The position numbers and the translations under genes are program-made. A stretch of DNA of 64,000 nt from Eubacteriales bacterium (lineage in GTDB: Bacteria; Bacillota; Clostridia; Lachnospirales; Lachnospiraceae), in the NCBI GenBank assembly GCA_030533405.1, contig JAUNJF010000001.1, positions 210,042 through 274,041 on the forward strand, written 5' to 3'. Of the stretch, positions 1-64,000 are shown in pieces. The notes below the pieces were generated by a model. It was not told the origin of the DNA. It saw nothing but the letters and a program-made list of their open reading frames with translations, and ran no database searches. Every line of letters starts with the position of its first letter. The first letter of the stretch is position 1.

Positions 1-1
1 G

Positions 2-151
2 GAATTATTGAACACAGATAAAAAAATTAGCCAAATAGCAGAGGAAGTTGGCTATCATGATATGGACTATTTTACCAATCGTTTTATACTTTGTAGGGGG
101 TGTACCCCAGCAAAATACCGAAGAAGTGGAGGAGTACCGGAAAAAATTTAG
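2..151 (+). CDS. AraC-family regulator, C-terminal fragment (cut by window edge)
   Basis: Frame 2 is open from the first base and ends in TAG at 149-151. The last 49 residues contain ISQIAEEVGYHDMDYFTNRF followed by TPAKYRRS, the second helix-turn-helix and C-terminal signature of AraC/XylS regulators. Its position directly upstream of a sugar ABC importer fits a YesN-type response regulator or AraC activator that controls the importer (inference). The N-terminal part, and so whether a receiver domain is present, lies outside the window. Confidence 0.85.
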   Translation, partial: ELLNTDKKISQIAEEVGYHDMDYFTNRFILCRGCTPAKYRRSGGVPEKI

Positions 152-196
152 GAAGGTTTAAGAATTTGTCGGGATTTTTTTCTTAACTTTATCGGG

Positions 197-225
197 TTGA
201 TTGAAAAACGGTTTGCATATAAAAT
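197..225 (+). promoter_or_regulatory. Putative sigma-A promoter of sugar ABC operon
   Basis: TTGATT at 197-202 and TAAAAT at 220-225 are separated by exactly 17 bases and lie 33 bases before the start codon at 259. The start is preceded by the ribosome binding site ACAGGAGG. Confidence 0.6.
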
Positions 226-258
226 AGCTTTATTATAATAAACACAGGAGGTTTAGTA

Positions 259-1968
259 ATGAGAAAGAAAAAATTAGCAGCTGCATTATTAGCAGCAGGT
301 ATGGTTGTTGCATCTGTTACAGGATGTGGCGGTGGTGACACAGCTACAACAGGTGGTGACGAATCTGCAAAGGGAAGCACAGATGAGAAGAAGGACGATG
401 CTGGTTCTGGAGAGGTTACAGAATTTACAATGTTCATTTCTTCACCAGGTTCAGAGATTAACTCTGACAATGAAATTGCAAACATTATCGCTGAGAAGAC
501 AGGTGTTAAGGTTAAAGAGACATTCTTAACAGGTCAGACAGCAGAGGAAGCAGTTGGTACATACATCGCAAGTGGTGACTACACAGACTACATCAACGGT
601 GGTGATGGAATGGTTAAGCTTTACGAAGCTGGTGCTTTGATTCCTTGGGATGATTATATTGACAAGTATCCTAACATCAAAGAGTTCTTAACTCCAGAAG
701 AGTGGGATATGTTCCGTCAGGATGATGGTAAGATTTACTGGTTGAATCCATTTGATAACAGCTACGGTGAGGATAAGACAACTACTCACGGTGGTGAGGC
801 ATTCTGGATTCAGACAAGAGTTCTTAAGTGGGCTGGATATCCAGAGATCAAGACATTAGATCAGTATTTTGATTTATTAGAGAAGTACAATGAGGCTAAT
901 CCAACAATGGAAGATGGCGCTACAACAAACATTCCTTACACAATTCTTTGTGAGGATTGGAGATACTTCTGTCTTGAGAACGCTCCACAGTTCCTTGATG
1001 GTTATCCAAATGATGGTTCTTGTATGGTAGACAAAGAGACATTAACAGTTATGGACTACAATACATCAGACACAGCTAAGAAATACTTCAACAAGCTTAA
1101 TGAGGAATACAAGAAGGGTATCGTAGACCCAGAGTCATTCACTCAGACATATGATGAGTACATCGCTAAGCTTTCTACAGGTCGTGTATTAGGTATGGTT
1201 GACCAGTGGTGGGATTTCGCATACACAATCAACGATATTCTTAAGACTCAGGGCTTAGATAAGCAGGGTTGTAACTACGTTCCAATGGGACTTGTTATTG
1301 ACGAAGGAATGGAAAACAGATGGTATACAGCTGGTGATACAGTAAACGTTTCATCAGGTATCGGTATCACAGTTAACTGTAAGGATCCAGATAAGGCATT
1401 CAAGTTCATCGATGATTGTCTTTCACAGGAGATTCATGATCTTCGTTTCTGGGGTGTTGAAGGCGTTGACTACTTAGTAGATGATGAAGGATTATTCTAC
1501 AGAACAGAAGATATCAGAATGCAGGTAGCTGATACAGATTACAAGGCTTCTCATATGTGTTCATACTCAAACTTCCCACAGTATGGTGGTACAAGTAGAG
1601 ATGGTAAGAACGCTATGACACCTGCTCAGCAGCCAACAGAGTTCTTTGATTCATTAACAGATGACTTGAAAGAGTGTTTCGAAGCTTATGGATGTCAGAC
1701 ATATATCGACTTCTTGAACTCTGATAGCGAGCGTCCAGGTGAGTGGTTCCCAATGTGGTCATTCTCTAACTCATTCTCAACAGCTACTCCAGGTGGTACA
1801 GCTTGGACAAAGATCGGTGAGATTAAGCATGAGTACTTACCTAAGGTTTGTATGGCAGATGACTTCGAAAGTGCTTGGACAGAGTACATGGGCGTTTATG
1901 ATTCATGTAACCCACAGGATTACCTTGGCGAGTTACAGGAAGAGCTTAACCGTCGTGTTGGTAAATAA
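259..1968 (+). CDS. Extracellular solute-binding lipoprotein of sugar ABC importer
   Basis: The 569-residue product starts with a lipoprotein signal peptide: MRKKK, a hydrophobic stretch and the lipobox SVTGC near residue 23, so it is probably anchored to the outer face of the membrane. A low-complexity Gly/Thr/Ser/Asp/Lys linker follows, then a family 1 solute-binding fold of the LplA/YtcQ type, whose usual size is 500-570 residues. It should capture an oligosaccharide for the two permeases downstream. Codon use is strongly biased to a few codons (ACA, CAG, GGT), as in highly expressed genes. No importer ATPase is encoded nearby. Members of this family commonly use a shared MsmX-type ATPase encoded elsewhere (family knowledge). 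The xylanase at 4164 suggests xylo-oligosaccharides, but that is inference. Confidence 0.92.
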   Translation: MRKKKLAAALLAAGMVVASVTGCGGGDTATTGGDESAKGSTDEKKDDAGSGEVTEFTMFISSPGSEINSDNEIANIIAEKTGVKVKETFLTGQTAEEAVGTYIASGDYTDYINGGDGMVKLYEAGALIPWDDYIDKYPNIKEFLTPEEWDMFRQDDGKIYWLNPFDNSYGEDKTTTHGGEAFWIQTRVLKWAGYPEIKTLDQYFDLLEKYNEANPTMEDGATTNIPYTILCEDWRYFCLENAPQFLDGYPNDGSCMVDKETLTVMDYNTSDTAKKYFNKLNEEYKKGIVDPESFTQTYDEYIAKLSTGRVLGMVDQWWDFAYTINDILKTQGLDKQGCNYVPMGLVIDEGMENRWYTAGDTVNVSSGIGITVNCKDPDKAFKFIDDCLSQEIHDLRFWGVEGVDYLVDDEGLFYRTEDIRMQVADTDYKASHMCSYSNFPQYGGTSRDGKNAMTPAQQPTEFFDSLTDDLKECFEAYGCQTYIDFLNSDSERPGEWFPMWSFSNSFSTATPGGTAWTKIGEIKHEYLPKVCMADDFESAWTEYMGVYDSCNPQDYLGELQEELNRRVGK

Positions 1969-1988
1969 TTAGTTTTTGAAATACAATG

Positions 1989-2020
1989 TCAGTTGTTGAG
2001 GCTAAGGCCTCAACAACTGA
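1989..2020 (+). promoter_or_regulatory. Intercistronic hairpin between binding protein and permeases
   Basis: A 13-bp perfect inverted repeat (TCAGTTGTTGAGG at 1989-2001 and its complement at 2008-2020) with a six-base loop lies between the binding-protein gene and the first permease gene. No T-run follows, so it is more likely an mRNA-stabilising or partial-attenuation hairpin that keeps binding protein in excess over permease, as known for malE-malF type operons. Confidence 0.65.
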
Positions 2021-2038
2021 ATAAAAGGTAGGGTATCT

Positions 2039-2962
2039 ATGACAAGCAAAAAAAATAAAATCACCTTAAAGAATATTAAAAGACAAAAGGTATTAATAAT
2101 ATGGTCATTGATTTCAATAGTCTATGGCTTTATTTTCTATTATCTGCCATTAGGCGGATGGATTACTGCTTTCCAGAACTATAAGCCAAAGGATGGTATT
2201 TTACATTCTCAGTTTATCGGTTTGGATAAGTTTAAGTTCTTATTTATGGATGCAACATTTATAAAGGATATTCGTAATACCTTTGCAATGGGTATTATTA
2301 ACCTTGTTGTGACAACAGTTATGGCGATTGTGTTCGCTATTTTATTGAACGAGGTACAGAATGTGATTTGTAAGAAGTCAGTTCAGACAATTTCTTACCT
2401 TCCTCACTTCTTATCTTGGATTATCGTAACAGGTATTCTTCATGATATGCTTTCTGGTACAGGTGTTGTAAATGATATTTTAGTTAGTCTTCATATCGTT
2501 GATCAGCCTTTGAACTTCTTTGCTTATCCAAAGATGTTCTGGCCAATCGTAGCATTTGCAAATGTTTGGAAAGAGACTGGTTGGAATGCGATTATTTACC
2601 TTGCTACGATTACTTCAATTGATCCATCTCTTTACGAGGCTGCTTCAATTGACGGTGCTGGTAGATGGGCAAAGATTAAACATATTACATTACCTGGAAT
2701 TAAGCCTACCATCATGATTTTATTATTGATGAATGTTGGTAACGTATTAAATGCAGGTTTCGAAGTACAGTACTTATTAGGAAACGGTCTTGTAAAATCT
2801 GTTTCTGAGACGATCGATATCTACGTATTGAAATGGGGTATTAGTCAGAATGACTTTGCTCTTGGTACTGCTGCAGGTATCTTTAGAAGTGTGGTTGCTA
2901 TCTTATTAATTGTTAGTGCTAACTACGCAGCTAAGCGTGCCGGCGAAGAAAGACTATTTTAA
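2039..2962 (+). CDS. Sugar ABC transporter permease, LplB-like
   Basis: The 307-residue membrane protein has about six hydrophobic segments, beginning near residue 18. The cytoplasmic EAA loop that contacts the ATPase is visible as EAASIDGAGRWAKIKHITLP around residues 200-220. It matches the LplB/UgpA-type permeases that pair with large LplA-like binding proteins. The ATG at 2039 follows a modest ribosome binding site (AAAGGTAGGG). It is co-transcribed with the binding protein upstream and the second permease 15 bases downstream. Confidence 0.92.
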   Translation: MTSKKNKITLKNIKRQKVLIIWSLISIVYGFIFYYLPLGGWITAFQNYKPKDGILHSQFIGLDKFKFLFMDATFIKDIRNTFAMGIINLVVTTVMAIVFAILLNEVQNVICKKSVQTISYLPHFLSWIIVTGILHDMLSGTGVVNDILVSLHIVDQPLNFFAYPKMFWPIVAFANVWKETGWNAIIYLATITSIDPSLYEAASIDGAGRWAKIKHITLPGIKPTIMILLLMNVGNVLNAGFEVQYLLGNGLVKSVSETIDIYVLKWGISQNDFALGTAAGIFRSVVAILLIVSANYAAKRAGEERLF

Positions 2963-2977
2963 TGGAGGGTAGCGCAT

Positions 2978-3859
2978 ATGAAAAAAAGATCGTTTGCGGA
3001 TAGAGCGTTTGTAGTATGCAACACCATCTTTATGATATTGTTCGTTGTTATTACGTTATATCCAGTATTAAATACAGTAGCAATCTCGTTCAATGAAGGA
3101 GCAGATGCTGTTCGTGGTGGAATTCGTTTGATTCCTCGTGTGTTTACATGGAAAAACTATGCAACTGTTTTGCATAAACAGAACTTGATTACTGGTGCGA
3201 TTGTATCAGTTTCAAGAACTGTTATTGGTACATTGCTTGCATTAGCAGCAAATGCTATTTTAGCTTATATTATTAGTAGAAGAGATTTCATCTTTAAATC
3301 ACAGGTATCTCTTTTCTGGATTATTACAATGTATGTAAATGGTGGTTTGATTCCAACATTTATGTTATATAAAGCACTTGGTTTCACCAACAGCTTTATG
3401 GTATACATTATTCCAGGTATGGTAAGTGCGTTTAACATCCTTGTGCTTCGTACATATATGTTAGGACTTCCAGAGGCTTTGGAGGAGTCAGCACAGATCG
3501 ATGGTGCAGGCTATACAATTATCTTCTTGAAGATTATTGCTCCTTTGTGTAAGCCGGTATTTGCTACAGTAGCGTTGTTCGTAGCTGTAGGTCAGTGGAA
3601 CTCTTGGTTCGATGCAATGTTATACAACAAGTTAGCTACACAGTACACAACATTACAGTACGAGTTAATGAAGTTGTTAACATCCGTAATGCAGCAGTCA
3701 GGTAGTATTGAAAGTGGTAAGAACAGCCAGGGTGCTGTAACACCAATTACAATTCGTGCAGCTGCTACAGTAGTTACATCATTGCCAATCGTATGTTTGT
3801 ATCCTTTCTTACAGAGATACTTCGTTACTGGTTTGACAATCGGTGGTGTAAAAGAATAA
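2978..3859 (+). CDS. Sugar ABC transporter permease, YtcP-like
   Basis: This 293-residue permease is the second half of the importer channel. It has about six membrane segments and an EAA loop, EESAQIDGAGYTIIFLKIIA, around residues 170-190. The ribosome binding site TGGAGGG lies 8-9 bases upstream of ATG 2978. It belongs to the UgpE/YtcP (CarB-like) permease group, which always appears with an LplB-type partner. It is the last gene of the importer operon and is followed by a GC-rich hairpin. Confidence 0.92.
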   Translation: MKKRSFADRAFVVCNTIFMILFVVITLYPVLNTVAISFNEGADAVRGGIRLIPRVFTWKNYATVLHKQNLITGAIVSVSRTVIGTLLALAANAILAYIISRRDFIFKSQVSLFWIITMYVNGGLIPTFMLYKALGFTNSFMVYIIPGMVSAFNILVLRTYMLGLPEALEESAQIDGAGYTIIFLKIIAPLCKPVFATVALFVAVGQWNSWFDAMLYNKLATQYTTLQYELMKLLTSVMQQSGSIESGKNSQGAVTPITIRAAATVVTSLPIVCLYPFLQRYFVTGLTIGGVKE

Positions 3860-3889
3860 TCAGTACAATATAATAGTTGTATATTTTAT

Positions 3890-3914
3890 AATAGGCGGGT
3901 TTATCCCGCCTATT
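3890..3914 (+). terminator. GC-rich hairpin after sugar permease operon
   Basis: A 10-bp perfect inverted repeat (AATAGGCGGG, loop TTTAT, CCCGCCTATT) begins 30 bases after the permease stop. No T-run follows it, so it may be a weak or factor-assisted terminator or a 3' mRNA-protecting hairpin. Confidence 0.55.
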
Positions 3915-3926
3915 GTGGTATCTAGG

Positions 3927-4127
3927 GGATGCAAAACTCAATTTTAGGTGGTTGTGGATTGTAAAATATGTACAAATCCACTTCGCCACGTTTGCACTCA
4001 GTTATGAATGTAACGGATACTAAGGTTGCAAAGTACGCAACCTAAGTACCGACATTCATAAATGGACGAATTAGGATTGTTGTACGTATTTTACAATCCA
4101 ATCTACATAATCGAGAGTTTTGCAATC
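3927..4127 (+). repeat. Long inverted-repeat intergenic element, copy A
   Basis: This ~200-base gene-free stretch folds into nested stems. The outermost arm is GCAAAACTC at 3931-3939 pairing with 4115-4123. Next is a 20-bp arm at 3956-3975 pairing with 4080-4099 with a single G-U pair. The central hairpin is TATGAATGT (4003-4011) with ACATTCATA (4052-4060), topped by AGGTTGC/GCAACCT around the loop AAAGTAC (4030-4036). Copy C at the window end shares the sequence GTTTGCACT, the loop and the CTAAGTACC segment, and copy B shares the outer arm type. It ends about 37 bases before the xylanase start, so it probably lies in that gene's 5' untranslated region. Either a MITE-like repeat or a structured RNA would fit. 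Confidence 0.8.
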
Positions 4128-4163
4128 GCCTGTGTGAAAGCATAAGTAAGGAGGAGAAAGTGT

Positions 4164-5384
4164 ATGGGAAATTATGAACATCGTAAGGCGGCTAGAAAAA
4201 TCGTTGTTGTGAACGCAAATGGGAAAAAGGTAAGTAATCAAAAGGTAGCATTTAAGCAGACAAACCATAGTTTTTTGTTTGGATGTAATGCATTTAATGT
4301 GTTAGGATATCTAAAGGTGCCGGATGAAGAAATTAAGGCAAAGCTAAAAGAAAGTGTTGATTTGTGGCTTGATTTGTATAATTTTGGTACATTGCCATTC
4401 TATTGGGGTGGATATGAGAAAGAGGAAGGTTCGCCAGATCAGGAGAGCTTGATGGAGGCTGCAAAGCTTTTAAAGTCGCATAATGTAAAGATTAAAGGAC
4501 ATCCATTGTGTTGGCATACGGGATGTGCAGACTGGCTTATGAAATATGATAATGCAACCATTTTGGATAAGCAGTTAAAACGAATTGATCGTGATGTTAC
4601 AGCGTTCAAGGGTATCATTGACATGTGGGATGTTATTAATGAAGTTGTCATTATGCCTGTGTTTGATAAATATGACAATGCGATTACCAGGATTTGTAAG
4701 GAAATGGGTCAGGTTCCGCTTGTAAAAGCTGTATTTGATGAGGCAAAGAGCATGAATCCAAATGCAACTTTGCTATTAAATGATTTTAATGTATCACCTG
4801 CTTATGAGAGATTGATTGAGGAATGTTTGGACGCAGGTGTTCCAATTACTACGATTGGAATTCAGTCGCATCAGCATCAGGGCTATTGGGGTGCGGAAAA
4901 GGTTCGTGACGTCTTAGAGCGGTTTTCGAGATTTGGATTGCCAATTCATTTTACAGAAAACACCTTGATTTCAGGTCATATTATGCCTGCACATATTGAA
5001 GATTTGAATGATTATCAGATACCAGAATGGCCGTCTACTCCTGAAGGAGAAGACAGACAGTGCAAAGAAATGGAAGAGATGTACCGTCTTTTATTTGAGC
5101 ATCCTTCCGTGGAGGCAATTACAAACTGGGATTTGGTAGATGGAGAATGGCTTGGAGCCCCATCTGGTATTGTTCGAAGAGATAATACACCAAAACCAGC
5201 ATATCATATGTTGAAAAAGTTAATCAAAGAAGAATGGTGGACAACAGGAGAGCAAGTTACAGATGAAAATGGTGTGATTGAAATTTCAGGCTTTAAGGGA
5301 GATTATGAACTTCAGGTAGACGGTAAAAAGGCATCGTTTATCTTGGAGGATGGAGATGACGTTGTAACCATTCAGTTGGCATAA
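4164..5384 (+). CDS. Endo-1,4-beta-xylanase, GH10 (intracellular type)
   Basis: This 406-residue protein should hydrolyse beta-1,4-xylosidic bonds. The GH10 acid/base glutamate lies in WDVINE (E160) and the nucleophile in HFTENT (E265). CWHTGCADW near residues 113-121 matches the conserved substrate-binding HTLVWHS-type region. There is no signal peptide: the sequence starts MGNYEHRKAARK. It therefore probably acts in the cytoplasm on imported xylo-oligosaccharides. A short beta-rich tail (about residues 365-406) follows the barrel. The ribosome binding site AAGGAGGAG lies 8-9 bases upstream of ATG 4164. The link to the importer just upstream supports xylan use, although element A separates them. 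Confidence 0.93.
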   Translation: MGNYEHRKAARKIVVVNANGKKVSNQKVAFKQTNHSFLFGCNAFNVLGYLKVPDEEIKAKLKESVDLWLDLYNFGTLPFYWGGYEKEEGSPDQESLMEAAKLLKSHNVKIKGHPLCWHTGCADWLMKYDNATILDKQLKRIDRDVTAFKGIIDMWDVINEVVIMPVFDKYDNAITRICKEMGQVPLVKAVFDEAKSMNPNATLLLNDFNVSPAYERLIEECLDAGVPITTIGIQSHQHQGYWGAEKVRDVLERFSRFGLPIHFTENTLISGHIMPAHIEDLNDYQIPEWPSTPEGEDRQCKEMEEMYRLLFEHPSVEAITNWDLVDGEWLGAPSGIVRRDNTPKPAYHMLKKLIKEEWWTTGEQVTDENGVIEISGFKGDYELQVDGKKASFILEDGDDVVTIQLA

Positions 5385-5420
5385 AGAGACAGAATAAAAA
5401 GAACAGAACATAAAAAAATA

Positions 5421-5475
5421 AAAAAAGAAGCGATTTGTTTGGGGAGATCCGAACAAATCGCTTTTTGGTTTTTAT
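5421..5475. terminator. Bidirectional intrinsic terminator
   Basis: A 12-bp inverted repeat (AAGCGATTTGTT at 5428-5439, AACAAATCGCTT at 5452-5463) is flanked by an A-run on the left and by TTTTTGGTTTTT on the right. It therefore serves the convergent xylanase (plus) and mecA (minus) genes. Confidence 0.85.
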
Positions 5476-5513
5476 GAAAATGTGTTACAAAGTTTAGTGC
5501 GTAGCTACACAAG

Positions 5514-6350
5514 CTAAATACTTGCTAACGTTTGGATGGCATCATTTTTGATGATCAATTTGAAATGTTCACCGAAGTAATATGGCATTGCGTATGTTGC
5601 TTTCACTTTGGTTCCATATTCGCTTAATAGGTTGCATGCTTTCTGATAACTTTCTAAATCTGAAGATGCATGGTTCACAATCAAATAATACAAATTATCT
5701 TTTGGATTCTTGTAAAGTGTATTCTCCTCATGATAAATTGGAGCAACCATAACAGCAGCTTTACTGATATCATTAATGTTTTGGAATGAAAAGATGCGAT
5801 AGCTAATTTGATTGCTTTCTTTTTTCTTGCTTTTTGCTTTTTCTGCTTTTTTCTTGGCACTGTTTTCTCTAAGCGCAGCAGACAATGGAATAAAGGCTGG
5901 ATTGTTACCAGATTCAGTCTGTTTCTTCACTTGTTCTATGTTTTCTACGATATCAGAAATTGTCTCGATCAAAGAACTTGTGTTTTCAAAAATGTTGAGA
6001 CTGTCGTCTGCGTTATCTGCGTCAGATTCGTTGTCTGGATCTTCGTCGGGAGCAATATCCGTATATTTTGAAAATCGGGAAAATCTAGTATCTAATTCCT
6101 CAGGATCTTCTACTTTCGTAATAATTAAAATTAAGCACTCTGGTGAAACGGGAATGGCTTCAATCATAAGAGGAATATCGTTTACCTCGAATCCTAACTC
6201 TTCTGCAGCCTGTTCCATCATATCACGAAACAATTCTTTGGCTTTATCAGTTCCGTAAGCTAATTCATTCAGTAAAAGCTCACGATCGGCTAAATCTGCT
6301 TTGTTGAGTGTACAGCGAATCTGATTCTCGCTTAGTCGTTCTAACTTCAT
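5514..6350 (-). CDS. mecA: Adaptor protein MecA
   Basis: The 278-residue product begins MKLERLSENQIRCTLNKADL, the typical MecA N-terminus, and continues with ELLLNELAYGTDKAKELFRDMM. MecA recruits substrates to the ClpC protease and is known as a negative regulator of competence. An acidic, low-complexity linker (DEDPDNESDADNADD) near residues 100-115 and a Lys-rich stretch near 165-180 separate the N-terminal substrate-binding part from the C-terminal ClpC-binding domain (about 185-278). The length is somewhat above the roughly 220-250 residues usual for the family because of these linkers. It is monocistronic, with a shared terminator to its 3' side. Confidence 0.9.
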   Translation of the reverse strand: MKLERLSENQIRCTLNKADLADRELLLNELAYGTDKAKELFRDMMEQAAEELGFEVNDIPLMIEAIPVSPECLILIITKVEDPEELDTRFSRFSKYTDIAPDEDPDNESDADNADDSLNIFENTSSLIETISDIVENIEQVKKQTESGNNPAFIPLSAALRENSAKKKAEKAKSKKKESNQISYRIFSFQNINDISKAAVMVAPIYHEENTLYKNPKDNLYYLIVNHASSDLESYQKACNLLSEYGTKVKATYAMPYYFGEHFKLIIKNDAIQTLASI

Positions 6351-6929
6351 AGAATCATCTCCTTCTATATATGAATCATAATTGTAGTTTACATTTGAAA
6401 AGAAATAATATCATATTTTAGGTATAAATGCAATGAAAATAGGGCATTTTCATAAAATATACATCTTTACCATAAAATATTCAAAAACAGAATAAAAAAT
6501 TCAAAGATTAATCATAGTATTTTCAGAATTGTACATAATTCATTCATTGAATTCGGTGGTTTTATTTAGTATATTTTATGTAGAGTTTCTTAATAGAGTT
6601 CGCAAAGCGAAAATCCGGATGCTTTATTAATTGACACTTTTTACGTGTCTGATGAAATTCAAAAATTGAATTTATCGCAAGACATAAGTGTGTATACATC
6701 ACATGAGACACCTTTGTTTTGGTCGAGATACCACATGAAATAAAACGAGTATAACGAGTTTTATGAGTGGGGTTTGAATAGTTATAAGAAATGTATAATT
6801 AGAAGGGAAGTGATTGATGAAAGATAAAAATAACGCGAGTGTAACGGTATGAAAATCATCGCGTATTCGAAAAATTTAGAGATAACGAATAAGAAAATGA
6901 TTATGAAATGAGACATTATGAATGTAAGT
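6351..6929. other. Long gene-poor region with possible small plus-strand transcript
   Basis: About 600 bases separate two minus-strand genes, and no ORF of convincing length is present. The left part must hold the mecA promoter. Toward the right there are small hairpins (TTCGCAAAGCGAA near 6600; AATTC/GAATT near 6655-6675) and a TATAAT at 6794-6799 with only a weak -35. A 12-codon ORF starts with ATG at 6817 behind GAAGGGAAG, and an intrinsic terminator pointing along the plus strand lies at 6930. Together they hint at a short RNA of about 150 bases or a leader-peptide-like remnant; no function can be assigned. Confidence 0.4.
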
Positions 6930-6957
6930 AGGGGCGTAAAATACGCCCCTTTTCTTA
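6930..6957 (+). terminator. Intrinsic terminator oriented to plus strand
   Basis: AGGGGCGTA (6930-6938), loop AAA, TACGCCCCT (6942-6950), then TTTTCTT. On the minus strand no T-run follows the hairpin, although it also lies just beyond the stop codon of the minus-strand amidase gene and could help end that transcript. Confidence 0.65.
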
Positions 6958-7722
6958 AGATTTTAAGTGGTTGCAAATACCATCTGCGATGGCTTTGGCA
7001 ATTTCCATTTGGTAAGTGGAATCTGTTAATTTGGAGGTTTCTTCTGGGTTGGATAAAAAGCCACATTCCACGATGACTGCAGGTATGGAGGATTTTTTTA
7101 AAATAAAATAACTGGAAGATGCTTTTTGGGTTCGTTTGTTACTTGTGTCAAAGGATAAGAGTGCATCCTGAATGGATTTTGCGAAGGATTCTCCTTCTTC
7201 GCTGTTTGTATAGTAAAAGGTTTGGGCGCCGTGAGAGGAGGCTTCAGAGTAGCTGTTTTGGTGAATACTGACAAGGTAATTTGCATTTTTTTCTTTTGTA
7301 AACTGGATTCGATTATTTAAGTCAGAAGTTTTTTTGTTGCTGACATTTGGATTAGACAAGCTGGTGTCTGTTTCGCGAGTGAGATAGACGGTATAATTTT
7401 CGGCAATTAAATAGTCCTTTAGATATTTTGCAATCTGTAAGTTGATGTCTTTTTCTTTGATGCCATCGATGCTCACTTTGCCAGGGTCATTGCCACCGTG
7501 ACCAACGTCAATTACAATCACGGTGTTTTTTTTGAGGGTATTCACAGCAATGGTTCCGTAGTGATTATATACAAGCAATGAGAGAATTAGAAATGAGAAA
7601 ATACATATTGTAAGGAATATGTTGGGTTTTAAGGATGTATTTAATTTCAAAGATGTTTTGGGCTTTAAGGAGGCGTTTGATTTGAAACGAACATTGGGTT
7701 TCATAGATGAATTTGACTTCAT
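6955..7722 (-). CDS. N-acetylmuramoyl-L-alanine amidase, CwlD-like
   Basis: The product is 255 residues from ATG 7722. This start is preferred over TTG 7743 because AAGGT lies about 9 bases before it. It holds one membrane segment (about residues 37-55) and then an Amidase_3 domain that cleaves the amide bond between MurNAc and L-Ala. Zinc-ligand motifs are visible: VIDVGHGGNDPG (His), KEKDIN (Glu), SIHQN (His) and the catalytic VECGFLSN (Glu). CwlD-type enzymes act outside the membrane, often in spore cortex maturation; whether this one does is unknown. The N-terminus before the membrane segment is an imperfect hexapeptide repeat of the type SLKPN-x, an odd basic tail. Confidence 0.88.
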   Translation of the reverse strand: MKSNSSMKPNVRFKSNASLKPKTSLKLNTSLKPNIFLTICIFSFLILSLLVYNHYGTIAVNTLKKNTVIVIDVGHGGNDPGKVSIDGIKEKDINLQIAKYLKDYLIAENYTVYLTRETDTSLSNPNVSNKKTSDLNNRIQFTKEKNANYLVSIHQNSYSEASSHGAQTFYYTNSEEGESFAKSIQDALLSFDTSNKRTQKASSSYFILKKSSIPAVIVECGFLSNPEETSKLTDSTYQMEIAKAIADGICNHLKS

Positions 7723-7804
7723 GAAAATGTTACCTTGATTCAAAAACTTATCTTATGGTATGAGAAAAAAATGAAGATTATGAATGAATAAAAATGGAAA
7801 TTTA

Positions 7805-7833
7805 TTGCACAATTTAAGTTGTCTTGTTATCAT
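7805..7833 (+). promoter_or_regulatory. Putative promoter of C1 protease gene
   Basis: TTGCAC at 7805-7810 and TATCAT at 7828-7833 are spaced by 17 bases and lie about 95 bases before the chosen start codon. Confidence 0.55.
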
Positions 7834-7928
7834 AGTGGGTAAAAGATGAAACAATGTACATAATTATTGGCAGGATTCATTTCACGAATTGTGCCGTTAC
7901 ATTATTATTGCACGAGAGGAATAGGAAT

Positions 7929-9980
7929 ATGAAAAATAATATAATGAAACATGCAAAGCGAGCGGTTTGCTCTATGGTTTTCGTTGCGGCGATGGGAATT
8001 CAAATGCCAGTGCAGGCGGCACAGAATTATCCAGTGTGTGACAATTGGATCGAGCCAGCTCCGATTGAAGTGGAGGATACAAATAGCGTTTTAACAAGAC
8101 AAGGCGCATATTATCCTGCAAAATATGATGCGAGAAATGTGAATGGCGTGCCAATGGTTACCTCTGTAAAAAATCAGGGATCGGGAAATAATACTTGTTG
8201 GGCATTTGCGATTGTTGCAGCGATGGAAAATAATCTGATTTTAAATGGATATGCTGATTCATCAGTGGATTTGTCGGAAAATCAGTTTGCGTATTTTTTC
8301 TATAATCGTAAAACAGATCCAGTAGGTTTTACAAAAGGAGATAAGAATTTAACAGCATTCGCCTGGAATAAAAATGGTGGAAGCTTGACAGGTGCAGGAT
8401 ACGCACTGATGACATGGGCAGGTGTGACAACAGAGAAGGTTTCACCATATTTATCAACACCAGCATCCAAATTGTGTTATCGCCATGAATACAGTGCAAA
8501 GAACATGATTACATTTCCGTATTCTGTCAGTGATTTGGCAAATTCAGTGGAGCGGATAAAAGAAGGCGTTTTAAAGTACGGTGCTGTGGCAACGGGTATG
8601 CGTTTTGAAACTTCATATATGTCATTGTTTGGCAGCACAAAGGGTGCATATTATTACAATGGTAGAGATGTGGGAAATCATGCGGTAACGATTGTGGGAT
8701 GGGATGATAATTATTCGAGAAATAATTTTACGGCAAAGGCAAAACCAACTAAAAATGGTGCATGGATTGTAAAGAACAGCTATGGTCCAAATGTGGGCGA
8801 TAATGGATATTTATATATTTCTTATGAAGATAAAAGTATTAAGGAAATGGTTGCTGTGGAAGCAATTCCTGCAAGCGAGCAGTATCAGAATAATTATCAG
8901 CATGATGGAACTGCAAATCCATTACAAAGTATCGGATTTCCTGGTGGAACAACAGCGGCAAATGTATTTCAGGCGAGGGCAAATGGTGATTACTGTGAGC
9001 AGCTGAAGGCGGTCAGTGTTTGTACGTTATCGACAAACGTAAGCTATGAGGTGCAGATTTATACAGGATTGACAAGTCAGGATAAACCAACGAGCGGAAC
9101 AAAGGTGTTTTCAACACCAGTAAAAGGAAAACTTGCGCAGGCAGGGTATTATACGATTACGCTTCCGAAGGAGATTGCATTGGTTCCGGGTGAATATTTT
9201 TCCGTTGTTATAAAATTAAAGAATTCTGGGAAAGCATATATCGCATTAGATACGACACAGGATGTAAAATGGATAAATTTTGAGGCGAATGTAGCGAAGA
9301 ATCAGTCCTTCATTTACTATAACAAAAAATGGTACGACATGAGCAAGATGAAGGATCCAAATACCGGCGGTTCTATGCCATGTAATGTGAGAATTAAGGC
9401 GTACACAAATAACACGACAACAAAGCCATCGATTAAATTATTATCTTCTGTTGGTGTATCGAAGGGAAGTACCGAGACGCTGTCATTGAAGAAAAAACCT
9501 GCGAACATTTATCGTGCGGTTACATGGAAGGGTAACAATAATTTAATTGCAACGGTTGCCTCTGACGGTAAAGTAACGGGTAAACAATACGGAGAGATGG
9601 TTGTTTCGGCAACTTATATGAAAAATGAAAAGAAGGTAACACTGAAGTGTAATGTTACAGTTGGACCTGAAAAGGTGAAAAACTTTAATGCTGGTTCTAA
9701 GAACGGAAAGCTGACCATTAACTGGAGTCCGGTTGCAGATGCAGGTGGATATGAGGTTTGTTATGCGACCAAAAAAGATGGAACCTATGAACGTTTAGCG
9801 GTTGTGAAAAATGGTAAGACGACCATGGCTAAAAAGTTGAATTCTGGCGCATATTATGTTAAAATGCGAGCATATAAGAAAATTGGAAAGAAGACCCTTT
9901 ATGGTAGTTTTACAACTGCGAAAAAGGTAACGGTTCAACAGTATGAAGACAACAGTAGTGAGAGCACAGTACAAAACTAA
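7929..9980 (+). CDS. Secreted C1-family cysteine protease with lectin-like, Ig-like and Fn3 domains
   Basis: From ATG 7929 (behind GAGGAATAGG) the protein has 683 residues. An upstream in-frame ATG at 7854 would put a non-hydrophobic extension before the signal peptide and is less likely. The signal peptide is followed by PVQAAQ. The papain-like domain shows Cys90 in NTCWAFA, His251 in GNHAVTIVGWDD and Asn283 in VKNSYGP. A lectin-like beta domain common in such surface proteases spans about 300-490. A bacterial Ig-like (Big_2) segment (about 500-575) and an Fn3-like domain (about 580-670) follow. No LPXTG or other anchor is visible. It is likely secreted to digest proteins or act on the cell surface. 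Confidence 0.88.
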   Translation: MKNNIMKHAKRAVCSMVFVAAMGIQMPVQAAQNYPVCDNWIEPAPIEVEDTNSVLTRQGAYYPAKYDARNVNGVPMVTSVKNQGSGNNTCWAFAIVAAMENNLILNGYADSSVDLSENQFAYFFYNRKTDPVGFTKGDKNLTAFAWNKNGGSLTGAGYALMTWAGVTTEKVSPYLSTPASKLCYRHEYSAKNMITFPYSVSDLANSVERIKEGVLKYGAVATGMRFETSYMSLFGSTKGAYYYNGRDVGNHAVTIVGWDDNYSRNNFTAKAKPTKNGAWIVKNSYGPNVGDNGYLYISYEDKSIKEMVAVEAIPASEQYQNNYQHDGTANPLQSIGFPGGTTAANVFQARANGDYCEQLKAVSVCTLSTNVSYEVQIYTGLTSQDKPTSGTKVFSTPVKGKLAQAGYYTITLPKEIALVPGEYFSVVIKLKNSGKAYIALDTTQDVKWINFEANVAKNQSFIYYNKKWYDMSKMKDPNTGGSMPCNVRIKAYTNNTTTKPSIKLLSSVGVSKGSTETLSLKKKPANIYRAVTWKGNNNLIATVASDGKVTGKQYGEMVVSATYMKNEKKVTLKCNVTVGPEKVKNFNAGSKNGKLTINWSPVADAGGYEVCYATKKDGTYERLAVVKNGKTTMAKKLNSGAYYVKMRAYKKIGKKTLYGSFTTAKKVTVQQYEDNSSESTVQN

Positions 9981-11004
9981 AGACGGTAATGAATTAACGA
10001 AAGCTGCCATCTGCTTAGCGGATGGTGGCTTGGTTGCGTTTCCGACAGAAACTGTGTATGGATTAGGTGCGGATGCGTTGAATGCTGAGGCTGCCAAAAG
10101 GATATATGAAGCGAAGGGAAGACCTTCTGATAATCCGTTGATTGTGCATATTGCGAAGGTTGAGGATATGGACAAGATTGCACATGTGAATGAAATGGCA
10201 ACTGTGTTGGCACAGGCATTTTGGCCGGGACCGTTAACGATTGTATTACCGAAGAAGGATATTGTTCCGTATGGAACAACAGGAGGGTTGGATACAGTGG
10301 CAATTCGTATGCCGTCTCACCCTGTTGCATTACGATTGATTGAAGAATCTGGCGTGTTGGTGGCAGCACCAAGTGCAAATACATCTGGACGCCCATCACC
10401 GACAAAGGCTGATCATGTTGTGGAAGATATGACGGGAAAGATTGATTATATCATAGACGGTGGTGAAGTCGGGATTGGAATTGAATCTACCATTGTCGAT
10501 GTGAGTGGTGAGATTCCAACGATATTACGTCCTGGATTTATCACAAAGAAGATGCTTGAGGATGTGATTGGTCCTGTGATGATTGATCCAGCATTGGAAA
10601 AACCGTTGGATGGTTTTCGCCCAAAGGCACCGGGAATGAAATATACACATTATGCGCCAAAGGGAGAGTTGACGCTGGTGGAAAGTGACGCGGATGACAC
10701 AGAGGCTGTTGTTCGGCAGATTATTCAGCTTGCAAAGGAGAAACGCGAGGCTGGATTTCGAGTTGGTATTATGGCACCAGAGGGAACGCTTTCACAATAT
10801 CAGGGTGTAGCGGATGTCGTGCTTTGTGTGGGGAATCGTGATGAGCAGTCGACGGTAGCAGCACATTTATACGGTGCATTAAGAGATTTTGATACAGAAA
10901 ATGTGGACTATATTTATGCGGAGAGTTTCCGTGGGGATGGCTTATCCTATGCCATTATGAATCGTCTGTTAAAGGCGGCGGGACAACGTGTAATGAAGGT
11001 ATAA
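9943..11004 (+). CDS. sua5: L-threonylcarbamoyladenylate synthase, Sua5 type
   Basis: This 353-residue enzyme makes threonylcarbamoyl-AMP from threonine, bicarbonate and ATP for the t6A37 modification of ANN-decoding tRNAs. The YrdC domain occupies about residues 12-205 (VAFPTETVYGLGADAL, KGRPSDNPLIVHI, PSANTSGRPSPT). A C-terminal Sua5 domain (about 230-350) makes it the long form of the family. The proposed ATG lies inside the end of the preceding protease gene (38-base overlap). No strong ribosome binding site is seen, but the N-terminus MKTTVVRAQ aligns well with the family, which suggests translational coupling. Confidence 0.92.
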   Translation: MKTTVVRAQYKTKDGNELTKAAICLADGGLVAFPTETVYGLGADALNAEAAKRIYEAKGRPSDNPLIVHIAKVEDMDKIAHVNEMATVLAQAFWPGPLTIVLPKKDIVPYGTTGGLDTVAIRMPSHPVALRLIEESGVLVAAPSANTSGRPSPTKADHVVEDMTGKIDYIIDGGEVGIGIESTIVDVSGEIPTILRPGFITKKMLEDVIGPVMIDPALEKPLDGFRPKAPGMKYTHYAPKGELTLVESDADDTEAVVRQIIQLAKEKREAGFRVGIMAPEGTLSQYQGVADVVLCVGNRDEQSTVAAHLYGALRDFDTENVDYIYAESFRGDGLSYAIMNRLLKAAGQRVMKV

Positions 11005-11029
11005 AGAATGAGAAGGAGAGGTAAAGGGT

Positions 11030-11458
11030 ATGATAGCTTTAGGATGTGATCAGGCAGGTTATGTATTGATGCAGGAGGTTAAGAAGCATTTGGAGGAACG
11101 CGGATTGGAATACAAAGATTTTGGTACGTATTCGGAAGATTCTGTAGACTATCCTGTATATGGCAAGAAGGCTGCGAACGCAGTGGCAAGTGGGGAGTGT
11201 GACAGAGGTATTTTGATTTGTGGTACGGGAATTGGTATTTCGATTGCTGCAAACAAAATTAAAGGTATTCGTGCGGCGCTTTGCCATGACTGCTTTAGTG
11301 CAGAGGCAACAAGACTTCACAATGATGCAAACATGCTTGCAATGGGAGCAAGAGTGATTGGAGTGGGACATGCGATTAAGATTGTGGACACATTTTTGGA
11401 TACACCATTTTCGAATGCAGAGCGTCACGCAAGAAGAATTAGTATGCTGGAAGAGTAG
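11030..11458 (+). CDS. rpiB: Ribose-5-phosphate isomerase B
   Basis: The 142-residue protein interconverts ribose 5-phosphate and ribulose 5-phosphate in the pentose phosphate pathway. Family motifs include MIALGCDQAGY at the N-terminus, DYPVYGKKAA, and the active-site region GILICGTGIGISIAANK with the catalytic cysteine. The start lies behind AGAAGGAGAGG. It is 25 bases after sua5 and 5 bases before the atpZ-like gene region, so these genes may be one transcript feeding toward the ATP synthase operon. Confidence 0.93.
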   Translation: MIALGCDQAGYVLMQEVKKHLEERGLEYKDFGTYSEDSVDYPVYGKKAANAVASGECDRGILICGTGIGISIAANKIKGIRAALCHDCFSAEATRLHNDANMLAMGARVIGVGHAIKIVDTFLDTPFSNAERHARRISMLEE

Positions 11459-11479
11459 TGATAAGTGGAGGTGTTAGCC

Positions 11480-11683
11480 TTGAAAATGTTGGCGTTAATT
11501 AGTCAATTGGCAATTTCGATGCTCACGGCAATGTTTATTTGTGGTGTGATTGGATATACTATAGACGCATATTTTGGAACGAATACGCTCGTATTTTTTC
11601 TTGTGCTGGGAATGCTTGGAGGCTACAAATCCTGTTATAAAATTATTTGCAAATTTTTAGGGCGAGATAGTCTGTTTAAATGA
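11480..11683 (+). CDS. AtpZ/AtpI-type small membrane protein
   Basis: The product is 67 residues with two hydrophobic segments and a GYxxD..FG..T motif (IGYTIDAYFGTNTLVFFLVLG), as in the putative Mg2+-transporting F0F1-associated subunit AtpZ. I choose TTG 11480 because GGAGG at 11467-11471 lies 8 bases upstream. The alternative GTG at 11465 would read through this ribosome binding site. AtpZ proteins lie just ahead of atpI and are thought to help assemble or supply ions to ATP synthase. A promoter for the next gene follows. Confidence 0.75.
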   Translation: MKMLALISQLAISMLTAMFICGVIGYTIDAYFGTNTLVFFLVLGMLGGYKSCYKIICKFLGRDSLFK

Positions 11684-11703
11684 TAAAAAAGTGTAAGGTT
11701 TAG

Positions 11704-11732
11704 TAGACAGTTTCCTTAAAAATTAGTATAAT
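11704..11732 (+). promoter_or_regulatory. Promoter of ATP synthase operon
   Basis: TAGACA at 11704-11709 and a perfect TATAAT at 11727-11732 are separated by 17 bases. They lie about 90 bases upstream of atpI, the first gene of the main ATP synthase operon. Confidence 0.75.
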
Positions 11733-11820
11733 TGTAATGTTAGTGCTTTCCAAATTTTGGATGGTGTTTTAGATTAATAATCATTGGAATTTGGATGACA
11801 GATGTGAATGAGGTAAGGGA

Positions 11821-12222
11821 ATGGAACAGGTAAAACAGACATTAAAAGGTATATTTATCGGAATAGGTATTTATGCACTTGTCATAGAGCTTGTTGGTGT
11901 GTTTTTTTCGGGAGATTTAATGGCGTACACGCTAGGTCTTTTGATTGGAACAGCCGTTGCGACTTTTCTCATTTTTCACATGACCAAAACTTTGAATCGG
12001 GCATTGGATCTTCCAGAGGTTCAGGCAACAAAGTATGTTAGAAAACAGACCTTTTTGCGCTTGTTTTTTATGATTGTTGCAATGTCGATTGGGTTGATTT
12101 GTGAACGTGTCAATTTTATTGCATTGGTTTTGGGGTTACTGGGTGTGAAGATAGGAGCACTATTGGCACCTTATTTTTTAAAAAAAATGTATCCTGAGTT
12201 TTATGTTACGCAGGAAGAATAA
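11821..12222 (+). CDS. atpI: ATP synthase subunit I-like protein
   Basis: This 133-residue protein has four hydrophobic segments with short loops and sits at the classical atpI position, before the a subunit. AtpI is a non-structural assembly factor that in some species helps form the c-ring; sequence conservation in the family is low. The ATG at 11821 follows GAGGTAAGG. Position and topology carry the assignment. Confidence 0.75.
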   Translation: MEQVKQTLKGIFIGIGIYALVIELVGVFFSGDLMAYTLGLLIGTAVATFLIFHMTKTLNRALDLPEVQATKYVRKQTFLRLFFMIVAMSIGLICERVNFIALVLGLLGVKIGALLAPYFLKKMYPEFYVTQEE

Positions 12223-12267
12223 TACTAGTGTGTTTTGATGATACACTGGAGAAAGGAAGGTGAAAGG

Positions 12268-12993
12268 ATGGGTTATGGAATAACGCCGATGCTATTAGCA
12301 GGAGATACGGATGTTGATTTTTCTATTCACCATTTGATTGCATATAAATTTATGGGTGAGACGGTTTACATTACAACCTCTCATGTGTGTATGTTGATTA
12401 TTATGGTGACATTGATGGTGTTTGCTGTCATTGCTAGAAGAAAAATCATGAAGGCAAGTGAAATTCCTACAGGTCTGCAAAACGTAGTAGAGTTGGCGGT
12501 AGAGACGTTGCAAGGTTTTGTAAATGGCTCAATGGGACAGCATGGTAAGAAATATATCAATTACGTTGGAACGTTGTTTTTATTTGTACTTTTGTCAAAT
12601 ATTTCTGGTTTGTTTGGACTTCGTCCACCAACAGCTGATTTTGGTACAACGTTCAGCTTGGCTTTGATTACATTTATTATGATTCAATATAACAATATTA
12701 AGTGTAATAAGTTTGGAGCAGTAACAGATTTATTTAAACCATTATGGTTCCTGTTCCCGATTAACTTAATCGGTGAGGTTGCGACGCCAATTTCTATGTC
12801 GTTGCGTTTGTTTGGTAATGTCATGGCGGGTACCGTTATGATGGCATTATTTTATGGGTTGTTACCAATTTTTGTTAAGATTGGTTTCCCAGCAGCACTA
12901 CATGTTTATTTTGATTTGTTTTCTGGAGCAATTCAGGCATATGTATTTTGTATGTTAACAATGGTATTTGTAACCCAGAAGATAGAGGGGTAA
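12268..12993 (+). CDS. atpB: F0F1 ATP synthase subunit a
   Basis: The product is 241 residues from ATG 12268, which is preceded by GGAAGGTGAAAGG. A longer frame from 12235 lacks a comparable site and adds a charged extension. The ion-channel motif PISMSLRLFGNVMAG contains the essential arginine in the fourth conserved helix. There are about five to six membrane segments. Subunit a forms the two half-channels that pass Na+ or H+ to the c-ring. Confidence 0.95.
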   Translation: MGYGITPMLLAGDTDVDFSIHHLIAYKFMGETVYITTSHVCMLIIMVTLMVFAVIARRKIMKASEIPTGLQNVVELAVETLQGFVNGSMGQHGKKYINYVGTLFLFVLLSNISGLFGLRPPTADFGTTFSLALITFIMIQYNNIKCNKFGAVTDLFKPLWFLFPINLIGEVATPISMSLRLFGNVMAGTVMMALFYGLLPIFVKIGFPAALHVYFDLFSGAIQAYVFCMLTMVFVTQKIEG

Positions 12994-13057
12994 GCAGGTA
13001 GGAGCCGAGGATGAAGGAAATGTTTACATTTCCAGATGAAGAAAGAAAATATTTTAA

Positions 13058-13360
<303 letters not shown>

Positions 13361-13399
13361 GAATGACAGATTAGAATCTAGTGAAAGGAGGATAGACTC

Positions 13400-13969
13400 T
13401 TGGCGAATGTTTTATTAGGACTTGAGGGTATGAATACCATGTTGCTGACAGAAGGTCACATTTTTGAATTGAGTGCACAGACAGTCAGTGACGTATTAAT
13501 TCAGGCTGTTGCCATATTTGTTCTCTTCGTCTTCCTTTCTGCGGTGTTGTTTGAACCAGTGAAAAAGGTTTTGGCAAACAGAACGGAAAAGATTAAAAAT
13601 GATATAGAGTCTGCAGCAAAGGACAAAGAAGATGCTGCACAGCTTAAGGCTGAGTATGACAAGAAATTAAAGTCAATCGAAAAGGAAAAAGAAGAGATTT
13701 TGATTGCTGCCCGCAAGAAAGCGCAGAAGCGTGAGGATGAGATCGTGGAAGAGGCAAATGCAGAAGCAGCAAGAATTATTGCTCGTGCAAATCAGGAAAT
13801 CGAGTTAGAAAAGAGCAAGGTTTCAGATGATATGCGTAAAGAAATCGTTCGTGTAGCAACTGCGATGGCTGCAAAGATTATCGAGCAGCAGATTGATGAG
13901 AGTAAGCAGGATGCTTTAATCGAAGACACATTGAAGGAAATGGGTGGTAGTACATGGCTAAGCAGGTAA
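13400..13969 (+). CDS. atpF: F0F1 ATP synthase subunit b
   Basis: This 189-residue protein has one N-terminal membrane helix (about residues 32-52, AVAIFVLFVFLSAVLF). A long, highly charged coiled coil follows (about 60-170), forming the peripheral stalk that holds F1 against rotation. TTG 13400 is the start, with AAAGGAGG 8-9 bases upstream. It overlaps atpH by 16 bases, indicating coupled translation. Its roughly 25-residue extracytoplasmic N-terminus is slightly longer than in E. coli. Confidence 0.93.
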   Translation: MANVLLGLEGMNTMLLTEGHIFELSAQTVSDVLIQAVAIFVLFVFLSAVLFEPVKKVLANRTEKIKNDIESAAKDKEDAAQLKAEYDKKLKSIEKEKEEILIAARKKAQKREDEIVEEANAEAARIIARANQEIELEKSKVSDDMRKEIVRVATAMAAKIIEQQIDESKQDALIEDTLKEMGGSTWLSR

Positions 13970-14490
13970 GTAAAACCTACGGAAGTGCTCTTTTTGAGGT
14001 TGCGTTAGAGAATCACACATTAGACAAAACGCTTGAAGAGGTACTTTTTGTAAAGCAGTCGTTTCTTGAAAACGAAGATTTAAGTAAGCTTTTGCTACAT
14101 CCAAATATTGAAAAAGAAGAGAAAATCAAAGTAATCGAAAACATTTACAAGGGCAAAATATCGGATGAATTGACAGGCCTTATGGTAATGATGGTTACAA
14201 AAGGACATCAAAGAGATTTTGTTTCGGTATTTGATTATGTGATTGATGCGATTAAGGAAGAAAAGAAAATTGGGGTCGCACGGATTACTTCTGCTGTTGT
14301 TCTTAGTGCAGAACAACAAAAAAAGATAGAGCAAAAGCTATTAGATACCACAAAGTATGAAAAGATTGAAGGCATTTATCGTGTGGATCCATCCTTGATT
14401 GGTGGATTGGTAATTCGCATTCAGGATACAGTTGTGGATAGCAGTTTGAAAACACAGATTGCAAATTTATCAAAAACCCTTGTCGGGTAA
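13954..14490 (+). CDS. atpH: F0F1 ATP synthase subunit delta
   Basis: The product has 178 residues, the normal length. It starts MAKQVSKTYGSALFEVALE, which resembles the family N-terminus (YAxALFE). The C-terminal DPSLIGGLVIRIQDTVVDSS is the delta/OSCP signature. It links the top of the alpha/beta hexamer to the b subunits. The ATG lies inside the end of atpF. Confidence 0.94.
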   Translation: MAKQVSKTYGSALFEVALENHTLDKTLEEVLFVKQSFLENEDLSKLLLHPNIEKEEKIKVIENIYKGKISDELTGLMVMMVTKGHQRDFVSVFDYVIDAIKEEKKIGVARITSAVVLSAEQQKKIEQKLLDTTKYEKIEGIYRVDPSLIGGLVIRIQDTVVDSSLKTQIANLSKTLVG

Positions 14491-14522
14491 AAATGAGAAC
14501 AGAGAGAAGGTGCTAATTTTTT

Positions 14523-16025
14523 ATGAATTTAAGACCAGAAGAGATTAGTTCTGTGATTAAAGAGCAGATTAAAAATTATTCTAAGGAATTAGAGACCTCC
14601 GAAGTTGGTACAGTTATTCAGGTAGCAGATGGTATTGCCCGTGTGCATGGTCTAGAGAAGGCAATGCAGGGTGAACTTTTGGAATTCCCTGGGGATGTTT
14701 ACGGAATGGTAATGAACCTTGAGGAAGATAATGTTGGTGCCGTATTACTTGGTGCTGATAAGAATATCAACGAAGGAGATACCGTTAAGACCACAGGACG
14801 TGTGGTTGAGGTTCCGGTTGGTGATGCAATGCTTGGACGTGTTGTCAACGCATTGGGACAGCCAATTGATGGTAAGGGACCAATCAATACAACAAAGACC
14901 AGACCGATTGAAAGAGTAGCATCCGGTGTTATTTCTCGTAAGTCGGTAGATACTCCACTTCAGACTGGTATTAAGGCGATTGATGCCATGGTTCCAATCG
15001 GAAGAGGACAGAGAGAGTTAATTATCGGTGACCGTCAGACTGGTAAGACAGCCATTGCGATTGATACCATTATCAATCAGAAGGGCCAGGGCGTGAATTG
15101 TATTTACGTTGCAATTGGTCAGAAGGCTTCGACAGTTGCCAATATTGTAAAATCGTTGACAGAATATGGTGCTATGGATTATACAACAGTAGTTGCTTCT
15201 ACTGCTTCTGAGTTGGCACCACTTCAGTATATTGCACCATATGCAGGATGTGCGATTGGTGAGGAATGGATGGAGGCTGGCAAGGATGTACTTGTCATTT
15301 ATGATGATTTGAGTAAGCATGCTACTGCTTATCGTACACTTTCTTTGTTGCTTCGTAGACCACCAGGACGTGAGGCTTATCCAGGTGATGTATTCTACTT
15401 ACATTCAAGATTGTTAGAGCGTGCAGCGCGTTTGAGTGATGAATTAGGCGGAGGTTCTTTAACAGCACTTCCAATTATTGAAACACAGGCAGGTGATGTA
15501 TCTGCTTATATTCCAACCAATGTAATTTCGATTACAGATGGTCAGATTTATTTGGAAACAGAGATGTTTAATGCTGGTTTCCGTCCAGCGATCAATGCTG
15601 GTCTTTCTGTATCCCGTGTAGGTGGTGCAGCGCAGATTGGTGCGATGAAGAAGATTGCTTCTCCGATTCGTACAGAGCTCGCACAGTATAGAGAGCTTGC
15701 AGCATTCTCTCAGTTTGGTTCTGATTTGGATGATGATACCAAAGAGAGATTGGCACAGGGAGAAAGAATTAAGGAAATGTTAAAGCAGCCTCAGTATAAG
15801 CCAATGGCAGTTGAGAAGCAGGTTGTTATCATTTATGCAGCAACAAAGAAGTATTTAATTGATGTTCCTGTAGATGAGGTTCTTGATTTCGAAAAGGGAT
15901 TATTTGAGTATATCGATACACAGTATTCAGAGCTTTTCGCTAAGATTCGAGAAGAGAAGAAGCTTACAGAGGAGATCGAGGAAATGCTTACAAAGGCAAT
16001 CACTGAATTCAAGGCACAGCGTTAG
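14523..16025 (+). CDS. atpA: F0F1 ATP synthase subunit alpha
   Basis: The 500-residue protein is the non-catalytic nucleotide-binding subunit. The N-terminal beta-barrel is followed by the P-loop GDRQTGKT (about 169-176), the [14 protein letters not shown] region, and the alpha-type signature [17 protein letters not shown]. The start lies behind GAGAAGGTG. Length and motifs are standard. Confidence 0.97.
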
Positions 16026-16038
16026 GAGGTGATTTGTC

Positions 16039-16896
16039 TTGGCATCAATGAGAGATATTAAGCGACGGAAAGAGAGCGTTGCCAGTACAGGTCAGATTAC
16101 CAAGGCGATGAAGCTTGTTTCCACCGTTAAATTACAAAAAGCAAAAGCCAGGGCAGAGAGTAATAAGCCGTATTTCGGTCTGTTATATGATACGATGTGT
16201 TCTATTTTGGCAAGAAGTGTTGGAGTAGATCACCGCTATTTGAGACAGAATGATTCACCAAGAAAAGCAATTATTACGATTACAGGTAATCGTGGTCTTG
16301 CGGGTGGATATAATAACAATATTGCAAAGATGATTACGGCTGATTTTTCACCAGAAGATACAGACATTTATGCAATCGGTCGAAAAGGTATGGAAATCCT
16401 TTCCAGAAAGGGATACCGTATTGTCGAGGATTATTCGGAAGTCATTAATGAGCCTCTTTATGGGGATGCCATTAAGATTGGAAAAAATGTTCTTGCTTCT
16501 TTTGAAAAAGGGGAGATTGGTGAAATCTATCTTGCATATACCAGCTTTAAGAATATGGTAACGCAGGAGCCACAGCTCATTAAGCTTCTTCCAATTGATG
16601 TGGATGAAGTGATGCAGGATGTGAAGATTGATACCACGACTCCAATGAATTTTGAGCCTGAGGCAGAAGATGCTTTGGATATGATTATTCCAAAGTATAT
16701 GAATAATATATTGTATGGTGCATTTATTGAATCACTTGCCAGTGAAAATGGTGCCCGTATGCAAGCCATGGATTCTGCAACAAAGAATGCGGATGATATG
16801 ATTGCAGATTTGTCTTTGAAATATAACCGTGCAAGACAAAGCTCTATTACACAGGAGCTTACAGAGATTATTGCAGGTGCAGAGGCAATTTCCTAG
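16039..16896 (+). CDS. atpG: F0F1 ATP synthase subunit gamma
   Basis: The 285-residue central-stalk subunit has an N-terminal helix MASMRDIKRRKESVASTGQI and a C-terminal helix ending RQSSITQELTEIIAGAEAIS, the family signature. TTG 16039 is used as start, with TTAGGAGGTG upstream. Gamma rotates inside the alpha/beta hexamer and couples ion flow to catalysis. Confidence 0.95.
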   Translation: MASMRDIKRRKESVASTGQITKAMKLVSTVKLQKAKARAESNKPYFGLLYDTMCSILARSVGVDHRYLRQNDSPRKAIITITGNRGLAGGYNNNIAKMITADFSPEDTDIYAIGRKGMEILSRKGYRIVEDYSEVINEPLYGDAIKIGKNVLASFEKGEIGEIYLAYTSFKNMVTQEPQLIKLLPIDVDEVMQDVKIDTTTPMNFEPEAEDALDMIIPKYMNNILYGAFIESLASENGARMQAMDSATKNADDMIADLSLKYNRARQSSITQELTEIIAGAEAIS

Positions 16897-16900
16897 GTAA

Positions 16901-18331
<1,431 letters not shown>

Positions 18332-18386
18332 AGGGAAGATTATATCATGTAATCATATAGCTCTATGGAATATGAGGAGAGTTTAT

Positions 18387-18785
18387 ATGGCAGAGACTAT
18401 GAAATTAAAAATCGTAGCGCCTGAACGTATCTTCTATGAAGGGGATGCATCCTTTTTGGAGTTCACTACAACAGAGGGTGAAATGGGTATTTATCCAGAA
18501 CATATTCCTTTGACTGCAATTATTGCACCAGGAATTTTGAAAATTCATGAAGGGGATACAGTGAAGGAAGCTGCATTAATGTCTGGATTTGTTCAGATAT
18601 TAAAAGATAGTGTTACTGTTTTGGCGGAGAGTGTGGAATGGCCAGATGAGATTGATGCCAATCGTGCAAAGGAAGCAGAGATTCGTGCAAGACGTCGTAT
18701 CAATGACGAACAGGGAATTGATATGGATCGTGCGGAATTGGCACTTCGTAGAGCGTTGATTCGTCAGACTTTAACGAGAATTTAA
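18387..18785 (+). CDS. atpC: F0F1 ATP synthase subunit epsilon
   Basis: The protein has 132 residues from ATG 18387, preceded by TGAGGAGAG; an upstream ATG at 18372 overlaps this ribosome binding site. It has the N-terminal beta-sandwich (MKLKIVAPERIFYEGDA, GEMGIYPEHIPL) and a C-terminal helical hairpin (residues about 90-132) that regulates ATP hydrolysis. It ends the operon; no clear intrinsic terminator is seen after it. Confidence 0.95.
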   Translation: MAETMKLKIVAPERIFYEGDASFLEFTTTEGEMGIYPEHIPLTAIIAPGILKIHEGDTVKEAALMSGFVQILKDSVTVLAESVEWPDEIDANRAKEAEIRARRRINDEQGIDMDRAELALRRALIRQTLTRI

Positions 18786-18918
18786 CAAAAGATAAAACTG
18801 TTTTTACAGAAGTAAATGAGTAGAAAAAAGAATGCACAAAGACACAAAACAAGATATGGAAACTGTGTTTTTGTGCATCTTTTGTGAAAGAGATTGTGTA
18901 CGTAGAATGGAGGAAACT

Positions 18919-19842
18919 ATGGGTTTGTTGTCGATTGTCATTCCGGCATATAACGAGGGAAATTTAATAAAGAAAACAGCGAAGGTTGTCTCAGACATCA
19001 TGCAGAATAATAAAATTCCGTACGAAATTGTATTTGTGAATGATGGTTCGAAGGATTCTACGTGGGACGAAATTATGCGCGCACATGAAAAAAATGCGAA
19101 TGTGAAGGGCGTTTGTCTTTCTCGTAATTTTGGAAAAGAGGGCGCATTATTTGCAGGATTAGAACATGCAAAAGGGGATTGTGTCGCTGTTATGGATGCA
19201 GATTTGCAGCATCCACCAGAGACGTTAGTAGAAATGTATCGTTTATGGGAACAGGGATATGAAGTAGTGGAAGGTGTAAAAGCATCCAGAGGAAAAGAAA
19301 GCATTTTGCATAGAGCATTTGTAAAGGTATTCTATGGTGTGATGAGTCGCTCAACAGGAATTGATATGTCGCGTGCCTCAGATTTTAAATTGTTAGATCG
19401 AAAGGCTGTGGATACGCTGATTGCGATGCCGGAAAGACACATTTTTTTCAGAGCATTGTCGTCATGGATTGGATTCCGTTCTGCAAGTGTGGAATTTGAT
19501 GTCAGGATGCGGGAAGAAGGCGAATCGAAATGGTCATTTTCGTCATTGTTTAAATATGCACTCAATAACATTTCTTCCTTTTCGACAGTGCCAATGCAAT
19601 GCGTTATGCTTTGTGGTGTTATTACATTTATATTTTCACTATTGTTTGGAATTTATTCGCTGGTAAAATATTTCCAAGGGAATTCTTTGGAAGGCTTTAC
19701 AACGGTAATTATGTTGTTGCTGATTATTGGCAGTGTACTAATGTTTAGTTTGGGGATTATTGGTTATTATATCGCAAAAATATACGAAGAGATAAAGTGT
19801 AGACCGAGATATATTGTTCGTGCTACAACAGATAAAAATTGA
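18919..19842 (+). CDS. GT2 glycosyltransferase, undecaprenyl-phosphate type (GtrB/DPM-like)
   Basis: The product is 307 residues from ATG 18919, which has GGAGG 6 bases upstream. The longer frame from 18832 adds a Cys-rich, unlikely extension. A GT-A fold begins LSIVIPAYNEGN. The nucleotide/metal site is VMDADLQHPPETL, followed by the membrane-interacting RASDFKLLDRKAV region. Two membrane segments lie near the C-terminus (about 225-250 and 260-290). Relatives transfer a sugar to undecaprenyl phosphate for cell-envelope decoration. It is separated from the next gene by 13 bases, so it may be co-transcribed with the HD-GYP protein. Confidence 0.85.
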   Translation: MGLLSIVIPAYNEGNLIKKTAKVVSDIMQNNKIPYEIVFVNDGSKDSTWDEIMRAHEKNANVKGVCLSRNFGKEGALFAGLEHAKGDCVAVMDADLQHPPETLVEMYRLWEQGYEVVEGVKASRGKESILHRAFVKVFYGVMSRSTGIDMSRASDFKLLDRKAVDTLIAMPERHIFFRALSSWIGFRSASVEFDVRMREEGESKWSFSSLFKYALNNISSFSTVPMQCVMLCGVITFIFSLLFGIYSLVKYFQGNSLEGFTTVIMLLLIIGSVLMFSLGIIGYYIAKIYEEIKCRPRYIVRATTDKN

Positions 19843-19855
19843 AGGAGTAAGATGA

Positions 19856-21304
19856 ATGAGATATCTAAAGATTGATGAAGCAAAACCAGGAATGGTGCTT
19901 GCGAGAGCCGTATATGATTCGAATAACCGATTATTGTTAGCAGAGAATCAGAAGCTTACCGCAGAATACATTCGAAAATTAAATCTTTGGGGTTATCCAG
20001 GATTTTATATTTTTGACGAATTGTCAGAGGGTGTTGAAGTAGAGGAAACGATTAGTATAGAATTGCGTAACCGTGGTGTAGAAGCAATTCGAGAGAAAAA
20101 CATTGATGAAATGTTGGATGTTGCAAAGGATATTGTAGATCAGATTTTGTCAAATGGCATAATGGCAATTGATATGATTGATTTGCGTACCTATGATGAT
20201 TATACATATAGACATTCGGTCAATGTTGCAGTTATCGCTACTATTTTGGGTATTGGTATGGGACTTAAAAAATCGCAGTTAGAGGATTTGTGTACAGCAG
20301 CGATTTTCCATGATTTTGGTAAGTTATTGATTGCGTCAGATATATTGAATAAACCCGCAAGATTGACGGTTGAAGAGTTTAATATTATTAAGAAGCATCC
20401 AGAGTTATCGCTGAGTTTATTAAAGAAACGTCCCAAAATATCGGATGAATGTAAAATGGCGGTATTATATCATCATGAAAATGAGGATGGCTCAGGTTAT
20501 CCAGAACGATTGACGAGTGATGAAATACCTTTATTTGCGAAGATTATTCATGTGGCGGATGTATATGATGCATTAACATCAAAACGTCCATATAAAGAAC
20601 CATATACGCCATCAGAGTCGATTGAATATTTGATGGGCGGAAGCAATATTTTGTTTGATGAAAAAGTGGTTCGCGCATTTATGGGATGTGTGCCAGTTTA
20701 TCCTAAGGGTGTTACAATTACTTTGTCGGATGAACGTTTGGCAGTTGTTTATGAAAATAATGCCAATCCATTGCGTCCAAAGGTACGTGTGGAAGGTGGA
20801 GAGATTATAGATTTGGGAGATGAATCGGGGAACCTTAATTTGACTGTAAATCCAAGTACTGTTGTGGAAACAAATTATAGTAATGAAATGACAGCATTGG
20901 TTACAGAAGAAAAAGAGGATACTCGCAAGGTGATTTTAATTGCCGATGATGATGTGGAAGGTGTTAGTTTTGTTCGAGCTGTTTTGGCGAAGGACTATTG
21001 TGTACGTGTTGTACGAACAAGCGAAGATGTATTGAGCTATTTGGATAAGAAGTCTAACATTGATTTGTTGATGATTGATGTGGATTTGGGAAAACATGGA
21101 GGTTTGCGAACAGTTGAGATGATTCGAGAACTTTATGGAGATAGCATTAAGGTAATGTTTATGAGTAAAAAGGCAGATCGACAGACCGTGGTAGAATGCA
21201 GAAAAGCAAATGCTGTTGATTACATTTTAAAACCAATTCAGCCAATATATGTGGCGACACGTGTTCGAATGGCAATTGAAGGTTTAGATGAAGATTTGAG
21301 CTAG
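19856..21304 (+). CDS. HD-GYP phosphodiesterase with C-terminal receiver domain
   Basis: The 482-residue protein has a ~100-residue N-terminal region of the type found ahead of HD-GYP domains (MRYLKIDEAKPGMVLARAV). The HD-GYP domain follows at about residues 115-285: HDFGK at the HD motif, HHENEDGSGYP at the GYP motif. A receiver domain at about 358-480 has the phosphoacceptor Asp in LLMIDVDLG and the conserved Lys in YILKPIQ. HD-GYP enzymes degrade cyclic di-GMP. Placing the receiver at the C-terminus, not the N-terminus, is a less common order. Its neighbours are a GGDEF protein and a chemoreceptor. Confidence 0.9.
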   Translation: MRYLKIDEAKPGMVLARAVYDSNNRLLLAENQKLTAEYIRKLNLWGYPGFYIFDELSEGVEVEETISIELRNRGVEAIREKNIDEMLDVAKDIVDQILSNGIMAIDMIDLRTYDDYTYRHSVNVAVIATILGIGMGLKKSQLEDLCTAAIFHDFGKLLIASDILNKPARLTVEEFNIIKKHPELSLSLLKKRPKISDECKMAVLYHHENEDGSGYPERLTSDEIPLFAKIIHVADVYDALTSKRPYKEPYTPSESIEYLMGGSNILFDEKVVRAFMGCVPVYPKGVTITLSDERLAVVYENNANPLRPKVRVEGGEIIDLGDESGNLNLTVNPSTVVETNYSNEMTALVTEEKEDTRKVILIADDDVEGVSFVRAVLAKDYCVRVVRTSEDVLSYLDKKSNIDLLMIDVDLGKHGGLRTVEMIRELYGDSIKVMFMSKKADRQTVVECRKANAVDYILKPIQPIYVATRVRMAIEGLDEDLS

Positions 21305-21346
21305 AATGGTTTTGAAAAGAACTTATTTTCAGGAATATTACATGGG

Positions 21347-22666
21347 ATGGGGGATGGGAAAATGGAAACTACGAAATGGAACAAACATTCAATTAATAGA
21401 GTTTTTATCGCAGTTTTTTGTGGACTTATCGGAATATGTGTAGCGATTGTTATGTTCCGTGTGTATGAACCCAATCAGAATGCGCTGGGGGCATTGGCAA
21501 GTGTGTGCATGGATGTTATTTGTATGATTATACTTGTCATTTTGATTGGTAGTTTTGCATTTGGTAATTATGGGTCAAATCGTACGACAAAGTGGTTTGC
21601 AGGATTGCTTTTAGCTTCGATATGGGCAATGTTTTTAGATTTCTTAAATTGGGCATTTGATGGTTCTTTGGAGCTTGGTCATCTGACATATTATTTTACT
21701 GTGGGATCTTTGTGTATGGGCCCAATATTGGCATGTATTTTTTCGATGTATTTATACAGTTATATGGAAGAGACGCATAGCCTTGAAAAAATGCGCAAAA
21801 GCGCAATTGTTTGTGCAATCATGAATATGATTTCGTTTGGTTTGTCTCTTACGCTTGCAGTTACAGGAACGGCATTTCGATTTGTAGATGGACATTACGA
21901 AACGGGTGCTTTGTATGATGCGTGTACGGTAATACCGATTTTGACACTTTTGTATATGACTGGTTTTGCAATTTGTCATGTGAAAAAAATAGGAGCGCAT
22001 GATGTGTTTGCGGTTGCGGGTTATATTTTCTTCATGGTGGCAGGTGCTTTGGTGGAGTCTGCATATAATATTGGTACAACGTATGTTGCGGTTGCAATTG
22101 CAGATATTTTTATATTTGTAATGCTGCAAAATGAGATTATTGCGCAGGAAAAACGAAATGTACAGGAATGGATGAAGAAATCAAATACAGATGAATTGAC
22201 TGGTTTTTATAATCGACATGCTTATGAAGCGGATTTGAAAACACTTGAGAGTGGTACGGTTGCGGATAATTTTGTGTATGTTTCCATGGATGTGAATTCA
22301 CTGAAAATGGTGAATGATTCATTGGGTCATAATGCAGGAGATGAATTGCTAGTAGGTGCTGCTGAATGTTTGAAAAAAAGCTTTGGATCATATGGTAAGT
22401 TATATCGTATTGGTGGAGATGAGTTTATTGCCCTGATTTTTGCAGATGAAGAACAGCTTCAGACGATTCAAAAAAATGCGGAAGAAATAATAGGGAAGTG
22501 GAGCGGAAATCTGGTGCAGAGTCTGACGATTTCCAGCGGCTTTGTAACGCGAAATGAAGCAAAGAAAATGACAGTCAGACAGATGGCAATTATCGCGGAC
22601 CAGAGAATGTACGAGGCAAAGGATGAATATTATCGTTCTACTGGTATTGAGCGTAGAAGAGAATAA
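21347..22666 (+). CDS. Membrane GGDEF diguanylate cyclase
   Basis: The 439-residue protein (434 if ATG 21362 is used) has about seven to eight hydrophobic segments in residues 15-255. A GGDEF domain follows at about 280-435: NTDELTGFYNRHAYEADL, VYVSMDVNSLKMVND and YRIGGDEFIAL. The active-site GGDEF is intact, so it should make cyclic di-GMP from GTP. No RxxD inhibitory site precedes the motif. The start is uncertain because of overlapping ATG/GGG-rich sequence. The membrane part resembles a sensory 7TM module, ligand unknown. Confidence 0.88.
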   Translation: MGDGKMETTKWNKHSINRVFIAVFCGLIGICVAIVMFRVYEPNQNALGALASVCMDVICMIILVILIGSFAFGNYGSNRTTKWFAGLLLASIWAMFLDFLNWAFDGSLELGHLTYYFTVGSLCMGPILACIFSMYLYSYMEETHSLEKMRKSAIVCAIMNMISFGLSLTLAVTGTAFRFVDGHYETGALYDACTVIPILTLLYMTGFAICHVKKIGAHDVFAVAGYIFFMVAGALVESAYNIGTTYVAVAIADIFIFVMLQNEIIAQEKRNVQEWMKKSNTDELTGFYNRHAYEADLKTLESGTVADNFVYVSMDVNSLKMVNDSLGHNAGDELLVGAAECLKKSFGSYGKLYRIGGDEFIALIFADEEQLQTIQKNAEEIIGKWSGNLVQSLTISSGFVTRNEAKKMTVRQMAIIADQRMYEAKDEYYRSTGIERRRE

Positions 22667-22704
22667 TAAGATACACATAAATGCAAAAAAGGGAGGAAAA
22701 GGTT

Positions 22705-24384
22705 ATGAAGAACGAGAAGAACAAAGGCATATCGCTGTTGGGAACATTGTTATTGATGGGGGCAGTTCCATTGACTTGCGCAGCAATTATTATGATTGTT
22801 GTTGCTGCATTTAGTATCAAGAAAGAGGTAGAACAAGAAACATTTGAAAAGCTGCAGATTGCAGCCGAAAGTGTGGATCAGTATTTTATCTATGATGTGA
22901 TTGCAAATGGTGCGATAGATTATGAGGAATATGCTGATCACGAATTTATTGAATGTATGAAATCAGAGAATGTGGATTTAACATTGTTTGAGGACAACAC
23001 CAGATTCTTAACTTCTTTGAAAAATGAAGATGGTAGCTATAATGAAGGAACACCTGCGTCTGAGGAAGTATACAATCATGTAAAAGCAGGGGAAGATTAT
23101 CATTCGGATGATGTTGTAATTGGTGGCACTGATTACTATGTATATTACAAGCCTATTTATGATAGTAATAAAGCATTTTGGGGTATGGCTTTTGCTGGAA
23201 CACCAAAAACAGCTGTCAAAGCAGCAATCAACAAAGCCGTGTCAGTGCTTATTCTGATTGCAGTGGTTGTATGTGTTATATTTGGTATCGTAATTACCAT
23301 TTTGGCATTGCGTATTAGGAAGAGTATTATGGCGGTGCGTGATGGTGTTATTCGCTTATCAGAGGGTGATATTTCAGAAGGTATTAACATGAAAGATGCT
23401 ATTGTTGAAATTCAAGAGACAATTACAGCAACCAACATGTTACAACAAAAATTGTTAGAGGTAATTGGTAAAGTAAAGGGACATACGGTCACATTGTTGG
23501 ATTCGATTGGACAGGTAAATGATGCTGCCAAGCATTCATCTGATGGAACAGGTCAGATTGCAGGGGCTATGGATGAGCTTGCGAATGCAACGATGTCTAT
23601 GTCAGAGAATGTTCAGGGTGTAAATACCAACACCCTGAATATGGGAGAATATATTCAGGGTATTACAGAAAATGTGGATGCACTTGCAGTTGCATCGGAT
23701 GACATTAAGGATGCAACAGAAAATGCACAGGAACTTATGGTGCAGGTATTAAAATCTTCAGAGGAATCTTCACAGGCTGTTACAGAGATTTGTGATAGTG
23801 TGGAACAGACAAATGCATCCATTGGAAAGATTACAGAAGCTGTTACTTTGATTAATGAAATTGCATCGCAGACGAATATGTTAGCGTTGAATGCAAGTAT
23901 TGAGGCTGCTCGCGCGGGTGAGGCTGGAAGAGGATTTGCAGTTGTTGCAGAAGAGATTGGTAAATTGGCTGATGAATCAGCAAAGAGTGCGAATACCATT
24001 AAAGCACTTACAGATGATATGAATCAGAAGTCTTCTCAGACAGTTGCTCTTGCTGAAAGGGTTGATAAGATTATTACTGATGAACAGGGTAAAGTGAATT
24101 CAACACAACATGCATTTGAATCACTTGGAGCATCTATTGAGGAAAGTCTTGCTATGATTTCGGAAATCAATGCAAAGACTTCCGAGCTTCTTCAGTTGAA
24201 GGAAAATATTATTATGAGTGTTACGGATCTTTCTGCAATTTCAGAAGAAAATGCAGCAAGTAATGAGGAGGTAACTGCATCTGTTTCTGTGATTGCACAG
24301 TTGGTTAAAGATATGGCAGATAACAGTGATGGCATGAAGACATTGTCAGATGAGCTAGAGACAGCAGTTGCATATTTTAAATAG
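22705..24384 (+). CDS. Methyl-accepting chemotaxis protein
   Basis: The product is 559 residues from ATG 22705 (GGGAGG upstream). Two membrane helices (about 10-33 and 180-205) enclose an extracellular single-Cache-type sensor; [21 protein letters not shown] is its beta-sheet signature. A HAMP-like region and a cytoplasmic signalling domain follow, with the hairpin tip [20 protein letters not shown] and [16 protein letters not shown]. It should signal to CheA/CheW and implies motility or a chemosensory pathway. There is no C-terminal CheR-binding pentapeptide. Confidence 0.93.
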
Positions 24385-24404
24385 GGAAATATATAATGAT
24401 TTTT

Positions 24405-24445
24405 ACGTGCGTTTATATCTAATATAAGCGCACGTTTTTTTGTTT
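24405..24445 (+). terminator. Intrinsic terminator after chemoreceptor gene
   Basis: A 14-bp stem (ACGTGCGTTTATAT at 24405-24418 with 24422-24435, one G-U pair) is followed by a T-run at 24435-24446 with one G. Confidence 0.88.
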
Positions 24446-24524
24446 TGTTGGGAATTGTGCAAAGCACACTTTGTTCAAAATAATAGAAATGGTATTGTTA
24501 ACTTGAAAATAACGAATAATATTT

Positions 24525-24677
24525 GTGAAGTTATATAGAAGAGAACAATACCTAAAAAAGATTAGAGGGTTTTATCATAGTGATGATTTAATTAAAGTTA
24601 TCACAGGAATTAGAAGATGTGGAAAAAAACTTGTGGAGCTTACAAGTGCAAGTTGTACAAGTGGAAAGAGCGGTTAG
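24525..24677 (+). pseudogene. Decayed AAA ATPase (DUF4143-type) N-terminus
   Basis: In frame from 24525 the translation reads KLYRREQYLKKIRGFY then HSDDLIKVITGIRRCGK. This is the conserved start of the AAA/DUF4143 ATP-binding proteins, whose full length is about 400 residues. The P-loop breaks off after the CGK at about 24630; unrelated residues follow and a stop comes at 24675. No ribosome binding site or ATG lies in front. It is a remnant of a gene that is often mobile or duplicated in Lachnospiraceae genomes. Confidence 0.7.
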
Positions 24678-24689
24678 TGGAAATGGGTA

Positions 24690-24869
24690 ATGTTACAAAT
24701 AGAAAATGTTGGATGTTATCTTGGAATCAGCGAGAATTCCATACTAGAAACAACAGAAATTGGAACCATAAAAGGGTTACAGCAAATACATGCTTTTTTG
24801 ATTGATGAGTATGGGTTATCGTATTATAATATATGTATAAAAAATAGGGCGGTGGTCATTAGAATATGA
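24690..24869 (+). CDS. Small ORF of unknown function (59 residues)
   Basis: ATG 24690 to TGA 24867-24869 encodes 59 residues starting MLQIENVGCYLGISENSILE and containing KGLQQIHAFLIDEYGL. Its composition looks protein-like and not random. I do not recognise the family. There is no good ribosome binding site, and it follows an ATPase remnant, so it may be another gene fragment. Confidence 0.35.
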   Translation: MLQIENVGCYLGISENSILETTEIGTIKGLQQIHAFLIDEYGLSYYNICIKNRAVVIRI

Positions 24870-24954
24870 TTCATAGAGATTGATATTTGAATGAATTATT
24901 GCAGGGTAGAGTATCAGATCATTTTTTCTGATTGCAGAGGGGGATATATGATAT

Positions 24955-26277
24955 ATGGATAACAAAATGGGAACGGAAAAGATGAGTAAGCTGATATTGA
25001 CGACAGGAGTGCCGTTAATGTTAAGCTTATTGATTAATTCACTTTATAATTTCGTAGATTCCGTGTTTGTATCCAGGATTGCAGAGGAGGCATTGACAGC
25101 GATTTCTCTTTCTGCACCAGTTCAAATGTTTGTTTCAGCATTGGGTCTTGGAAATGCAGTTGGATTAAATGCAGCTATTTCAAAAGCGCTTGGTGAAAAG
25201 AATAATGAAAAAGTAACAAGAATTGCTTGCGCAGCCGTTTTTGTGGCTGTGTGTGAGTGGATATTGATTTCAGTAGTGTGTTTGATAGGTGTTAGATGGT
25301 ATTTTGATTGGCAATGCGGCGGTAATCAAATGATAGCAAAGTATGGGTGTGATTATTTATCTATATGTATGCTACTTTCGTTAGGGCAAATGGGACAGTG
25401 GGTTTTTGATCGCTTTGTTATTGCAAGTGGAAAAAGTCATCTTTTTCTATTTACACTATCAGCAGCTTCAATCACGAATATTATTTTGGACCCAATCTTT
25501 ATTTTTATTTTACACTTAGGAACGAAGGGGGCGGCTATAGCAACTGTAATTGGTCAGTTTGTGGGAGCGTTAGCAGGAATATATATCAATCGAAAATGGA
25601 ATAAAGAGATTCCATTTCGTTTTACGTTACATCCAGATATGGAAAGTATAAAGGATATTATACGAGTAGGATTTCCATCAACTTTAGTACAGGTGGTAAC
25701 CAGCTTTGTGAATGTGGCAATGAATACAATTTTGCAGGAATTTTCCTCGACAGCAATAGCCGTATTTGGAGTGTGCTGTCGAATGCAAGGAATATGCACA
25801 GTCGCTGTACATGGAATTAATAATGGAATCATACCAATTGTAGCCTATAATTATGGCGCAAGATTGAAAGAACGGATAAGGGAAGCAATCAAGTATGCGA
25901 TTGTAGATTCCGTGATATTGTATGTTCCATTACTTATAATACTAGTAATGTTTCCAGATAAGGTAATGATGCTGTTTAATGCATCGGGGACAATGATGGA
26001 AATCGGTGAATCGGCTGTGAGAATTTTTGCGTTGGTATGGCTGATATCAATACCGAATCTTGTTATTTCATCTGCATTACAGGGACTTTCCAAAGCAAAT
26101 TCCAGTATGTTCCTTACAATGTTAAGACAGGCAATATTGCCATTATTATTGGGGTATGTTATATCAAGAATGGGGCAGATAAATCTCATTTGGTTTGCTT
26201 TTGTTATAGCAGAAATGATTGTGATATATCCAGCTATTATCATTTGGAAGCATGATTTCAAGAGTGTTTTTGAGTGA
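24955..26277 (+). CDS. MATE-family efflux transporter
   Basis: This 440-residue protein has about twelve hydrophobic segments in two similar halves, as in MATE cation/drug antiporters. Examples are KMSKLILTTGVPLMLSLLIN at the start, the FVDSVFVSRI segment and the second-half GFPSTLVQVVTSFVNVAMN. Such pumps export cationic drugs or metabolites using a Na+ or H+ gradient. The start is behind AGAGGGGG. It is monocistronic, ended by an intrinsic terminator. The substrate cannot be read from sequence. Confidence 0.9.
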   Translation: MDNKMGTEKMSKLILTTGVPLMLSLLINSLYNFVDSVFVSRIAEEALTAISLSAPVQMFVSALGLGNAVGLNAAISKALGEKNNEKVTRIACAAVFVAVCEWILISVVCLIGVRWYFDWQCGGNQMIAKYGCDYLSICMLLSLGQMGQWVFDRFVIASGKSHLFLFTLSAASITNIILDPIFIFILHLGTKGAAIATVIGQFVGALAGIYINRKWNKEIPFRFTLHPDMESIKDIIRVGFPSTLVQVVTSFVNVAMNTILQEFSSTAIAVFGVCCRMQGICTVAVHGINNGIIPIVAYNYGARLKERIREAIKYAIVDSVILYVPLLIILVMFPDKVMMLFNASGTMMEIGESAVRIFALVWLISIPNLVISSALQGLSKANSSMFLTMLRQAILPLLLGYVISRMGQINLIWFAFVIAEMIVIYPAIIIWKHDFKSVFE

Positions 26278-26307
26278 ATCATTTTAAGCATAAATTGTTA
26301 TTTGAGA

Positions 26308-26342
26308 AGAAAGAATTTCTATAGTAATTCTTTCTTTTTTTT
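26308..26342 (+). terminator. Intrinsic terminator after MATE gene
   Basis: AGAAAGAATT (26308-26317) pairs with AATTCTTTCT (26326-26335) and is followed by a T-run. Confidence 0.85.
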
Positions 26343-26406
26343 GTATAATGTTTATATAGGGAAATTGTAATGAACGTATTAAAAATGAGAAGGACGGTTA
26401 TATAAT

Positions 26407-28665
26407 ATGGCGGTATATGATACTTATATGGTGGATTCGATAGATGGAGATGTGGGGCAATTTAAAGTTGAAAATGGACAAACAATAGGAAATGCTTTTG
26501 CGCTATTAAACTATGAAGATTATCCTAATGAATCGAAGGAGTTTATTGATGAAATAAATAGTCGTGGTCAGGTTGCGAATGAAATGTATAAACTGTCGCG
26601 GCATAGAGAGCAGATGTTTGCGAGTGGATTTGAAGCAGGCATGTACATTGCAAGATTTGATGAAAATGAGGAATTGATCAGCTTTGAATTTACAGATGGT
26701 ACAAGAAAAATGCTTGGCTATGATGGTCTTGAAGATTTGCCTAATGAATTTGATAGTTGGGTAAAGACTTTGATTCCGGAAGAAAGAGATGTTTTAGTAA
26801 AATTATTCTGGGATACGGTCAAGATTCATAGAGAATTACCGGATATTTCACATGCTGAATATCGTATGATGAAGAAAGACGGAAGTATTATCTGGGTAAC
26901 AGGTGCGGGAGAGTTTGTCCGTAGAGAAAATGGCTCCCTTGAAATATATATGGGGTGTTATCGAGAGGTAACTGCTGAGCATGAAAAAGAGGAATATCTT
27001 CATATTATTGAAGGCGTAGGCAAAGTATTTAATTTCAGCATTTATATAGATGCCAAGACAGAAAAGTATCGTTTTATAAGTACAAATGAGTATGTAAATA
27101 AAGTGAATGTGTGTGAGAATGCTTTTGAATTCCTTAAGGCAAATGTTGAATATTCTGTTGGCGCAGAATACAAGTCAGAATTATTAGAATGGTTTGATTG
27201 TTCTATTATTCTAAAAGAATTAAAAGAGCATGGAACCGTCAGCAAGGACTTTTACAGTGATATGGCTGGCGAGTGGTTTAAGGGCATATTCCTTGTGGGA
27301 GACTATGATGAAGATGGAGAGATTGCGCATATCATTTATGGTTGTCAGAATATCAATGATACCAAGAAAATAGAGATAGAAAATCAAAAGGAAATACTTG
27401 ATAAATATAACCTTCTTAAATCTGTTTCAGATATTTATTACAGCATGCATGAAATTAATCTTGTACATAATACTGTAACAGCATATAAGTCAGTAGGTGA
27501 TGTGAATAGAATTGTGAATCGAGAAAATGGTGCTGATTTGATGATGCAAAGAGTGATGCGTGTTACTGCAAAGCCTCAATATGTCAAAGCAGCATTGGAG
27601 TTCACAGATTTAGTTACTTTACCTGAAAGACTTAAGGATAAAAAGGCTATTTCTGCCGAATTTGAAGGAAATAATTTAGGATGGTTTACAGCAACATTTA
27701 TTACAGTTGAAACGGATGATGCGGGAAAACCAACGAAGGTCATATTTACAACGAATAGTATTGATGAGATAAAGCGAAAAGAAGAAAATCTGATTCAACA
27801 ATCTAATACAGATGAACTTACAGGTGCATATAACCGTAGGGCATATGAAGAGGCAATTGCAGAGGTGACACAAAGTGGAATAGATGACGATTTTGTGTAT
27901 ATTTCAGTTGATGTAAATGGGCTTAAGGTTGTAAATGATACAATTGGTCATAGTGCTGGCGATGAACTTATTCAAGGAGCATACACATGTCTTAATAGAA
28001 CCATTGGAACATACGGAAGGGTGTTTAGAACAGGCGGTGATGAGTTTGTTGTACTTGCCAATGTTTCTGGTGAGCAGTTAACGAATGCATTGGAAGCTCT
28101 TGATTTGGCTACGGAAAGATGGACGGGTAATTTAGTGGACAATCTTTCTGTGTCACATGGTGCTGTTGCAAGAAGAGAAGTTTCGGATCTGAATATAGGG
28201 GATATTGCAATCTTAGCGGATAAGAGAATGTATGAAGCCAAAAATTTGTATTATAATAAACAAGGAATTGACAGAAGAGGTCAGAGAGATGCCCATATTG
28301 CGTTGTGTGCGCTTTATACCAAAATCCTTAAGATAAATATAACCAACGATTCATATCAGATTGTGAATATGGATGTATCAGAGCAGAATGCAGAAAAGGG
28401 TTTTTCTGATAAAATATCTGTTTGGTTAAGATCATTTGGAGAAACAGGGCAGGTTCATCCAGATGATTTGGAAGAATATTTGACCAAAACGAATCTTACG
28501 TATTTAGATGATTATTTTTCTAGCAATAAAACATCTCTTCATATATTTTATAGAAGAAAATATGATGATGGATTCAAGCAGGTTATGATGGAACTGATTC
28601 CAGCGAATGATTACAGAGATGATGATAAAAATTTATTCTTATATGTGAAGAATATAGATGCATAA
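26407..28665 (+). CDS. PAS-GGDEF diguanylate cyclase, cytoplasmic
   Basis: The 752-residue soluble protein has a PAS_3 module at about residues 75-200 (HAEYRMMKKDGSIIWVTGAG). Two further PAS-like segments lie at about 200-320 and 335-455. The GGDEF domain spans about 463-615 (NTDELTGAYNRRAYEEA, FRTGGDEFVVLAN). An extra C-terminal module of about 130 residues follows (about 620-752), again PAS-like in pattern (HIFYRRKYDDGFKQVMMEL). The active site is intact and no RxxD inhibitory site precedes it. The multi-sensor layout suggests an intracellular ligand or redox sensor that controls cyclic di-GMP. The gene is monocistronic between two terminators. Confidence 0.88.
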   Translation: MAVYDTYMVDSIDGDVGQFKVENGQTIGNAFALLNYEDYPNESKEFIDEINSRGQVANEMYKLSRHREQMFASGFEAGMYIARFDENEELISFEFTDGTRKMLGYDGLEDLPNEFDSWVKTLIPEERDVLVKLFWDTVKIHRELPDISHAEYRMMKKDGSIIWVTGAGEFVRRENGSLEIYMGCYREVTAEHEKEEYLHIIEGVGKVFNFSIYIDAKTEKYRFISTNEYVNKVNVCENAFEFLKANVEYSVGAEYKSELLEWFDCSIILKELKEHGTVSKDFYSDMAGEWFKGIFLVGDYDEDGEIAHIIYGCQNINDTKKIEIENQKEILDKYNLLKSVSDIYYSMHEINLVHNTVTAYKSVGDVNRIVNRENGADLMMQRVMRVTAKPQYVKAALEFTDLVTLPERLKDKKAISAEFEGNNLGWFTATFITVETDDAGKPTKVIFTTNSIDEIKRKEENLIQQSNTDELTGAYNRRAYEEAIAEVTQSGIDDDFVYISVDVNGLKVVNDTIGHSAGDELIQGAYTCLNRTIGTYGRVFRTGGDEFVVLANVSGEQLTNALEALDLATERWTGNLVDNLSVSHGAVARREVSDLNIGDIAILADKRMYEAKNLYYNKQGIDRRGQRDAHIALCALYTKILKINITNDSYQIVNMDVSEQNAEKGFSDKISVWLRSFGETGQVHPDDLEEYLTKTNLTYLDDYFSSNKTSLHIFYRRKYDDGFKQVMMELIPANDYRDDDKNLFLYVKNIDA

Positions 28666-28707
28666 TTTGCGGTAGTGTTGATTTTGAAATGGAGAAAGCG
28701 TTTAAGG

Positions 28708-28745
28708 AGGGCATATCACAGTGATATGTCCTCTTTTCTTTTTAA
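28708..28745 (+). terminator. Intrinsic terminator after PAS-GGDEF gene
   Basis: AGGGCATATCAC (28708-28719) pairs with 28721-28732 (one G-U), followed by CTTTTCTTTTT. Confidence 0.85.
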
Positions 28746-28789
28746 GAAAATCTTCATTTTTTTGATTACAATTTTGTAAAAATGAAAGG

Positions 28790-28852
28790 ATATGATAGCA
28801 GTATAAGAATTCGACAGAATATGGACTAGCGTAAGAGGAGGTGCTATCATAT
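28790..28852 (+). promoter_or_regulatory. 11-bp inverted repeat upstream of two-component operon
   Basis: ATATGATAGCA (28790-28800) and TGCTATCATAT (28842-28852) are perfect complements 41 bases apart. They lie 47 bases before the response-regulator start. The right arm overlaps a ribosome-binding-like GAGGAGG. It could be an operator pair or an RNA stem in the leader. Confidence 0.5.
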
Positions 28853-28898
28853 AGGAGAAACACAGATATAACAAAGTAGAAGAAAGAGGAGTTTTCAT

Positions 28899-29600
28899 AT
28901 GCAGCAGAAGATGAAAATATTAGTTTGTGACGATGACAAAGAAATTGTAGAAGCAATTTCTATTTATTTAAATCAGGAAGGCTATGAGGTGGTCACGGCC
29001 TATAATGGAAAAGAAGCACTAGAAGTATTGAAGGAGCAGGAAGTGCACTTAATCATTTTGGATATTATGATGCCAGAGTTAGATGGCATTCATGCTCTCT
29101 TAAAAATTCGAGAGGAGAGCAGTATTCCGGTTATTTTGCTTTCGGCAAAATCAGAGGATGTGGATAAGATTTTAGGACTCAATGTTGGAGCAGATGATTA
29201 TGTGACGAAACCATTTAATCCGCTTGAATTGGTTGCGCGTGTGAAATCACAGTTGCGTCGCTATACAAAGCTGGGTGGCATGGAGATTGCAAGTAGCAAT
29301 ACCTTGGTAAATGGTTCGATTACACTGGATAAGGATCAGAAAACAGTTTCGGTAGATGGTGAGCTTGTGAAGCTGACACCAACTGAATTTAAAATTTTGC
29401 AATTATTTATGGAGAATGTAGGGATTGTATTCTCATCTTCGCAGATTTATGAGCGTGTTTGGGATGAGGATGCCTATTCCGCAGAAAATATTGTGTCGGT
29501 ACATATTCGTAGAATTCGAGAGAAGATTGAAATTGATCCGAAAAACCCAGATTACATTAAGGTAATGTGGGGTGTCGGTTATCGCATGGAGAAGAAGTAA
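28899..29600 (+). CDS. OmpR-family response regulator
   Basis: The 233-residue protein has a receiver domain (residues 1-120; acidic pocket VCDDDKE, phosphoacceptor in LIILDIMMPELDG, Lys in DYVTKPFNPLE). A winged-helix DNA-binding domain follows (about 135-230; SVHIRRIREKIE, YRMEKK). AAAGAGGAG precedes ATG 28899. The histidine kinase gene follows after 15 bases, so the two form a two-component pair. The 11-bp inverted repeat upstream is a candidate autoregulatory site. Confidence 0.95.
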   Translation: MQQKMKILVCDDDKEIVEAISIYLNQEGYEVVTAYNGKEALEVLKEQEVHLIILDIMMPELDGIHALLKIREESSIPVILLSAKSEDVDKILGLNVGADDYVTKPFNPLELVARVKSQLRRYTKLGGMEIASSNTLVNGSITLDKDQKTVSVDGELVKLTPTEFKILQLFMENVGIVFSSSQIYERVWDEDAYSAENIVSVHIRRIREKIEIDPKNPDYIKVMWGVGYRMEKK

Positions 29601-29615
29601 AGAAGGGATAGACCT

Positions 29616-32240
29616 ATGACAGAAAAAAAGAAATGGTATTACACAGGTGTGGGCAAGGTGTTGCGTGGTTTTTTGTGTTTGATGACATTGGCGCTTTGTA
29701 CATCTGGAACTATGTATCTGATTCAGATGTTTTCTTCGTATGGAGATGATTTTCTGAAAGGAAAGGAAGCTTCCTATGAAAGTACACAAGGCTATAGAGT
29801 GGATTTGGTTAACTCGATGCGAAATACGTTGGATTTCGTGGAAGTTAGTTGTGCAAAACACGAATTCACGGTGTATGACGTAGAGAATCAGGAACAGTGG
29901 ACCTGTGATTATAAAAAAGACCAGGCTGTGGAACAGGATGAGCAATATCTTCCTGTTGTAGAGAAAGCATCTATGGAGATGCATTTTGATGATTTAGATT
30001 GGATCACAGAAAACATACAGGTTGCTGATGGCGAAAGATTTGTCCATTTTTCAAAAAAACAGTTTCAGAAATTGTTTGAACTATGTGGAAGCAAAAATAC
30101 AAATTATCGATATTCGCATGATTATCCAGAATCTACCTATTTTGTATTTGCCAATCAGGATACAGTGACCGGTATTTTGGACGAAAGTAAAAATGGCGCA
30201 TTGGGATATGCACTATATAATCCAGAGGAAGATTTGTTTTATTCGACCTGGGATCAGTATTTTCCGTCTTATAATCACTATTTATATCGATGTGATGAAA
30301 TCTTATCAAACATACAGGGCAATTTGTATGGTATGAAAGTGGAAAATATTATTATGCCATTGTTGTGGGCACACAATTATACGCAGATGGAAATGCATCA
30401 GATTTACTACGAAATGCCTGCGGAGCAGATGGACATAGCAATGAATATGAAGCGAAACATGGAAAATGGACCATTTCTTTACTATATAGAGCGCGCTAAT
30501 GGTGAGGTAATATCCAATGTTGAAAATATAGAAGAGATTACCAAGCTGGATCGATTTTATTATTTAGGTGACTATGAAAAACTGCAATATCCCGAAGCGG
30601 AAAATGTGCGTAATTTATCTGAACTTGAATATCTCGGTTGCGATGTTTATATAGATAGTTTTAATGGAATGATGTACATGGGAATGGATTTTGCGCGTGC
30701 AAAACAAGATCAAAATTATGATGCTGATGGAATATATGTGCGTTATCAGCGGTTTGAGATTGCCCAGAAGCATGGAATGTGGATTTTATTGTTGCTGATA
30801 GTGCTTTATCTTTTGTTGGTGTATCAGACAATCAGTTTGATTGTGACAACAGGACGTGTGTGCAAGAAACCAAAAACAGAGGATGGTCAGGATGTATTGT
30901 GGCAGGTGCACTTGAATTTCTTTGATCAGCTATTTACAGAACCATATCTGATTTTGGAAGGCTTTGTGCTTTTGGGTGCAACAGTGGTTGGGGCGAATCT
31001 TTTTCTTGAATTTATGAACGAGATAGAAAATCGTCCAATCGTGGCTTTGATTGGGATGGCTGGATGTGCTGCTGGCTATGGATTGATTTTTATGTTGTTT
31101 GTCTTAAGCTTCATTAGAAGGATCAAGGCGAAGAATTTTATCAGCAAAATGGGCTTTGGAAAGCTGTGGAAATGGATTGTTGGCATTTTTGTAAAAATCT
31201 ATCAGCAGCAAAAAGGTAGAAGATGGCTTCGTAGTTTGTTTGATATTTATTTGGGATTTCAGGTTATTTTGGCGATTTTTATCTTTTATTTGACCATGGA
31301 TGAGGGTGGACTGACCGCGATTTTAGCTGTTATAATGGGATCGGTGCTTCCGAACGTGTTTATTGTAATGACAATGAAGAAATTGTTTGGAGACATGGAT
31401 ACGATCTTAAAATGCATTGAAGAGATTAAAAATGGTGATCTGGAATATCAGTGTGATGTAGATCGTGAAATGCATTTCTTAAATGAAATAGCGGATGGCG
31501 TCAATCATATTGGAGATGGTTTAAAGATTGCAGTTGAGCAATCCATTAAAGATGAGCGTATGCGAACCGAATTAATTACCAATGTTTCGCATGATTTGAA
31601 AACACCATTGACTTCGATTATCAATTATGTGGATTTGTTAAAGAAGGAAGAGATGTATTCGGAGAATGCAAAACATTATCTGGATGTATTGGATACAAAG
31701 TCACAGCGTTTGAAGCATTTGACAGAGGATCTTGTGGAAGCTGCAAAGGCAAATACAGGTAATATTGAGTTGGAATGTATGCCGCTTGCATTTGATGAGT
31801 TGATGCGTCAGGCGATTGGTGAATTTGAGGATAAGTTTGCAACACGGAATTTAACGGTTGTTGCTAGTTATCCAGAAACACCAGCTGTGATTATGGCAGA
31901 CGGCAGAAGATTGTTCCGTATCATTGAAAATGTGTTGGTGAATGCTTATAAATATGCATTAGAAGGTACACGCATTTATGCAGATTTGGTGAAAGAAGGG
32001 GACGAGGTTGTATTTACACTGAAAAATATATCAGAGGCTCCTTTGAATATCAGTCCTGAGGAATTGATGGAACGATTTACAAGAGGAGACAGTTCCCGTA
32101 CGACAGAGGGAAGCGGACTGGGTTTGTCGATAGCAAAGGATTTGACGTATTTAATGGAAGGTGTTTTTGCACTGGAATTAGATGGAGATTTATTTAAGGT
32201 TATCGTAAAGTTTTCAGGATATAATCATTCTGATAATTAG
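29616..32240 (+). CDS. Membrane sensor histidine kinase, long N-terminal sensor
   Basis: At 874 residues this kinase is unusually long. A first membrane helix (about 13-35) is followed by a ~350-residue extracellular region. Several membrane segments between about 390 and 590 come next. The kinase core has the phospho-accepting His659 in NVSHDLKTPLTS, the N-box in NVLVNAYKYALEG and the G-box GSGLGLSIAKDL. A HAMP-like segment (MKKLFGDMDTILKCIEEI) precedes the core. It should phosphorylate the adjacent regulator. The large extracellular part suggests sensing of envelope stress or an antibiotic, but this is inference. Confidence 0.92.
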   Translation: MTEKKKWYYTGVGKVLRGFLCLMTLALCTSGTMYLIQMFSSYGDDFLKGKEASYESTQGYRVDLVNSMRNTLDFVEVSCAKHEFTVYDVENQEQWTCDYKKDQAVEQDEQYLPVVEKASMEMHFDDLDWITENIQVADGERFVHFSKKQFQKLFELCGSKNTNYRYSHDYPESTYFVFANQDTVTGILDESKNGALGYALYNPEEDLFYSTWDQYFPSYNHYLYRCDEILSNIQGNLYGMKVENIIMPLLWAHNYTQMEMHQIYYEMPAEQMDIAMNMKRNMENGPFLYYIERANGEVISNVENIEEITKLDRFYYLGDYEKLQYPEAENVRNLSELEYLGCDVYIDSFNGMMYMGMDFARAKQDQNYDADGIYVRYQRFEIAQKHGMWILLLLIVLYLLLVYQTISLIVTTGRVCKKPKTEDGQDVLWQVHLNFFDQLFTEPYLILEGFVLLGATVVGANLFLEFMNEIENRPIVALIGMAGCAAGYGLIFMLFVLSFIRRIKAKNFISKMGFGKLWKWIVGIFVKIYQQQKGRRWLRSLFDIYLGFQVILAIFIFYLTMDEGGLTAILAVIMGSVLPNVFIVMTMKKLFGDMDTILKCIEEIKNGDLEYQCDVDREMHFLNEIADGVNHIGDGLKIAVEQSIKDERMRTELITNVSHDLKTPLTSIINYVDLLKKEEMYSENAKHYLDVLDTKSQRLKHLTEDLVEAAKANTGNIELECMPLAFDELMRQAIGEFEDKFATRNLTVVASYPETPAVIMADGRRLFRIIENVLVNAYKYALEGTRIYADLVKEGDEVVFTLKNISEAPLNISPEELMERFTRGDSSRTTEGSGLGLSIAKDLTYLMEGVFALELDGDLFKVIVKFSGYNHSDN

Positions 32241-32276
32241 TATAGTTCATTGGAATTGTAGGAAGGAGAGAATAGG

Positions 32277-33059
32277 ATGAGAGTGGGTGTTACGCAGTTT
32301 GATATCGCCTGGGAGAATAAGGCAGAAAATCAAAAACGTGCAAGAACTTTGATGGAGGAGGCAAAGCAGCAGAAGGTGGATTTGCTGGTGTTTCCGGAGA
32401 TGACGCTGACAGGTTTTTCGATGAACACAAAGCTTCTTGGTGAGGAGATGCTACTCTCTCCGACGCTTCATTTCTTCAAGGAATGCTCCAAGCAATATGA
32501 TATGGCAATGATGTTTGGCTATGTCGAGGAGTTTGGAGAAGAATATTACAATAAATGTATGCTTGTCGCAAATGGGAAGGTGTTAATGGACTATGATAAA
32601 ATTCATCCGTTTTCCTATGGAGATGAAGGCAAGCATTATGTGGGTGGCAGTAAGGTGAAGACTGCGACGTTTATGGATATGGTTGTTTCAGGTTTCGTCT
32701 GTTATGACTTGCGGTTTCCGGAATTGTTTCAGGCGGTATCGGAACAGGCACAGGCAATTTTTGTGATAGCAAACTGGCCGAAAGAACGTGTGGCACATTG
32801 GGAAGCGCTTTTGAAAGCAAGAGCGATTGAGAACCAGTGTTACATTGTGGGTGTCAATCGGATTGGCACTGGGAATGGATTAGAATATATTGAAAGTTCC
32901 ATGGCATTTGATCCGCTGGGAGAGCGGTTGACAAAGCCGGACAATAAAGCACCTCTGCAGGTAGTTGAACTACAGGCAGAGGTAGTTGCGTCTATTCGGA
33001 AACAGTTTCCATTTAAACAGGATCGAAAGAAGGAACTGTATGCGAATCTGTATTTTTAA
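32277..33059 (+). CDS. Carbon-nitrogen hydrolase (nitrilase superfamily, omega-amidase-like)
   Basis: This 260-residue amidase has the catalytic triad Glu41 (VFPEMTLTGF), Lys108 (YDKIHPF) and Cys142 (GFVCYDLRFPE). The motif set matches the Nit1/Nit2 (omega-amidase, YafV) branch, which repairs or hydrolyses deaminated glutamine-type compounds. The start lies behind AGGAAGGAG. It follows the kinase gene by 36 bases but is probably unrelated to it. Substrate is not determined by sequence. Confidence 0.88.
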   Translation: MRVGVTQFDIAWENKAENQKRARTLMEEAKQQKVDLLVFPEMTLTGFSMNTKLLGEEMLLSPTLHFFKECSKQYDMAMMFGYVEEFGEEYYNKCMLVANGKVLMDYDKIHPFSYGDEGKHYVGGSKVKTATFMDMVVSGFVCYDLRFPELFQAVSEQAQAIFVIANWPKERVAHWEALLKARAIENQCYIVGVNRIGTGNGLEYIESSMAFDPLGERLTKPDNKAPLQVVELQAEVVASIRKQFPFKQDRKKELYANLYF

Positions 33060-33069
33060 TGCATTTCGC

Positions 33070-33097
33070 TTGTAATAATTTTGTTTTCAAGTATAAT
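33070..33097 (+). promoter_or_regulatory. Putative promoter of parvulin gene
   Basis: TTGTAA at 33070-33075, 16-base spacer, perfect TATAAT at 33092-33097, 36 bases before the start codon. Confidence 0.65.
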
Positions 33098-33133
33098 AAC
33101 AACGTAAAAGATTGAAAGAAAAGAGGATAAAAG

Positions 33134-33868
33134 ATGAGCGAAGTATTAAAAACAATTGGTGAATATACAATTACAGAAAGAGATGTAGACGCATTTATTT
33201 CATCGTTGCCAAAGGAGCAGCAGAGATATAGAACAATGCCAGATTTTCGTGCACAGGTATTAGAAAGAGTTGAGGAAATGACTTTGTTTGCAATGCTTGG
33301 TAGTGAGATGAAGGTAGAAGATACAGAGGATTTCAAGGATGCCATGATGGTTGCAAAACGTGACATTTCAGGACAGATTGCGGTACATGAGTTATTGAGT
33401 AAGGTAGATGCGACAGAGGATGAGGTAAAGGCATTTTTTGAAGAAAACAAGAATGCATTTGCAAAGGGACCTTCTGCAACAGCAAAACATATTTTAGTAG
33501 ATTCAAAGGAAAAGGCTGAGTCGATCAAGAAAGAGATTGAAGCTGGCGAGAAGACATTCGAAGAAGCTGCAAAGGAATACTCATCATGCCCATCAAGTCA
33601 AAAAGGTGGTAGTCTAGGTACATTTGGTCGTGGACAGATGGTAAAGGAATTTGAGCAGGCTGCATTTGAAGGTGAATTGGAGACAATCATTGGACCTGTA
33701 GAGACACAGTTTGGTCAGCATTTAATCTGGGTTGATGAGCGTTCGGAGGGCGAGGTTCCTGAGTTTGAGGCAGTAAAAGACCAGGTAAAGGCACAGGTAA
33801 TCGGACAGAAACAGCAAAAGACATATGAGGAGAAGCTTTCAGCGCTTCGTGACAAATATTTGGCATAA
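33134..33868 (+). CDS. Peptidyl-prolyl isomerase, parvulin type
   Basis: The 244-residue protein has an N-terminal SurA/trigger-factor-like helical region (about 1-110). A PpiC rotamase domain follows at about 115-215 (TAKHILVDSKEKAE, SSCPSSQKGGSLGTFGRGQM, ETQFGQHLIWVDE). There is no signal peptide or lipobox, so it is a cytoplasmic folding catalyst, unlike the exported PrsA lipoproteins. The start lies behind AAGAGGAT. It has its own promoter. Confidence 0.92.
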   Translation: MSEVLKTIGEYTITERDVDAFISSLPKEQQRYRTMPDFRAQVLERVEEMTLFAMLGSEMKVEDTEDFKDAMMVAKRDISGQIAVHELLSKVDATEDEVKAFFEENKNAFAKGPSATAKHILVDSKEKAESIKKEIEAGEKTFEEAAKEYSSCPSSQKGGSLGTFGRGQMVKEFEQAAFEGELETIIGPVETQFGQHLIWVDERSEGEVPEFEAVKDQVKAQVIGQKQQKTYEEKLSALRDKYLA

Positions 33869-33900
33869 GCAGAATCGGTTGTAGAAGAGAGGTGTCAAGG

Positions 33901-34470
33901 ATGGCAAAACAGTCGTGGAAACCAGGAAATATGCTTTATCCGGTGCCGGCAGTGTTGGTGAGCGCAAGAGATAAAGAAGGAAATGATAATTTGTTGACGA
34001 TTGCGTGGGTGGGAACCGTTTGCTCAGATCCTGCCATGCTTTCTATTTCCGTTCGAAAAGAGCGATATACACATCATATGTTAAAAGAAAGTGGAGAATT
34101 TGTTGTGAATTTGACAACAAAGAAATTGCTGACTGCGACAGATTATTGTGGCGTTCGAAGCGGAAGAGACGAGGACAAGTTTGCGACAATGCAGTTGACA
34201 AAGGGCGAGGCGGAAAAGATTAATGCGCCGATTATTATGGAGAGTCCGGTTAATATTGAGTGCAAGGTGACACAGGTGTTAGAGCTTGGAAGTCATGACA
34301 TGTTTCTTGCAGAGGTCGTGAATGTACAGGTTTCCGATGAATTGTTAGATGAAAAGGGAACCTTCCGTTTGCAGGATGCAGATTTGCTTGCTTATTCTCA
34401 TGGAGAATATTATGAGCTTGGTGAAAAACTTGGAACCTTTGGATTTTCAGTGAAGAAATCAAAGAAATAA
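33901..34470 (+). CDS. Flavin reductase-like (flavoredoxin) protein
   Basis: The product is 189 residues from ATG 33901 with GAGAGG about 9 bases upstream; a GTG at 33892 is less well placed. It belongs to the FMN-binding split-barrel flavin reductase family: LYPVPAVLVSARDKEGNDN at the N-terminus and SISVRKERYTHHMLKESGEF in the FMN-binding region. Such proteins bind FMN and pass electrons in anaerobes. It follows the parvulin gene by about 30 bases. Confidence 0.88.
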   Translation: MAKQSWKPGNMLYPVPAVLVSARDKEGNDNLLTIAWVGTVCSDPAMLSISVRKERYTHHMLKESGEFVVNLTTKKLLTATDYCGVRSGRDEDKFATMQLTKGEAEKINAPIIMESPVNIECKVTQVLELGSHDMFLAEVVNVQVSDELLDEKGTFRLQDADLLAYSHGEYYELGEKLGTFGFSVKKSKK

Positions 34471-34488
34471 TGGAAATGAGGAATTTTT

Positions 34489-35991
34489 TTGAGAAGAGTG
34501 AAATTTAGAGCGCGTTTGCAGTGGAACTGGTTGCAATCTGCTTTGTTAGGAGTAGGAATTGGTTTATTGTTAGCGCCGATTGCATCAAATTCCTTGGATG
34601 GAATGAAGCAAGTGCACTTTGGTAATAAGTATAAAGTGATGATTAACGGAGATGTTGTTGCGCTTTCAAAGAGTGTAGAAGAAGGTGAGCAGGCATTTAA
34701 GGCGGCTCGTCTTGCGTATAACGCCAATGGCATTCGTTCATTAAAGCTTTCAGTTTCCTATGAAGAGGCAGATGCAAAACAGGACAAAGAAGCGATTAGT
34801 GGTTTGAAGGTGTTGCAAGGTGAGGAATTAGAGCAACAGATTTTGGAGCAGTTATCGGCATATGAGTCTGATACAAAGCAAATTGCTTACACCATGAGAA
34901 TTGATGATTACACTGTTACATCTGATAATATGGAAAGTCTCATATCTGCGTTAGAAAAGACACAGGGTAAATATGATGAAGAGAATCAATTTCAGGTGAA
35001 ACTGAAAAAGACGGATAGTCAAAATGTTGCTATGTATGAGGTGGAAATTGCACAAAATGAAGAAGCTTCCGATAAAAAGGATGAAGACGGCATAAAATAT
35101 GTTGGCTTTGAGGAAGATATTCAGGTTGTTCCTACCTATGCAAGTAAAGATCAAATAAAAAAAGGTGAGGATGTGTATGCGGAGTTGTCGCAAACACATG
35201 AAGAGCCTGGAATCTATGTTGTAAAACCAGGCGATTGCTTAGGTGTGATTGCAGAGAAAAACAATATGACAGAAGAGCAACTGAAGGAATTGAATCCGGA
35301 TGTGCAGTCAGACGAGAATTTGTATTATGATGACCGTTTACATATTGTTGTGCCAATGACTGCTGTGCAAGTGCTTGTGAAAAAGCAAGTGACCTATGAA
35401 GAGTCCTATTATGCGGATACCATTTATGAAGACGATGACGATATGTTTATCGGTGAGTCGAAGGTTGTACAGGAAGGAAGCGAGGGAACGCACGTTGTGA
35501 CGGATCTTGTTACCTATACCAATGATATGGAAAGTGATCGCGAACAGTTAGAAGAAAATGTAGAAGTTGCTGCGGTTGCCGAGATTGTGAGACGAGGAAC
35601 GAAGTCAAAACCTACTTATATGTATCCTGTTACCAACTGGAATGTAACCTCTAACTTTGGATATCGTTGGGGCAGATTACATGCTGGTACAGATGTTGGT
35701 GTACCAATCGGTACAACTGTACGAGCTTCCAGAGCTGGAAAGGTAGTGACTGCTGGATGGGTCGGTGGCTATGGAAACTGTGTCATGATTGATCATGGAG
35801 ATGGCATTTGGACTGTTTATGGACATTTGAGTGAGATTACAACAAGTGTAGGAAGTTATGTTGAACAAGGTCAGCAGATTGCGCTTTCTGGTAATACGGG
35901 ACGAAGTACAGGTCCGCATTTACACTTTGAAGTGCGTGTCAACGGAAGTGCTACAGACGCTACCCCTTATCTAGAGGGCACAGTCAACTAA
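34489..35991 (+). CDS. LysM-G5-M23 cell-wall endopeptidase
   Basis: The 500-residue protein starts with TTG 34489 behind ATGAGGAA. A membrane anchor lies at about residues 15-33. A ~200-residue extracellular region of no known domain follows. Then come a LysM peptidoglycan-binding motif (about 243-288, VVKPGDCLGVIAEKN), a G5-like domain (about 295-370) and a C-terminal M23 metallopeptidase. The zinc ligands are His398 and Asp402 (LHAGTDVG) and His479, with catalytic His477 in HLHFEVR. It should cut peptide cross-links of the wall, in growth, division or sporulation. Confidence 0.92.
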   Translation: MRRVKFRARLQWNWLQSALLGVGIGLLLAPIASNSLDGMKQVHFGNKYKVMINGDVVALSKSVEEGEQAFKAARLAYNANGIRSLKLSVSYEEADAKQDKEAISGLKVLQGEELEQQILEQLSAYESDTKQIAYTMRIDDYTVTSDNMESLISALEKTQGKYDEENQFQVKLKKTDSQNVAMYEVEIAQNEEASDKKDEDGIKYVGFEEDIQVVPTYASKDQIKKGEDVYAELSQTHEEPGIYVVKPGDCLGVIAEKNNMTEEQLKELNPDVQSDENLYYDDRLHIVVPMTAVQVLVKKQVTYEESYYADTIYEDDDDMFIGESKVVQEGSEGTHVVTDLVTYTNDMESDREQLEENVEVAAVAEIVRRGTKSKPTYMYPVTNWNVTSNFGYRWGRLHAGTDVGVPIGTTVRASRAGKVVTAGWVGGYGNCVMIDHGDGIWTVYGHLSEITTSVGSYVEQGQQIALSGNTGRSTGPHLHFEVRVNGSATDATPYLEGTVN

Positions 35992-36030
35992 ATATATAAT
36001 CGAAAGTATCATAATTACCTAGAAAAAAAG

Positions 36031-36061
36031 AAAAAAGAGAGGGCTACGCCTTCTCTTTTTT
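36031..36061 (+). terminator. Intrinsic terminator after M23 gene
   Basis: AAAAAAGAGA plus GGGC, loop TAC, GCC and TCTCTTTTTT form a stem ending in a T-run. Confidence 0.85.
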
Positions 36062-36349
36062 CATGAGGGGGGAGAATTTTGATATAGCTTTGCGCTACAT
36101 CATATGAAAAGTTCTTACAAGAAATAGTGTAATAGAAAATTGTGAACAATTCGTGTTCAAAAACGAAAGAATTTATTAAGAAAATATGTGTGCAACTTAA
36201 GAAAACCTTAAGTACCATTTTTGCATAAGTTGTTATATACTCTTTATGGTGTCTAAAATAGATAATTGCAAAAGGTATATTTGTGCATATGACACAAAGA
36301 GAAGGAGTATTGCAATTATGAATAGCCAAAAAAGAGAGGAGTTTATGCA
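36062..36349 (+). promoter_or_regulatory. Upstream region of subtilase gene, with putative promoter
   Basis: This gap holds a small inverted repeat (ACTTAAG/CTTAAGT near 36194-36213). The best promoter candidate is TTGTTA at 36230-36235 with TAAAAT at 36254-36259 (18-base spacer). An 11-codon ORF starting at ATG 36319 overlaps the subtilase start region; it may be translationally coupled or chance. Nothing else is recognised. Confidence 0.4.
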
Positions 36350-39300
36350 ATGATTAAACGTTGGAAAACGGGAATGGCAACCTTAATGGTAGGTATGCTA
36401 TTGACAACAGGTATGACAGCAGAGGCAGCTAATCAGCTCCAGATTACCAAAAAGTGGAATTCGCAGAATTCTAATAAGACATTAATTCAGATGTCAAAGA
36501 AAAAACAGAACAAGAAGAAGTATGCAGAAGGTCAGGTTATCGTAATGTATGGCGATGGCAAATCTGCAACAAAGGCATTTAGTGCCAACAGTTTAGGTAG
36601 CGACATTACAGTTGCACAGACTTATTCATTTGATGTTCCAAGCACACAGAATGGTGTGAAGGCAAATGCGCAGGGAACAACAAAGACAAATAGTGTTCGT
36701 GTATCTCTTGTAAAGTCAAATAAGTATACAACAGAGCAGTTAATTAAAATGTTAAGTGCTAGAAAAGATATTCGCTATGTTGAGCCTAACTATCGTTATG
36801 AAGTACTGGATAATGATTATAGTGGATTCCAGTGGGCATTGAACAATGTTGGACAAAATGCTGGTACAGCAGGTATGGATGTGAACCCTGAGTACATTAA
36901 GCAGAAGGCTTCTGATGATGAGGGTGAGAAGGTTATCGCATTGGTCGATACTGGTATGGATTACAAGCATCCAGATTTAGCTAGTAAAGTATGGAATAAT
37001 CCATTTAGCGAGAAGCAGTTAAAGGGTAAACATGGATATGACGTTGTAAATAATGATGATGATCCAATCGATGATCATGGACATGGTACACACTGTGCCG
37101 GAATTATGGCAGGTGTTTCTGGAGATAATTCAGGTATTTCTGGTGTGACAAATGATGAGCATATCAAGATTATGCCAATTAAGATTTTAGACGAGAGTGG
37201 TAGCTGCTACGGTTTTGAGTCAGTTGGTGCATACAACTACATTTACCGTGCACAGCAGTTAGGTGTTAATATTGTATCCGTTAATAATTCTTGGGGTGCA
37301 AGTGGTTATATTGAGCCAGGCGAAGAGGAATGGATGATTCCAGAGAGCAAGATTTTCACTGAATTGGTTAACATGGTAGGTGAAGCTGGTGCGGTAACAG
37401 TATGTGCAGCAGGTAATGATGGTGAAGATAATGGAACAGAGGGTTACATCAATTTCCCATCAAACATCGATAGCCCATATGTGATTTCGGTTGCAGCATC
37501 TAATGAAGATGGTGAATTGGCAACATTCTCATGTTACGGTGATAAGGAAGTTGATATTGCAGCTCCTGGTGCTGATATTTTATCAACTGTATCTTATGAT
37601 GTATTTAACCCAGGTATCTATTCAGATCAGAAGCGTAGTCAGGTATGTACACAGTTCAATGATTTCGAGACTGCTACAAATCAGGATGTTGCTTCTTATA
37701 GAACAGATGTGAAGGGTAAGGCAACAAGTACTGTATCCGTTGCATCAAATGAGTACTTTGGAAAAGAGTCAACAGGTAAGTCATTACACTGGAGTCTTAA
37801 GAACGCAGAACAAGATAGAGAATACATTTTGTATGTTCCTTATGATCAGCCAATTGGATTAGGAACAGCACATGTTAGTACAATGGTTCGTTTAGAAGAT
37901 AAGAACAAATTAGGCGATGGTGAACTTGCTTGGTGGTACGGCGGAAGTGTCGTTATGGTATTAGACGGAATTGTTGACAATGGAAAGAAGCCTAACGCAA
38001 TGAACTTTGAGTTAGTTAATGGTGCAATGGCAGGTAACTGCTGGAGTCATACAAGTGCTGAATCTTATATCGATGTTGAGGAAGATGGACAGAGATATTT
38101 AGCATTCGTAATTGAAGCTGCATCAAACGGTGATTATGATCTTTACATTGATAACATTGGTGTAAGTAAGGCTGTAAATGATACATCTGTATTCGAGCAT
38201 TATGATTACTACAATGGAACTTCTATGGCAACACCATATGTAACAGGTGCAGTTGCAGCAGTTGCACAGGCTTATCCAGAGATGACAGCACTTGAGAGAA
38301 AGTCAGTGATCTTAAGCTGTAGCAAGAAGACAGATGACCTTGCAGGAAAAGTATTAACAGGTGGTACACTTGATTTCTCATTGATTGGTAATCCAAGAAT
38401 GTTCGTATCAGATATTTCTTTAAATGATGATAAGAATATTGAAATCGAGGGTGCTTACTTAGATGGTGCAGAAGTTACAATCAACAATGCTAAGATTGAG
38501 CCAATGTCAGCTGATCAGGATACAATTGTTATCGCTGGTAAGGATATGATGAACAAGAGACTTCATATTGCATTGAAGAAAGGTGACGATGTATATGAAG
38601 AGGATTGTTATTTTGCACAGGGTAACGCATTACAGCAGACAGATATGATTATGGGATCTTTAGATGGTTCACAGTTCACATCTGATGGTAATGCCGTTTA
38701 TTCTATGGATGACTATGGTACTTTATACTTTGCAAAGAAGATGATGATGGGTGAAGATTCTTCTTATCCAAGTTATACATTAGCTTACGAAGGATTTACA
38801 CCAAGTTGTCTTGGTGAGAAAGGTCACACATGGTTAAACAGCATTATGACACGTGATTCGAATGTAGTTTGCTGTAATGGTGGTGTGTGGACAGTTGTAA
38901 ATGCAGATGCAGGATTTGAATCTATGAAGGCATTAGCATATGTATCACAGGATGCAATTCAGGCTACTACAATGTATATGCCAGTGCCAGGTGATGTATG
39001 GTCATTCGCAGCAGAATTGCCAGAAGCAGTAAATGACTTAAGCGGATTAACAATTGCTGCTTATAATGGTCAGATTTACTTAATGGGTGGTTTCAACGAA
39101 ACAACAGGCGCATTCAACAAGAATGTATATCGTTATAATGTAAGTGCTACTGGAGAACAGAAGTGGCAGACAGTTGCTGCTTTACCAGAAGGAAGAGCAT
39201 TTGCACAGGGAATTCAGGTTGGTAACAAGTTAGTAGTTACACTTGGTGCAAAGGATTTAAATGGAACAAGCCCAGCAAACTTAGTATTTGATGGTTCTGC

Positions 39301-40573
39301 TTGGAAGGTTTCAAAGGTTGCATTGAATGCAAATACAAATGCTACATATGAATATGGTAAGAAAGACGAAGAGAAGAAACTTGAGTACTATACTGCTGAT
39401 ATCTCTATGGTAAAGGATGCTGTTGCATACTTAGGTATCAAGGCAGATGGTATGTCAGATGTATTCAATTATAATGTTGCTAAGGATGCATTCCAGACAA
39501 CAAATTATATTTTAGATGCAACTTTAGCGAAGAAGAGCAATTTACATGGTGTTGCAGTAAATGATCAGTTTAGCGTATTAGTACCAGGTGGTGAGGGTGT
39601 GACAAATGTTTACACATGCCCAATTAAGACTGGTTGGATTACTTCAAAGATTAGCTACTCTATGTATGATATGCCACAGACAGAGGTTAGAAACTGGTTA
39701 CCATGTGACCAGATTACACTTACACCACCTGTAATGGATGGATTCTATGTGGATACATTTAAGGTAGCAGGTAAGAAGGTAAAAGCAAACGAAGCAGGAA
39801 TGTTCGTATTTAAGGCAATGGCTAACAAGTATCCAAATGGTATTTCGGCTACAGTAAATTATAAGCCTTATGTATCAATGATTACAATGTTAGAAGAGAG
39901 CATGCAGATTCCTGTTGGTGGAAAGGCTGCTGTATTGAATACAGTTATGCCAGATGATGCACAGGTAACAAACTTGAAATGGGAGTCAGATAACTCTTTG
40001 ATTAAGGTTGATCAGAATGGTGTTGTAACTGTATCTAAGAAGGCTAAGGTTGGAGATACAGCAACAATTACTGTAACTGCAATGGATCGTGGAATTGTTA
40101 GTGCAAGCATTCAGGTTACAGTTGTTGAGAAACCAGCAGTACCAGCTAAGGGAAAAACTGCTAAAGTTGGTAAGTTTACTTATAAGGTAACAAAGTCAGC
40201 TGAAAAGAATGGTACTGTTACATGTGTGAAGATGAATAACAAGAACTTTACAAAGATTACAGTTCCATCAACAGTTTCAATCGATGGATATACATTTAAG
40301 GTTACAAAGATTGCAGATAAGGCATTTAAGTCATCTAAGAAGTTAACAAGTATCACAATTGGTGCAAATGTTAAGACAATCGGTAAAGATGTATGTAAGT
40401 CTTGTGGCAAGCTTAAGACTGTAACAATTAAGTCTTCTAAGATTACAAAGATTGGAAAGGGTTCATTCAATTCAATCAATAAGAAGGCCGTTGTTAAGGT
40501 TCCTAAGAAGAAGAAAGATAGCTACAAGAAGTTATTAAAGAATGCTGGTTGTAAAGCAACTGTAAAGGCATAA
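36350..40573 (+). CDS. Very large secreted S8 subtilase with propeller, Big_2 and LRR-type C-terminal domains
   Basis: The 1407-residue protein has a signal peptide (AEAANQ near 25-30) and an inhibitor-like propeptide (about 60-150). The subtilisin domain has Asp200 (ALVDTGMDYKHPDL), His245 (HGHGTHCAG) and Ser625 (NGTSMATPYV). A ~190-residue insertion, probably a beta-sandwich, sits between the His and Ser motifs. Kelch-like beta-propeller sequence (IYLMGGFNETTGAFNKNVYRYN) lies at about 850-1100 and a Big_2 Ig-like domain at about 1185-1265. The last ~130 residues are an LRR_5-type tail ending KVPKKKKDSYKKLLKNAG. The same tail type ends the protein at 43467-45485. Codon use is strongly biased, suggesting high expression. 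Confidence 0.92.
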   Translation: MIKRWKTGMATLMVGMLLTTGMTAEAANQLQITKKWNSQNSNKTLIQMSKKKQNKKKYAEGQVIVMYGDGKSATKAFSANSLGSDITVAQTYSFDVPSTQNGVKANAQGTTKTNSVRVSLVKSNKYTTEQLIKMLSARKDIRYVEPNYRYEVLDNDYSGFQWALNNVGQNAGTAGMDVNPEYIKQKASDDEGEKVIALVDTGMDYKHPDLASKVWNNPFSEKQLKGKHGYDVVNNDDDPIDDHGHGTHCAGIMAGVSGDNSGISGVTNDEHIKIMPIKILDESGSCYGFESVGAYNYIYRAQQLGVNIVSVNNSWGASGYIEPGEEEWMIPESKIFTELVNMVGEAGAVTVCAAGNDGEDNGTEGYINFPSNIDSPYVISVAASNEDGELATFSCYGDKEVDIAAPGADILSTVSYDVFNPGIYSDQKRSQVCTQFNDFETATNQDVASYRTDVKGKATSTVSVASNEYFGKESTGKSLHWSLKNAEQDREYILYVPYDQPIGLGTAHVSTMVRLEDKNKLGDGELAWWYGGSVVMVLDGIVDNGKKPNAMNFELVNGAMAGNCWSHTSAESYIDVEEDGQRYLAFVIEAASNGDYDLYIDNIGVSKAVNDTSVFEHYDYYNGTSMATPYVTGAVAAVAQAYPEMTALERKSVILSCSKKTDDLAGKVLTGGTLDFSLIGNPRMFVSDISLNDDKNIEIEGAYLDGAEVTINNAKIEPMSADQDTIVIAGKDMMNKRLHIALKKGDDVYEEDCYFAQGNALQQTDMIMGSLDGSQFTSDGNAVYSMDDYGTLYFAKKMMMGEDSSYPSYTLAYEGFTPSCLGEKGHTWLNSIMTRDSNVVCCNGGVWTVVNADAGFESMKALAYVSQDAIQATTMYMPVPGDVWSFAAELPEAVNDLSGLTIAAYNGQIYLMGGFNETTGAFNKNVYRYNVSATGEQKWQTVAALPEGRAFAQGIQVGNKLVVTLGAKDLNGTSPANLVFDGSAWKVSKVALNANTNATYEYGKKDEEKKLEYYTADISMVKDAVAYLGIKADGMSDVFNYNVAKDAFQTTNYILDATLAKKSNLHGVAVNDQFSVLVPGGEGVTNVYTCPIKTGWITSKISYSMYDMPQTEVRNWLPCDQITLTPPVMDGFYVDTFKVAGKKVKANEAGMFVFKAMANKYPNGISATVNYKPYVSMITMLEESMQIPVGGKAAVLNTVMPDDAQVTNLKWESDNSLIKVDQNGVVTVSKKAKVGDTATITVTAMDRGIVSASIQVTVVEKPAVPAKGKTAKVGKFTYKVTKSAEKNGTVTCVKMNNKNFTKITVPSTVSIDGYTFKVTKIADKAFKSSKKLTSITIGANVKTIGKDVCKSCGKLKTVTIKSSKITKIGKGSFNSINKKAVVKVPKKKKDSYKKLLKNAGCKATVKA

Positions 40574-40623
40574 TTTAATAGAAAATCTTCCCCTCCAAGA
40601 CAGGAAATGGGAATAAAAATTAC

Positions 40624-40661
40624 CCCGAAACCCTTATAAAATAAGGGCTTCGGGTTTTTTT
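40624..40661 (+). terminator. Intrinsic terminator after subtilase gene
   Basis: CCCGAA-A-CCCTTAT, loop, ATAAGGG-C-TTCGGG, then TTTTTTT. Confidence 0.9.
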
Positions 40662-40694
40662 GTAAAAAAACTTTAAAAAAATTGAAAAAAAAGC

Positions 40695-40723
40695 TTGCAT
40701 TTTGTTTGGTTATCATATATAAT
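40695..40723 (+). promoter_or_regulatory. Promoter of tRNA-Lys gene
   Basis: TTGCAT at 40695-40700 and perfect TATAAT at 40718-40723, 17-base spacer, 35 bases ahead of the tRNA 5' end. Confidence 0.8.
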
Positions 40724-40758
40724 CATTTTTGTTGCTAAGGAAAACAACAAATGAATAC

Positions 40759-40831
40759 GGGCCGCTAGCTCATTTGGTAGAGCACCTGACTCTTAATCAG
40801 GGTGTGCGGGGTTCGAGCCCCCGGCGGCCCA
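40759..40831 (+). tRNA. tRNA-Lys (anticodon CTT)
   Basis: A complete cloverleaf can be drawn. The acceptor is GGGCCGC (40759-40765) with GCGGCCC (40824-40830) and discriminator A. The D arm is GCTC...GAGC. The anticodon stem is CCTGA/TCAGG with loop CTCTTAA, giving anticodon CTT at 40792-40794. The T arm is CGGGG TTCGAGC CCCCG. The 3' CCA is not encoded (ACTA follows). It reads AAG. Confidence 0.97.
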
Positions 40832-41075
40832 CTACAAGGAATCGATTTGATGCATAGACATTGGGTTGGTTCTTTTTTTATTCTTTTTGACAAAGTACTT
40901 TCTATATGCTTTGTTCCGATTAGAGATGCTTTTGCACAGTTTGTTTTTGATAAAGCCATCAATTGAAAAGAAAATATATACACAGACGGATAAAGTATGA
41001 TAATATAGAAATTGGTATGTTGATTGAATACGCAAAGTGGCGTGTACTACGATATGTTATATGAGGAAAAACACT

Positions 41076-41612
41076 ATGAAACGGATTATTTTTTTAAATC
41101 TGCTGAATATCATATTGTTGGGGTTGGCTGGAGTGAGCTATTTTGTATTTCCGAAAGGGATTGCCATTCTTTTGGCAATTGCGGTGCTGTTTTTTGCACT
41201 GTACTCCAACTATGTATTGTTGATTCGGAATGAAGATGATGATTATCTTTTGAAACAGGCAGATCGGAAAGGCATTTTTCGAAAACAAGTTGCGGCGTTT
41301 TTGACACAGAAGCAAAGCCTGGAGCAGCGACGCAATGTGGTGCAAAGCGATGAGAAGCTGAATGAGGTATATGAACTGGTTTGCCGTCAGGTAGATAACA
41401 ATATTGATTCTGCCATTCGGTTTATGGAAATGTATGATTATGTGCAACGTCCATCAACTCATTATTTGGATGAGCTGTATATAGAGAATCAAAAAGTGAT
41501 GCAGGATTTCAACGAGGTGGTGGAGCAATTCATTAAGTTGGAGAATTCAGCACATGATGTGGATACATCATATATGGATGACCTGATTGGAAGTCTAAAA
41601 CAGATGAATTAA
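41076..41612 (+). CDS. Membrane-anchored protein of unknown function
   Basis: The product is 178 residues from ATG 41076 with GAGGAAAA upstream. Two adjacent hydrophobic segments (about residues 3-22 and 25-45) are followed by a charged, helical cytoplasmic part (about 55-178) rich in Glu, Gln and Asp. I do not recognise the family. It is 24 bases ahead of the binding-protein/VWA gene and is probably co-transcribed. Relatives of the VWA protein are often encoded near toxic-anion-resistance genes, but this protein does not resemble TelA. Confidence 0.7.
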   Translation: MKRIIFLNLLNIILLGLAGVSYFVFPKGIAILLAIAVLFFALYSNYVLLIRNEDDDYLLKQADRKGIFRKQVAAFLTQKQSLEQRRNVVQSDEKLNEVYELVCRQVDNNIDSAIRFMEMYDYVQRPSTHYLDELYIENQKVMQDFNEVVEQFIKLENSAHDVDTSYMDDLIGSLKQMN

Positions 41613-41636
41613 TAAAAATAGGAAGGAGAACATAAG

Positions 41637-43313
41637 ATGAGAAATAATAATAACAAGATCATTTTTGCTGGTGTAGCGATGGTTATCATTTTTATTGCAT
41701 TGATTGTAATTGGAATCTGTGCGAAGGTAACAAAACATAACATAGGTGGAGAGGATTTTGTATCCAAGTATTCTCTAGAAGAGATGTTGCAAAAGATTCA
41801 GGTGAAGGAGGGCACTCCGGTAAAGGGTTCAGTGAATCTTGGTCAGTCAAGTCTTTATGATGAGTTGCCAGAGATTGACAAGTATCCGCTTCAGGTAAAG
41901 GGAGATGCGGATATTGTATTAGAGGTGTTTTCTTCTGGTGAGAAGGCTGGTTCTAATTATGAGTCATGGTTGATTGATGTGGCTAATAGTTTTAATAACA
42001 ATCATTTCACCACACAGAATGGAAAGAGCGTTGCGATTTCTGTTCGCCAGATGAGCTCAGGAATGGGTGCTGACTATATCATTTCTAACAAATATTTGCC
42101 AGATCTTTATACACCGTCCAACGAGTTGTTTGGAAAGTATGTAGAGACCAATGGAGGCGACTTAGAGCTTGTGAGCCCTCGCTTGGTTGGTAATACAGCA
42201 GGTGTGTTGGTAGATAAGAATAAAGGATACAAATCCATTAAGGAAGTTGCAGATGCGGTTTCGAACAATCAGATTAACTTAGGATATACAAACCCACAAT
42301 CAAGTGCCAGTGGATTGAATTTCTTAATTTCGTTGTTGAAAAATTATGACAGTGCGAATATGTTAAGTGATGGCGCTGCAAAGAAATTTGCTGAATTCCA
42401 GAATAACATTCCATTTGTAGCATATACAACAATGCAGATGAGAGATAGTGCAAAGAATGGTACATTAGATGGAATGATTATGGAGTATCAGACCTATATC
42501 AATGAAGAAGATTTGAATGGTAAGTATGATTTTATTCCTTATGGTATTCGTCATGATAATCCATTGTATGGTGTAGGCTCGAAAATTAATGCATCACCAG
42601 ATCGTAAAGAGGCTGTACAGTTATTTAGCGATTTCTGTGCGAATGATGCATGTCAGAAGATGGCAAGCAAAAAAGGATTTAATAATAATGAAGATTATAA
42701 GTCTGAGTATGAGGTAACAGGTGCGGATATCACGCAGGCACTTGATCTTTACAAGAAGAACAAGGATAGTGGTAAAGATATTATTGCAGTATTTATTGCG
42801 GACTGTAGTGGTAGTATGGATGGCGAACCTCTTCGTCAGTTGAAGGAGTCGCTTGCAAATGGTGCACAGTACATCAATGAGAATAACATGGTAGGCTTGA
42901 TCAGTTACAGTGATGATGTAACGGTTGAGTTGCCAATTGCGAAGTTTGATTTGAATCAGAGAGCATATTTCCAGGGTGCGATTGATAATCTGCAGGCATG
43001 GGGCGGAACAGCAAGTTATGATGCCGTTTTAGTTGGTGTAGACATGATTAAAAAGGCACAGGAGGCCAATCCAAACGCAAAGGTTATGTTGTTCCTACTA
43101 AGTGATGGTATGGCAAATGAAGGATATATGTTAGACGATATCGATGGTGTGTTAAAGAACGAAAGAGTTCCTGTATATACAATTAGTTATACAGAGGAAG
43201 CGGATAAAGAAGCAATGCAGGCACTTTCAAATGTCAATGAGGCTGCCAGCATTAATGCAGATAGTGATGATATCATTTATAAGATTAAGAGTTTGTTCAA
43301 TTCACAGATGTAA
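41637..43313 (+). CDS. Substrate-binding-like plus VWA domain protein
   Basis: The 558-residue protein has an N-terminal membrane anchor (about residues 8-30). A type 2 periplasmic-binding-protein-like domain (about 80-345) with SSGMGADYIISNKYLPDLYT and GYTNPQSSASGLNFLISLL follows, resembling SBP_bac_11. A von Willebrand A domain (about 375-555) completes it. The VWA metal site (MIDAS) is intact: DCSGS, a threonine in GGTASYD, and Asp in LLSDGMANEG. It is probably anchored outside the membrane and could bind a small ligand and, through Mg2+, a protein partner. The role is unknown. Confidence 0.85.
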   Translation: MRNNNNKIIFAGVAMVIIFIALIVIGICAKVTKHNIGGEDFVSKYSLEEMLQKIQVKEGTPVKGSVNLGQSSLYDELPEIDKYPLQVKGDADIVLEVFSSGEKAGSNYESWLIDVANSFNNNHFTTQNGKSVAISVRQMSSGMGADYIISNKYLPDLYTPSNELFGKYVETNGGDLELVSPRLVGNTAGVLVDKNKGYKSIKEVADAVSNNQINLGYTNPQSSASGLNFLISLLKNYDSANMLSDGAAKKFAEFQNNIPFVAYTTMQMRDSAKNGTLDGMIMEYQTYINEEDLNGKYDFIPYGIRHDNPLYGVGSKINASPDRKEAVQLFSDFCANDACQKMASKKGFNNNEDYKSEYEVTGADITQALDLYKKNKDSGKDIIAVFIADCSGSMDGEPLRQLKESLANGAQYINENNMVGLISYSDDVTVELPIAKFDLNQRAYFQGAIDNLQAWGGTASYDAVLVGVDMIKKAQEANPNAKVMLFLLSDGMANEGYMLDDIDGVLKNERVPVYTISYTEEADKEAMQALSNVNEAASINADSDDIIYKIKSLFNSQM

Positions 43314-43347
43314 TATTATAGGAAATTCAAGGAATATCCTATAAAGT

Positions 43348-43410
43348 AAAAAGTGGATTTTTACTTGAAAACTTAGTGTTTTCGGTAAAAAATCCACTTT
43401 TTTTGTTTTT
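43348..43410 (+). terminator. Intrinsic terminator after VWA gene
   Basis: A long stem (AAAGTGGATTTTTAC with GTAAAAAATCCACTTT) is followed by TTTTGTTTTTTTT. Confidence 0.88.
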
Positions 43411-43466
43411 TTTAGGATGATGATTTCGTGCTTTTACATGCAAATCAGTTCCTATGTTATTCTCTA

Positions 43467-45485
43467 TTATTTGGCTTTGATTGTAACCCCTGATGCTAAT
43501 CCTTTTTTCTTAAATAGCTTTTTGTAGGAAGCGAGCTTGCTCTTTGGAACCTTGATGACTGCTCCCTTTTTTATACCATCAAATGCAGTTGCATCTAGCT
43601 TTTTCGAGGTAAGCTTTGTTGATAAAATGGTTACCGTCTTTAGCTTTTTGCAGCCGTATACTGGTGTATACATCGTTGTTACAGTACTTGGTATGGTGAG
43701 CTTCTTTAAGCTTGTACAATTTCCGAAGCAACCATTTAAGACTTTCACACCTTTCTTTAGCGTTACCTCTGAAAGCTTTTTACATCCAACGAAGGTGTGA
43801 TTAAGCTTTGTAACATTTCCAGGTATTGTAATCTTTGTTAACGCAGTACAGTTTTCAAATGTGCTATCCAAGGTTGTTACCTTCGATGGTATATTGATGG
43901 TTGTTAAGCTTGTACAACTCATAAATGCCTGATTGCCTATTGTCTTTAAATTCTTTGGCAGAGTAATACTCTTTAAGCTTTTACATTCTAAAAATGCCAT
44001 TTCTCCGATTTTGGTAACTGTCGATGGAATCGATATGCTGCTCAGCTTCTTACAGCCATCAAATACTCCATCCTCAATCGTTGTAAGCTTACTTGGGAGC
44101 TTAATCGTTTTCAAACTACCACAGCCTGAGAAGGTGCTGGATTTCAAAACTGTTACCGATGTAGGTATATTCACACTTGTGAGATAACCGCATGAACTAA
44201 ATGCACTGCTTTCGATTTTCTTAACAGTCTTTGGAAGGGTTGCTTTTTTTACATTGCATTCTGTAAATGCATGGCTTCCAATCGAGGTGACGCCCTCTTC
44301 TACAATAATTTCTTCAATTTCATCCCTGTGTGCAATCCAAGGTGCATGAGATGGACTTAAGATGCCACCTGCATAATCCGCCATTGCACCATTACCAGAG
44401 ATAACAAGAAGTTTCTTTTGCGCATTGTAGCCCCATGTTACAGAAGACGCCTGTTCTGCTCCACAATCTCCCTTCTCATCAAAATAAGTCACTTCTGGCC
44501 CGTCTGTTTTTTCTTTCCAGATGGCCTTTAATGTATATTCCTCTTCGTCATTTGGTGTGAGTGTAGAGATATCGGTTATCATGTGACCTTCTGCTTCCCA
44601 GCCGACAAATTCTGCTTTCTCCTTGATTGGAGTGTATTCGTTCATATTATAGAAATTTAATTGCGCATATTCCTCATATTCTGTCGGACCATTTTCCCAC
44701 ATACGGCCACCATTTAAATCGTACTTTACCAAAAATCGACTAGCCTGATAGGTTAATTTGATTTCAATGTCGCCATAGGTTGTATTCGATACAGGTTGCA
44801 CAATCAGCTTGTTATCCTCCACATAAGCACCTTCACCAGATCCCGTATAATAAAATTCATAACCAAACTGTCTTGGCAGCTTCAGTTCATATTCCGCCGT
44901 TCCCTCAGAATAATACACCTTATTGTAATTCCCGATTGCCTGTAAATCGACCTTCGGAAGTGCAAAATCACTATTTTCTTCTATCTCATATTGAATATAA
45001 CGGTATTCGGATGGGAGATAAAGCTTCTGAATCGTAATCGTATAAGGCATAACTGGATTCGGTGCTACATATCCTGGATCCTGTTCGGATTCCTTATAGA
45101 TTAAAATGTACGGTATATTGTCCCCTACATCCTGTGCACCAATCAAGGATCTGTTCTCTACGAGATCAGCATGATATTCGATCGAATACTCATATTCTTG
45201 AACGGTGTTATAAATACCTGTATTTGTGTTTGGACTGGTATAAAATTCAATCTTATCATTGGACCAAAATACACGATAATTATATTCTTCTTTTGATAAA
45301 TCAAAGCGGTATTCCTTTGCCGAATGTGCAGATCCGCCGATTAGCTCGGTAGCTTTTGTGGATGCATCGTCTGCTTTGACTGCTTCTGCAGCATAGCTAA
45401 CATCAGCATTTGTTCCCATTACACTGCTAAATGCAAGCATAGCTGCTGTACAAAGTGCAAGCCGCACGCTTTTATATTTCTTCAT
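43467..45485 (-). CDS. Secreted BspA-like leucine-rich-repeat protein
   Basis: The 672-residue protein has a signal peptide (MKKYKSVRLALCTAAMLAF, cleavage near AYAAEA-type site at about 33). Its N-terminal ~240 residues are not recognised. A Listeria-Bacteroides repeat segment (about 250-330, KYDLNGGRMWENG) follows. At least ten LRR_5 units (about 385-620) of the pattern LTSVNIPTSVTVLKSSTFSG come next, with the C-terminal KVPKSKLASYKKLFKKKG tail. LRR_5 proteins are adhesins or host- and substrate-interaction proteins. The tail is shared with the subtilase at 36350, suggesting a common surface-retention function. Confidence 0.9.
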   Translation of the reverse strand: MKKYKSVRLALCTAAMLAFSSVMGTNADVSYAAEAVKADDASTKATELIGGSAHSAKEYRFDLSKEEYNYRVFWSNDKIEFYTSPNTNTGIYNTVQEYEYSIEYHADLVENRSLIGAQDVGDNIPYILIYKESEQDPGYVAPNPVMPYTITIQKLYLPSEYRYIQYEIEENSDFALPKVDLQAIGNYNKVYYSEGTAEYELKLPRQFGYEFYYTGSGEGAYVEDNKLIVQPVSNTTYGDIEIKLTYQASRFLVKYDLNGGRMWENGPTEYEEYAQLNFYNMNEYTPIKEKAEFVGWEAEGHMITDISTLTPNDEEEYTLKAIWKEKTDGPEVTYFDEKGDCGAEQASSVTWGYNAQKKLLVISGNGAMADYAGGILSPSHAPWIAHRDEIEEIIVEEGVTSIGSHAFTECNVKKATLPKTVKKIESSAFSSCGYLTSVNIPTSVTVLKSSTFSGCGSLKTIKLPSKLTTIEDGVFDGCKKLSSISIPSTVTKIGEMAFLECKSLKSITLPKNLKTIGNQAFMSCTSLTTINIPSKVTTLDSTFENCTALTKITIPGNVTKLNHTFVGCKKLSEVTLKKGVKVLNGCFGNCTSLKKLTIPSTVTTMYTPVYGCKKLKTVTILSTKLTSKKLDATAFDGIKKGAVIKVPKSKLASYKKLFKKKGLASGVTIKAK

Positions 45486-45646
45486 ACCTGTAACCCCCTT
45501 TTTAATTCTTTTTTACTATTAAATTATACCATATTTCCTTATATTACGCTAGTTTCGGACGTTGGTTTCATAAAGGAGTTTGGGTCACTTTAGGCATTTT
45601 TTAGGCCATTAAATGTAAAATATTTAAAAATATTTGTAAAATATAC
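45486..45646. other. Divergent intergenic region
   Basis: AT-rich region between the LRR gene (minus) and the ABC operon (plus). The LRR gene has AAAGGGGGT as its ribosome binding site on the minus strand. Its promoter must lie here but no clear pair of hexamers stands out. Confidence 0.4.
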
Positions 45647-45675
45647 TTGACAGAATGTAAAAATGGGAATATTAT
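45647..45675 (+). promoter_or_regulatory. Promoter of NatAB-like operon
   Basis: Perfect TTGACA at 45647-45652 and TATTAT at 45670-45675 with a 17-base spacer, about 80 bases before the ATG. Confidence 0.78.
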
Positions 45676-45753
45676 ATGCTTACAATATGTAATATATAGT
45701 TTACATTATGCCATGGGTAATAAAGAATGGAGATAGAAAGAGAGGCGAAACAC

Positions 45754-46674
45754 ATGAAGTTAGAGGTTAAGGATATTCATAAGTCCTTTAGTGAGAAGGA
45801 GATTCTCAAAGGCATTTCCTTTTCAGTAGAGAGTGGTAAGGCATTAGGTCTTCTTGGAAGAAATGGTGCTGGTAAGACGACAACGATTCGAACAATCATG
45901 GATGTATTTCATGCGAATAGCGGAGAGATTTTGGTAGATGGTAAGAAGTTTGATCCAAGAAAGATTCAGATTGGTTATTTACCAGAGGAAAGAGGTCTGT
46001 ATCCAAAGCGAAAAGTAATGGATCAGATGGTATATCTTGCAAGACTTCGTGGTGTAAGCAAGAAAAAAGCAATTGATAATGCAAAGAAGTGGTTGGAGCG
46101 ATTGGAAGTCATTCAGCATCAGAATGTATTGCTTGAAACACTTTCCAAAGGTAATCAGCAAAAGGTACAGTTGGCTTCTACATTGGTTTGCGAACCAGAG
46201 ATTGTCATTTTAGATGAGCCATTTAGTGGATTGGATCCAGTGAACTCACAGATTTTACAGGATGTGGTAAAGGAGTTAATTGCAGATGGTAAGATCGTAA
46301 TCTTCTCTAGTCATCAGATGAGCTACGTAGAAGAGTTTTGTGAAGATATTGTTATGATCAATGCGGGTGAGGTTGTTTTAGATGGTAACCTTTTAGAAAT
46401 CAAAAAGGAATACGGTAAGAACCAGTTGATCGTAAGTGCAATCGACAAAGATGTGGATACATTAAGCCAGATGTTAGAAACACAGTTTAGCAATATGGTA
46501 GCTGTAACAGGAAGTACCAAGACAGAGGTTATTGTGAAACTGGTAGATGGTGTTACAAGAATGGATTTCTTTAAGGGATTATCGGATGTAGATGGATTGG
46601 TGATTGAACGATTTGAGACATATAAGCCATCATTAAATGATATATTTGTAGCAAAGGTAGGTGAAGAGGCATGA
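45754..46674 (+). CDS. ABC exporter ATP-binding protein, NatA-like
   Basis: The product is 306 residues from ATG 45754 (GAGAGG upstream). The ABC domain has Walker A GLLGRNGAGKTT, signature LSKGNQQKVQLA and Walker B IVILDEPFSGLDP. A C-terminal extension of about 90 residues is as in NatA/DrrA-type exporter ATPases. It pairs with the ABC-2 permease that overlaps its stop codon. NatAB in Bacillus exports Na+; other relatives export antibiotics or peptides, so the substrate is open. Confidence 0.92.
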   Translation: MKLEVKDIHKSFSEKEILKGISFSVESGKALGLLGRNGAGKTTTIRTIMDVFHANSGEILVDGKKFDPRKIQIGYLPEERGLYPKRKVMDQMVYLARLRGVSKKKAIDNAKKWLERLEVIQHQNVLLETLSKGNQQKVQLASTLVCEPEIVILDEPFSGLDPVNSQILQDVVKELIADGKIVIFSSHQMSYVEEFCEDIVMINAGEVVLDGNLLEIKKEYGKNQLIVSAIDKDVDTLSQMLETQFSNMVAVTGSTKTEVIVKLVDGVTRMDFFKGLSDVDGLVIERFETYKPSLNDIFVAKVGEEA

Positions 46675-47948
46675 AACAGTTGTGGACAGTGTTTGAATTT
46701 GAATTGATGAATTTTGTAAAGGCAAAGTCGTTTGTGATTACAACAATATTGGTTGCTGTTTTGCTTGGTGGTGCAACATTTTTACCAAGATTCATAGATC
46801 TTTCGGATATGCTGGGAATTGAATCTACCAAGAAAGATAGCGATAAGGATGACAAAGAACAGCAGGATGAGGAAAAAGAAGCAAAGAAGATTGCTATTTA
46901 TGATGAGAGTGGTTATTTTGAAGATTTGACCGTTTTGACGGAAACATTTTCACAGGCAGAGGAAGAGGCTACTTTCGAAAAGAAAGATAGCGAGGCTGAT
47001 TTGAAAAAGGCTGTAGAGAATGAGGAAGTAGATGCTGGATTTTATGTAGTGGATGATTTACATTATTACTACTATGTTGTAAATAACAGCTTTGCGGACA
47101 GCAATGCGATGGTGTTTGAACAGCTTCTTTCTATGATACACAAGCAGGCTTATTGTGCAGAGCAGGGGATTGATTTTGTAAGCTTTGCAGAAGGTTATGA
47201 TGCACCTGTAGAGGGTGAAGTTCAGGTGCTTGGTAAGGATATGGAAAACAGCTTTTGGTACTGTTATGCATTGGTAATCGTTGTATTTATGATTATTGTG
47301 TTATACGGTACAATGATTGCAACATCTGTTACCTCTGAAAAGAGTAACCGTGCGATTGAGGTTTTGGTTACAAGTGTAAATGCAGATTGTTTGTTGTTTG
47401 GTAAGGTGTTTGCCGGAGCCGTTGCAGCGATTGTACAGGTCGGTGTGATTATGGCATCCGCATTGATTGGCTACAGTGTGAACCATACATACTGGGGAGA
47501 TAAGTTAGATATGTTATTGAATATCCCTGGTAGTGTACTTTTAACATTTGCAGTATTTGGTATTGGTGGATTCTTGTTTTACGCATTCCTCTATGGTGCA
47601 ATGGGTGCATTGGTTTCTAAGACTGAGGATATCAATAAGACAGCAGGAAGCTTACAGATGGTCATTATGGTAGTATATTTTGTTGTGTTAGCACAGCTTC
47701 AAAATGTAGACGGAACGATCATGAAGGTTTGCTCATACTTGCCAATTAGTTCTTATTCCGCAATGTTTGTAAGAATTGGTATGGGTAAGGTTAGTATGGT
47801 AGAGGTTGTGATTTCGGCAATTATCTTATATGCATCTATTTTCTTTGCAGGATGGATTGGAGCAAGAATTTATCGTATGGGTACGCTTCGATATGGTAAT
47901 CCAATTAAGATTGGTAAGGCATTAAAGGAACTTAAAAATGTAGAGTAA
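46671..47948 (+). CDS. ABC-2 family exporter permease, NatB-like
   Basis: The 425-residue permease starts inside the ATPase stop (ATGA). One N-terminal membrane helix (about 20-40) precedes a ~150-residue extracytoplasmic loop rich in Glu/Lys. Five or six further helices lie between about 200 and 410, the NatB/ABC2_membrane_3 layout. The motif TSEKSNRAIEVLVTSV in the cytoplasmic loop is diagnostic for this family. Confidence 0.9.
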   Translation: MKQLWTVFEFELMNFVKAKSFVITTILVAVLLGGATFLPRFIDLSDMLGIESTKKDSDKDDKEQQDEEKEAKKIAIYDESGYFEDLTVLTETFSQAEEEATFEKKDSEADLKKAVENEEVDAGFYVVDDLHYYYYVVNNSFADSNAMVFEQLLSMIHKQAYCAEQGIDFVSFAEGYDAPVEGEVQVLGKDMENSFWYCYALVIVVFMIIVLYGTMIATSVTSEKSNRAIEVLVTSVNADCLLFGKVFAGAVAAIVQVGVIMASALIGYSVNHTYWGDKLDMLLNIPGSVLLTFAVFGIGGFLFYAFLYGAMGALVSKTEDINKTAGSLQMVIMVVYFVVLAQLQNVDGTIMKVCSYLPISSYSAMFVRIGMGKVSMVEVVISAIILYASIFFAGWIGARIYRMGTLRYGNPIKIGKALKELKNVE

Positions 47949-47966
47949 TGGAAGGGAAGCGATAAT

Positions 47967-48578
47967 ATGGAAGGAAAGAGTATATACTATATTCTCGGTA
48001 TGATTGCGGGACTACTGGTTGCTGTTTTACTGATTGCGTTAATTACATTTTTGACGAATAAGGTAGGTGGAAGAGTAAGTACATTCAAAAAAAGTAAGGA
48101 TTCCTATGACGAGCGACAGCTTCTTGTCAGAGGTCAGGCATTTAAGACGGGATTCTTCGTATTGTGCGTATATGTTATGGTTGCAGCCATAATGGATTCC
48201 ATGTCGGGAAATCGATTGTTGCTTTCGACAGGAGGCATATGGGTTGGTGTTTGTAGTTCGATTTTCGTGTTTGCAGTCATTTGTATTGTGAAGGATGCGT
48301 ATATTGCAATTCAGGATAATGCAAAAGGAATGATAATTTTGTTTGTTGCAATTGCAGTCATAAATTTCATGTGCAAATTGGGAGATGTATTGACTGGCAG
48401 ATTACATTTTCTTGAGAAGAATGTTTCTTTGGTTGATGGTAAAATGATAGAGAGTATGTCGATTTCAATGGATGGCATAAATATAATAACAGGTTTGTTA
48501 TTGCTGTTGACGGCGCTCGTGTTGATTGGTAAGGTGATATACGATAAGAAGCATGTCATTGAAGAGGATGAAGAATAA
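47967..48578 (+). CDS. Polytopic membrane protein, function unknown
   Basis: The 203-residue protein has about five hydrophobic segments. After the first comes a cytoplasmic stretch SKDSYDERQLLVRGQAFKTGF; the DERQ..RG.AFK pattern recurs in small membrane proteins encoded beside YozG-type XRE regulators. The ribosome binding site GGAAGGGAAG precedes it. It lies in the NatAB-XRE-CPBP operon, 18 bases after the permease gene. Confidence 0.72.
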   Translation: MEGKSIYYILGMIAGLLVAVLLIALITFLTNKVGGRVSTFKKSKDSYDERQLLVRGQAFKTGFFVLCVYVMVAAIMDSMSGNRLLLSTGGIWVGVCSSIFVFAVICIVKDAYIAIQDNAKGMIILFVAIAVINFMCKLGDVLTGRLHFLEKNVSLVDGKMIESMSISMDGINIITGLLLLLTALVLIGKVIYDKKHVIEEDEE

Positions 48579-48609
48579 TTGACTGTATAGAATAGGAAAG
48601 GAAGCGCCT

Positions 48610-48810
48610 ATGAAGAATTTAAAAATGAAGGCTGCAAGAGCCGGGAAGGACATGTCACAGCAAGATTTGGCGACAGCGGTTGGTGTTTCTAGACAGACAA
48701 TTAATGCGATAGAAAAGGGGGATTATAACCCGACAATTAAGTTGTGTAGAGACATCTGTAAATGCTTAGATAGAACATTAGATGAATTATTTTGGGAGGA
48801 TGAAGAATAA
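48610..48810 (+). CDS. Small XRE-family helix-turn-helix regulator
   Basis: The 66-residue protein is almost only a Cro/cI-type HTH: SQQDLATAVGVSRQTINAIE, then DYNPTIKLCRDICKCL and the acidic tail TLDELFWEDEE typical of YozG-like regulators. It overlaps the next gene by one base (TAATG). A regulator in the middle of the operon suggests autoregulation, with the promoter at 45647 as a possible target. Confidence 0.93.
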   Translation: MKNLKMKAARAGKDMSQQDLATAVGVSRQTINAIEKGDYNPTIKLCRDICKCLDRTLDELFWEDEE

Positions 48811-49823
48811 TGGAAACAATGAACACGACAGACGTGCAGGCAAATGAGGGTCAGAGATTAGAAGCAAAGGCAGGAATGATGAAATCATCAGTTTTCTTCC
48901 TGATTCTTTTGGTATTGCAGATTCCAATCGGATTGGTGATTGGAGCGATAGCTGGTAAGTTCCCTGAGAACCACGCAAGTTTGATATCAGTATTGATTAC
49001 ACAAGGATATATGTTAATTTCAGCATTGATTTACATTTTCGCAACAAAGAAATCGATTACAAAGGATTTGAGAGTCAGAAAATACAAGGTATCCACATTT
49101 TTCTTATCGATTGTAATGTTGATCACTGCAACACCGATGGCGAATTTATTAAATATTATCAGCCAGTTTTTTGCAAAGAATGAGACAAGTGGAGCGATTC
49201 TTAACATTACAGAAGTAGTTCCTTGGTGGCTTGCCATTATGATTGTTGGTTGTTTGCCAGGATTTATTGAGGAAACAATTTTCCGTGGTATTATTCATAC
49301 GGCATTTCGTAAACGTTCTGTGTTAACAGGTATTATTGTAAGCTCAATTTCATTTGGTTTGATGCACATGAATTTCAATCAGATTATGTATGCGGTATAT
49401 TTAGGCGTTGTTTTTGCATTATTAGTGGAGGCAACTGGCTCGCTTGCATCAACTATGGTATTGCATATGTTATTCAATGGTGTGAATACAGCATACATCT
49501 TTGTGCTTCCTAAGTTATTTGAGTATCTTGGTAAGCTTTCGCCAGCATATGCAAACTTTAATTTGGAAGAGCAGTTGAATCAGGGTGTATCAACTTCACA
49601 GTTAATTATGGCAGCATCAGTTTGGACGCCATTTGCGATTGGTGGTCTTGTGTTAACAGTATTATTGTTAAAGGTAATTGCAAAAATCAATGGCAGAGAG
49701 TTGACATGGAAATCAATCTGTGAGGTGAAAGAAGAAAGCAGGGATGTAAAACCAATGAATATCCCAATGATTTTATGTTGGTTATTCTGTTTTGTGTTTG
49801 CAGTGATTGCATTGTTCGCATAG
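48810..49823 (+). CDS. CPBP-family intramembrane metalloprotease
   Basis: The 337-residue membrane protein has about eight helices. The CPBP (Abi, Rce1-like) active-site motifs are GFIEETIFRGIIHTAF (Glu-Glu and Arg), FGLMHMNFNQ (His) and VLHMLFN (His). Family members process prenylated proteins or act in bacteriocin self-immunity. In an operon with an exporter and an XRE regulator, an immunity or peptide-processing role is plausible (inference). Confidence 0.9.
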   Translation: METMNTTDVQANEGQRLEAKAGMMKSSVFFLILLVLQIPIGLVIGAIAGKFPENHASLISVLITQGYMLISALIYIFATKKSITKDLRVRKYKVSTFFLSIVMLITATPMANLLNIISQFFAKNETSGAILNITEVVPWWLAIMIVGCLPGFIEETIFRGIIHTAFRKRSVLTGIIVSSISFGLMHMNFNQIMYAVYLGVVFALLVEATGSLASTMVLHMLFNGVNTAYIFVLPKLFEYLGKLSPAYANFNLEEQLNQGVSTSQLIMAASVWTPFAIGGLVLTVLLLKVIAKINGRELTWKSICEVKEESRDVKPMNIPMILCWLFCFVFAVIALFA

Positions 49824-49832
49824 GTTTTTGAT

Positions 49833-50465
49833 ATGTTATATGATAAAGATATTAGAGAACCGCTCTTCGATTATTTAGAGGAGCGGTTCGGAAAAGTAAG
49901 AATCATAGAAGAAAAAAGAACAGGAAGATCCAGAGCAGATGTTGTAATGGTTCTTCCTAATCTTGTTGTGGGGATAGAGATTAAAAGTGATGCAGATACA
50001 TATGCCAGACTGAAGCGACAGGTGAAAGACTATGATTTGTTTTATGATCGCAACTACGTGGTAGTTGGTTCGACACATGCGATGCACGTTTCGGAGCATA
50101 TTCCGGAGTACTGGGGCATTATTTCTGTAGAAGAAATGGATGAAAAAATAGATTTTTATATGCTACGAGAAGCAAAGGATAACCCCAAAAGAGAGATTTT
50201 TAATAAACTTTCGCTATTGTGGAGACCAGAACTTTCCCATATACAGGAGCTAAATGAAATGGCGAAATATAAGGAGAAAAGCAAGCTCTTTGTTATGGAA
50301 AAAATTATTGAAAAAGTACCAGAAATCAAGCTTCATGAGCAGATTAGCGAGGAGCTTTTTGAGAGAGATTACAATACGATAGCAGACACGATTGCGCAGT
50401 TTCGACAGGAAAATGGAAGGGGTGTGCGTAAGAAAAAGACTAGAAGACGTCGTCGCAGAAAATAG
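49833..50465 (+). CDS. sce7726-family protein, PD-(D/E)XK-like
   Basis: This 210-residue soluble protein starts MLYDKDIREPLFDYLEERFG, the usual start of sce7726/MmcB-like proteins. It carries a nuclease-like core, RADVVMV then VGIEIKSDADTYARL, i.e. the D-ExK arrangement of PD-(D/E)XK enzymes. The C-terminus is a run of Lys/Arg (KKKTRRRRRRK), fitting nucleic acid binding. It is the last gene of the operon, 9 bases after the CPBP gene. The biological role is not established. Confidence 0.8.
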   Translation: MLYDKDIREPLFDYLEERFGKVRIIEEKRTGRSRADVVMVLPNLVVGIEIKSDADTYARLKRQVKDYDLFYDRNYVVVGSTHAMHVSEHIPEYWGIISVEEMDEKIDFYMLREAKDNPKREIFNKLSLLWRPELSHIQELNEMAKYKEKSKLFVMEKIIEKVPEIKLHEQISEELFERDYNTIADTIAQFRQENGRGVRKKKTRRRRRRK

Positions 50466-50548
50466 GTTTTTCCTATTTCTGCGATTATTTGTTATATTGT
50501 TTCATGTTTATACTTGCTATATTGCTAGTACCTACTGTAGTAATAGTA

Positions 50549-50753
50549 GGTAATTGTGAAACTCTCAATTTTTTATATTTAAGTTGTTCATATTTAACAA
50601 GGACCATGTAAGGACTCTTTGAGTACGCCAGTACTTGATGAGTGCTGTGCACGAATTTAGTACTGTTGCGTGCGAAAGAAGTGAAAACGTGTCCGGCGTG
50701 GTTTGTTAAATATGTACAGCTTGTGATAACCTAAATTGAGTTTCACAATTACC
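50549..50753 (+). repeat. Long inverted-repeat intergenic element, copy B
   Basis: The ends are perfect 16-bp terminal inverted repeats, GGTAATTGTGAAACTC at 50549-50564 and its complement at 50738-50753. A second arm of 18 bp with two mismatches joins 50583-50600 and 50703-50720 (ATATTTAACAA). The interior differs from copies A and C and contains CAGTACT/AGTACTG. A separate 8-bp inverted repeat TACCTACT/AGTAGGTA overlaps the left end (about 50529-50552). The element has no ORF and stops 22 bases before the MATE gene start. Confidence 0.8.
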
Positions 50754-50775
50754 GTTATTGGGAGGAGATGGCAAT

Positions 50776-52131
50776 ATGAAGAATAAACATGTAATGGATA
50801 TGACAAAGGGAAATGAAACAAAATTATTGTTGTTGTTTGCATTGCCAATGGTGATTGGAAACATTTTTCAACAGTTTTATAATATGGTAGATTCGGCGAT
50901 TGTTGGTCGATATGTTAGCTCGAACGCGTTAGGTGCTGTTGGATTGGTCGGCAGTGTAAATTTTTTATTCTTTTCGCTTTGTTTAGGATTGGGTTCTGGT
51001 ATTGGAATCCTGATTTCACAGTATTTTGGAGCAGGTAACACAGAATATATCAAAAAGATTATTGCGAATGCCATTTATATTGTATCTGGTGCAGGAATTG
51101 CAATGGGTATGATTGGTGTTGTATTTGCGAAACCAATTTTGCGATTGATGAACACACCGAACGAGAATTTTCAAGATGCACTGGTGTATATGCGAATTGT
51201 GTGTGCTGCAACGATTGTCGTAGCGATTTACAATGGAATTTCGAGTGTGTTAAGAGCGCTTGGAGATTCTAAAACACCACTTGCGTTCCTGATTGTAGCG
51301 AGTGTGATTAATATTGTATTGGACTTTGTATTTGTTTTAGCATTTCATATGGGTGTTGCAGGTGTTGCGTTTGCCACTGTAATTTCACAGATTATTTCCG
51401 CAATTGGTTCTGTTGTTGTGGCGGCACGTGTGAATCCGTATTTGAAATTAGAAAAGCGTCATTTTAAGGTAGAGAAAGAAATAATTGTTGAATGTTTCCG
51501 CATTGGTCTTCCGGTTGCAGGACAATTTGCGTTGATTGCATGTTCTTGCATTGCTTTGCAAAGTGTGGTGAATCGTTATGGTGCGGTGGTAATGGCAGCA
51601 TTTACCGCAACATCAAGAGTGGAACAGCTAGTACAGCAGCCGTTTAATTCGTTGGGAACTGCAATGTCAACATTTGCAGGTCAAAATGTAGGTGCCAATC
51701 GTTATGATCGTGTGAAGACAGGTTGTATGAAGGGATGCAAGCTGGTTGCGTTATTTAGTTTGATGATGATTGTTGTGATGTATCTTTTTGGAGAGGCGAT
51801 TGTTGGTATTTTTATCAAGGAGCCGGAGATTATAGAAATTGGTGCAAAAGGACTTCGCATTACAAGTGTTATGTACTTTGGACTTGGGTTGATTTATGTG
51901 ATGCGTGGCATGTTAAATGGTGTGGGAGATTCGATGTTCTCTATGATTAATGGTGTTTGTGAAGTGATTGGAAGAATTGGATTTGCGGTTGTTTTGATGA
52001 TGATTCCATCTGTTGGAATATGGGGTGTATGGTATACAAATGGTCTTACCTGGTTGCTGGCAGGTGCCGCTGGTGTAATTCGATATTGTCAAGGTAGCTG
52101 GAAAACCAAATCGGTAGTGCGACATAGTTAG
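50776..52131 (+). CDS. MATE-family efflux transporter
   Basis: The product is 451 residues from ATG 50776, with GGGAGGAG upstream. It has twelve hydrophobic segments in two halves: KLLLLFALPMVIGNIFQQFY and MVDSAIVGRYV at the start, GLPVAGQFALIACSCIALQS in the second half, and VQQPFNSLGTAMSTFAGQN, typical of the NorM/DinF-related Firmicute MATE group. It is not closely similar to the other MATE protein at 24955. Element B sits directly in front and may belong to its leader. Confidence 0.92.
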   Translation: MKNKHVMDMTKGNETKLLLLFALPMVIGNIFQQFYNMVDSAIVGRYVSSNALGAVGLVGSVNFLFFSLCLGLGSGIGILISQYFGAGNTEYIKKIIANAIYIVSGAGIAMGMIGVVFAKPILRLMNTPNENFQDALVYMRIVCAATIVVAIYNGISSVLRALGDSKTPLAFLIVASVINIVLDFVFVLAFHMGVAGVAFATVISQIISAIGSVVVAARVNPYLKLEKRHFKVEKEIIVECFRIGLPVAGQFALIACSCIALQSVVNRYGAVVMAAFTATSRVEQLVQQPFNSLGTAMSTFAGQNVGANRYDRVKTGCMKGCKLVALFSLMMIVVMYLFGEAIVGIFIKEPEIIEIGAKGLRITSVMYFGLGLIYVMRGMLNGVGDSMFSMINGVCEVIGRIGFAVVLMMIPSVGIWGVWYTNGLTWLLAGAAGVIRYCQGSWKTKSVVRHS

Positions 52132-52180
52132 AGAATAGATGTGTTCTGGTTTTATGTTTTGAATTAAAATAATAAGGCAA

Positions 52181-52245
52181 AAAAATAAGTTCATGTAGAT
52201 TCAGGTGCTTTGAGAGCGTGCCTGAACTACAGAACTTTTTTTGTT
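52181..52245. terminator. Bidirectional intrinsic terminator
   Basis: AAGTTC (52186-52191), GTAG and TTCAGG pair with CCTGAA, CTAC and GAACTT (52231-52236). T-runs occur on both strands (TTTTTTTG on plus, TTATTTTTTTG on minus), serving the MATE gene and the convergent DUF4234-like gene. Confidence 0.85.
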
Positions 52246-53021
52246 TATTTTTGTTTTGTATTTGAATTTGGTGAAATAACCTGTTTGTTTACGACTTTCT
52301 TTTTCTCTGGATTAACCTTTTGAGAACGGTTACCACTTTGCTCTGGTTTTGCTGCTGCACTTGGTTTTTGTGCTACCGGTTTGTTGTTTGGAGCAACTGG
52401 CTTTTGCTGATTTGGAACAACCGGTTTTTGTGGAACTTGCTGCGTAGGTGTAACGGCAGGCTTTTGTGCTACCGGTTGATTGTTTGGAGCAATAGGTTTT
52501 TGCGCTGCTGCCTGATTGTTTGGAGTAACAGGCTGTTTTGCAGGCTGCTGCGTGTTAGTTGTCACAGCTGCGGGCTCCTTTGCGATTGCCTTTGTATCAG
52601 GAATTGCTCCGCTAGGATTAATTACCTTTGTCTTCTTAGAGAAAGAAGCGTTATACTCTCTTGCGATTTTATTCATGTTTCGGATGATGAATAAGTCAGC
52701 CAATAATGGGCCAAACAATACGAATTTACCAAAAGTCCAGAAAAATAGGATGATTCCAGGACCTGGATGAATCTTGATTCCCATTTGTTCACCAGTTACC
52801 TGAATACGATCTTCTAAATAAAATAACCAAACCCAACGATAAATACCAAGTGTAATAATGGATAAGAAACAAACTAATATGTAGTTCTTGATTTTCTTTT
52901 CCTCGCGGTTCATTTCATTTAAATCTTTTGTGAAACGATACCAAAATACAATGTTATAAATACCTAAGGTTGGAAGTGTAAATAAAAGTAACTTCCAAAG
53001 TCGCCGTTTTTCATTCACCAT
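52245..53021 (-). CDS. DUF4234-like membrane protein with Pro/Gln/Ala-rich repeat tail
   Basis: The 258-residue protein has an N-terminal half with three hydrophobic segments and the repeated YNIVFWYRFTKDLN and YRWVWLFYLEDRI pattern of DUF4234 proteins. The C-terminal ~120 residues are low complexity, made of tandem variants of KPxxPNNQPVAQ, ending with a Lys-rich stretch. The repeats could span the wall or act as a flexible linker. Function is unknown. Confidence 0.75.
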   Translation of the reverse strand: MVNEKRRLWKLLLFTLPTLGIYNIVFWYRFTKDLNEMNREEKKIKNYILVCFLSIITLGIYRWVWLFYLEDRIQVTGEQMGIKIHPGPGIILFFWTFGKFVLFGPLLADLFIIRNMNKIAREYNASFSKKTKVINPSGAIPDTKAIAKEPAAVTTNTQQPAKQPVTPNNQAAAQKPIAPNNQPVAQKPAVTPTQQVPQKPVVPNQQKPVAPNNKPVAQKPSAAAKPEQSGNRSQKVNPEKKKVVNKQVISPNSNTKQK

Positions 53022-53238
53022 AATGGTTCCCTCCGATGATTGATCGATGTATCGCTCTGATATGAGCAGATGTTTTCGTCAAAATTAACATATTATATGT
53101 ATTCACAATGTTCAATTATACCATATGTAGGTGGATATGTCTATGTAATAACCTTGTAAAATCAAGCAATTTTATGGTGTAAAATGAATGTCAATCTCCT
53201 TTGTAGGTGGTGAAAAAAGAAAATTGTCAAAATAATGC

Positions 53239-53267
53239 TTGACACACCTGGGGCTGTGTGATAAAGT
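53239..53267 (+). promoter_or_regulatory. Promoter of rplJL operon
   Basis: Perfect TTGACA at 53239-53244 and TAAAGT at 53262-53267, 17-base spacer, about 10-15 bases before the L10 leader. Confidence 0.75.
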
Positions 53268-53277
53268 AGCCATTGAT

Positions 53278-53390
53278 GAACTGCCGAAGACAGTAGGTAC
53301 CATTTGGTGTAAGCATAGCGCCTACCGAGGAAGAATCGTATGAAAGACGTTTCGCTCTGTATCTTCGGATATGGAGCTTTTCTTTTTATA
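53278..53390 (+). promoter_or_regulatory. Ribosomal protein L10 leader (autoregulatory mRNA element)
   Basis: The leader shows GTAGG (53293-53297) pairing with CCTAC (53331-53335). CCGAAGA (53284-53290) is complementary to TCTTCGG (53362-53368). A competing hairpin, CTCTGTATC (53355-53363), loop TTCG, GATATGGAG (53368-53376), is followed by CTTTTCTTTTT, an attenuator-like terminator. This matches the known L10 leader, where L10-L12 complex binding represses its own operon. The two pairings of 53362-53368 are mutually exclusive, which suggests a switch. Confidence 0.85.
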
Positions 53391-53431
53391 GAATCGCGCA
53401 GTCATTAATAATATAAGGAGGCGCAACAAAC

Positions 53432-53929
53432 ATGGCAAAGATTGAAATCAAGCAGCCAATCGTAGAAGAGATCAAAGCAAATCTTCAGGACGCACAGTCA
53501 GCAGTAATCGTTGACTATCGTGGTCTTACTGTAGAGCAGGATACTAAGCTTCGTAAAGAGTTAAGAGAAGCTGGTGTTATCTACAAAGTATACAAGAACA
53601 CTTTGGTTAAGTTCGCTATCGAAGGCACAGAGTTCGAATCTTTGAAGGATGATTTAGAGGGCCCTAACGCTATCGCAATTTCTAAGACAGATGCTACAGC
53701 ACCAGCAAGAATTCTTGCTAAGTTTGCTAAGACAGCTGATAAGTTAGAGATTAAGAGTGGTGTTGTTGAGGGAACTTACTATGATCAGAATGGTATCAAG
53801 GCTATCTCTGATATCCCTTCAAGAGAAGAGTTACTTTCAAAGTTACTTGGAAGCTTACAGTCACCAATCGCCAACTTTGCAAGAGTTATCAAGCAGATTG
53901 CAGAGAAAGATGGTGCAGCAGAGGCATAA
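53432..53929 (+). CDS. rplJ: Ribosomal protein L10
   Basis: The 165-residue protein begins with KIEIKQPIVEEIKANLQDA and contains SAVIVDYRGLTVEQDTKLR, the L10 signature, and VYKNTLVKFAIEG. L10 is the base of the ribosomal stalk and binds L7/L12 dimers through its C-terminal helix. The start lies behind AAGGAGGC. Codon use is highly biased as expected for ribosomal proteins. Confidence 0.97.
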   Translation: MAKIEIKQPIVEEIKANLQDAQSAVIVDYRGLTVEQDTKLRKELREAGVIYKVYKNTLVKFAIEGTEFESLKDDLEGPNAIAISKTDATAPARILAKFAKTADKLEIKSGVVEGTYYDQNGIKAISDIPSREELLSKLLGSLQSPIANFARVIKQIAEKDGAAEA

Positions 53930-54019
53930 TAATTGCTTCGCAAATGAACTGCCGATGGCAGGATGAGCTATATAATATAGCATAGAGAATAAAAATATTA
54001 TTAAATGGAGGAAATTATA

Positions 54020-54388
54020 ATGACAACTCAGGATTTTATCGAAGAGATTAAGAAGTTAAGCGTTTTAGAGTTAAATGATTTAGTTAAGGCTTGTGAGGAA
54101 GAGTTCGGTGTTTCTGCAGCAGCTGGTGTTGCAGTAGTAGCAGCTGGTGGTGCAGCAGCTGGAGCAGCTGAAGAGAAAGACGAGTTCGACGTTGAGTTAA
54201 CAGAAGTAGGACCAAACAAGGTTAAGGTTATCAAGGTTGTTCGTGAGGCTACTGGTTTAGGTCTTAAGGAAGCTAAGGAAGTTGTAGATGGCGCTCCTAA
54301 GGTTCTTAAAGAGGGTGCTTCTAAGGCAGAGGCTGAGGATATCAAGACTAAGTTAGAGGCTGAAGGCGCTAAGGTTACATTAAAGTAA
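54020..54388 (+). CDS. rplL: Ribosomal protein L7/L12
   Basis: The product is 122 residues from ATG 54020 with TGGAGG upstream (the frame is open from 54005 but reads through that site). It has the N-terminal dimerisation domain, the Ala/Gly hinge (about 35-52) and the C-terminal factor-binding domain ([20 protein letters not shown]). It recruits translation GTPases. A terminator follows, so rpoB/rpoC are not in this operon, unlike the arrangement in many bacteria. Confidence 0.97.
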
Positions 54389-54421
54389 TTTAAAGTCCGA
54401 TATCAATTTATTATGAATTTA

Positions 54422-54466
54422 ACAGGGACATATCATGCATGGCATGGTGTGTCCCTGTTTTTTTGG
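54422..54466 (+). terminator. Intrinsic terminator after rplL
   Basis: A 17-bp stem with G-U pairs (ACAGGGACATATCATGC with 54442-54458) is followed by a T-run to 54464. Confidence 0.9.
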
Positions 54467-54491
54467 AAGGATTAATATATAAAATCTTTAT

Positions 54492-54557
54492 TTTTAGGTT
54501 GCTTTTAGGTTGATGGAGTAGACTATTTTAAATATGTAAAAATAAAATGGGTATAAT
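54492..54557 (+). promoter_or_regulatory. Direct-repeat operator and promoter of dlt-associated two-component system
   Basis: TTTTAGGTTG occurs twice in 11-base phase at 54492-54512, a spacing of one helical turn typical for OmpR-type regulators. A perfect TATAAT follows at 54552-54557 with no good -35 hexamer, which is compatible with activator-dependent transcription. The repeat unit TTTAGGTTG recurs at 56533-56541 in front of the MBOAT gene. Confidence 0.6.
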
Positions 54558-54588
54558 AGAAAATGGTATTTTATAGGGGAGGCTATAC

Positions 54589-55266
54589 ATGAAAATATTG
54601 TTAGCGGAAGACGAACGTGAACTTTCCAGAGCGCTTGAAGCGGTATTAAAGTTAAATCATTATTCTGTAGATTCTGTTTATGATGGTGAGGATGCTCTTT
54701 GCTATTTGGAAAATGGGGAATATGATGGGGTTATTATGGATATTATGATGCCAAAAATGGATGGGTTGACGGTGTTAAAGAGAATACGAAAACAGGGAAA
54801 TTCGGTACCTGTGCTGATTCTAACAGCAAAAGCGGAACTAGATGATAAAATAGAAGGACTTGATTGTGGTGCAGATGATTATTTGACAAAACCATTTGCA
54901 ACAAAAGAATTGCTAGCGCGTATTAGAGCCATGATGAGAAGAAGGGAAGCTACTATTTCTACCAATTTGATATTTGAGGATTTGCAGATGTCAGATGTTT
55001 CGTTTAAGATTGGTTGTAATGGGAGGCAGTTATATTTGGCAAATAAAGAATATCAAATGATGGAAATGTTTATGATGAACCCGAGATGTATTCTGTCAAC
55101 AGATCAGTTTATTGAGTCGATATGGGGATATGAAAGTGATGTGGATAATAGTGTGATTTGGACCTACATTTCAAAGTTGCGAGGAATTTTAAGAAAGTTG
55201 AATTCCTGTGTTGTGATTCGAACTGTAAAAGGTGTTGGATTTGTTTTGGAGGGAAAGAATGGTTAA
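54589..55266 (+). CDS. OmpR-family response regulator of dlt-like operon
   Basis: The 225-residue protein has a receiver domain with the acidic pocket LLAEDERE, phosphoacceptor Asp in GVIMDIMMPKMDG and Lys in DYLTKPFATKE. A winged helix follows (about 130-222). It overlaps the kinase gene by 8 bases. Immediately downstream is the dlt-like operon. By analogy with regulators of dlt genes, it may respond to envelope stress or cationic peptides (inference). Confidence 0.95.
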   Translation: MKILLAEDERELSRALEAVLKLNHYSVDSVYDGEDALCYLENGEYDGVIMDIMMPKMDGLTVLKRIRKQGNSVPVLILTAKAELDDKIEGLDCGADDYLTKPFATKELLARIRAMMRRREATISTNLIFEDLQMSDVSFKIGCNGRQLYLANKEYQMMEMFMMNPRCILSTDQFIESIWGYESDVDNSVIWTYISKLRGILRKLNSCVVIRTVKGVGFVLEGKNG

Positions 55267-56518
55267 GCAAGTACAAAGAAGATTTATATGGATTGCGATG
55301 CTTTCTTTTTCGTTGGTTGTGTTTTTGATTGTGGGCTTATCCAATATATTTAGTTATCAAAGTATTACAAGGGAAACGGAAGAAAGTTTGAGTTTGATTG
55401 CTGATAACTTAGAGTTGGCGCAGCAATATAGAAGAAATCCGAGGCGCTCAAAATTTCGAAATCAAATCAATTATCAGGAAGTGTGGGATGATGCAGAGGA
55501 GTTGTTCGGCGATATTCGTTATTTTATAGTCGCCTTTGATAAGCAAGGAGAAGTTAAAGAGTTTAATGTAACACGTACTTTTGATGTGAATGAAGAGGAA
55601 GCAATTCGGATTGCAACAAAATGTTATAAAAATAAAGAGGATAAAGGAAATGAGGGAAATAATAGATTTCGGAAGGTTGCGACAGAAGATGGGGATGTGT
55701 ATGTTTTTGTTAGTTTTCGTAGGAAGCTTACAAATGCGAAACGATTTCTGCAAAAAACGATAATTAGTGCTATTTTAGAACTTTTAGTATTGTTTTTTCC
55801 AGTTTGCTTTTTTTCTAAACATGTTACAAAACCAATTCGTGAAAGCAATGAGAAACAAAAATTATTTATAACCAATGCGGGGCATGAAATAAAGACACCA
55901 CTGACAATTATCGATGCAAATGCGGATGTTATTGCACTAATGAGTGGAGAAAATGAATGGATTACAAGTATTCATAATCAAGTGGAAAGACTTTCGAGAA
56001 TGACAGAGCAATTGGTAGACTTGTCTAAATTACAAGAGAGTGAGTTGTTGTTTCAGAAAGAAAAGATTGTATTGTCAGAACTGTTGCAAGAGGTGATAGA
56101 ACAATTTGAGGGGATTGCAATAACAAGGAATCGTAAAATTATTTCCAAAATAAACCCACATCTTTGTGTGAATGCGGATCAAGGAATGATGGAAAAACTA
56201 ATATCTATTTTGTTGGATAATGCAATGAAGTATGCGGATGAGAATTCAGATATACATGTTGAATTAAAGAAACAGGGTAGGTATATTGAGTTGAAGATTG
56301 AGAATCAAACAGCAGGCGTCAAAAAAGGAAAGCATGCAGAATTTTTTGAACGTTTTTATAGAGATAGTAATGCTAGTGCAATAGAATCGGACGGGCATGG
56401 AATTGGTCTTTCTATTGCAAAATCAATCGTGGAACAACACAAAGGGAAAATATTTGCTGTTAGTGAGCGAGAAAATCATGTGAAGCTTACGGTAGTTTTG
56501 TTAAGTAATAATAAATAG
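55259..56518 (+). CDS. Sensor histidine kinase of dlt-like operon
   Basis: The product is 419 residues from ATG 55259, with GGAGGG upstream. Two membrane helices (about 11-32 and 165-185) enclose a ~130-residue extracellular sensor. The kinase core has TNAGHEIKTPLTIIDAN (H-box), ILLDNAMKYADENSD (N-box) and GHGIGLSIAKSIVEQH (G-box). No HAMP domain is obvious. It is the partner of the overlapping response regulator. Confidence 0.93.
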   Translation: MVKQVQRRFIWIAMLSFSLVVFLIVGLSNIFSYQSITRETEESLSLIADNLELAQQYRRNPRRSKFRNQINYQEVWDDAEELFGDIRYFIVAFDKQGEVKEFNVTRTFDVNEEEAIRIATKCYKNKEDKGNEGNNRFRKVATEDGDVYVFVSFRRKLTNAKRFLQKTIISAILELLVLFFPVCFFSKHVTKPIRESNEKQKLFITNAGHEIKTPLTIIDANADVIALMSGENEWITSIHNQVERLSRMTEQLVDLSKLQESELLFQKEKIVLSELLQEVIEQFEGIAITRNRKIISKINPHLCVNADQGMMEKLISILLDNAMKYADENSDIHVELKKQGRYIELKIENQTAGVKKGKHAEFFERFYRDSNASAIESDGHGIGLSIAKSIVEQHKGKIFAVSERENHVKLTVVLLSNNK

Positions 56519-56521
56519 AAA

Positions 56522-56553
56522 TTTAATTAGGCTTTAGGTTGCAATTGTATACT
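56522..56553 (+). promoter_or_regulatory. Operator-like repeat and promoter before dlt-like operon
   Basis: TTTAGGTTG at 56533-56541, preceded by a degenerate half TTTAATTAGG (56522-56531), lies 6 bases before TATACT (56548-56553), a likely -10. The same sequence flanks the regulator's own promoter. The repeat overlaps the expected -35 region. Confidence 0.5.
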
Positions 56554-56595
56554 AAACGCTGGAATAAGAAAATGATGAATGGAGGATATTATAAA

Positions 56596-58182
56596 ATGCT
56601 AGTTACATCATATCTTTTTCTAGCGTTTTTTGTTGTTACATTGTTGCTGTATTATATCGTTCAAAAGAATATGCAATGGGTTGTTCTTTTGGTTGCGAGT
56701 TTTATTTTTTATGCATATGCCGGTATTGCGTATGTCGCAATTGTCGGTTTGACAGCTGGTGTTGTATATGGAATTGCTAATTTGATGCAAAAAAATTTGG
56801 ATGAGCAAGAGCGCTTGATAAAAGATGCAGATCGTAAAGCGGCACGGAAAATAAAAAGTAGTAAGAAAAGAGAAAGAAAAAAACTCTTGATATTATCGTT
56901 ATGCATGATAATCGGTGTGCTGTTTTATTTTAAAGGAAGCGGTTTTGTAATCAAAAATCTCAATAGGCTTTTGGACTCTGATGGACATCAAATGATTTCG
57001 AGTTTTGAACTAATTGCACCGCTTGGTATTTCATTTTATTCATTTATGATGATTTCATATTTGATGGAATTGTATAACGGTAAGACGAGAGCAGAGAAAA
57101 ATTTTTTTAAGTATCTAACCTATGTGCTGTATTTTCCGCATATTACACAAGGTCCAATTGCAAAATATGAAATAACTAGTAAGGAGATGTTTCGAAAGCA
57201 TTTCTTTTCTTTTGACATGGTTATGAAAGGTATTTTGTTGATGGTTTGGGGCTATATAAAGAAGCTTGTAATAGCGGATCGAATTGCGCTATTCGTGGTG
57301 AAAATTGTACATCATTCCAGTTCTTATAATGGTCCTATTTTCTTATTGGTTGGAATTGCGTATTCTATTCAAATATATTGTGATTTTTCGGGCTGCATGG
57401 ATATCATTACAGGATGTTCGGAGTGTTTTGGTATTAGGCTCTTAGAAAATTTTAGAAGACCTTATTTTTCTCAAACAATGCCTGAGTTTTGGAGAAGATG
57501 GCATATTTCGCTAGGGGCATTTTTTAGAGAATATGTTTTTTATCCAGTGTCCACATCATCTGCATGTTTGAAAATAAATACCTTTGCAAGAAACAAATTG
57601 GGTAATGAGGCAGGAAGAGATTTGGCATCCTGTATTCCGATTATGTGTGTATGGTTCTTAACGGGAATATGGCATGGTGCTAGCTGGAATTATATTGGAT
57701 GGGGAATGTATCATGGTTTACTGATTTGTTTGTCCACAATTTTTACGGAACCGCTGTCTGGTATGATGCGATTTATGAAAATTAATACAGAAGGACTTGG
57801 TTTTAGAATATTTAGGATGTTGCGTACATTTTTTTTATGTTTGATTGGCAGACTTATATTTATTGGAAGCGGCGCGATGGAGTCGTTGCGAATGATTGTG
57901 TCGATGTTGACCGAGTGGAAGTATAAAATTTCATTTGAAGACTTAGAGCTAAATGGTGCAAGTTGGTTTGTTGTTGGTGTGACTTGTTTATTGCTATTTG
58001 TCGTTTCGGTTGTACAGGAGAGGATGCAACAAAATTGCGTGGAAGGGACGATACGAGACAAAATCATGACGAAAAATGTATATGTTCGTATGTGTGTGTT
58101 GATGGCTGGAATAATATTTGTTTTGTGCTTTGGTGTATACGGTTCTGGTGTTGGTACTACATTTATTTACGATAAGTTTTAA
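56596..58182 (+). CDS. MBOAT-family O-acyltransferase (DltB/AlgI-like)
   Basis: The product is 528 residues from ATG 56596; GGAGG lies 10 bases upstream and a longer TTG frame from 56539 is unlikely. It has about ten to twelve membrane segments. The MBOAT signature is FWRRWHISLGAFFREYVFYP and the catalytic histidine region is GIWHGASWNYIGWGMYHG. DltB moves D-alanyl groups, and AlgI-type enzymes move acetyl groups, across the membrane for surface polymer modification. Residues about 85-120 are unusually rich in Lys/Arg, an insertion in the first cytoplasmic loop. Confidence 0.9.
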   Translation: MLVTSYLFLAFFVVTLLLYYIVQKNMQWVVLLVASFIFYAYAGIAYVAIVGLTAGVVYGIANLMQKNLDEQERLIKDADRKAARKIKSSKKRERKKLLILSLCMIIGVLFYFKGSGFVIKNLNRLLDSDGHQMISSFELIAPLGISFYSFMMISYLMELYNGKTRAEKNFFKYLTYVLYFPHITQGPIAKYEITSKEMFRKHFFSFDMVMKGILLMVWGYIKKLVIADRIALFVVKIVHHSSSYNGPIFLLVGIAYSIQIYCDFSGCMDIITGCSECFGIRLLENFRRPYFSQTMPEFWRRWHISLGAFFREYVFYPVSTSSACLKINTFARNKLGNEAGRDLASCIPIMCVWFLTGIWHGASWNYIGWGMYHGLLICLSTIFTEPLSGMMRFMKINTEGLGFRIFRMLRTFFLCLIGRLIFIGSGAMESLRMIVSMLTEWKYKISFEDLELNGASWFVVGVTCLLLFVVSVVQERMQQNCVEGTIRDKIMTKNVYVRMCVLMAGIIFVLCFGVYGSGVGTTFIYDKF

Positions 58183-58197
58183 CAGTAGGAGAAAGAA

Positions 58198-59289
58198 ATG
58201 AAGAAGACAATAGGACGAGTTATAAAAATTCTAGCGTGGATGATGATATTTGTGTTTCTTGTAAATTCGTTAGGAATATTTGTAAGACCGCAGGAAAAGG
58301 ACTATGATGTATGGCATTATTTTTACAAAGAAGACAATGACACACTGAATACGTTGTTTATTGGTTCTAGTGCAATGTACCGATATTGGATTCCGACACA
58401 GGCATATGAAGAGCAAAATTTTACATCGTATATGCTTGCGCAGTCTAGTCAAGATATGAGAACAATCCCTTACATTATGGAAGAGGCGGTAAAGAGTCAG
58501 GATGTAGATTTGTTTGTTGTAGAGACCAGACCGGTTGTAACTGACAGAGCGAAAATACTACGAGGGATTTTTGAACAGAAAGAGGAAACATATTACTTAA
58601 GTAGAGTAACTGTGGGAATGAAAGCTTCTCTTACTCGAGCAAAACTGATTCATGATCTTTTGGTGGAAGATGAGGAGAATCTGGAGATGGAGTGGATGTT
58701 TCCGTTGTTAAAATATCATGATACGTTGTTGGAGATGACATGGAAAGATATAAAGAAACGATTGTTTTTGGGAAAACATTCTTATAAATTTGCAAGACAG
58801 GTTTCGAGTATTACACCGCAAGAGCAAATGCAATATGTGGATGAGGAGCCTTATGTTTTAACCAGGGAGGATAAAGAAAAAATTGATGCTATTGTGGAAA
58901 AAGCAAATGCATTAGAAAAGGATGTTTTGTTTATTGCAACGTCGTATATACCAACAGATTTGCGATATTATTTGCAAAAAGATCTTGATGATTATATGGA
59001 ACAAAAGCAGTATTCGTATGTCAATCTAAATCAAAAGAATGAAATAGGATTGGATTACAGTACGGATTTTTATGATGAAAATCATGTGAATATAGCGGGT
59101 GCAAGAAAGACCACATCTTATTTGGCTGATTATTTAGCAAATCATTATACATTTCATAATCGATTGTCGGAAAGGCAATCGCAAGAGTGGGAACTTGCGA
59201 AGGAAACGTGGAAAAAGAAGGAAAAGAAACTCATGAAGAAGTGGAAGAAAAAATGTAAGAATACCGAGATGCAAGGAGAAGCAATATGA
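58198..59289 (+). CDS. DltD-like SGNH-fold protein
   Basis: The 363-residue protein has one N-terminal membrane helix (about 8-27). An extracellular SGNH/DltD-like domain follows, with the nucleophile serine in TLFIGSSAMYRYW and the Asp/His site in DENHVNIAGARKT. DltD proteins help transfer the acyl or alanyl group onto the surface polymer. The C-terminus is very Lys-rich (KKKEKKLMKKWKKK). It is 15 bases after the MBOAT gene and its stop overlaps the ligase start (ATGA). Confidence 0.82.
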   Translation: MKKTIGRVIKILAWMMIFVFLVNSLGIFVRPQEKDYDVWHYFYKEDNDTLNTLFIGSSAMYRYWIPTQAYEEQNFTSYMLAQSSQDMRTIPYIMEEAVKSQDVDLFVVETRPVVTDRAKILRGIFEQKEETYYLSRVTVGMKASLTRAKLIHDLLVEDEENLEMEWMFPLLKYHDTLLEMTWKDIKKRLFLGKHSYKFARQVSSITPQEQMQYVDEEPYVLTREDKEKIDAIVEKANALEKDVLFIATSYIPTDLRYYLQKDLDDYMEQKQYSYVNLNQKNEIGLDYSTDFYDENHVNIAGARKTTSYLADYLANHYTFHNRLSERQSQEWELAKETWKKKEKKLMKKWKKKCKNTEMQGEAI

Positions 59290-60788
59290 AAAAAGAAAGT
59301 GTTTTAGAATATATAAAAGAGTATGCTAAAACAAAACCGGATATATTAGCGGTGTGTGAGTTGAGAAAAACGGTAACCTATAAAGAATATTGGAGTAATA
59401 TCTCAAAAATGGCAAATGTATTGGGTAAAATGGCGATAAAAAAGGGAAGCCATGTTGTGCTTCGTTGTACACAAAGTATTGATTTTTTAACAATCTTTTC
59501 TGCATTGCAATATATAGGAGCTCTTGTGATTCCGATAGAAAAAGCCGTCAAGCCAGAACGTGTTATTGAGATTGCAAAAGAAGTAGATGCGTCTATTGTA
59601 ATTTCCGATGTTAAAGTGGATGGCATGACCAGTTTTTTGGTTAAGGAATTAATCAGTGAAATGGAAGAAGAGGATGAGATAAATTTACCACTACCGAAGG
59701 AAGAGGAGCATTCCATGTTGCTGTTTACGACAGGGACGACTGGAAAGTCGAAGGGTGTTGTGGTGAAGCATATAAATGATGTTGCAATCGCTGAAAATGT
59801 GATTGTGGGAACACATATGAGGGAGGGAAATGTTGAAATCATACCGATGCCATTGAATCATGCTTATGGGATGAGGCGATATCAGTCAGATATGGTACAT
59901 GGTGGGACGGTATGTCTGATGGATGGAATGGTACTGATTGGAAATTTGTGGAAATTAATAGATACGTATCATGCCACATCAATGGCATTGTCGCCAGCAT
60001 TTCTTTCTATGATTTTTCAGCTTTCGGGAGATAGAATTGCTTCTTATCAGAATCAGTTTGATTATATACAAATAGGGTCGGCACCGTTGGGTGAGGCAGA
60101 TAAGAAAAGGTTGTTAACACTTATGCCAAATACAAGGCTTTACAATTTTTATGGAGCTTCGGAAGCGGGATGTAGTTGTATTCTGGACTTTAACAGTCCT
60201 GATGATGTTTCGGGATGTATTGGAAGACCGACAGTGAATTCTATTATGCGATTTGTTGATGAAGATGGAAATACAGTAATGCATCCGAGTGAGGAAGAAC
60301 CGGCACTTTTATCTTGGGGTGGAAAAATTGTTGTGGAAGGGTATTATAAAGACCCAGAAATGACCAAAGAAACAATAGAAGATGGTTATGTGAGAACAAA
60401 GGATTTAGCGTATTTAGATGACGAAGGACGTTGCATTTTGGTTGGGCGCGCTGATGACATAATCAATTGTGGAGGGAACAAAATCTCTCCAGTGGAAGTT
60501 GAGGGTTGTGCAAGAGGGTATGCGCAAATTATGGACTGTGCGTATGGTTCGCAATCGGACGAGGTGGCAGGAGAAGTGCCTGTGATGCTTGTGGTTCCAA
60601 AGGAGGGATATCAAGAATCAGAGTTTGTAGCGTACCTTACGAAACGTTTAGAGGCTTATAAATTACCTAAAACGATTTATTATGTAGAATCAATACCTAA
60701 AACGTTTAAAGGTTCGTTGCTCAGAAAACAAATAAAAAAAATAATAGAATCATATAAGGAGGAATATAAAAATGGAAGAATTTATTAA
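59286..60788 (+). CDS. AMP-forming acyl/aryl ligase (DltA-position enzyme)
   Basis: This 500-residue ANL-superfamily enzyme activates a carboxylate as AMP ester and loads it on a carrier. Motifs: LLFTTGTTGKSKGVV (P-loop), FYGASEAGCSC (A5), YVRTKDLAYLDDEGRC (A7 Asp) and GRADDIINCGGNKISPVEVE (A8). The A8 form resembles acyl/aryl-CoA ligases more than D-Ala ligases (DltA: GRxDxQIK). At A10 the usual G-K is G-S (PKTFKGSLLRK), so the standard catalytic lysine appears absent, with a Lys one position before the Gly. It overlaps the DltD-like and carrier genes. Confidence 0.88.
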   Translation: MKKESVLEYIKEYAKTKPDILAVCELRKTVTYKEYWSNISKMANVLGKMAIKKGSHVVLRCTQSIDFLTIFSALQYIGALVIPIEKAVKPERVIEIAKEVDASIVISDVKVDGMTSFLVKELISEMEEEDEINLPLPKEEEHSMLLFTTGTTGKSKGVVVKHINDVAIAENVIVGTHMREGNVEIIPMPLNHAYGMRRYQSDMVHGGTVCLMDGMVLIGNLWKLIDTYHATSMALSPAFLSMIFQLSGDRIASYQNQFDYIQIGSAPLGEADKKRLLTLMPNTRLYNFYGASEAGCSCILDFNSPDDVSGCIGRPTVNSIMRFVDEDGNTVMHPSEEEPALLSWGGKIVVEGYYKDPEMTKETIEDGYVRTKDLAYLDDEGRCILVGRADDIINCGGNKISPVEVEGCARGYAQIMDCAYGSQSDEVAGEVPVMLVVPKEGYQESEFVAYLTKRLEAYKLPKTIYYVESIPKTFKGSLLRKQIKKIIESYKEEYKNGRIY

Positions 60789-60993
60789 GATGTTAAAAGG
60801 AATTAAAGGTAATGTTGATTTTGAACATGAAGATGCTTTGGTGGATGATGGATTGATTGATTCGTTAGATATTATTTCGATTATTTCAGAAATATCACAG
60901 GTGTATGGTGTTACCATTCCGAGTGATGAGATTATATCGGATAATTTTAATTCAGCAAAAGCGTTATATGAACTGGTAGAGGATTTAATGTAA
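60772..60993 (+). CDS. Acyl carrier protein (DltC-like)
   Basis: The 73-residue protein has the carrier signature DDGLIDSLDIISIISEIS; the serine in DSLD would carry 4'-phosphopantetheine. It starts 17 bases inside the end of the ligase gene with AAGGAGG in front, so translation is coupled. It is the likely substrate carrier between ligase and MBOAT enzyme. Confidence 0.92.
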   Translation: MEEFIKMLKGIKGNVDFEHEDALVDDGLIDSLDIISIISEISQVYGVTIPSDEIISDNFNSAKALYELVEDLM

Positions 60994-61019
60994 ATTTATT
61001 GATAAAGGAAGAGTATAGA

Positions 61020-62030
61020 ATGAAAAAGAGAATTATAAGTTTATTCGCAGCGTTTATGTTATGTGGTGCATTGGTAGGTTGTGGTGCCGGAGAAACGGGT
61101 CAGGTGGAAGAAAATCAGATAGTAGAAGATCAGAAGGAAATAGCAACTTTAAATATTGCATATCAATATGGAAGTGCTTATTCACCGCTTGCGATTGCTA
61201 TGGAGAAAAAGTTCATAGAAGAAGAGTATAAACAGGCAACGGGTCAGGATGTAACAATAACATGGACGCAGATGCCTAAGGGTGCAGACATCAATACAGG
61301 TATTGCCTCTGGTCAATTAGATGCAGGATTTATGGGTACAGCACCAGCAGTAACAGGTTGTTTGAAAGGAGCAGGTTACAAGATATTTACAAATCTTTCT
61401 GGACAGGAGCATGCGATGCATACAAATCATAGTGAGATTGCTAGTTTATCAGATTTAGTAGGTGGTAGTAATCAGATAGCACTTGTAAATAATGGTTCGA
61501 TTCAACATATTATTTTGGCTATGTCACTTGCAGAAAATGGTATGGATCCCCATGCCCTTGATTCTAATATTGTTGCAATGGCGCATCCAGATGGATTGGT
61601 GGCACTTCAGTCGGGTTCTGTTGCATGTCATTTGACTTCAAGTCCATATATTTACACAGAAAGAGAAGATGAAAGCTTGACAGAGATTCTAGAAATAGCA
61701 AATACATGGTCTGTGGAAAATTCGTTTATCGTAGGTGTTGCGTCAGAAAGTCTTTATAACGATAATCCAAAGTTGTATGACGCATTGTGCAAAGGAATTG
61801 CGGATGCAATTGATTTTGTGAATAACAACACAGAAGAAACTGCAAAGATTACGTGCGTGGTAAATGGAACAAGTGAAAGTGATGAACTTTTTTATTTACA
61901 AAGTGGTAACTATAGCGCAGAAACTAAGAATCTTCTTGATGTAGCAACCTTTATGGTGGAGAACGGATTTGTAGAAGCATCATCTGTTACTATGGATCAG
62001 CTAGTATTTCCGAATGTAAAAGGTAATTAA
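61020..62030 (+). CDS. NitT/TauT-type ABC substrate-binding lipoprotein
   Basis: The product is 336 residues from ATG 61020 (AAAGGAAGAG upstream). The signal peptide ends in the lipobox LVGCG. The body resembles SsuA/TauA/NMT1-like binding proteins: LNIAYQYGSAYSPLAIAMEK, SGQLDAGFMGTAPAVTG, LVNNGSIQHIILAMSLAEN. These import sulfonates, nitrate, aromatic compounds or vitamin precursors. It starts only 26 bases after the carrier gene, so it is likely in the same transcript as the dlt-like genes. Confidence 0.88.
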   Translation: MKKRIISLFAAFMLCGALVGCGAGETGQVEENQIVEDQKEIATLNIAYQYGSAYSPLAIAMEKKFIEEEYKQATGQDVTITWTQMPKGADINTGIASGQLDAGFMGTAPAVTGCLKGAGYKIFTNLSGQEHAMHTNHSEIASLSDLVGGSNQIALVNNGSIQHIILAMSLAENGMDPHALDSNIVAMAHPDGLVALQSGSVACHLTSSPYIYTEREDESLTEILEIANTWSVENSFIVGVASESLYNDNPKLYDALCKGIADAIDFVNNNTEETAKITCVVNGTSESDELFYLQSGNYSAETKNLLDVATFMVENGFVEASSVTMDQLVFPNVKGN

Positions 62031-62055
62031 TTTATAAAAGAAAAGGTAATATAAG

Positions 62056-62862
62056 ATGAGCAGGAAAAAAGAGTATTTATCATCATTTGTTGTAAAATTT
62101 ATAGCACTTGCATGCATATTAATTGTGTGGGAATTGGCATCAAAGGGCCAGATATTTGGACCTAAAACACAGATTTTACTCCCGTCCTTAGAATCCATAG
62201 TAGTTGCGTTTATAGATAACTTTAAGATAGGATACGCAGGTATGTCTATGTGGGTGTATGTAGGGAATTCCATGAAGTTGCTTTTGATCGGATTGCTTCT
62301 TGGGACAGTGCTTTCTCTTATACTATCTGGATTATCGATCATTAGCAAGAAATGCTATTATGTGTACGATATGCTGGTGTCTGTATTTGATTTATTACCT
62401 GGCGTAGCGTTACTTCCGGTAGTAATAATTATTTTTGGAATAAATTCAGGGGTTATTGTATTCTTGGTAGTCCATTCTGTAATATGGCCGTTGTCCAGAA
62501 ATATTCTGGATGGATTTTTTTCGGTACCAAAGCTTTATGTAGAAGCTGGCACCAACATTGGATTAAGGGGATTCGGTCTTCTTACGGGAGTTTATCTGCC
62601 GGCTTCCATGAATTATATTGTGTCAGGCTTTAAGGTGGCATGGGCTAGAGCATGGCGAGGTCTTATTAGTGCAGAGATGATATTTGGAATCGCGACCTGT
62701 CCAGGTATAGGTCTTTATATTAACCAGATGAGAAATAACATGAACAATGCAGAAATGTATGCTACCCTTATTGTTATCATTATTATAGGGATGATAGTTC
62801 AGTATGGTTTTATTAATCCTATTGAGAAGAATACTGTAAAAAAATGGGGTATGACGAAGTAA
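62056..62862 (+). CDS. NitT/TauT-type ABC permease
   Basis: The 268-residue permease has about six membrane segments and the EAA loop EAGTNIGLRGFGLLTGVYLP. It pairs with the binding protein 25 bases upstream and the ATPase 35 bases downstream. The SsuC/TauC-type architecture is clear; the substrate is not known. Confidence 0.92.
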   Translation: MSRKKEYLSSFVVKFIALACILIVWELASKGQIFGPKTQILLPSLESIVVAFIDNFKIGYAGMSMWVYVGNSMKLLLIGLLLGTVLSLILSGLSIISKKCYYVYDMLVSVFDLLPGVALLPVVIIIFGINSGVIVFLVVHSVIWPLSRNILDGFFSVPKLYVEAGTNIGLRGFGLLTGVYLPASMNYIVSGFKVAWARAWRGLISAEMIFGIATCPGIGLYINQMRNNMNNAEMYATLIVIIIIGMIVQYGFINPIEKNTVKKWGMTK

Positions 62863-62897
62863 TTATGTGAAGACGAAATAAGTGGAAGGATAGGCAT

Positions 62898-63641
62898 ATG
62901 GCATCTATATTAGAGATAAAAGGTTTGAATAAAAAATATGATGATAATCAGGCGGAGCATGTAGTCATAGAAAATATGAACTTCGAACTTGAGGAAAAAG
63001 AGTTTCTTTGTATACTTGGACCTTCTGGTTGCGGGAAAACTACATTATTGAGATGTATAGCAGGTTTTGAAAAATATGAGGGCGAGATAAAAGTGAAAGG
63101 GGAGGTATGTAAAAATCCAGGTACTGACAGAATTATGGTATTTCAAGATTTCAATCAGCTGTTCCCATGGAAGACTGTAGAGCAAAACATTATATATCCA
63201 TTAAAATTGGCGGGTATAAAGAATAAGCACGAATTAAATGAGATTTGTGATGATGTTCTTTCAAAGGTAAAGCTTTCAGATTATAACAAATATTATCCGC
63301 ATCAGTTATCAGGTGGTATGAAGCAGAGAGTGGCGATAGCTAAGGCGCTTGCTTTAAAGCCGGAGATTATCTTGATGGATGAGCCGTTTGCGGCATTGGA
63401 TGCTATGACTAGAAATAATCTTCAAAGGGAATTACAGATTATATCAGAAAAGGAGAATTGTACATTTATATTTATAACACATAATATACAGGAAGCGATA
63501 GTGTTGGGGTCGCGCATTATGGTAATGGCGAGTGGTGGTAAAATTGTAGTGGATGAAAAGAATCAGTTACAGAAGCCAATTACTCCTGCATCGGTTGGAT
63601 ATGGCGAGATGTGGGAAAGAATGCATGATGCATTATATTAA
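62898..63641 (+). CDS. NitT/TauT-type ABC ATP-binding protein
   Basis: The 247-residue ATPase has Walker A LGPSGCGKTTLLRC, Q-loop VFQDFNQLFPW, signature LSGGMKQRVAIAKAL and Walker B IILMDEPFAALDA, the SsuB/TauB pattern. GGAAGGATAGG lies upstream. It completes the importer and ends the operon at the terminator that follows. Confidence 0.94.
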   Translation: MASILEIKGLNKKYDDNQAEHVVIENMNFELEEKEFLCILGPSGCGKTTLLRCIAGFEKYEGEIKVKGEVCKNPGTDRIMVFQDFNQLFPWKTVEQNIIYPLKLAGIKNKHELNEICDDVLSKVKLSDYNKYYPHQLSGGMKQRVAIAKALALKPEIILMDEPFAALDAMTRNNLQRELQIISEKENCTFIFITHNIQEAIVLGSRIMVMASGGKIVVDEKNQLQKPITPASVGYGEMWERMHDALY

Positions 63642-63702
63642 GTGCAAAATGAATGCATGAGGTATCTTAATTAAATGAAAAATTGAATCATAAACAAAAT
63701 GA

Positions 63703-63727
63703 AAAAAGTTGGGTGTCCAACTTTTTT
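63703..63727 (+). terminator. Intrinsic terminator after NitT/TauT operon
   Basis: AAAAAGTTGG, loop GTGT, CCAACTTTTT, then TT-ATTT. Confidence 0.88.
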
Positions 63728-63856
63728 TATTTATGTGAATATAGCTAAATGAAAAGATTAAGAGAATGATGTCACAAAAAAAACACACTTTTGACAAATT
63801 ATTTTCAAAAAATTGACAAATTGTTACCACAAAATGGGCATAAAGTATATAAGGTA
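63728..63856 (+). other. AT-rich spacer with repeated TTGACAAATT
   Basis: TTGACAAATT occurs twice (about 63782 and 63805). The copies look like -35 hexamers, but no -10 sits at proper spacing. It probably contains the promoter of a gene beyond the window. Confidence 0.35.
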
Positions 63857-64000
63857 GGTAATTACGAAACTCAATTTAAAATAGTGAACTCTGTAAAATA
63901 TAAACAAATCCAAGTTGGGTCGTTTGCACTTAATTATGTATGTAGTGGTACATAAGGTCACAAAGTACGTGACCTAAGTACCAACATACATAAATATCCC
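63857..64000 (+). repeat. Long inverted-repeat intergenic element, copy C (cut by window edge)
   Basis: It begins GGTAATTACGAAACTCAATT, very like the terminal repeat of copy B. It continues with TGTAAAATATAAACAAATCC and GTTTGCACT, as in copy A. The central hairpin is TATGTATGT (63935-63943) with ACATACATA (63984-63992), topped by AGGTCAC/GTGACCT around AAAGTAC. Compared with copy A, both stems have compensatory changes. The right arm is outside the window. Confidence 0.8.

Follow-up and report, generated by a model that had tools for sequence, protein, structure and literature searches.

The three hairpin elements found in the window (the whole stretch of 64,000 nt of Lachnospiraceae DNA that was analysed), here called copies A, B, and C, are likely to be copies of a non-autonomous, palindromic, MITE-like mobile element, the insertion of which is keyed to the Shine-Dalgarno (SD) sequence and the arms of which are matched mainly as DNA. 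The family transposes, and its insertion is locked to a Shine-Dalgarno-like sequence on one flank, apparently a new targeting habit. The original prediction had named a structured RNA, a binding site for a protein, and a MITE family as options for this element. The last of these is backed by inverted repeats, target duplications, an empty site, and many copies beside unrelated genes, whereas the structured RNA has neither a match in Rfam nor an excess of G-U pairs.

Copies in the window and their relatives

Copy A is a full hairpin element of 211 nt, including its terminal arms (3922..4132, plus strand), and is slightly larger than first predicted. As had been noted, it is directly upstream of the xylanase reading frame, ending 31 nt ahead of the start of this GH10 xylanase-type gene (4164..5384, plus strand; PF00331, E 1.1e-31), to which its core is sense. 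The left terminal arm (3922..3939, plus strand) reads CTAGGGGATGCAAAACTC and the right one (4115..4132, plus strand) GAGTTTTGCAATCGCCTG, the family consensus being TAGGTAATTGCGAAACTC. Between them is the conserved core (3985..4069, plus strand), made up of a mini hairpin and the P3/P4 arm, which matches the core covariance model at 75.2 bits, copy A itself being one of the 40 sequences behind that model. The mini hairpin, GT-TTGC-AC (3990..3997, plus strand), has two covarying pairs family-wide; the P3/P4 arm (4002..4061, plus strand) is formed by TTATGAATGT/ACATTCATAA and AGGTTGC/GCAACCT around the fixed loop AAAGTAC. No target duplication was recognised around copy A. The SD sequence AAGGAGG (4148..4154, plus strand) is outside the element, 15 nt past its end. 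Positions 3920-4135 fold at -89.7 kcal/mol as RNA (z = -10.65 against 200 shuffles) and at z -11.48 as DNA.

Copy C (63855..64000, plus strand) retains 146 nt, the rest being lost at the contig end, and its core matches at 85.2 bits (63917-64000). The other end of this contig is likewise inside a copy. The pattern AAAGTACNNNACCTAAGTACC, with up to three mismatches, has two matches in the window, which are A and C, where 0.03 are expected (100 shuffles). The order ascribed to A and C (arm, TGTAAAATAT, ACAAATCC, GTTTGCACT, central hairpin, loop AAAGTAC, CTAAGTACC) is present in both, and the stem differences quoted between them are correct, with pairing preserved. A terminator was said to precede C; a terminator-like hairpin is there (63702-63727), with its T-run on the plus strand by eye, but the scan puts it on the minus strand.

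A third, antisense copy had been missed. Copy B (50547..50755, minus strand) is a diverged copy of 209 nt (cmsearch 40.3 bits, E 5.7e-9), absent from the BLAST matches obtained with A as the query, and its core is antisense to the downstream MatE-family gene (50776..52131, plus strand; PF01554). It is an exception to the SD spacing described below, the SD being only about 5 nt off. Elsewhere in the window are a ribosomal protein L10 leader (53266-53392; RF00557, 65.8 bits) and four 45-nt repeats (52363-52539), with starts 36-60 nt apart, within a minus-strand open frame.

About 50 relatives are present in the window's own genome; the largest measure about 245 nt, the smallest are 29-nt remnants, and the inverted ends are the same. 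A BLAST search with copy A gave 25 matches there, two of which are reverse-strand re-reads (of A and of one other copy). The ends of the long copies are an 18-nt inverted arm with the consensus TAGGTAATTGCGAAACTC, matched 120 times in the own genome with up to three mismatches (17 for the reversed pattern) and 75, 156, and 90 times in the sister genomes G010, G022, and G023 with up to two mismatches (0 for the reversed pattern). Paired arm matches in the own genome fall into size classes of about 51, 80-92, 112, 205-213, and 244 nt, and 29-nt mini hairpins retain the ends alone. Element lengths across genomes range from 29 to 346 nt, which leaves no room for a transposase gene. Below, 53 own elements refers to a hand list made from arm matches and 57 own elements to an automatic rule, which includes a few chance pairs. 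In G010, extra hairpin modules are nested in elements of up to 290 nt; those of the CTAAGCTCG..CGCTAAG type (L246, L262, and L267) resemble modular growth. Elements of 290 and 345 nt are present in G022. Several draft contigs end inside elements (C74 at both ends, C33, and C69 in the own genome, G000; C5, C14, and C12 in G010), therefore copy counts in the drafts are probably underestimates.

Target duplications are found around 24 of the 37 G010 elements, 16 of the 39 in G022, and three of the 57 in the own genome, where 0.00, 0.01, and 0.03 are expected with shuffled partners (score 8 or more; elements whose flank is shorter than 60 nt were excluded). Their lengths are 9-14 nt, with a mode of 11 and mostly 10-12 nt. 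In G023, duplications are found at 10 of 18 elements. As few duplications are left in the own genome, its copies look mostly old.

Evidence of an empty site comes from the junction between two genes that we take, from their protein sequences, to be gltB and gltD. By eye, 12 of 20 loci (from a total of 22) are compact and element-free, and in G022 the junction holds a 210-nt element, flanked by a duplication of 9 nt, with AAGGA at a distance of 16 nt. Matches to the core model are also found upstream of gltD in G012 (81.9 bits), G020 (27.0 bits), and, weakly, G011 (E 0.083), and thus the junction has probably been invaded more than once. In G010, one element (L242/L183) joins the 3′ end of a gene, presumably MatE-like, to a C-terminal fragment, presumably flavodoxin-like, a possible element-mediated rearrangement.

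No transposon or larger element with the same ends was found in the loci examined, in draft assemblies that break at repeats. A pair of ends spaced by 2.2 kb in G022 is not a larger transposon, being two separate elements flanking gltD. A Pfam search of four genomes for the transposase families PF01609, PF00872, and PF00665 found neither of the first two in G010 and G023, and the one frame matching PF00665 in G010, of 69 aa, is no convincing transposase. Two matches to PF01609 in G022 and the one in G000 are located in an element whose inverted ends are different.

Matched changes in the hairpin arms

The compensatory changes that had been reported between copies are far beyond chance. An alignment of 20 long own copies (of 23, the three with longer inserts being left out, as were the contig-cut copies) has double changes in 46 of 73 pairs, in 161 cells compared with 41 after shuffling. 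Likewise, for 49 core sequences (45 of the 47 de-duplicated sequences from named contigs, 81 rows, and four from the own genome), 11 of 18 pairs have double changes, in 107 cells compared with 30. One core pair is C-G in 27 sequences and U-A in 22, with no intermediate.

Such covariation was originally read as a sign of selection on structure, either RNA or cruciform DNA. The covariation is real, but does not itself demonstrate selection on RNA, there being no excess of G-U. In column-based counts (69 of 73 and 18 of 19 predicted pairs), the ratio of G-U to A-C cells is 29:25 overall, 15:8 in the terminal arms, 1:6 in the central arm, and 4:7 in the core, against 23:0 in 13 tRNAs from the same loci that were scored alike; as both structure choosers permit G-U, it is inflated on both sides of this contrast. 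Since G-U is no commoner than A-C, unlike in the tRNAs, pairing seems to be kept mainly at the DNA level, which points to arm-to-arm correction or a role for folded DNA. A sense-strand alignment test gave G-U to A-C ratios of 112:85 in the own genome (p 0.064, towards RNA), 111:136 in G010, and 135:206 in G022; the column-based count is preferred, because the strand test counts fixed ancestral mismatches many times. Some RNA-level selection may still act on the old own copies.

Template switching in DNA replication can produce matched double changes (PMC8794818). The matching of the arms could also reflect selection instead of correction. Asymmetric features of the core are conserved in sequence (the mini hairpin, a bulge, an AUA/AA internal loop, and the loop AAARNAC); these are hard to get by arm correction and argue for recognition of the core as well.

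It is unlikely that this is an ordinary MITE decaying from one consensus, with compensatory changes that are those of subfamilies carried by transposition. Subfamilies with paired differences do exist, and the terminal arms have little excess of matched changes over shuffled data in G010 (13 compared with 8.1) and none in G022 (10 compared with 15.4). Decay from one consensus, which would have told against the original prediction, is however not what the own genome shows: among 41 elements in which no duplication is recognisable, changes matched between the two terminal arms number 44, compared with 13.4 after shuffling (maximum 25), and 23 compared with 5.7 once the three common subfamily-variant positions are removed. 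In addition, 94.4 % of cells still pair in the 20 diverged copies. A looser count of matched terminal changes (65 compared with 28) lets chance pairs in and is superseded by the strict count.

Position and orientation relative to the Shine-Dalgarno sequence

Strict SD motifs were defined as AGGAG, AAGGA, and GGAGG. On the 266 flanks of 133 elements, a strict motif starts after 16, 17, 18, and 19 nt in 23, 43, 31, and 19 cases, respectively (one flank may count repeatedly), compared with 0-4 per position below 12 or above 22 nt. It is 10-21 nt out on one flank in 90 of the 133 elements and on both flanks in none; the other 43 are without a strict motif. At 13-22 nt, a strict motif is present for 34 of 57 own elements, 29 of 37 in G010, and 30 of 39 in G022; the corresponding share of intergenic positions in these loci is 6.7-7.1 %. 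For elements with intact duplications, the strict motif is at this distance in 37 of 43; a relaxed motif is present in 41 of 43, against a null of 12 %. The lock is weaker in G023, with a strict motif in 10 of 18 elements and five of the 10 with duplications, and three of the five duplication-bearing elements without it have AAGGG at 16-17 nt. Same-type elements in named contigs have the motif in 14 of 19 cases; nine of these 19 are G010 or G023 records, and seven of the remaining ten have it. No other strongly informative flank features were found.

Where there is a duplication, the motif is beyond it, therefore the SD motif predates the insertion. A start codon is within 60 nt of one end in 47 of 53 own elements, at 24-36 nt in 39. 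For 80 elements the variances are 3.4 from element to SD, 4.6 from SD to start, and 7.4 from element to start; these sum as placement by the SD motif predicts, and the idea that elements are placed chiefly at a set distance from the start codon is rejected.

Orientation was counted where an element measured at least 190 nt and only one of its flanks carried a strict motif. Of these elements, 48 are sense and 13 antisense (p 7.7e-6). The ratio is 24:10 for those with an intact duplication (p 0.024) and 15:0 for those that have lost it (Fisher p 0.021 between the two), suggesting that antisense copies arise but are short-lived. Both orientations are found among duplication-bearing copies, so the core does not fix orientation.

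Random insertion, with selection sparing only copies at a fixed distance before an SD, either because insertion elsewhere is harmful or because spacing matters, is quite improbable as the source of the lock. Operon junctions are tight, 27 of the 53 own elements also abutting the stop of an upstream co-directional gene, and the stronger sense bias in copies without duplications indicates that some selection acts. Against this, the lock is at least as frequent with intact duplications as without (41 of 71, some chance pairs included), the first motif on a flank falls within 13-22 nt for 92 flanks but within 23-50 nt for 13, and spacing tracks the SD rather than the start codon. One element, for which no duplication was recognised, also has AAAGGG 17 nt out in a flavodoxin-like coding fragment. 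SD-like motifs inside genes could be targets too, with insertions there being purged, and recognition could be of the DNA sequence or of the start site.

Distribution, comparison with known systems, and interpretation

The covariance-model search of relatives that had been suggested recovered the core in 122 of 299 sampled genomes of the family, representing 121 of 298 genera, with rough E-values, strict filters, and at most 15 candidates scored per genome. A scan for the core pattern found at least 111 stretches, including some in Anaerobium acetethylicum, Coprococcus catus, Roseburia, Acetatifactor, Eisenbergiella, and many Lachnospiraceae and Clostridiales MAGs; there were no matches in viral contigs. 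In other genera the core is the same and the outer arms are different, even among the copies of one genome, yet self-complementary, with neither shared ends nor a convincing duplication, as judged from 29 cores of rough extent (from 26 of 40 loci, none from G294 or G082), the outer arms of which were extended by local alignment only. In G131 and G314 (loci L358-L372), the core copies within one genome have copy-specific, still self-complementary outer arms.

Very improbable, in our view, is a dispersed structured 5′-leader RNA, riboswitch- or attenuator-like, with its RNA fold selected in each gene. Its stable fold, strong covariation, loops conserved in many genera, leader position, and sense bias would all suit such an RNA, as would an own-genome copy (L012, 1493-1703) between a SAM riboswitch (1758-1855; RF00162, 64.5 bits) and metK, element and riboswitch both being on the minus strand, which places this copy inside a regulated leader. 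However, there are target duplications and an empty site, 10 of 34 long duplication-bearing copies are antisense, coreless forms of 29-51 nt occupy the same place, and G-U is not in excess of A-C as it is in tRNAs. The downstream genes are unrelated among the 10 proteins tested (GH10, MatE, ABC, GH120 insert/beta helix, response regulator, metK, LuxS, NAPRTase, UvrD, and RmlD). Rfam 15 has no match to the element in the window and eight loci, in a search that worked, since it recovered the SAM riboswitch and the L10 leader. Given the unrelated genes and the absence of an Rfam match, a single riboswitch-like family is also rejected.

The family has three features of a MITE: terminal inverted repeats, target-site duplication, and short elements without a transposase gene. 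It does not have those of a cis-regulatory RNA: a described RNA family, downstream genes of a single function, and RNA-type pairing, in which G-U is tolerated and A-C is not. In the open-access literature, most subscription papers being outside the search, neither the repeat nor the rule of insertion at the SD was found in print.

Parts of this behaviour are known from other systems. Tn7 uses a one-sided target motif at a fixed distance with biased orientation, as the present family does, however Tn7 carries its own genes and has one main chromosomal site, whereas this small non-coding element occupies dozens of SDs in each genome. MITEs mobilised by insertion sequences, such as MITEAba12, are likewise short and non-coding, with inverted ends and target duplications, but no insertion sequence sharing the ends of the present family was found as a partner, and insertion is one-sided and SD-keyed. 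The bcr1 repeats of the Bacillus cereus group are also non-autonomous, structured, dispersed between genes, and marked by compensatory changes; they are about 150 nt long, and are set apart by another sequence and duplications of about 5 bp. We know of no SD-locked insertion for bcr1. In Streptococcus pneumoniae, 125 BOX and 110 RUP elements are present in one genome, and the part of the source available describes these as small palindromic repeats with terminal inverted repeats, target duplications, and strong predicted folds that include the ends, BOX being modular and some being transcribed with genes (PMC3049150). On that partial description they resemble the present family in palindromic form, inverted ends, duplications, and strong folds; they differ in host group and in that no fixed distance to an SD is described there, while the present family has duplications of mostly 10-12 nt and one family-wide core inside differing arms.

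For the MITE-like reading, a mechanism can be proposed. A putative transposase would recognise the inverted ends TAGGTAATTGCGAAACTC and insert the element, duplicating about 11 bp of the target, its one-sided choice of site being keyed to an SD-like purine tract (AAGGAG) that comes to lie about 16-19 nt from one element end. Copies would in this way settle in leaders and at operon junctions, leaving the ribosome-binding site undamaged. Their hairpin arms would stay matched mainly as DNA, through arm-to-arm correction by template switching, through reading of the folded DNA by the mobility machinery, or both. Inserted copies would be co-transcribed, and as sense copies outlast antisense ones, the host gene may feel the strand on which a copy lies. 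It is possible that old sense copies have been co-opted by the host, a candidate role. More tentatively, and as a proposal that may well prove wrong, this could be a transposition system aimed at the SD, in which a target complex reads AAGGAG, as DNA or via the translation start machinery, at a fixed distance and in a preferred orientation, with the core hairpin acting as folded single-stranded DNA in the reaction.

The matched changes in this family lack the G-U signature of the tRNAs, a caution that even textbook covariation does not have to imply a functional RNA. If the system does aim at the SD, evolution would have produced a transposon that settles at ribosome-binding sites across the genome while doing little damage. 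Insertion keyed to the SD would let a mobile element find gene starts throughout the genome without breaking genes, and would explain the presence of the same hairpin in dozens of unrelated leaders and operon junctions of a major gut family.
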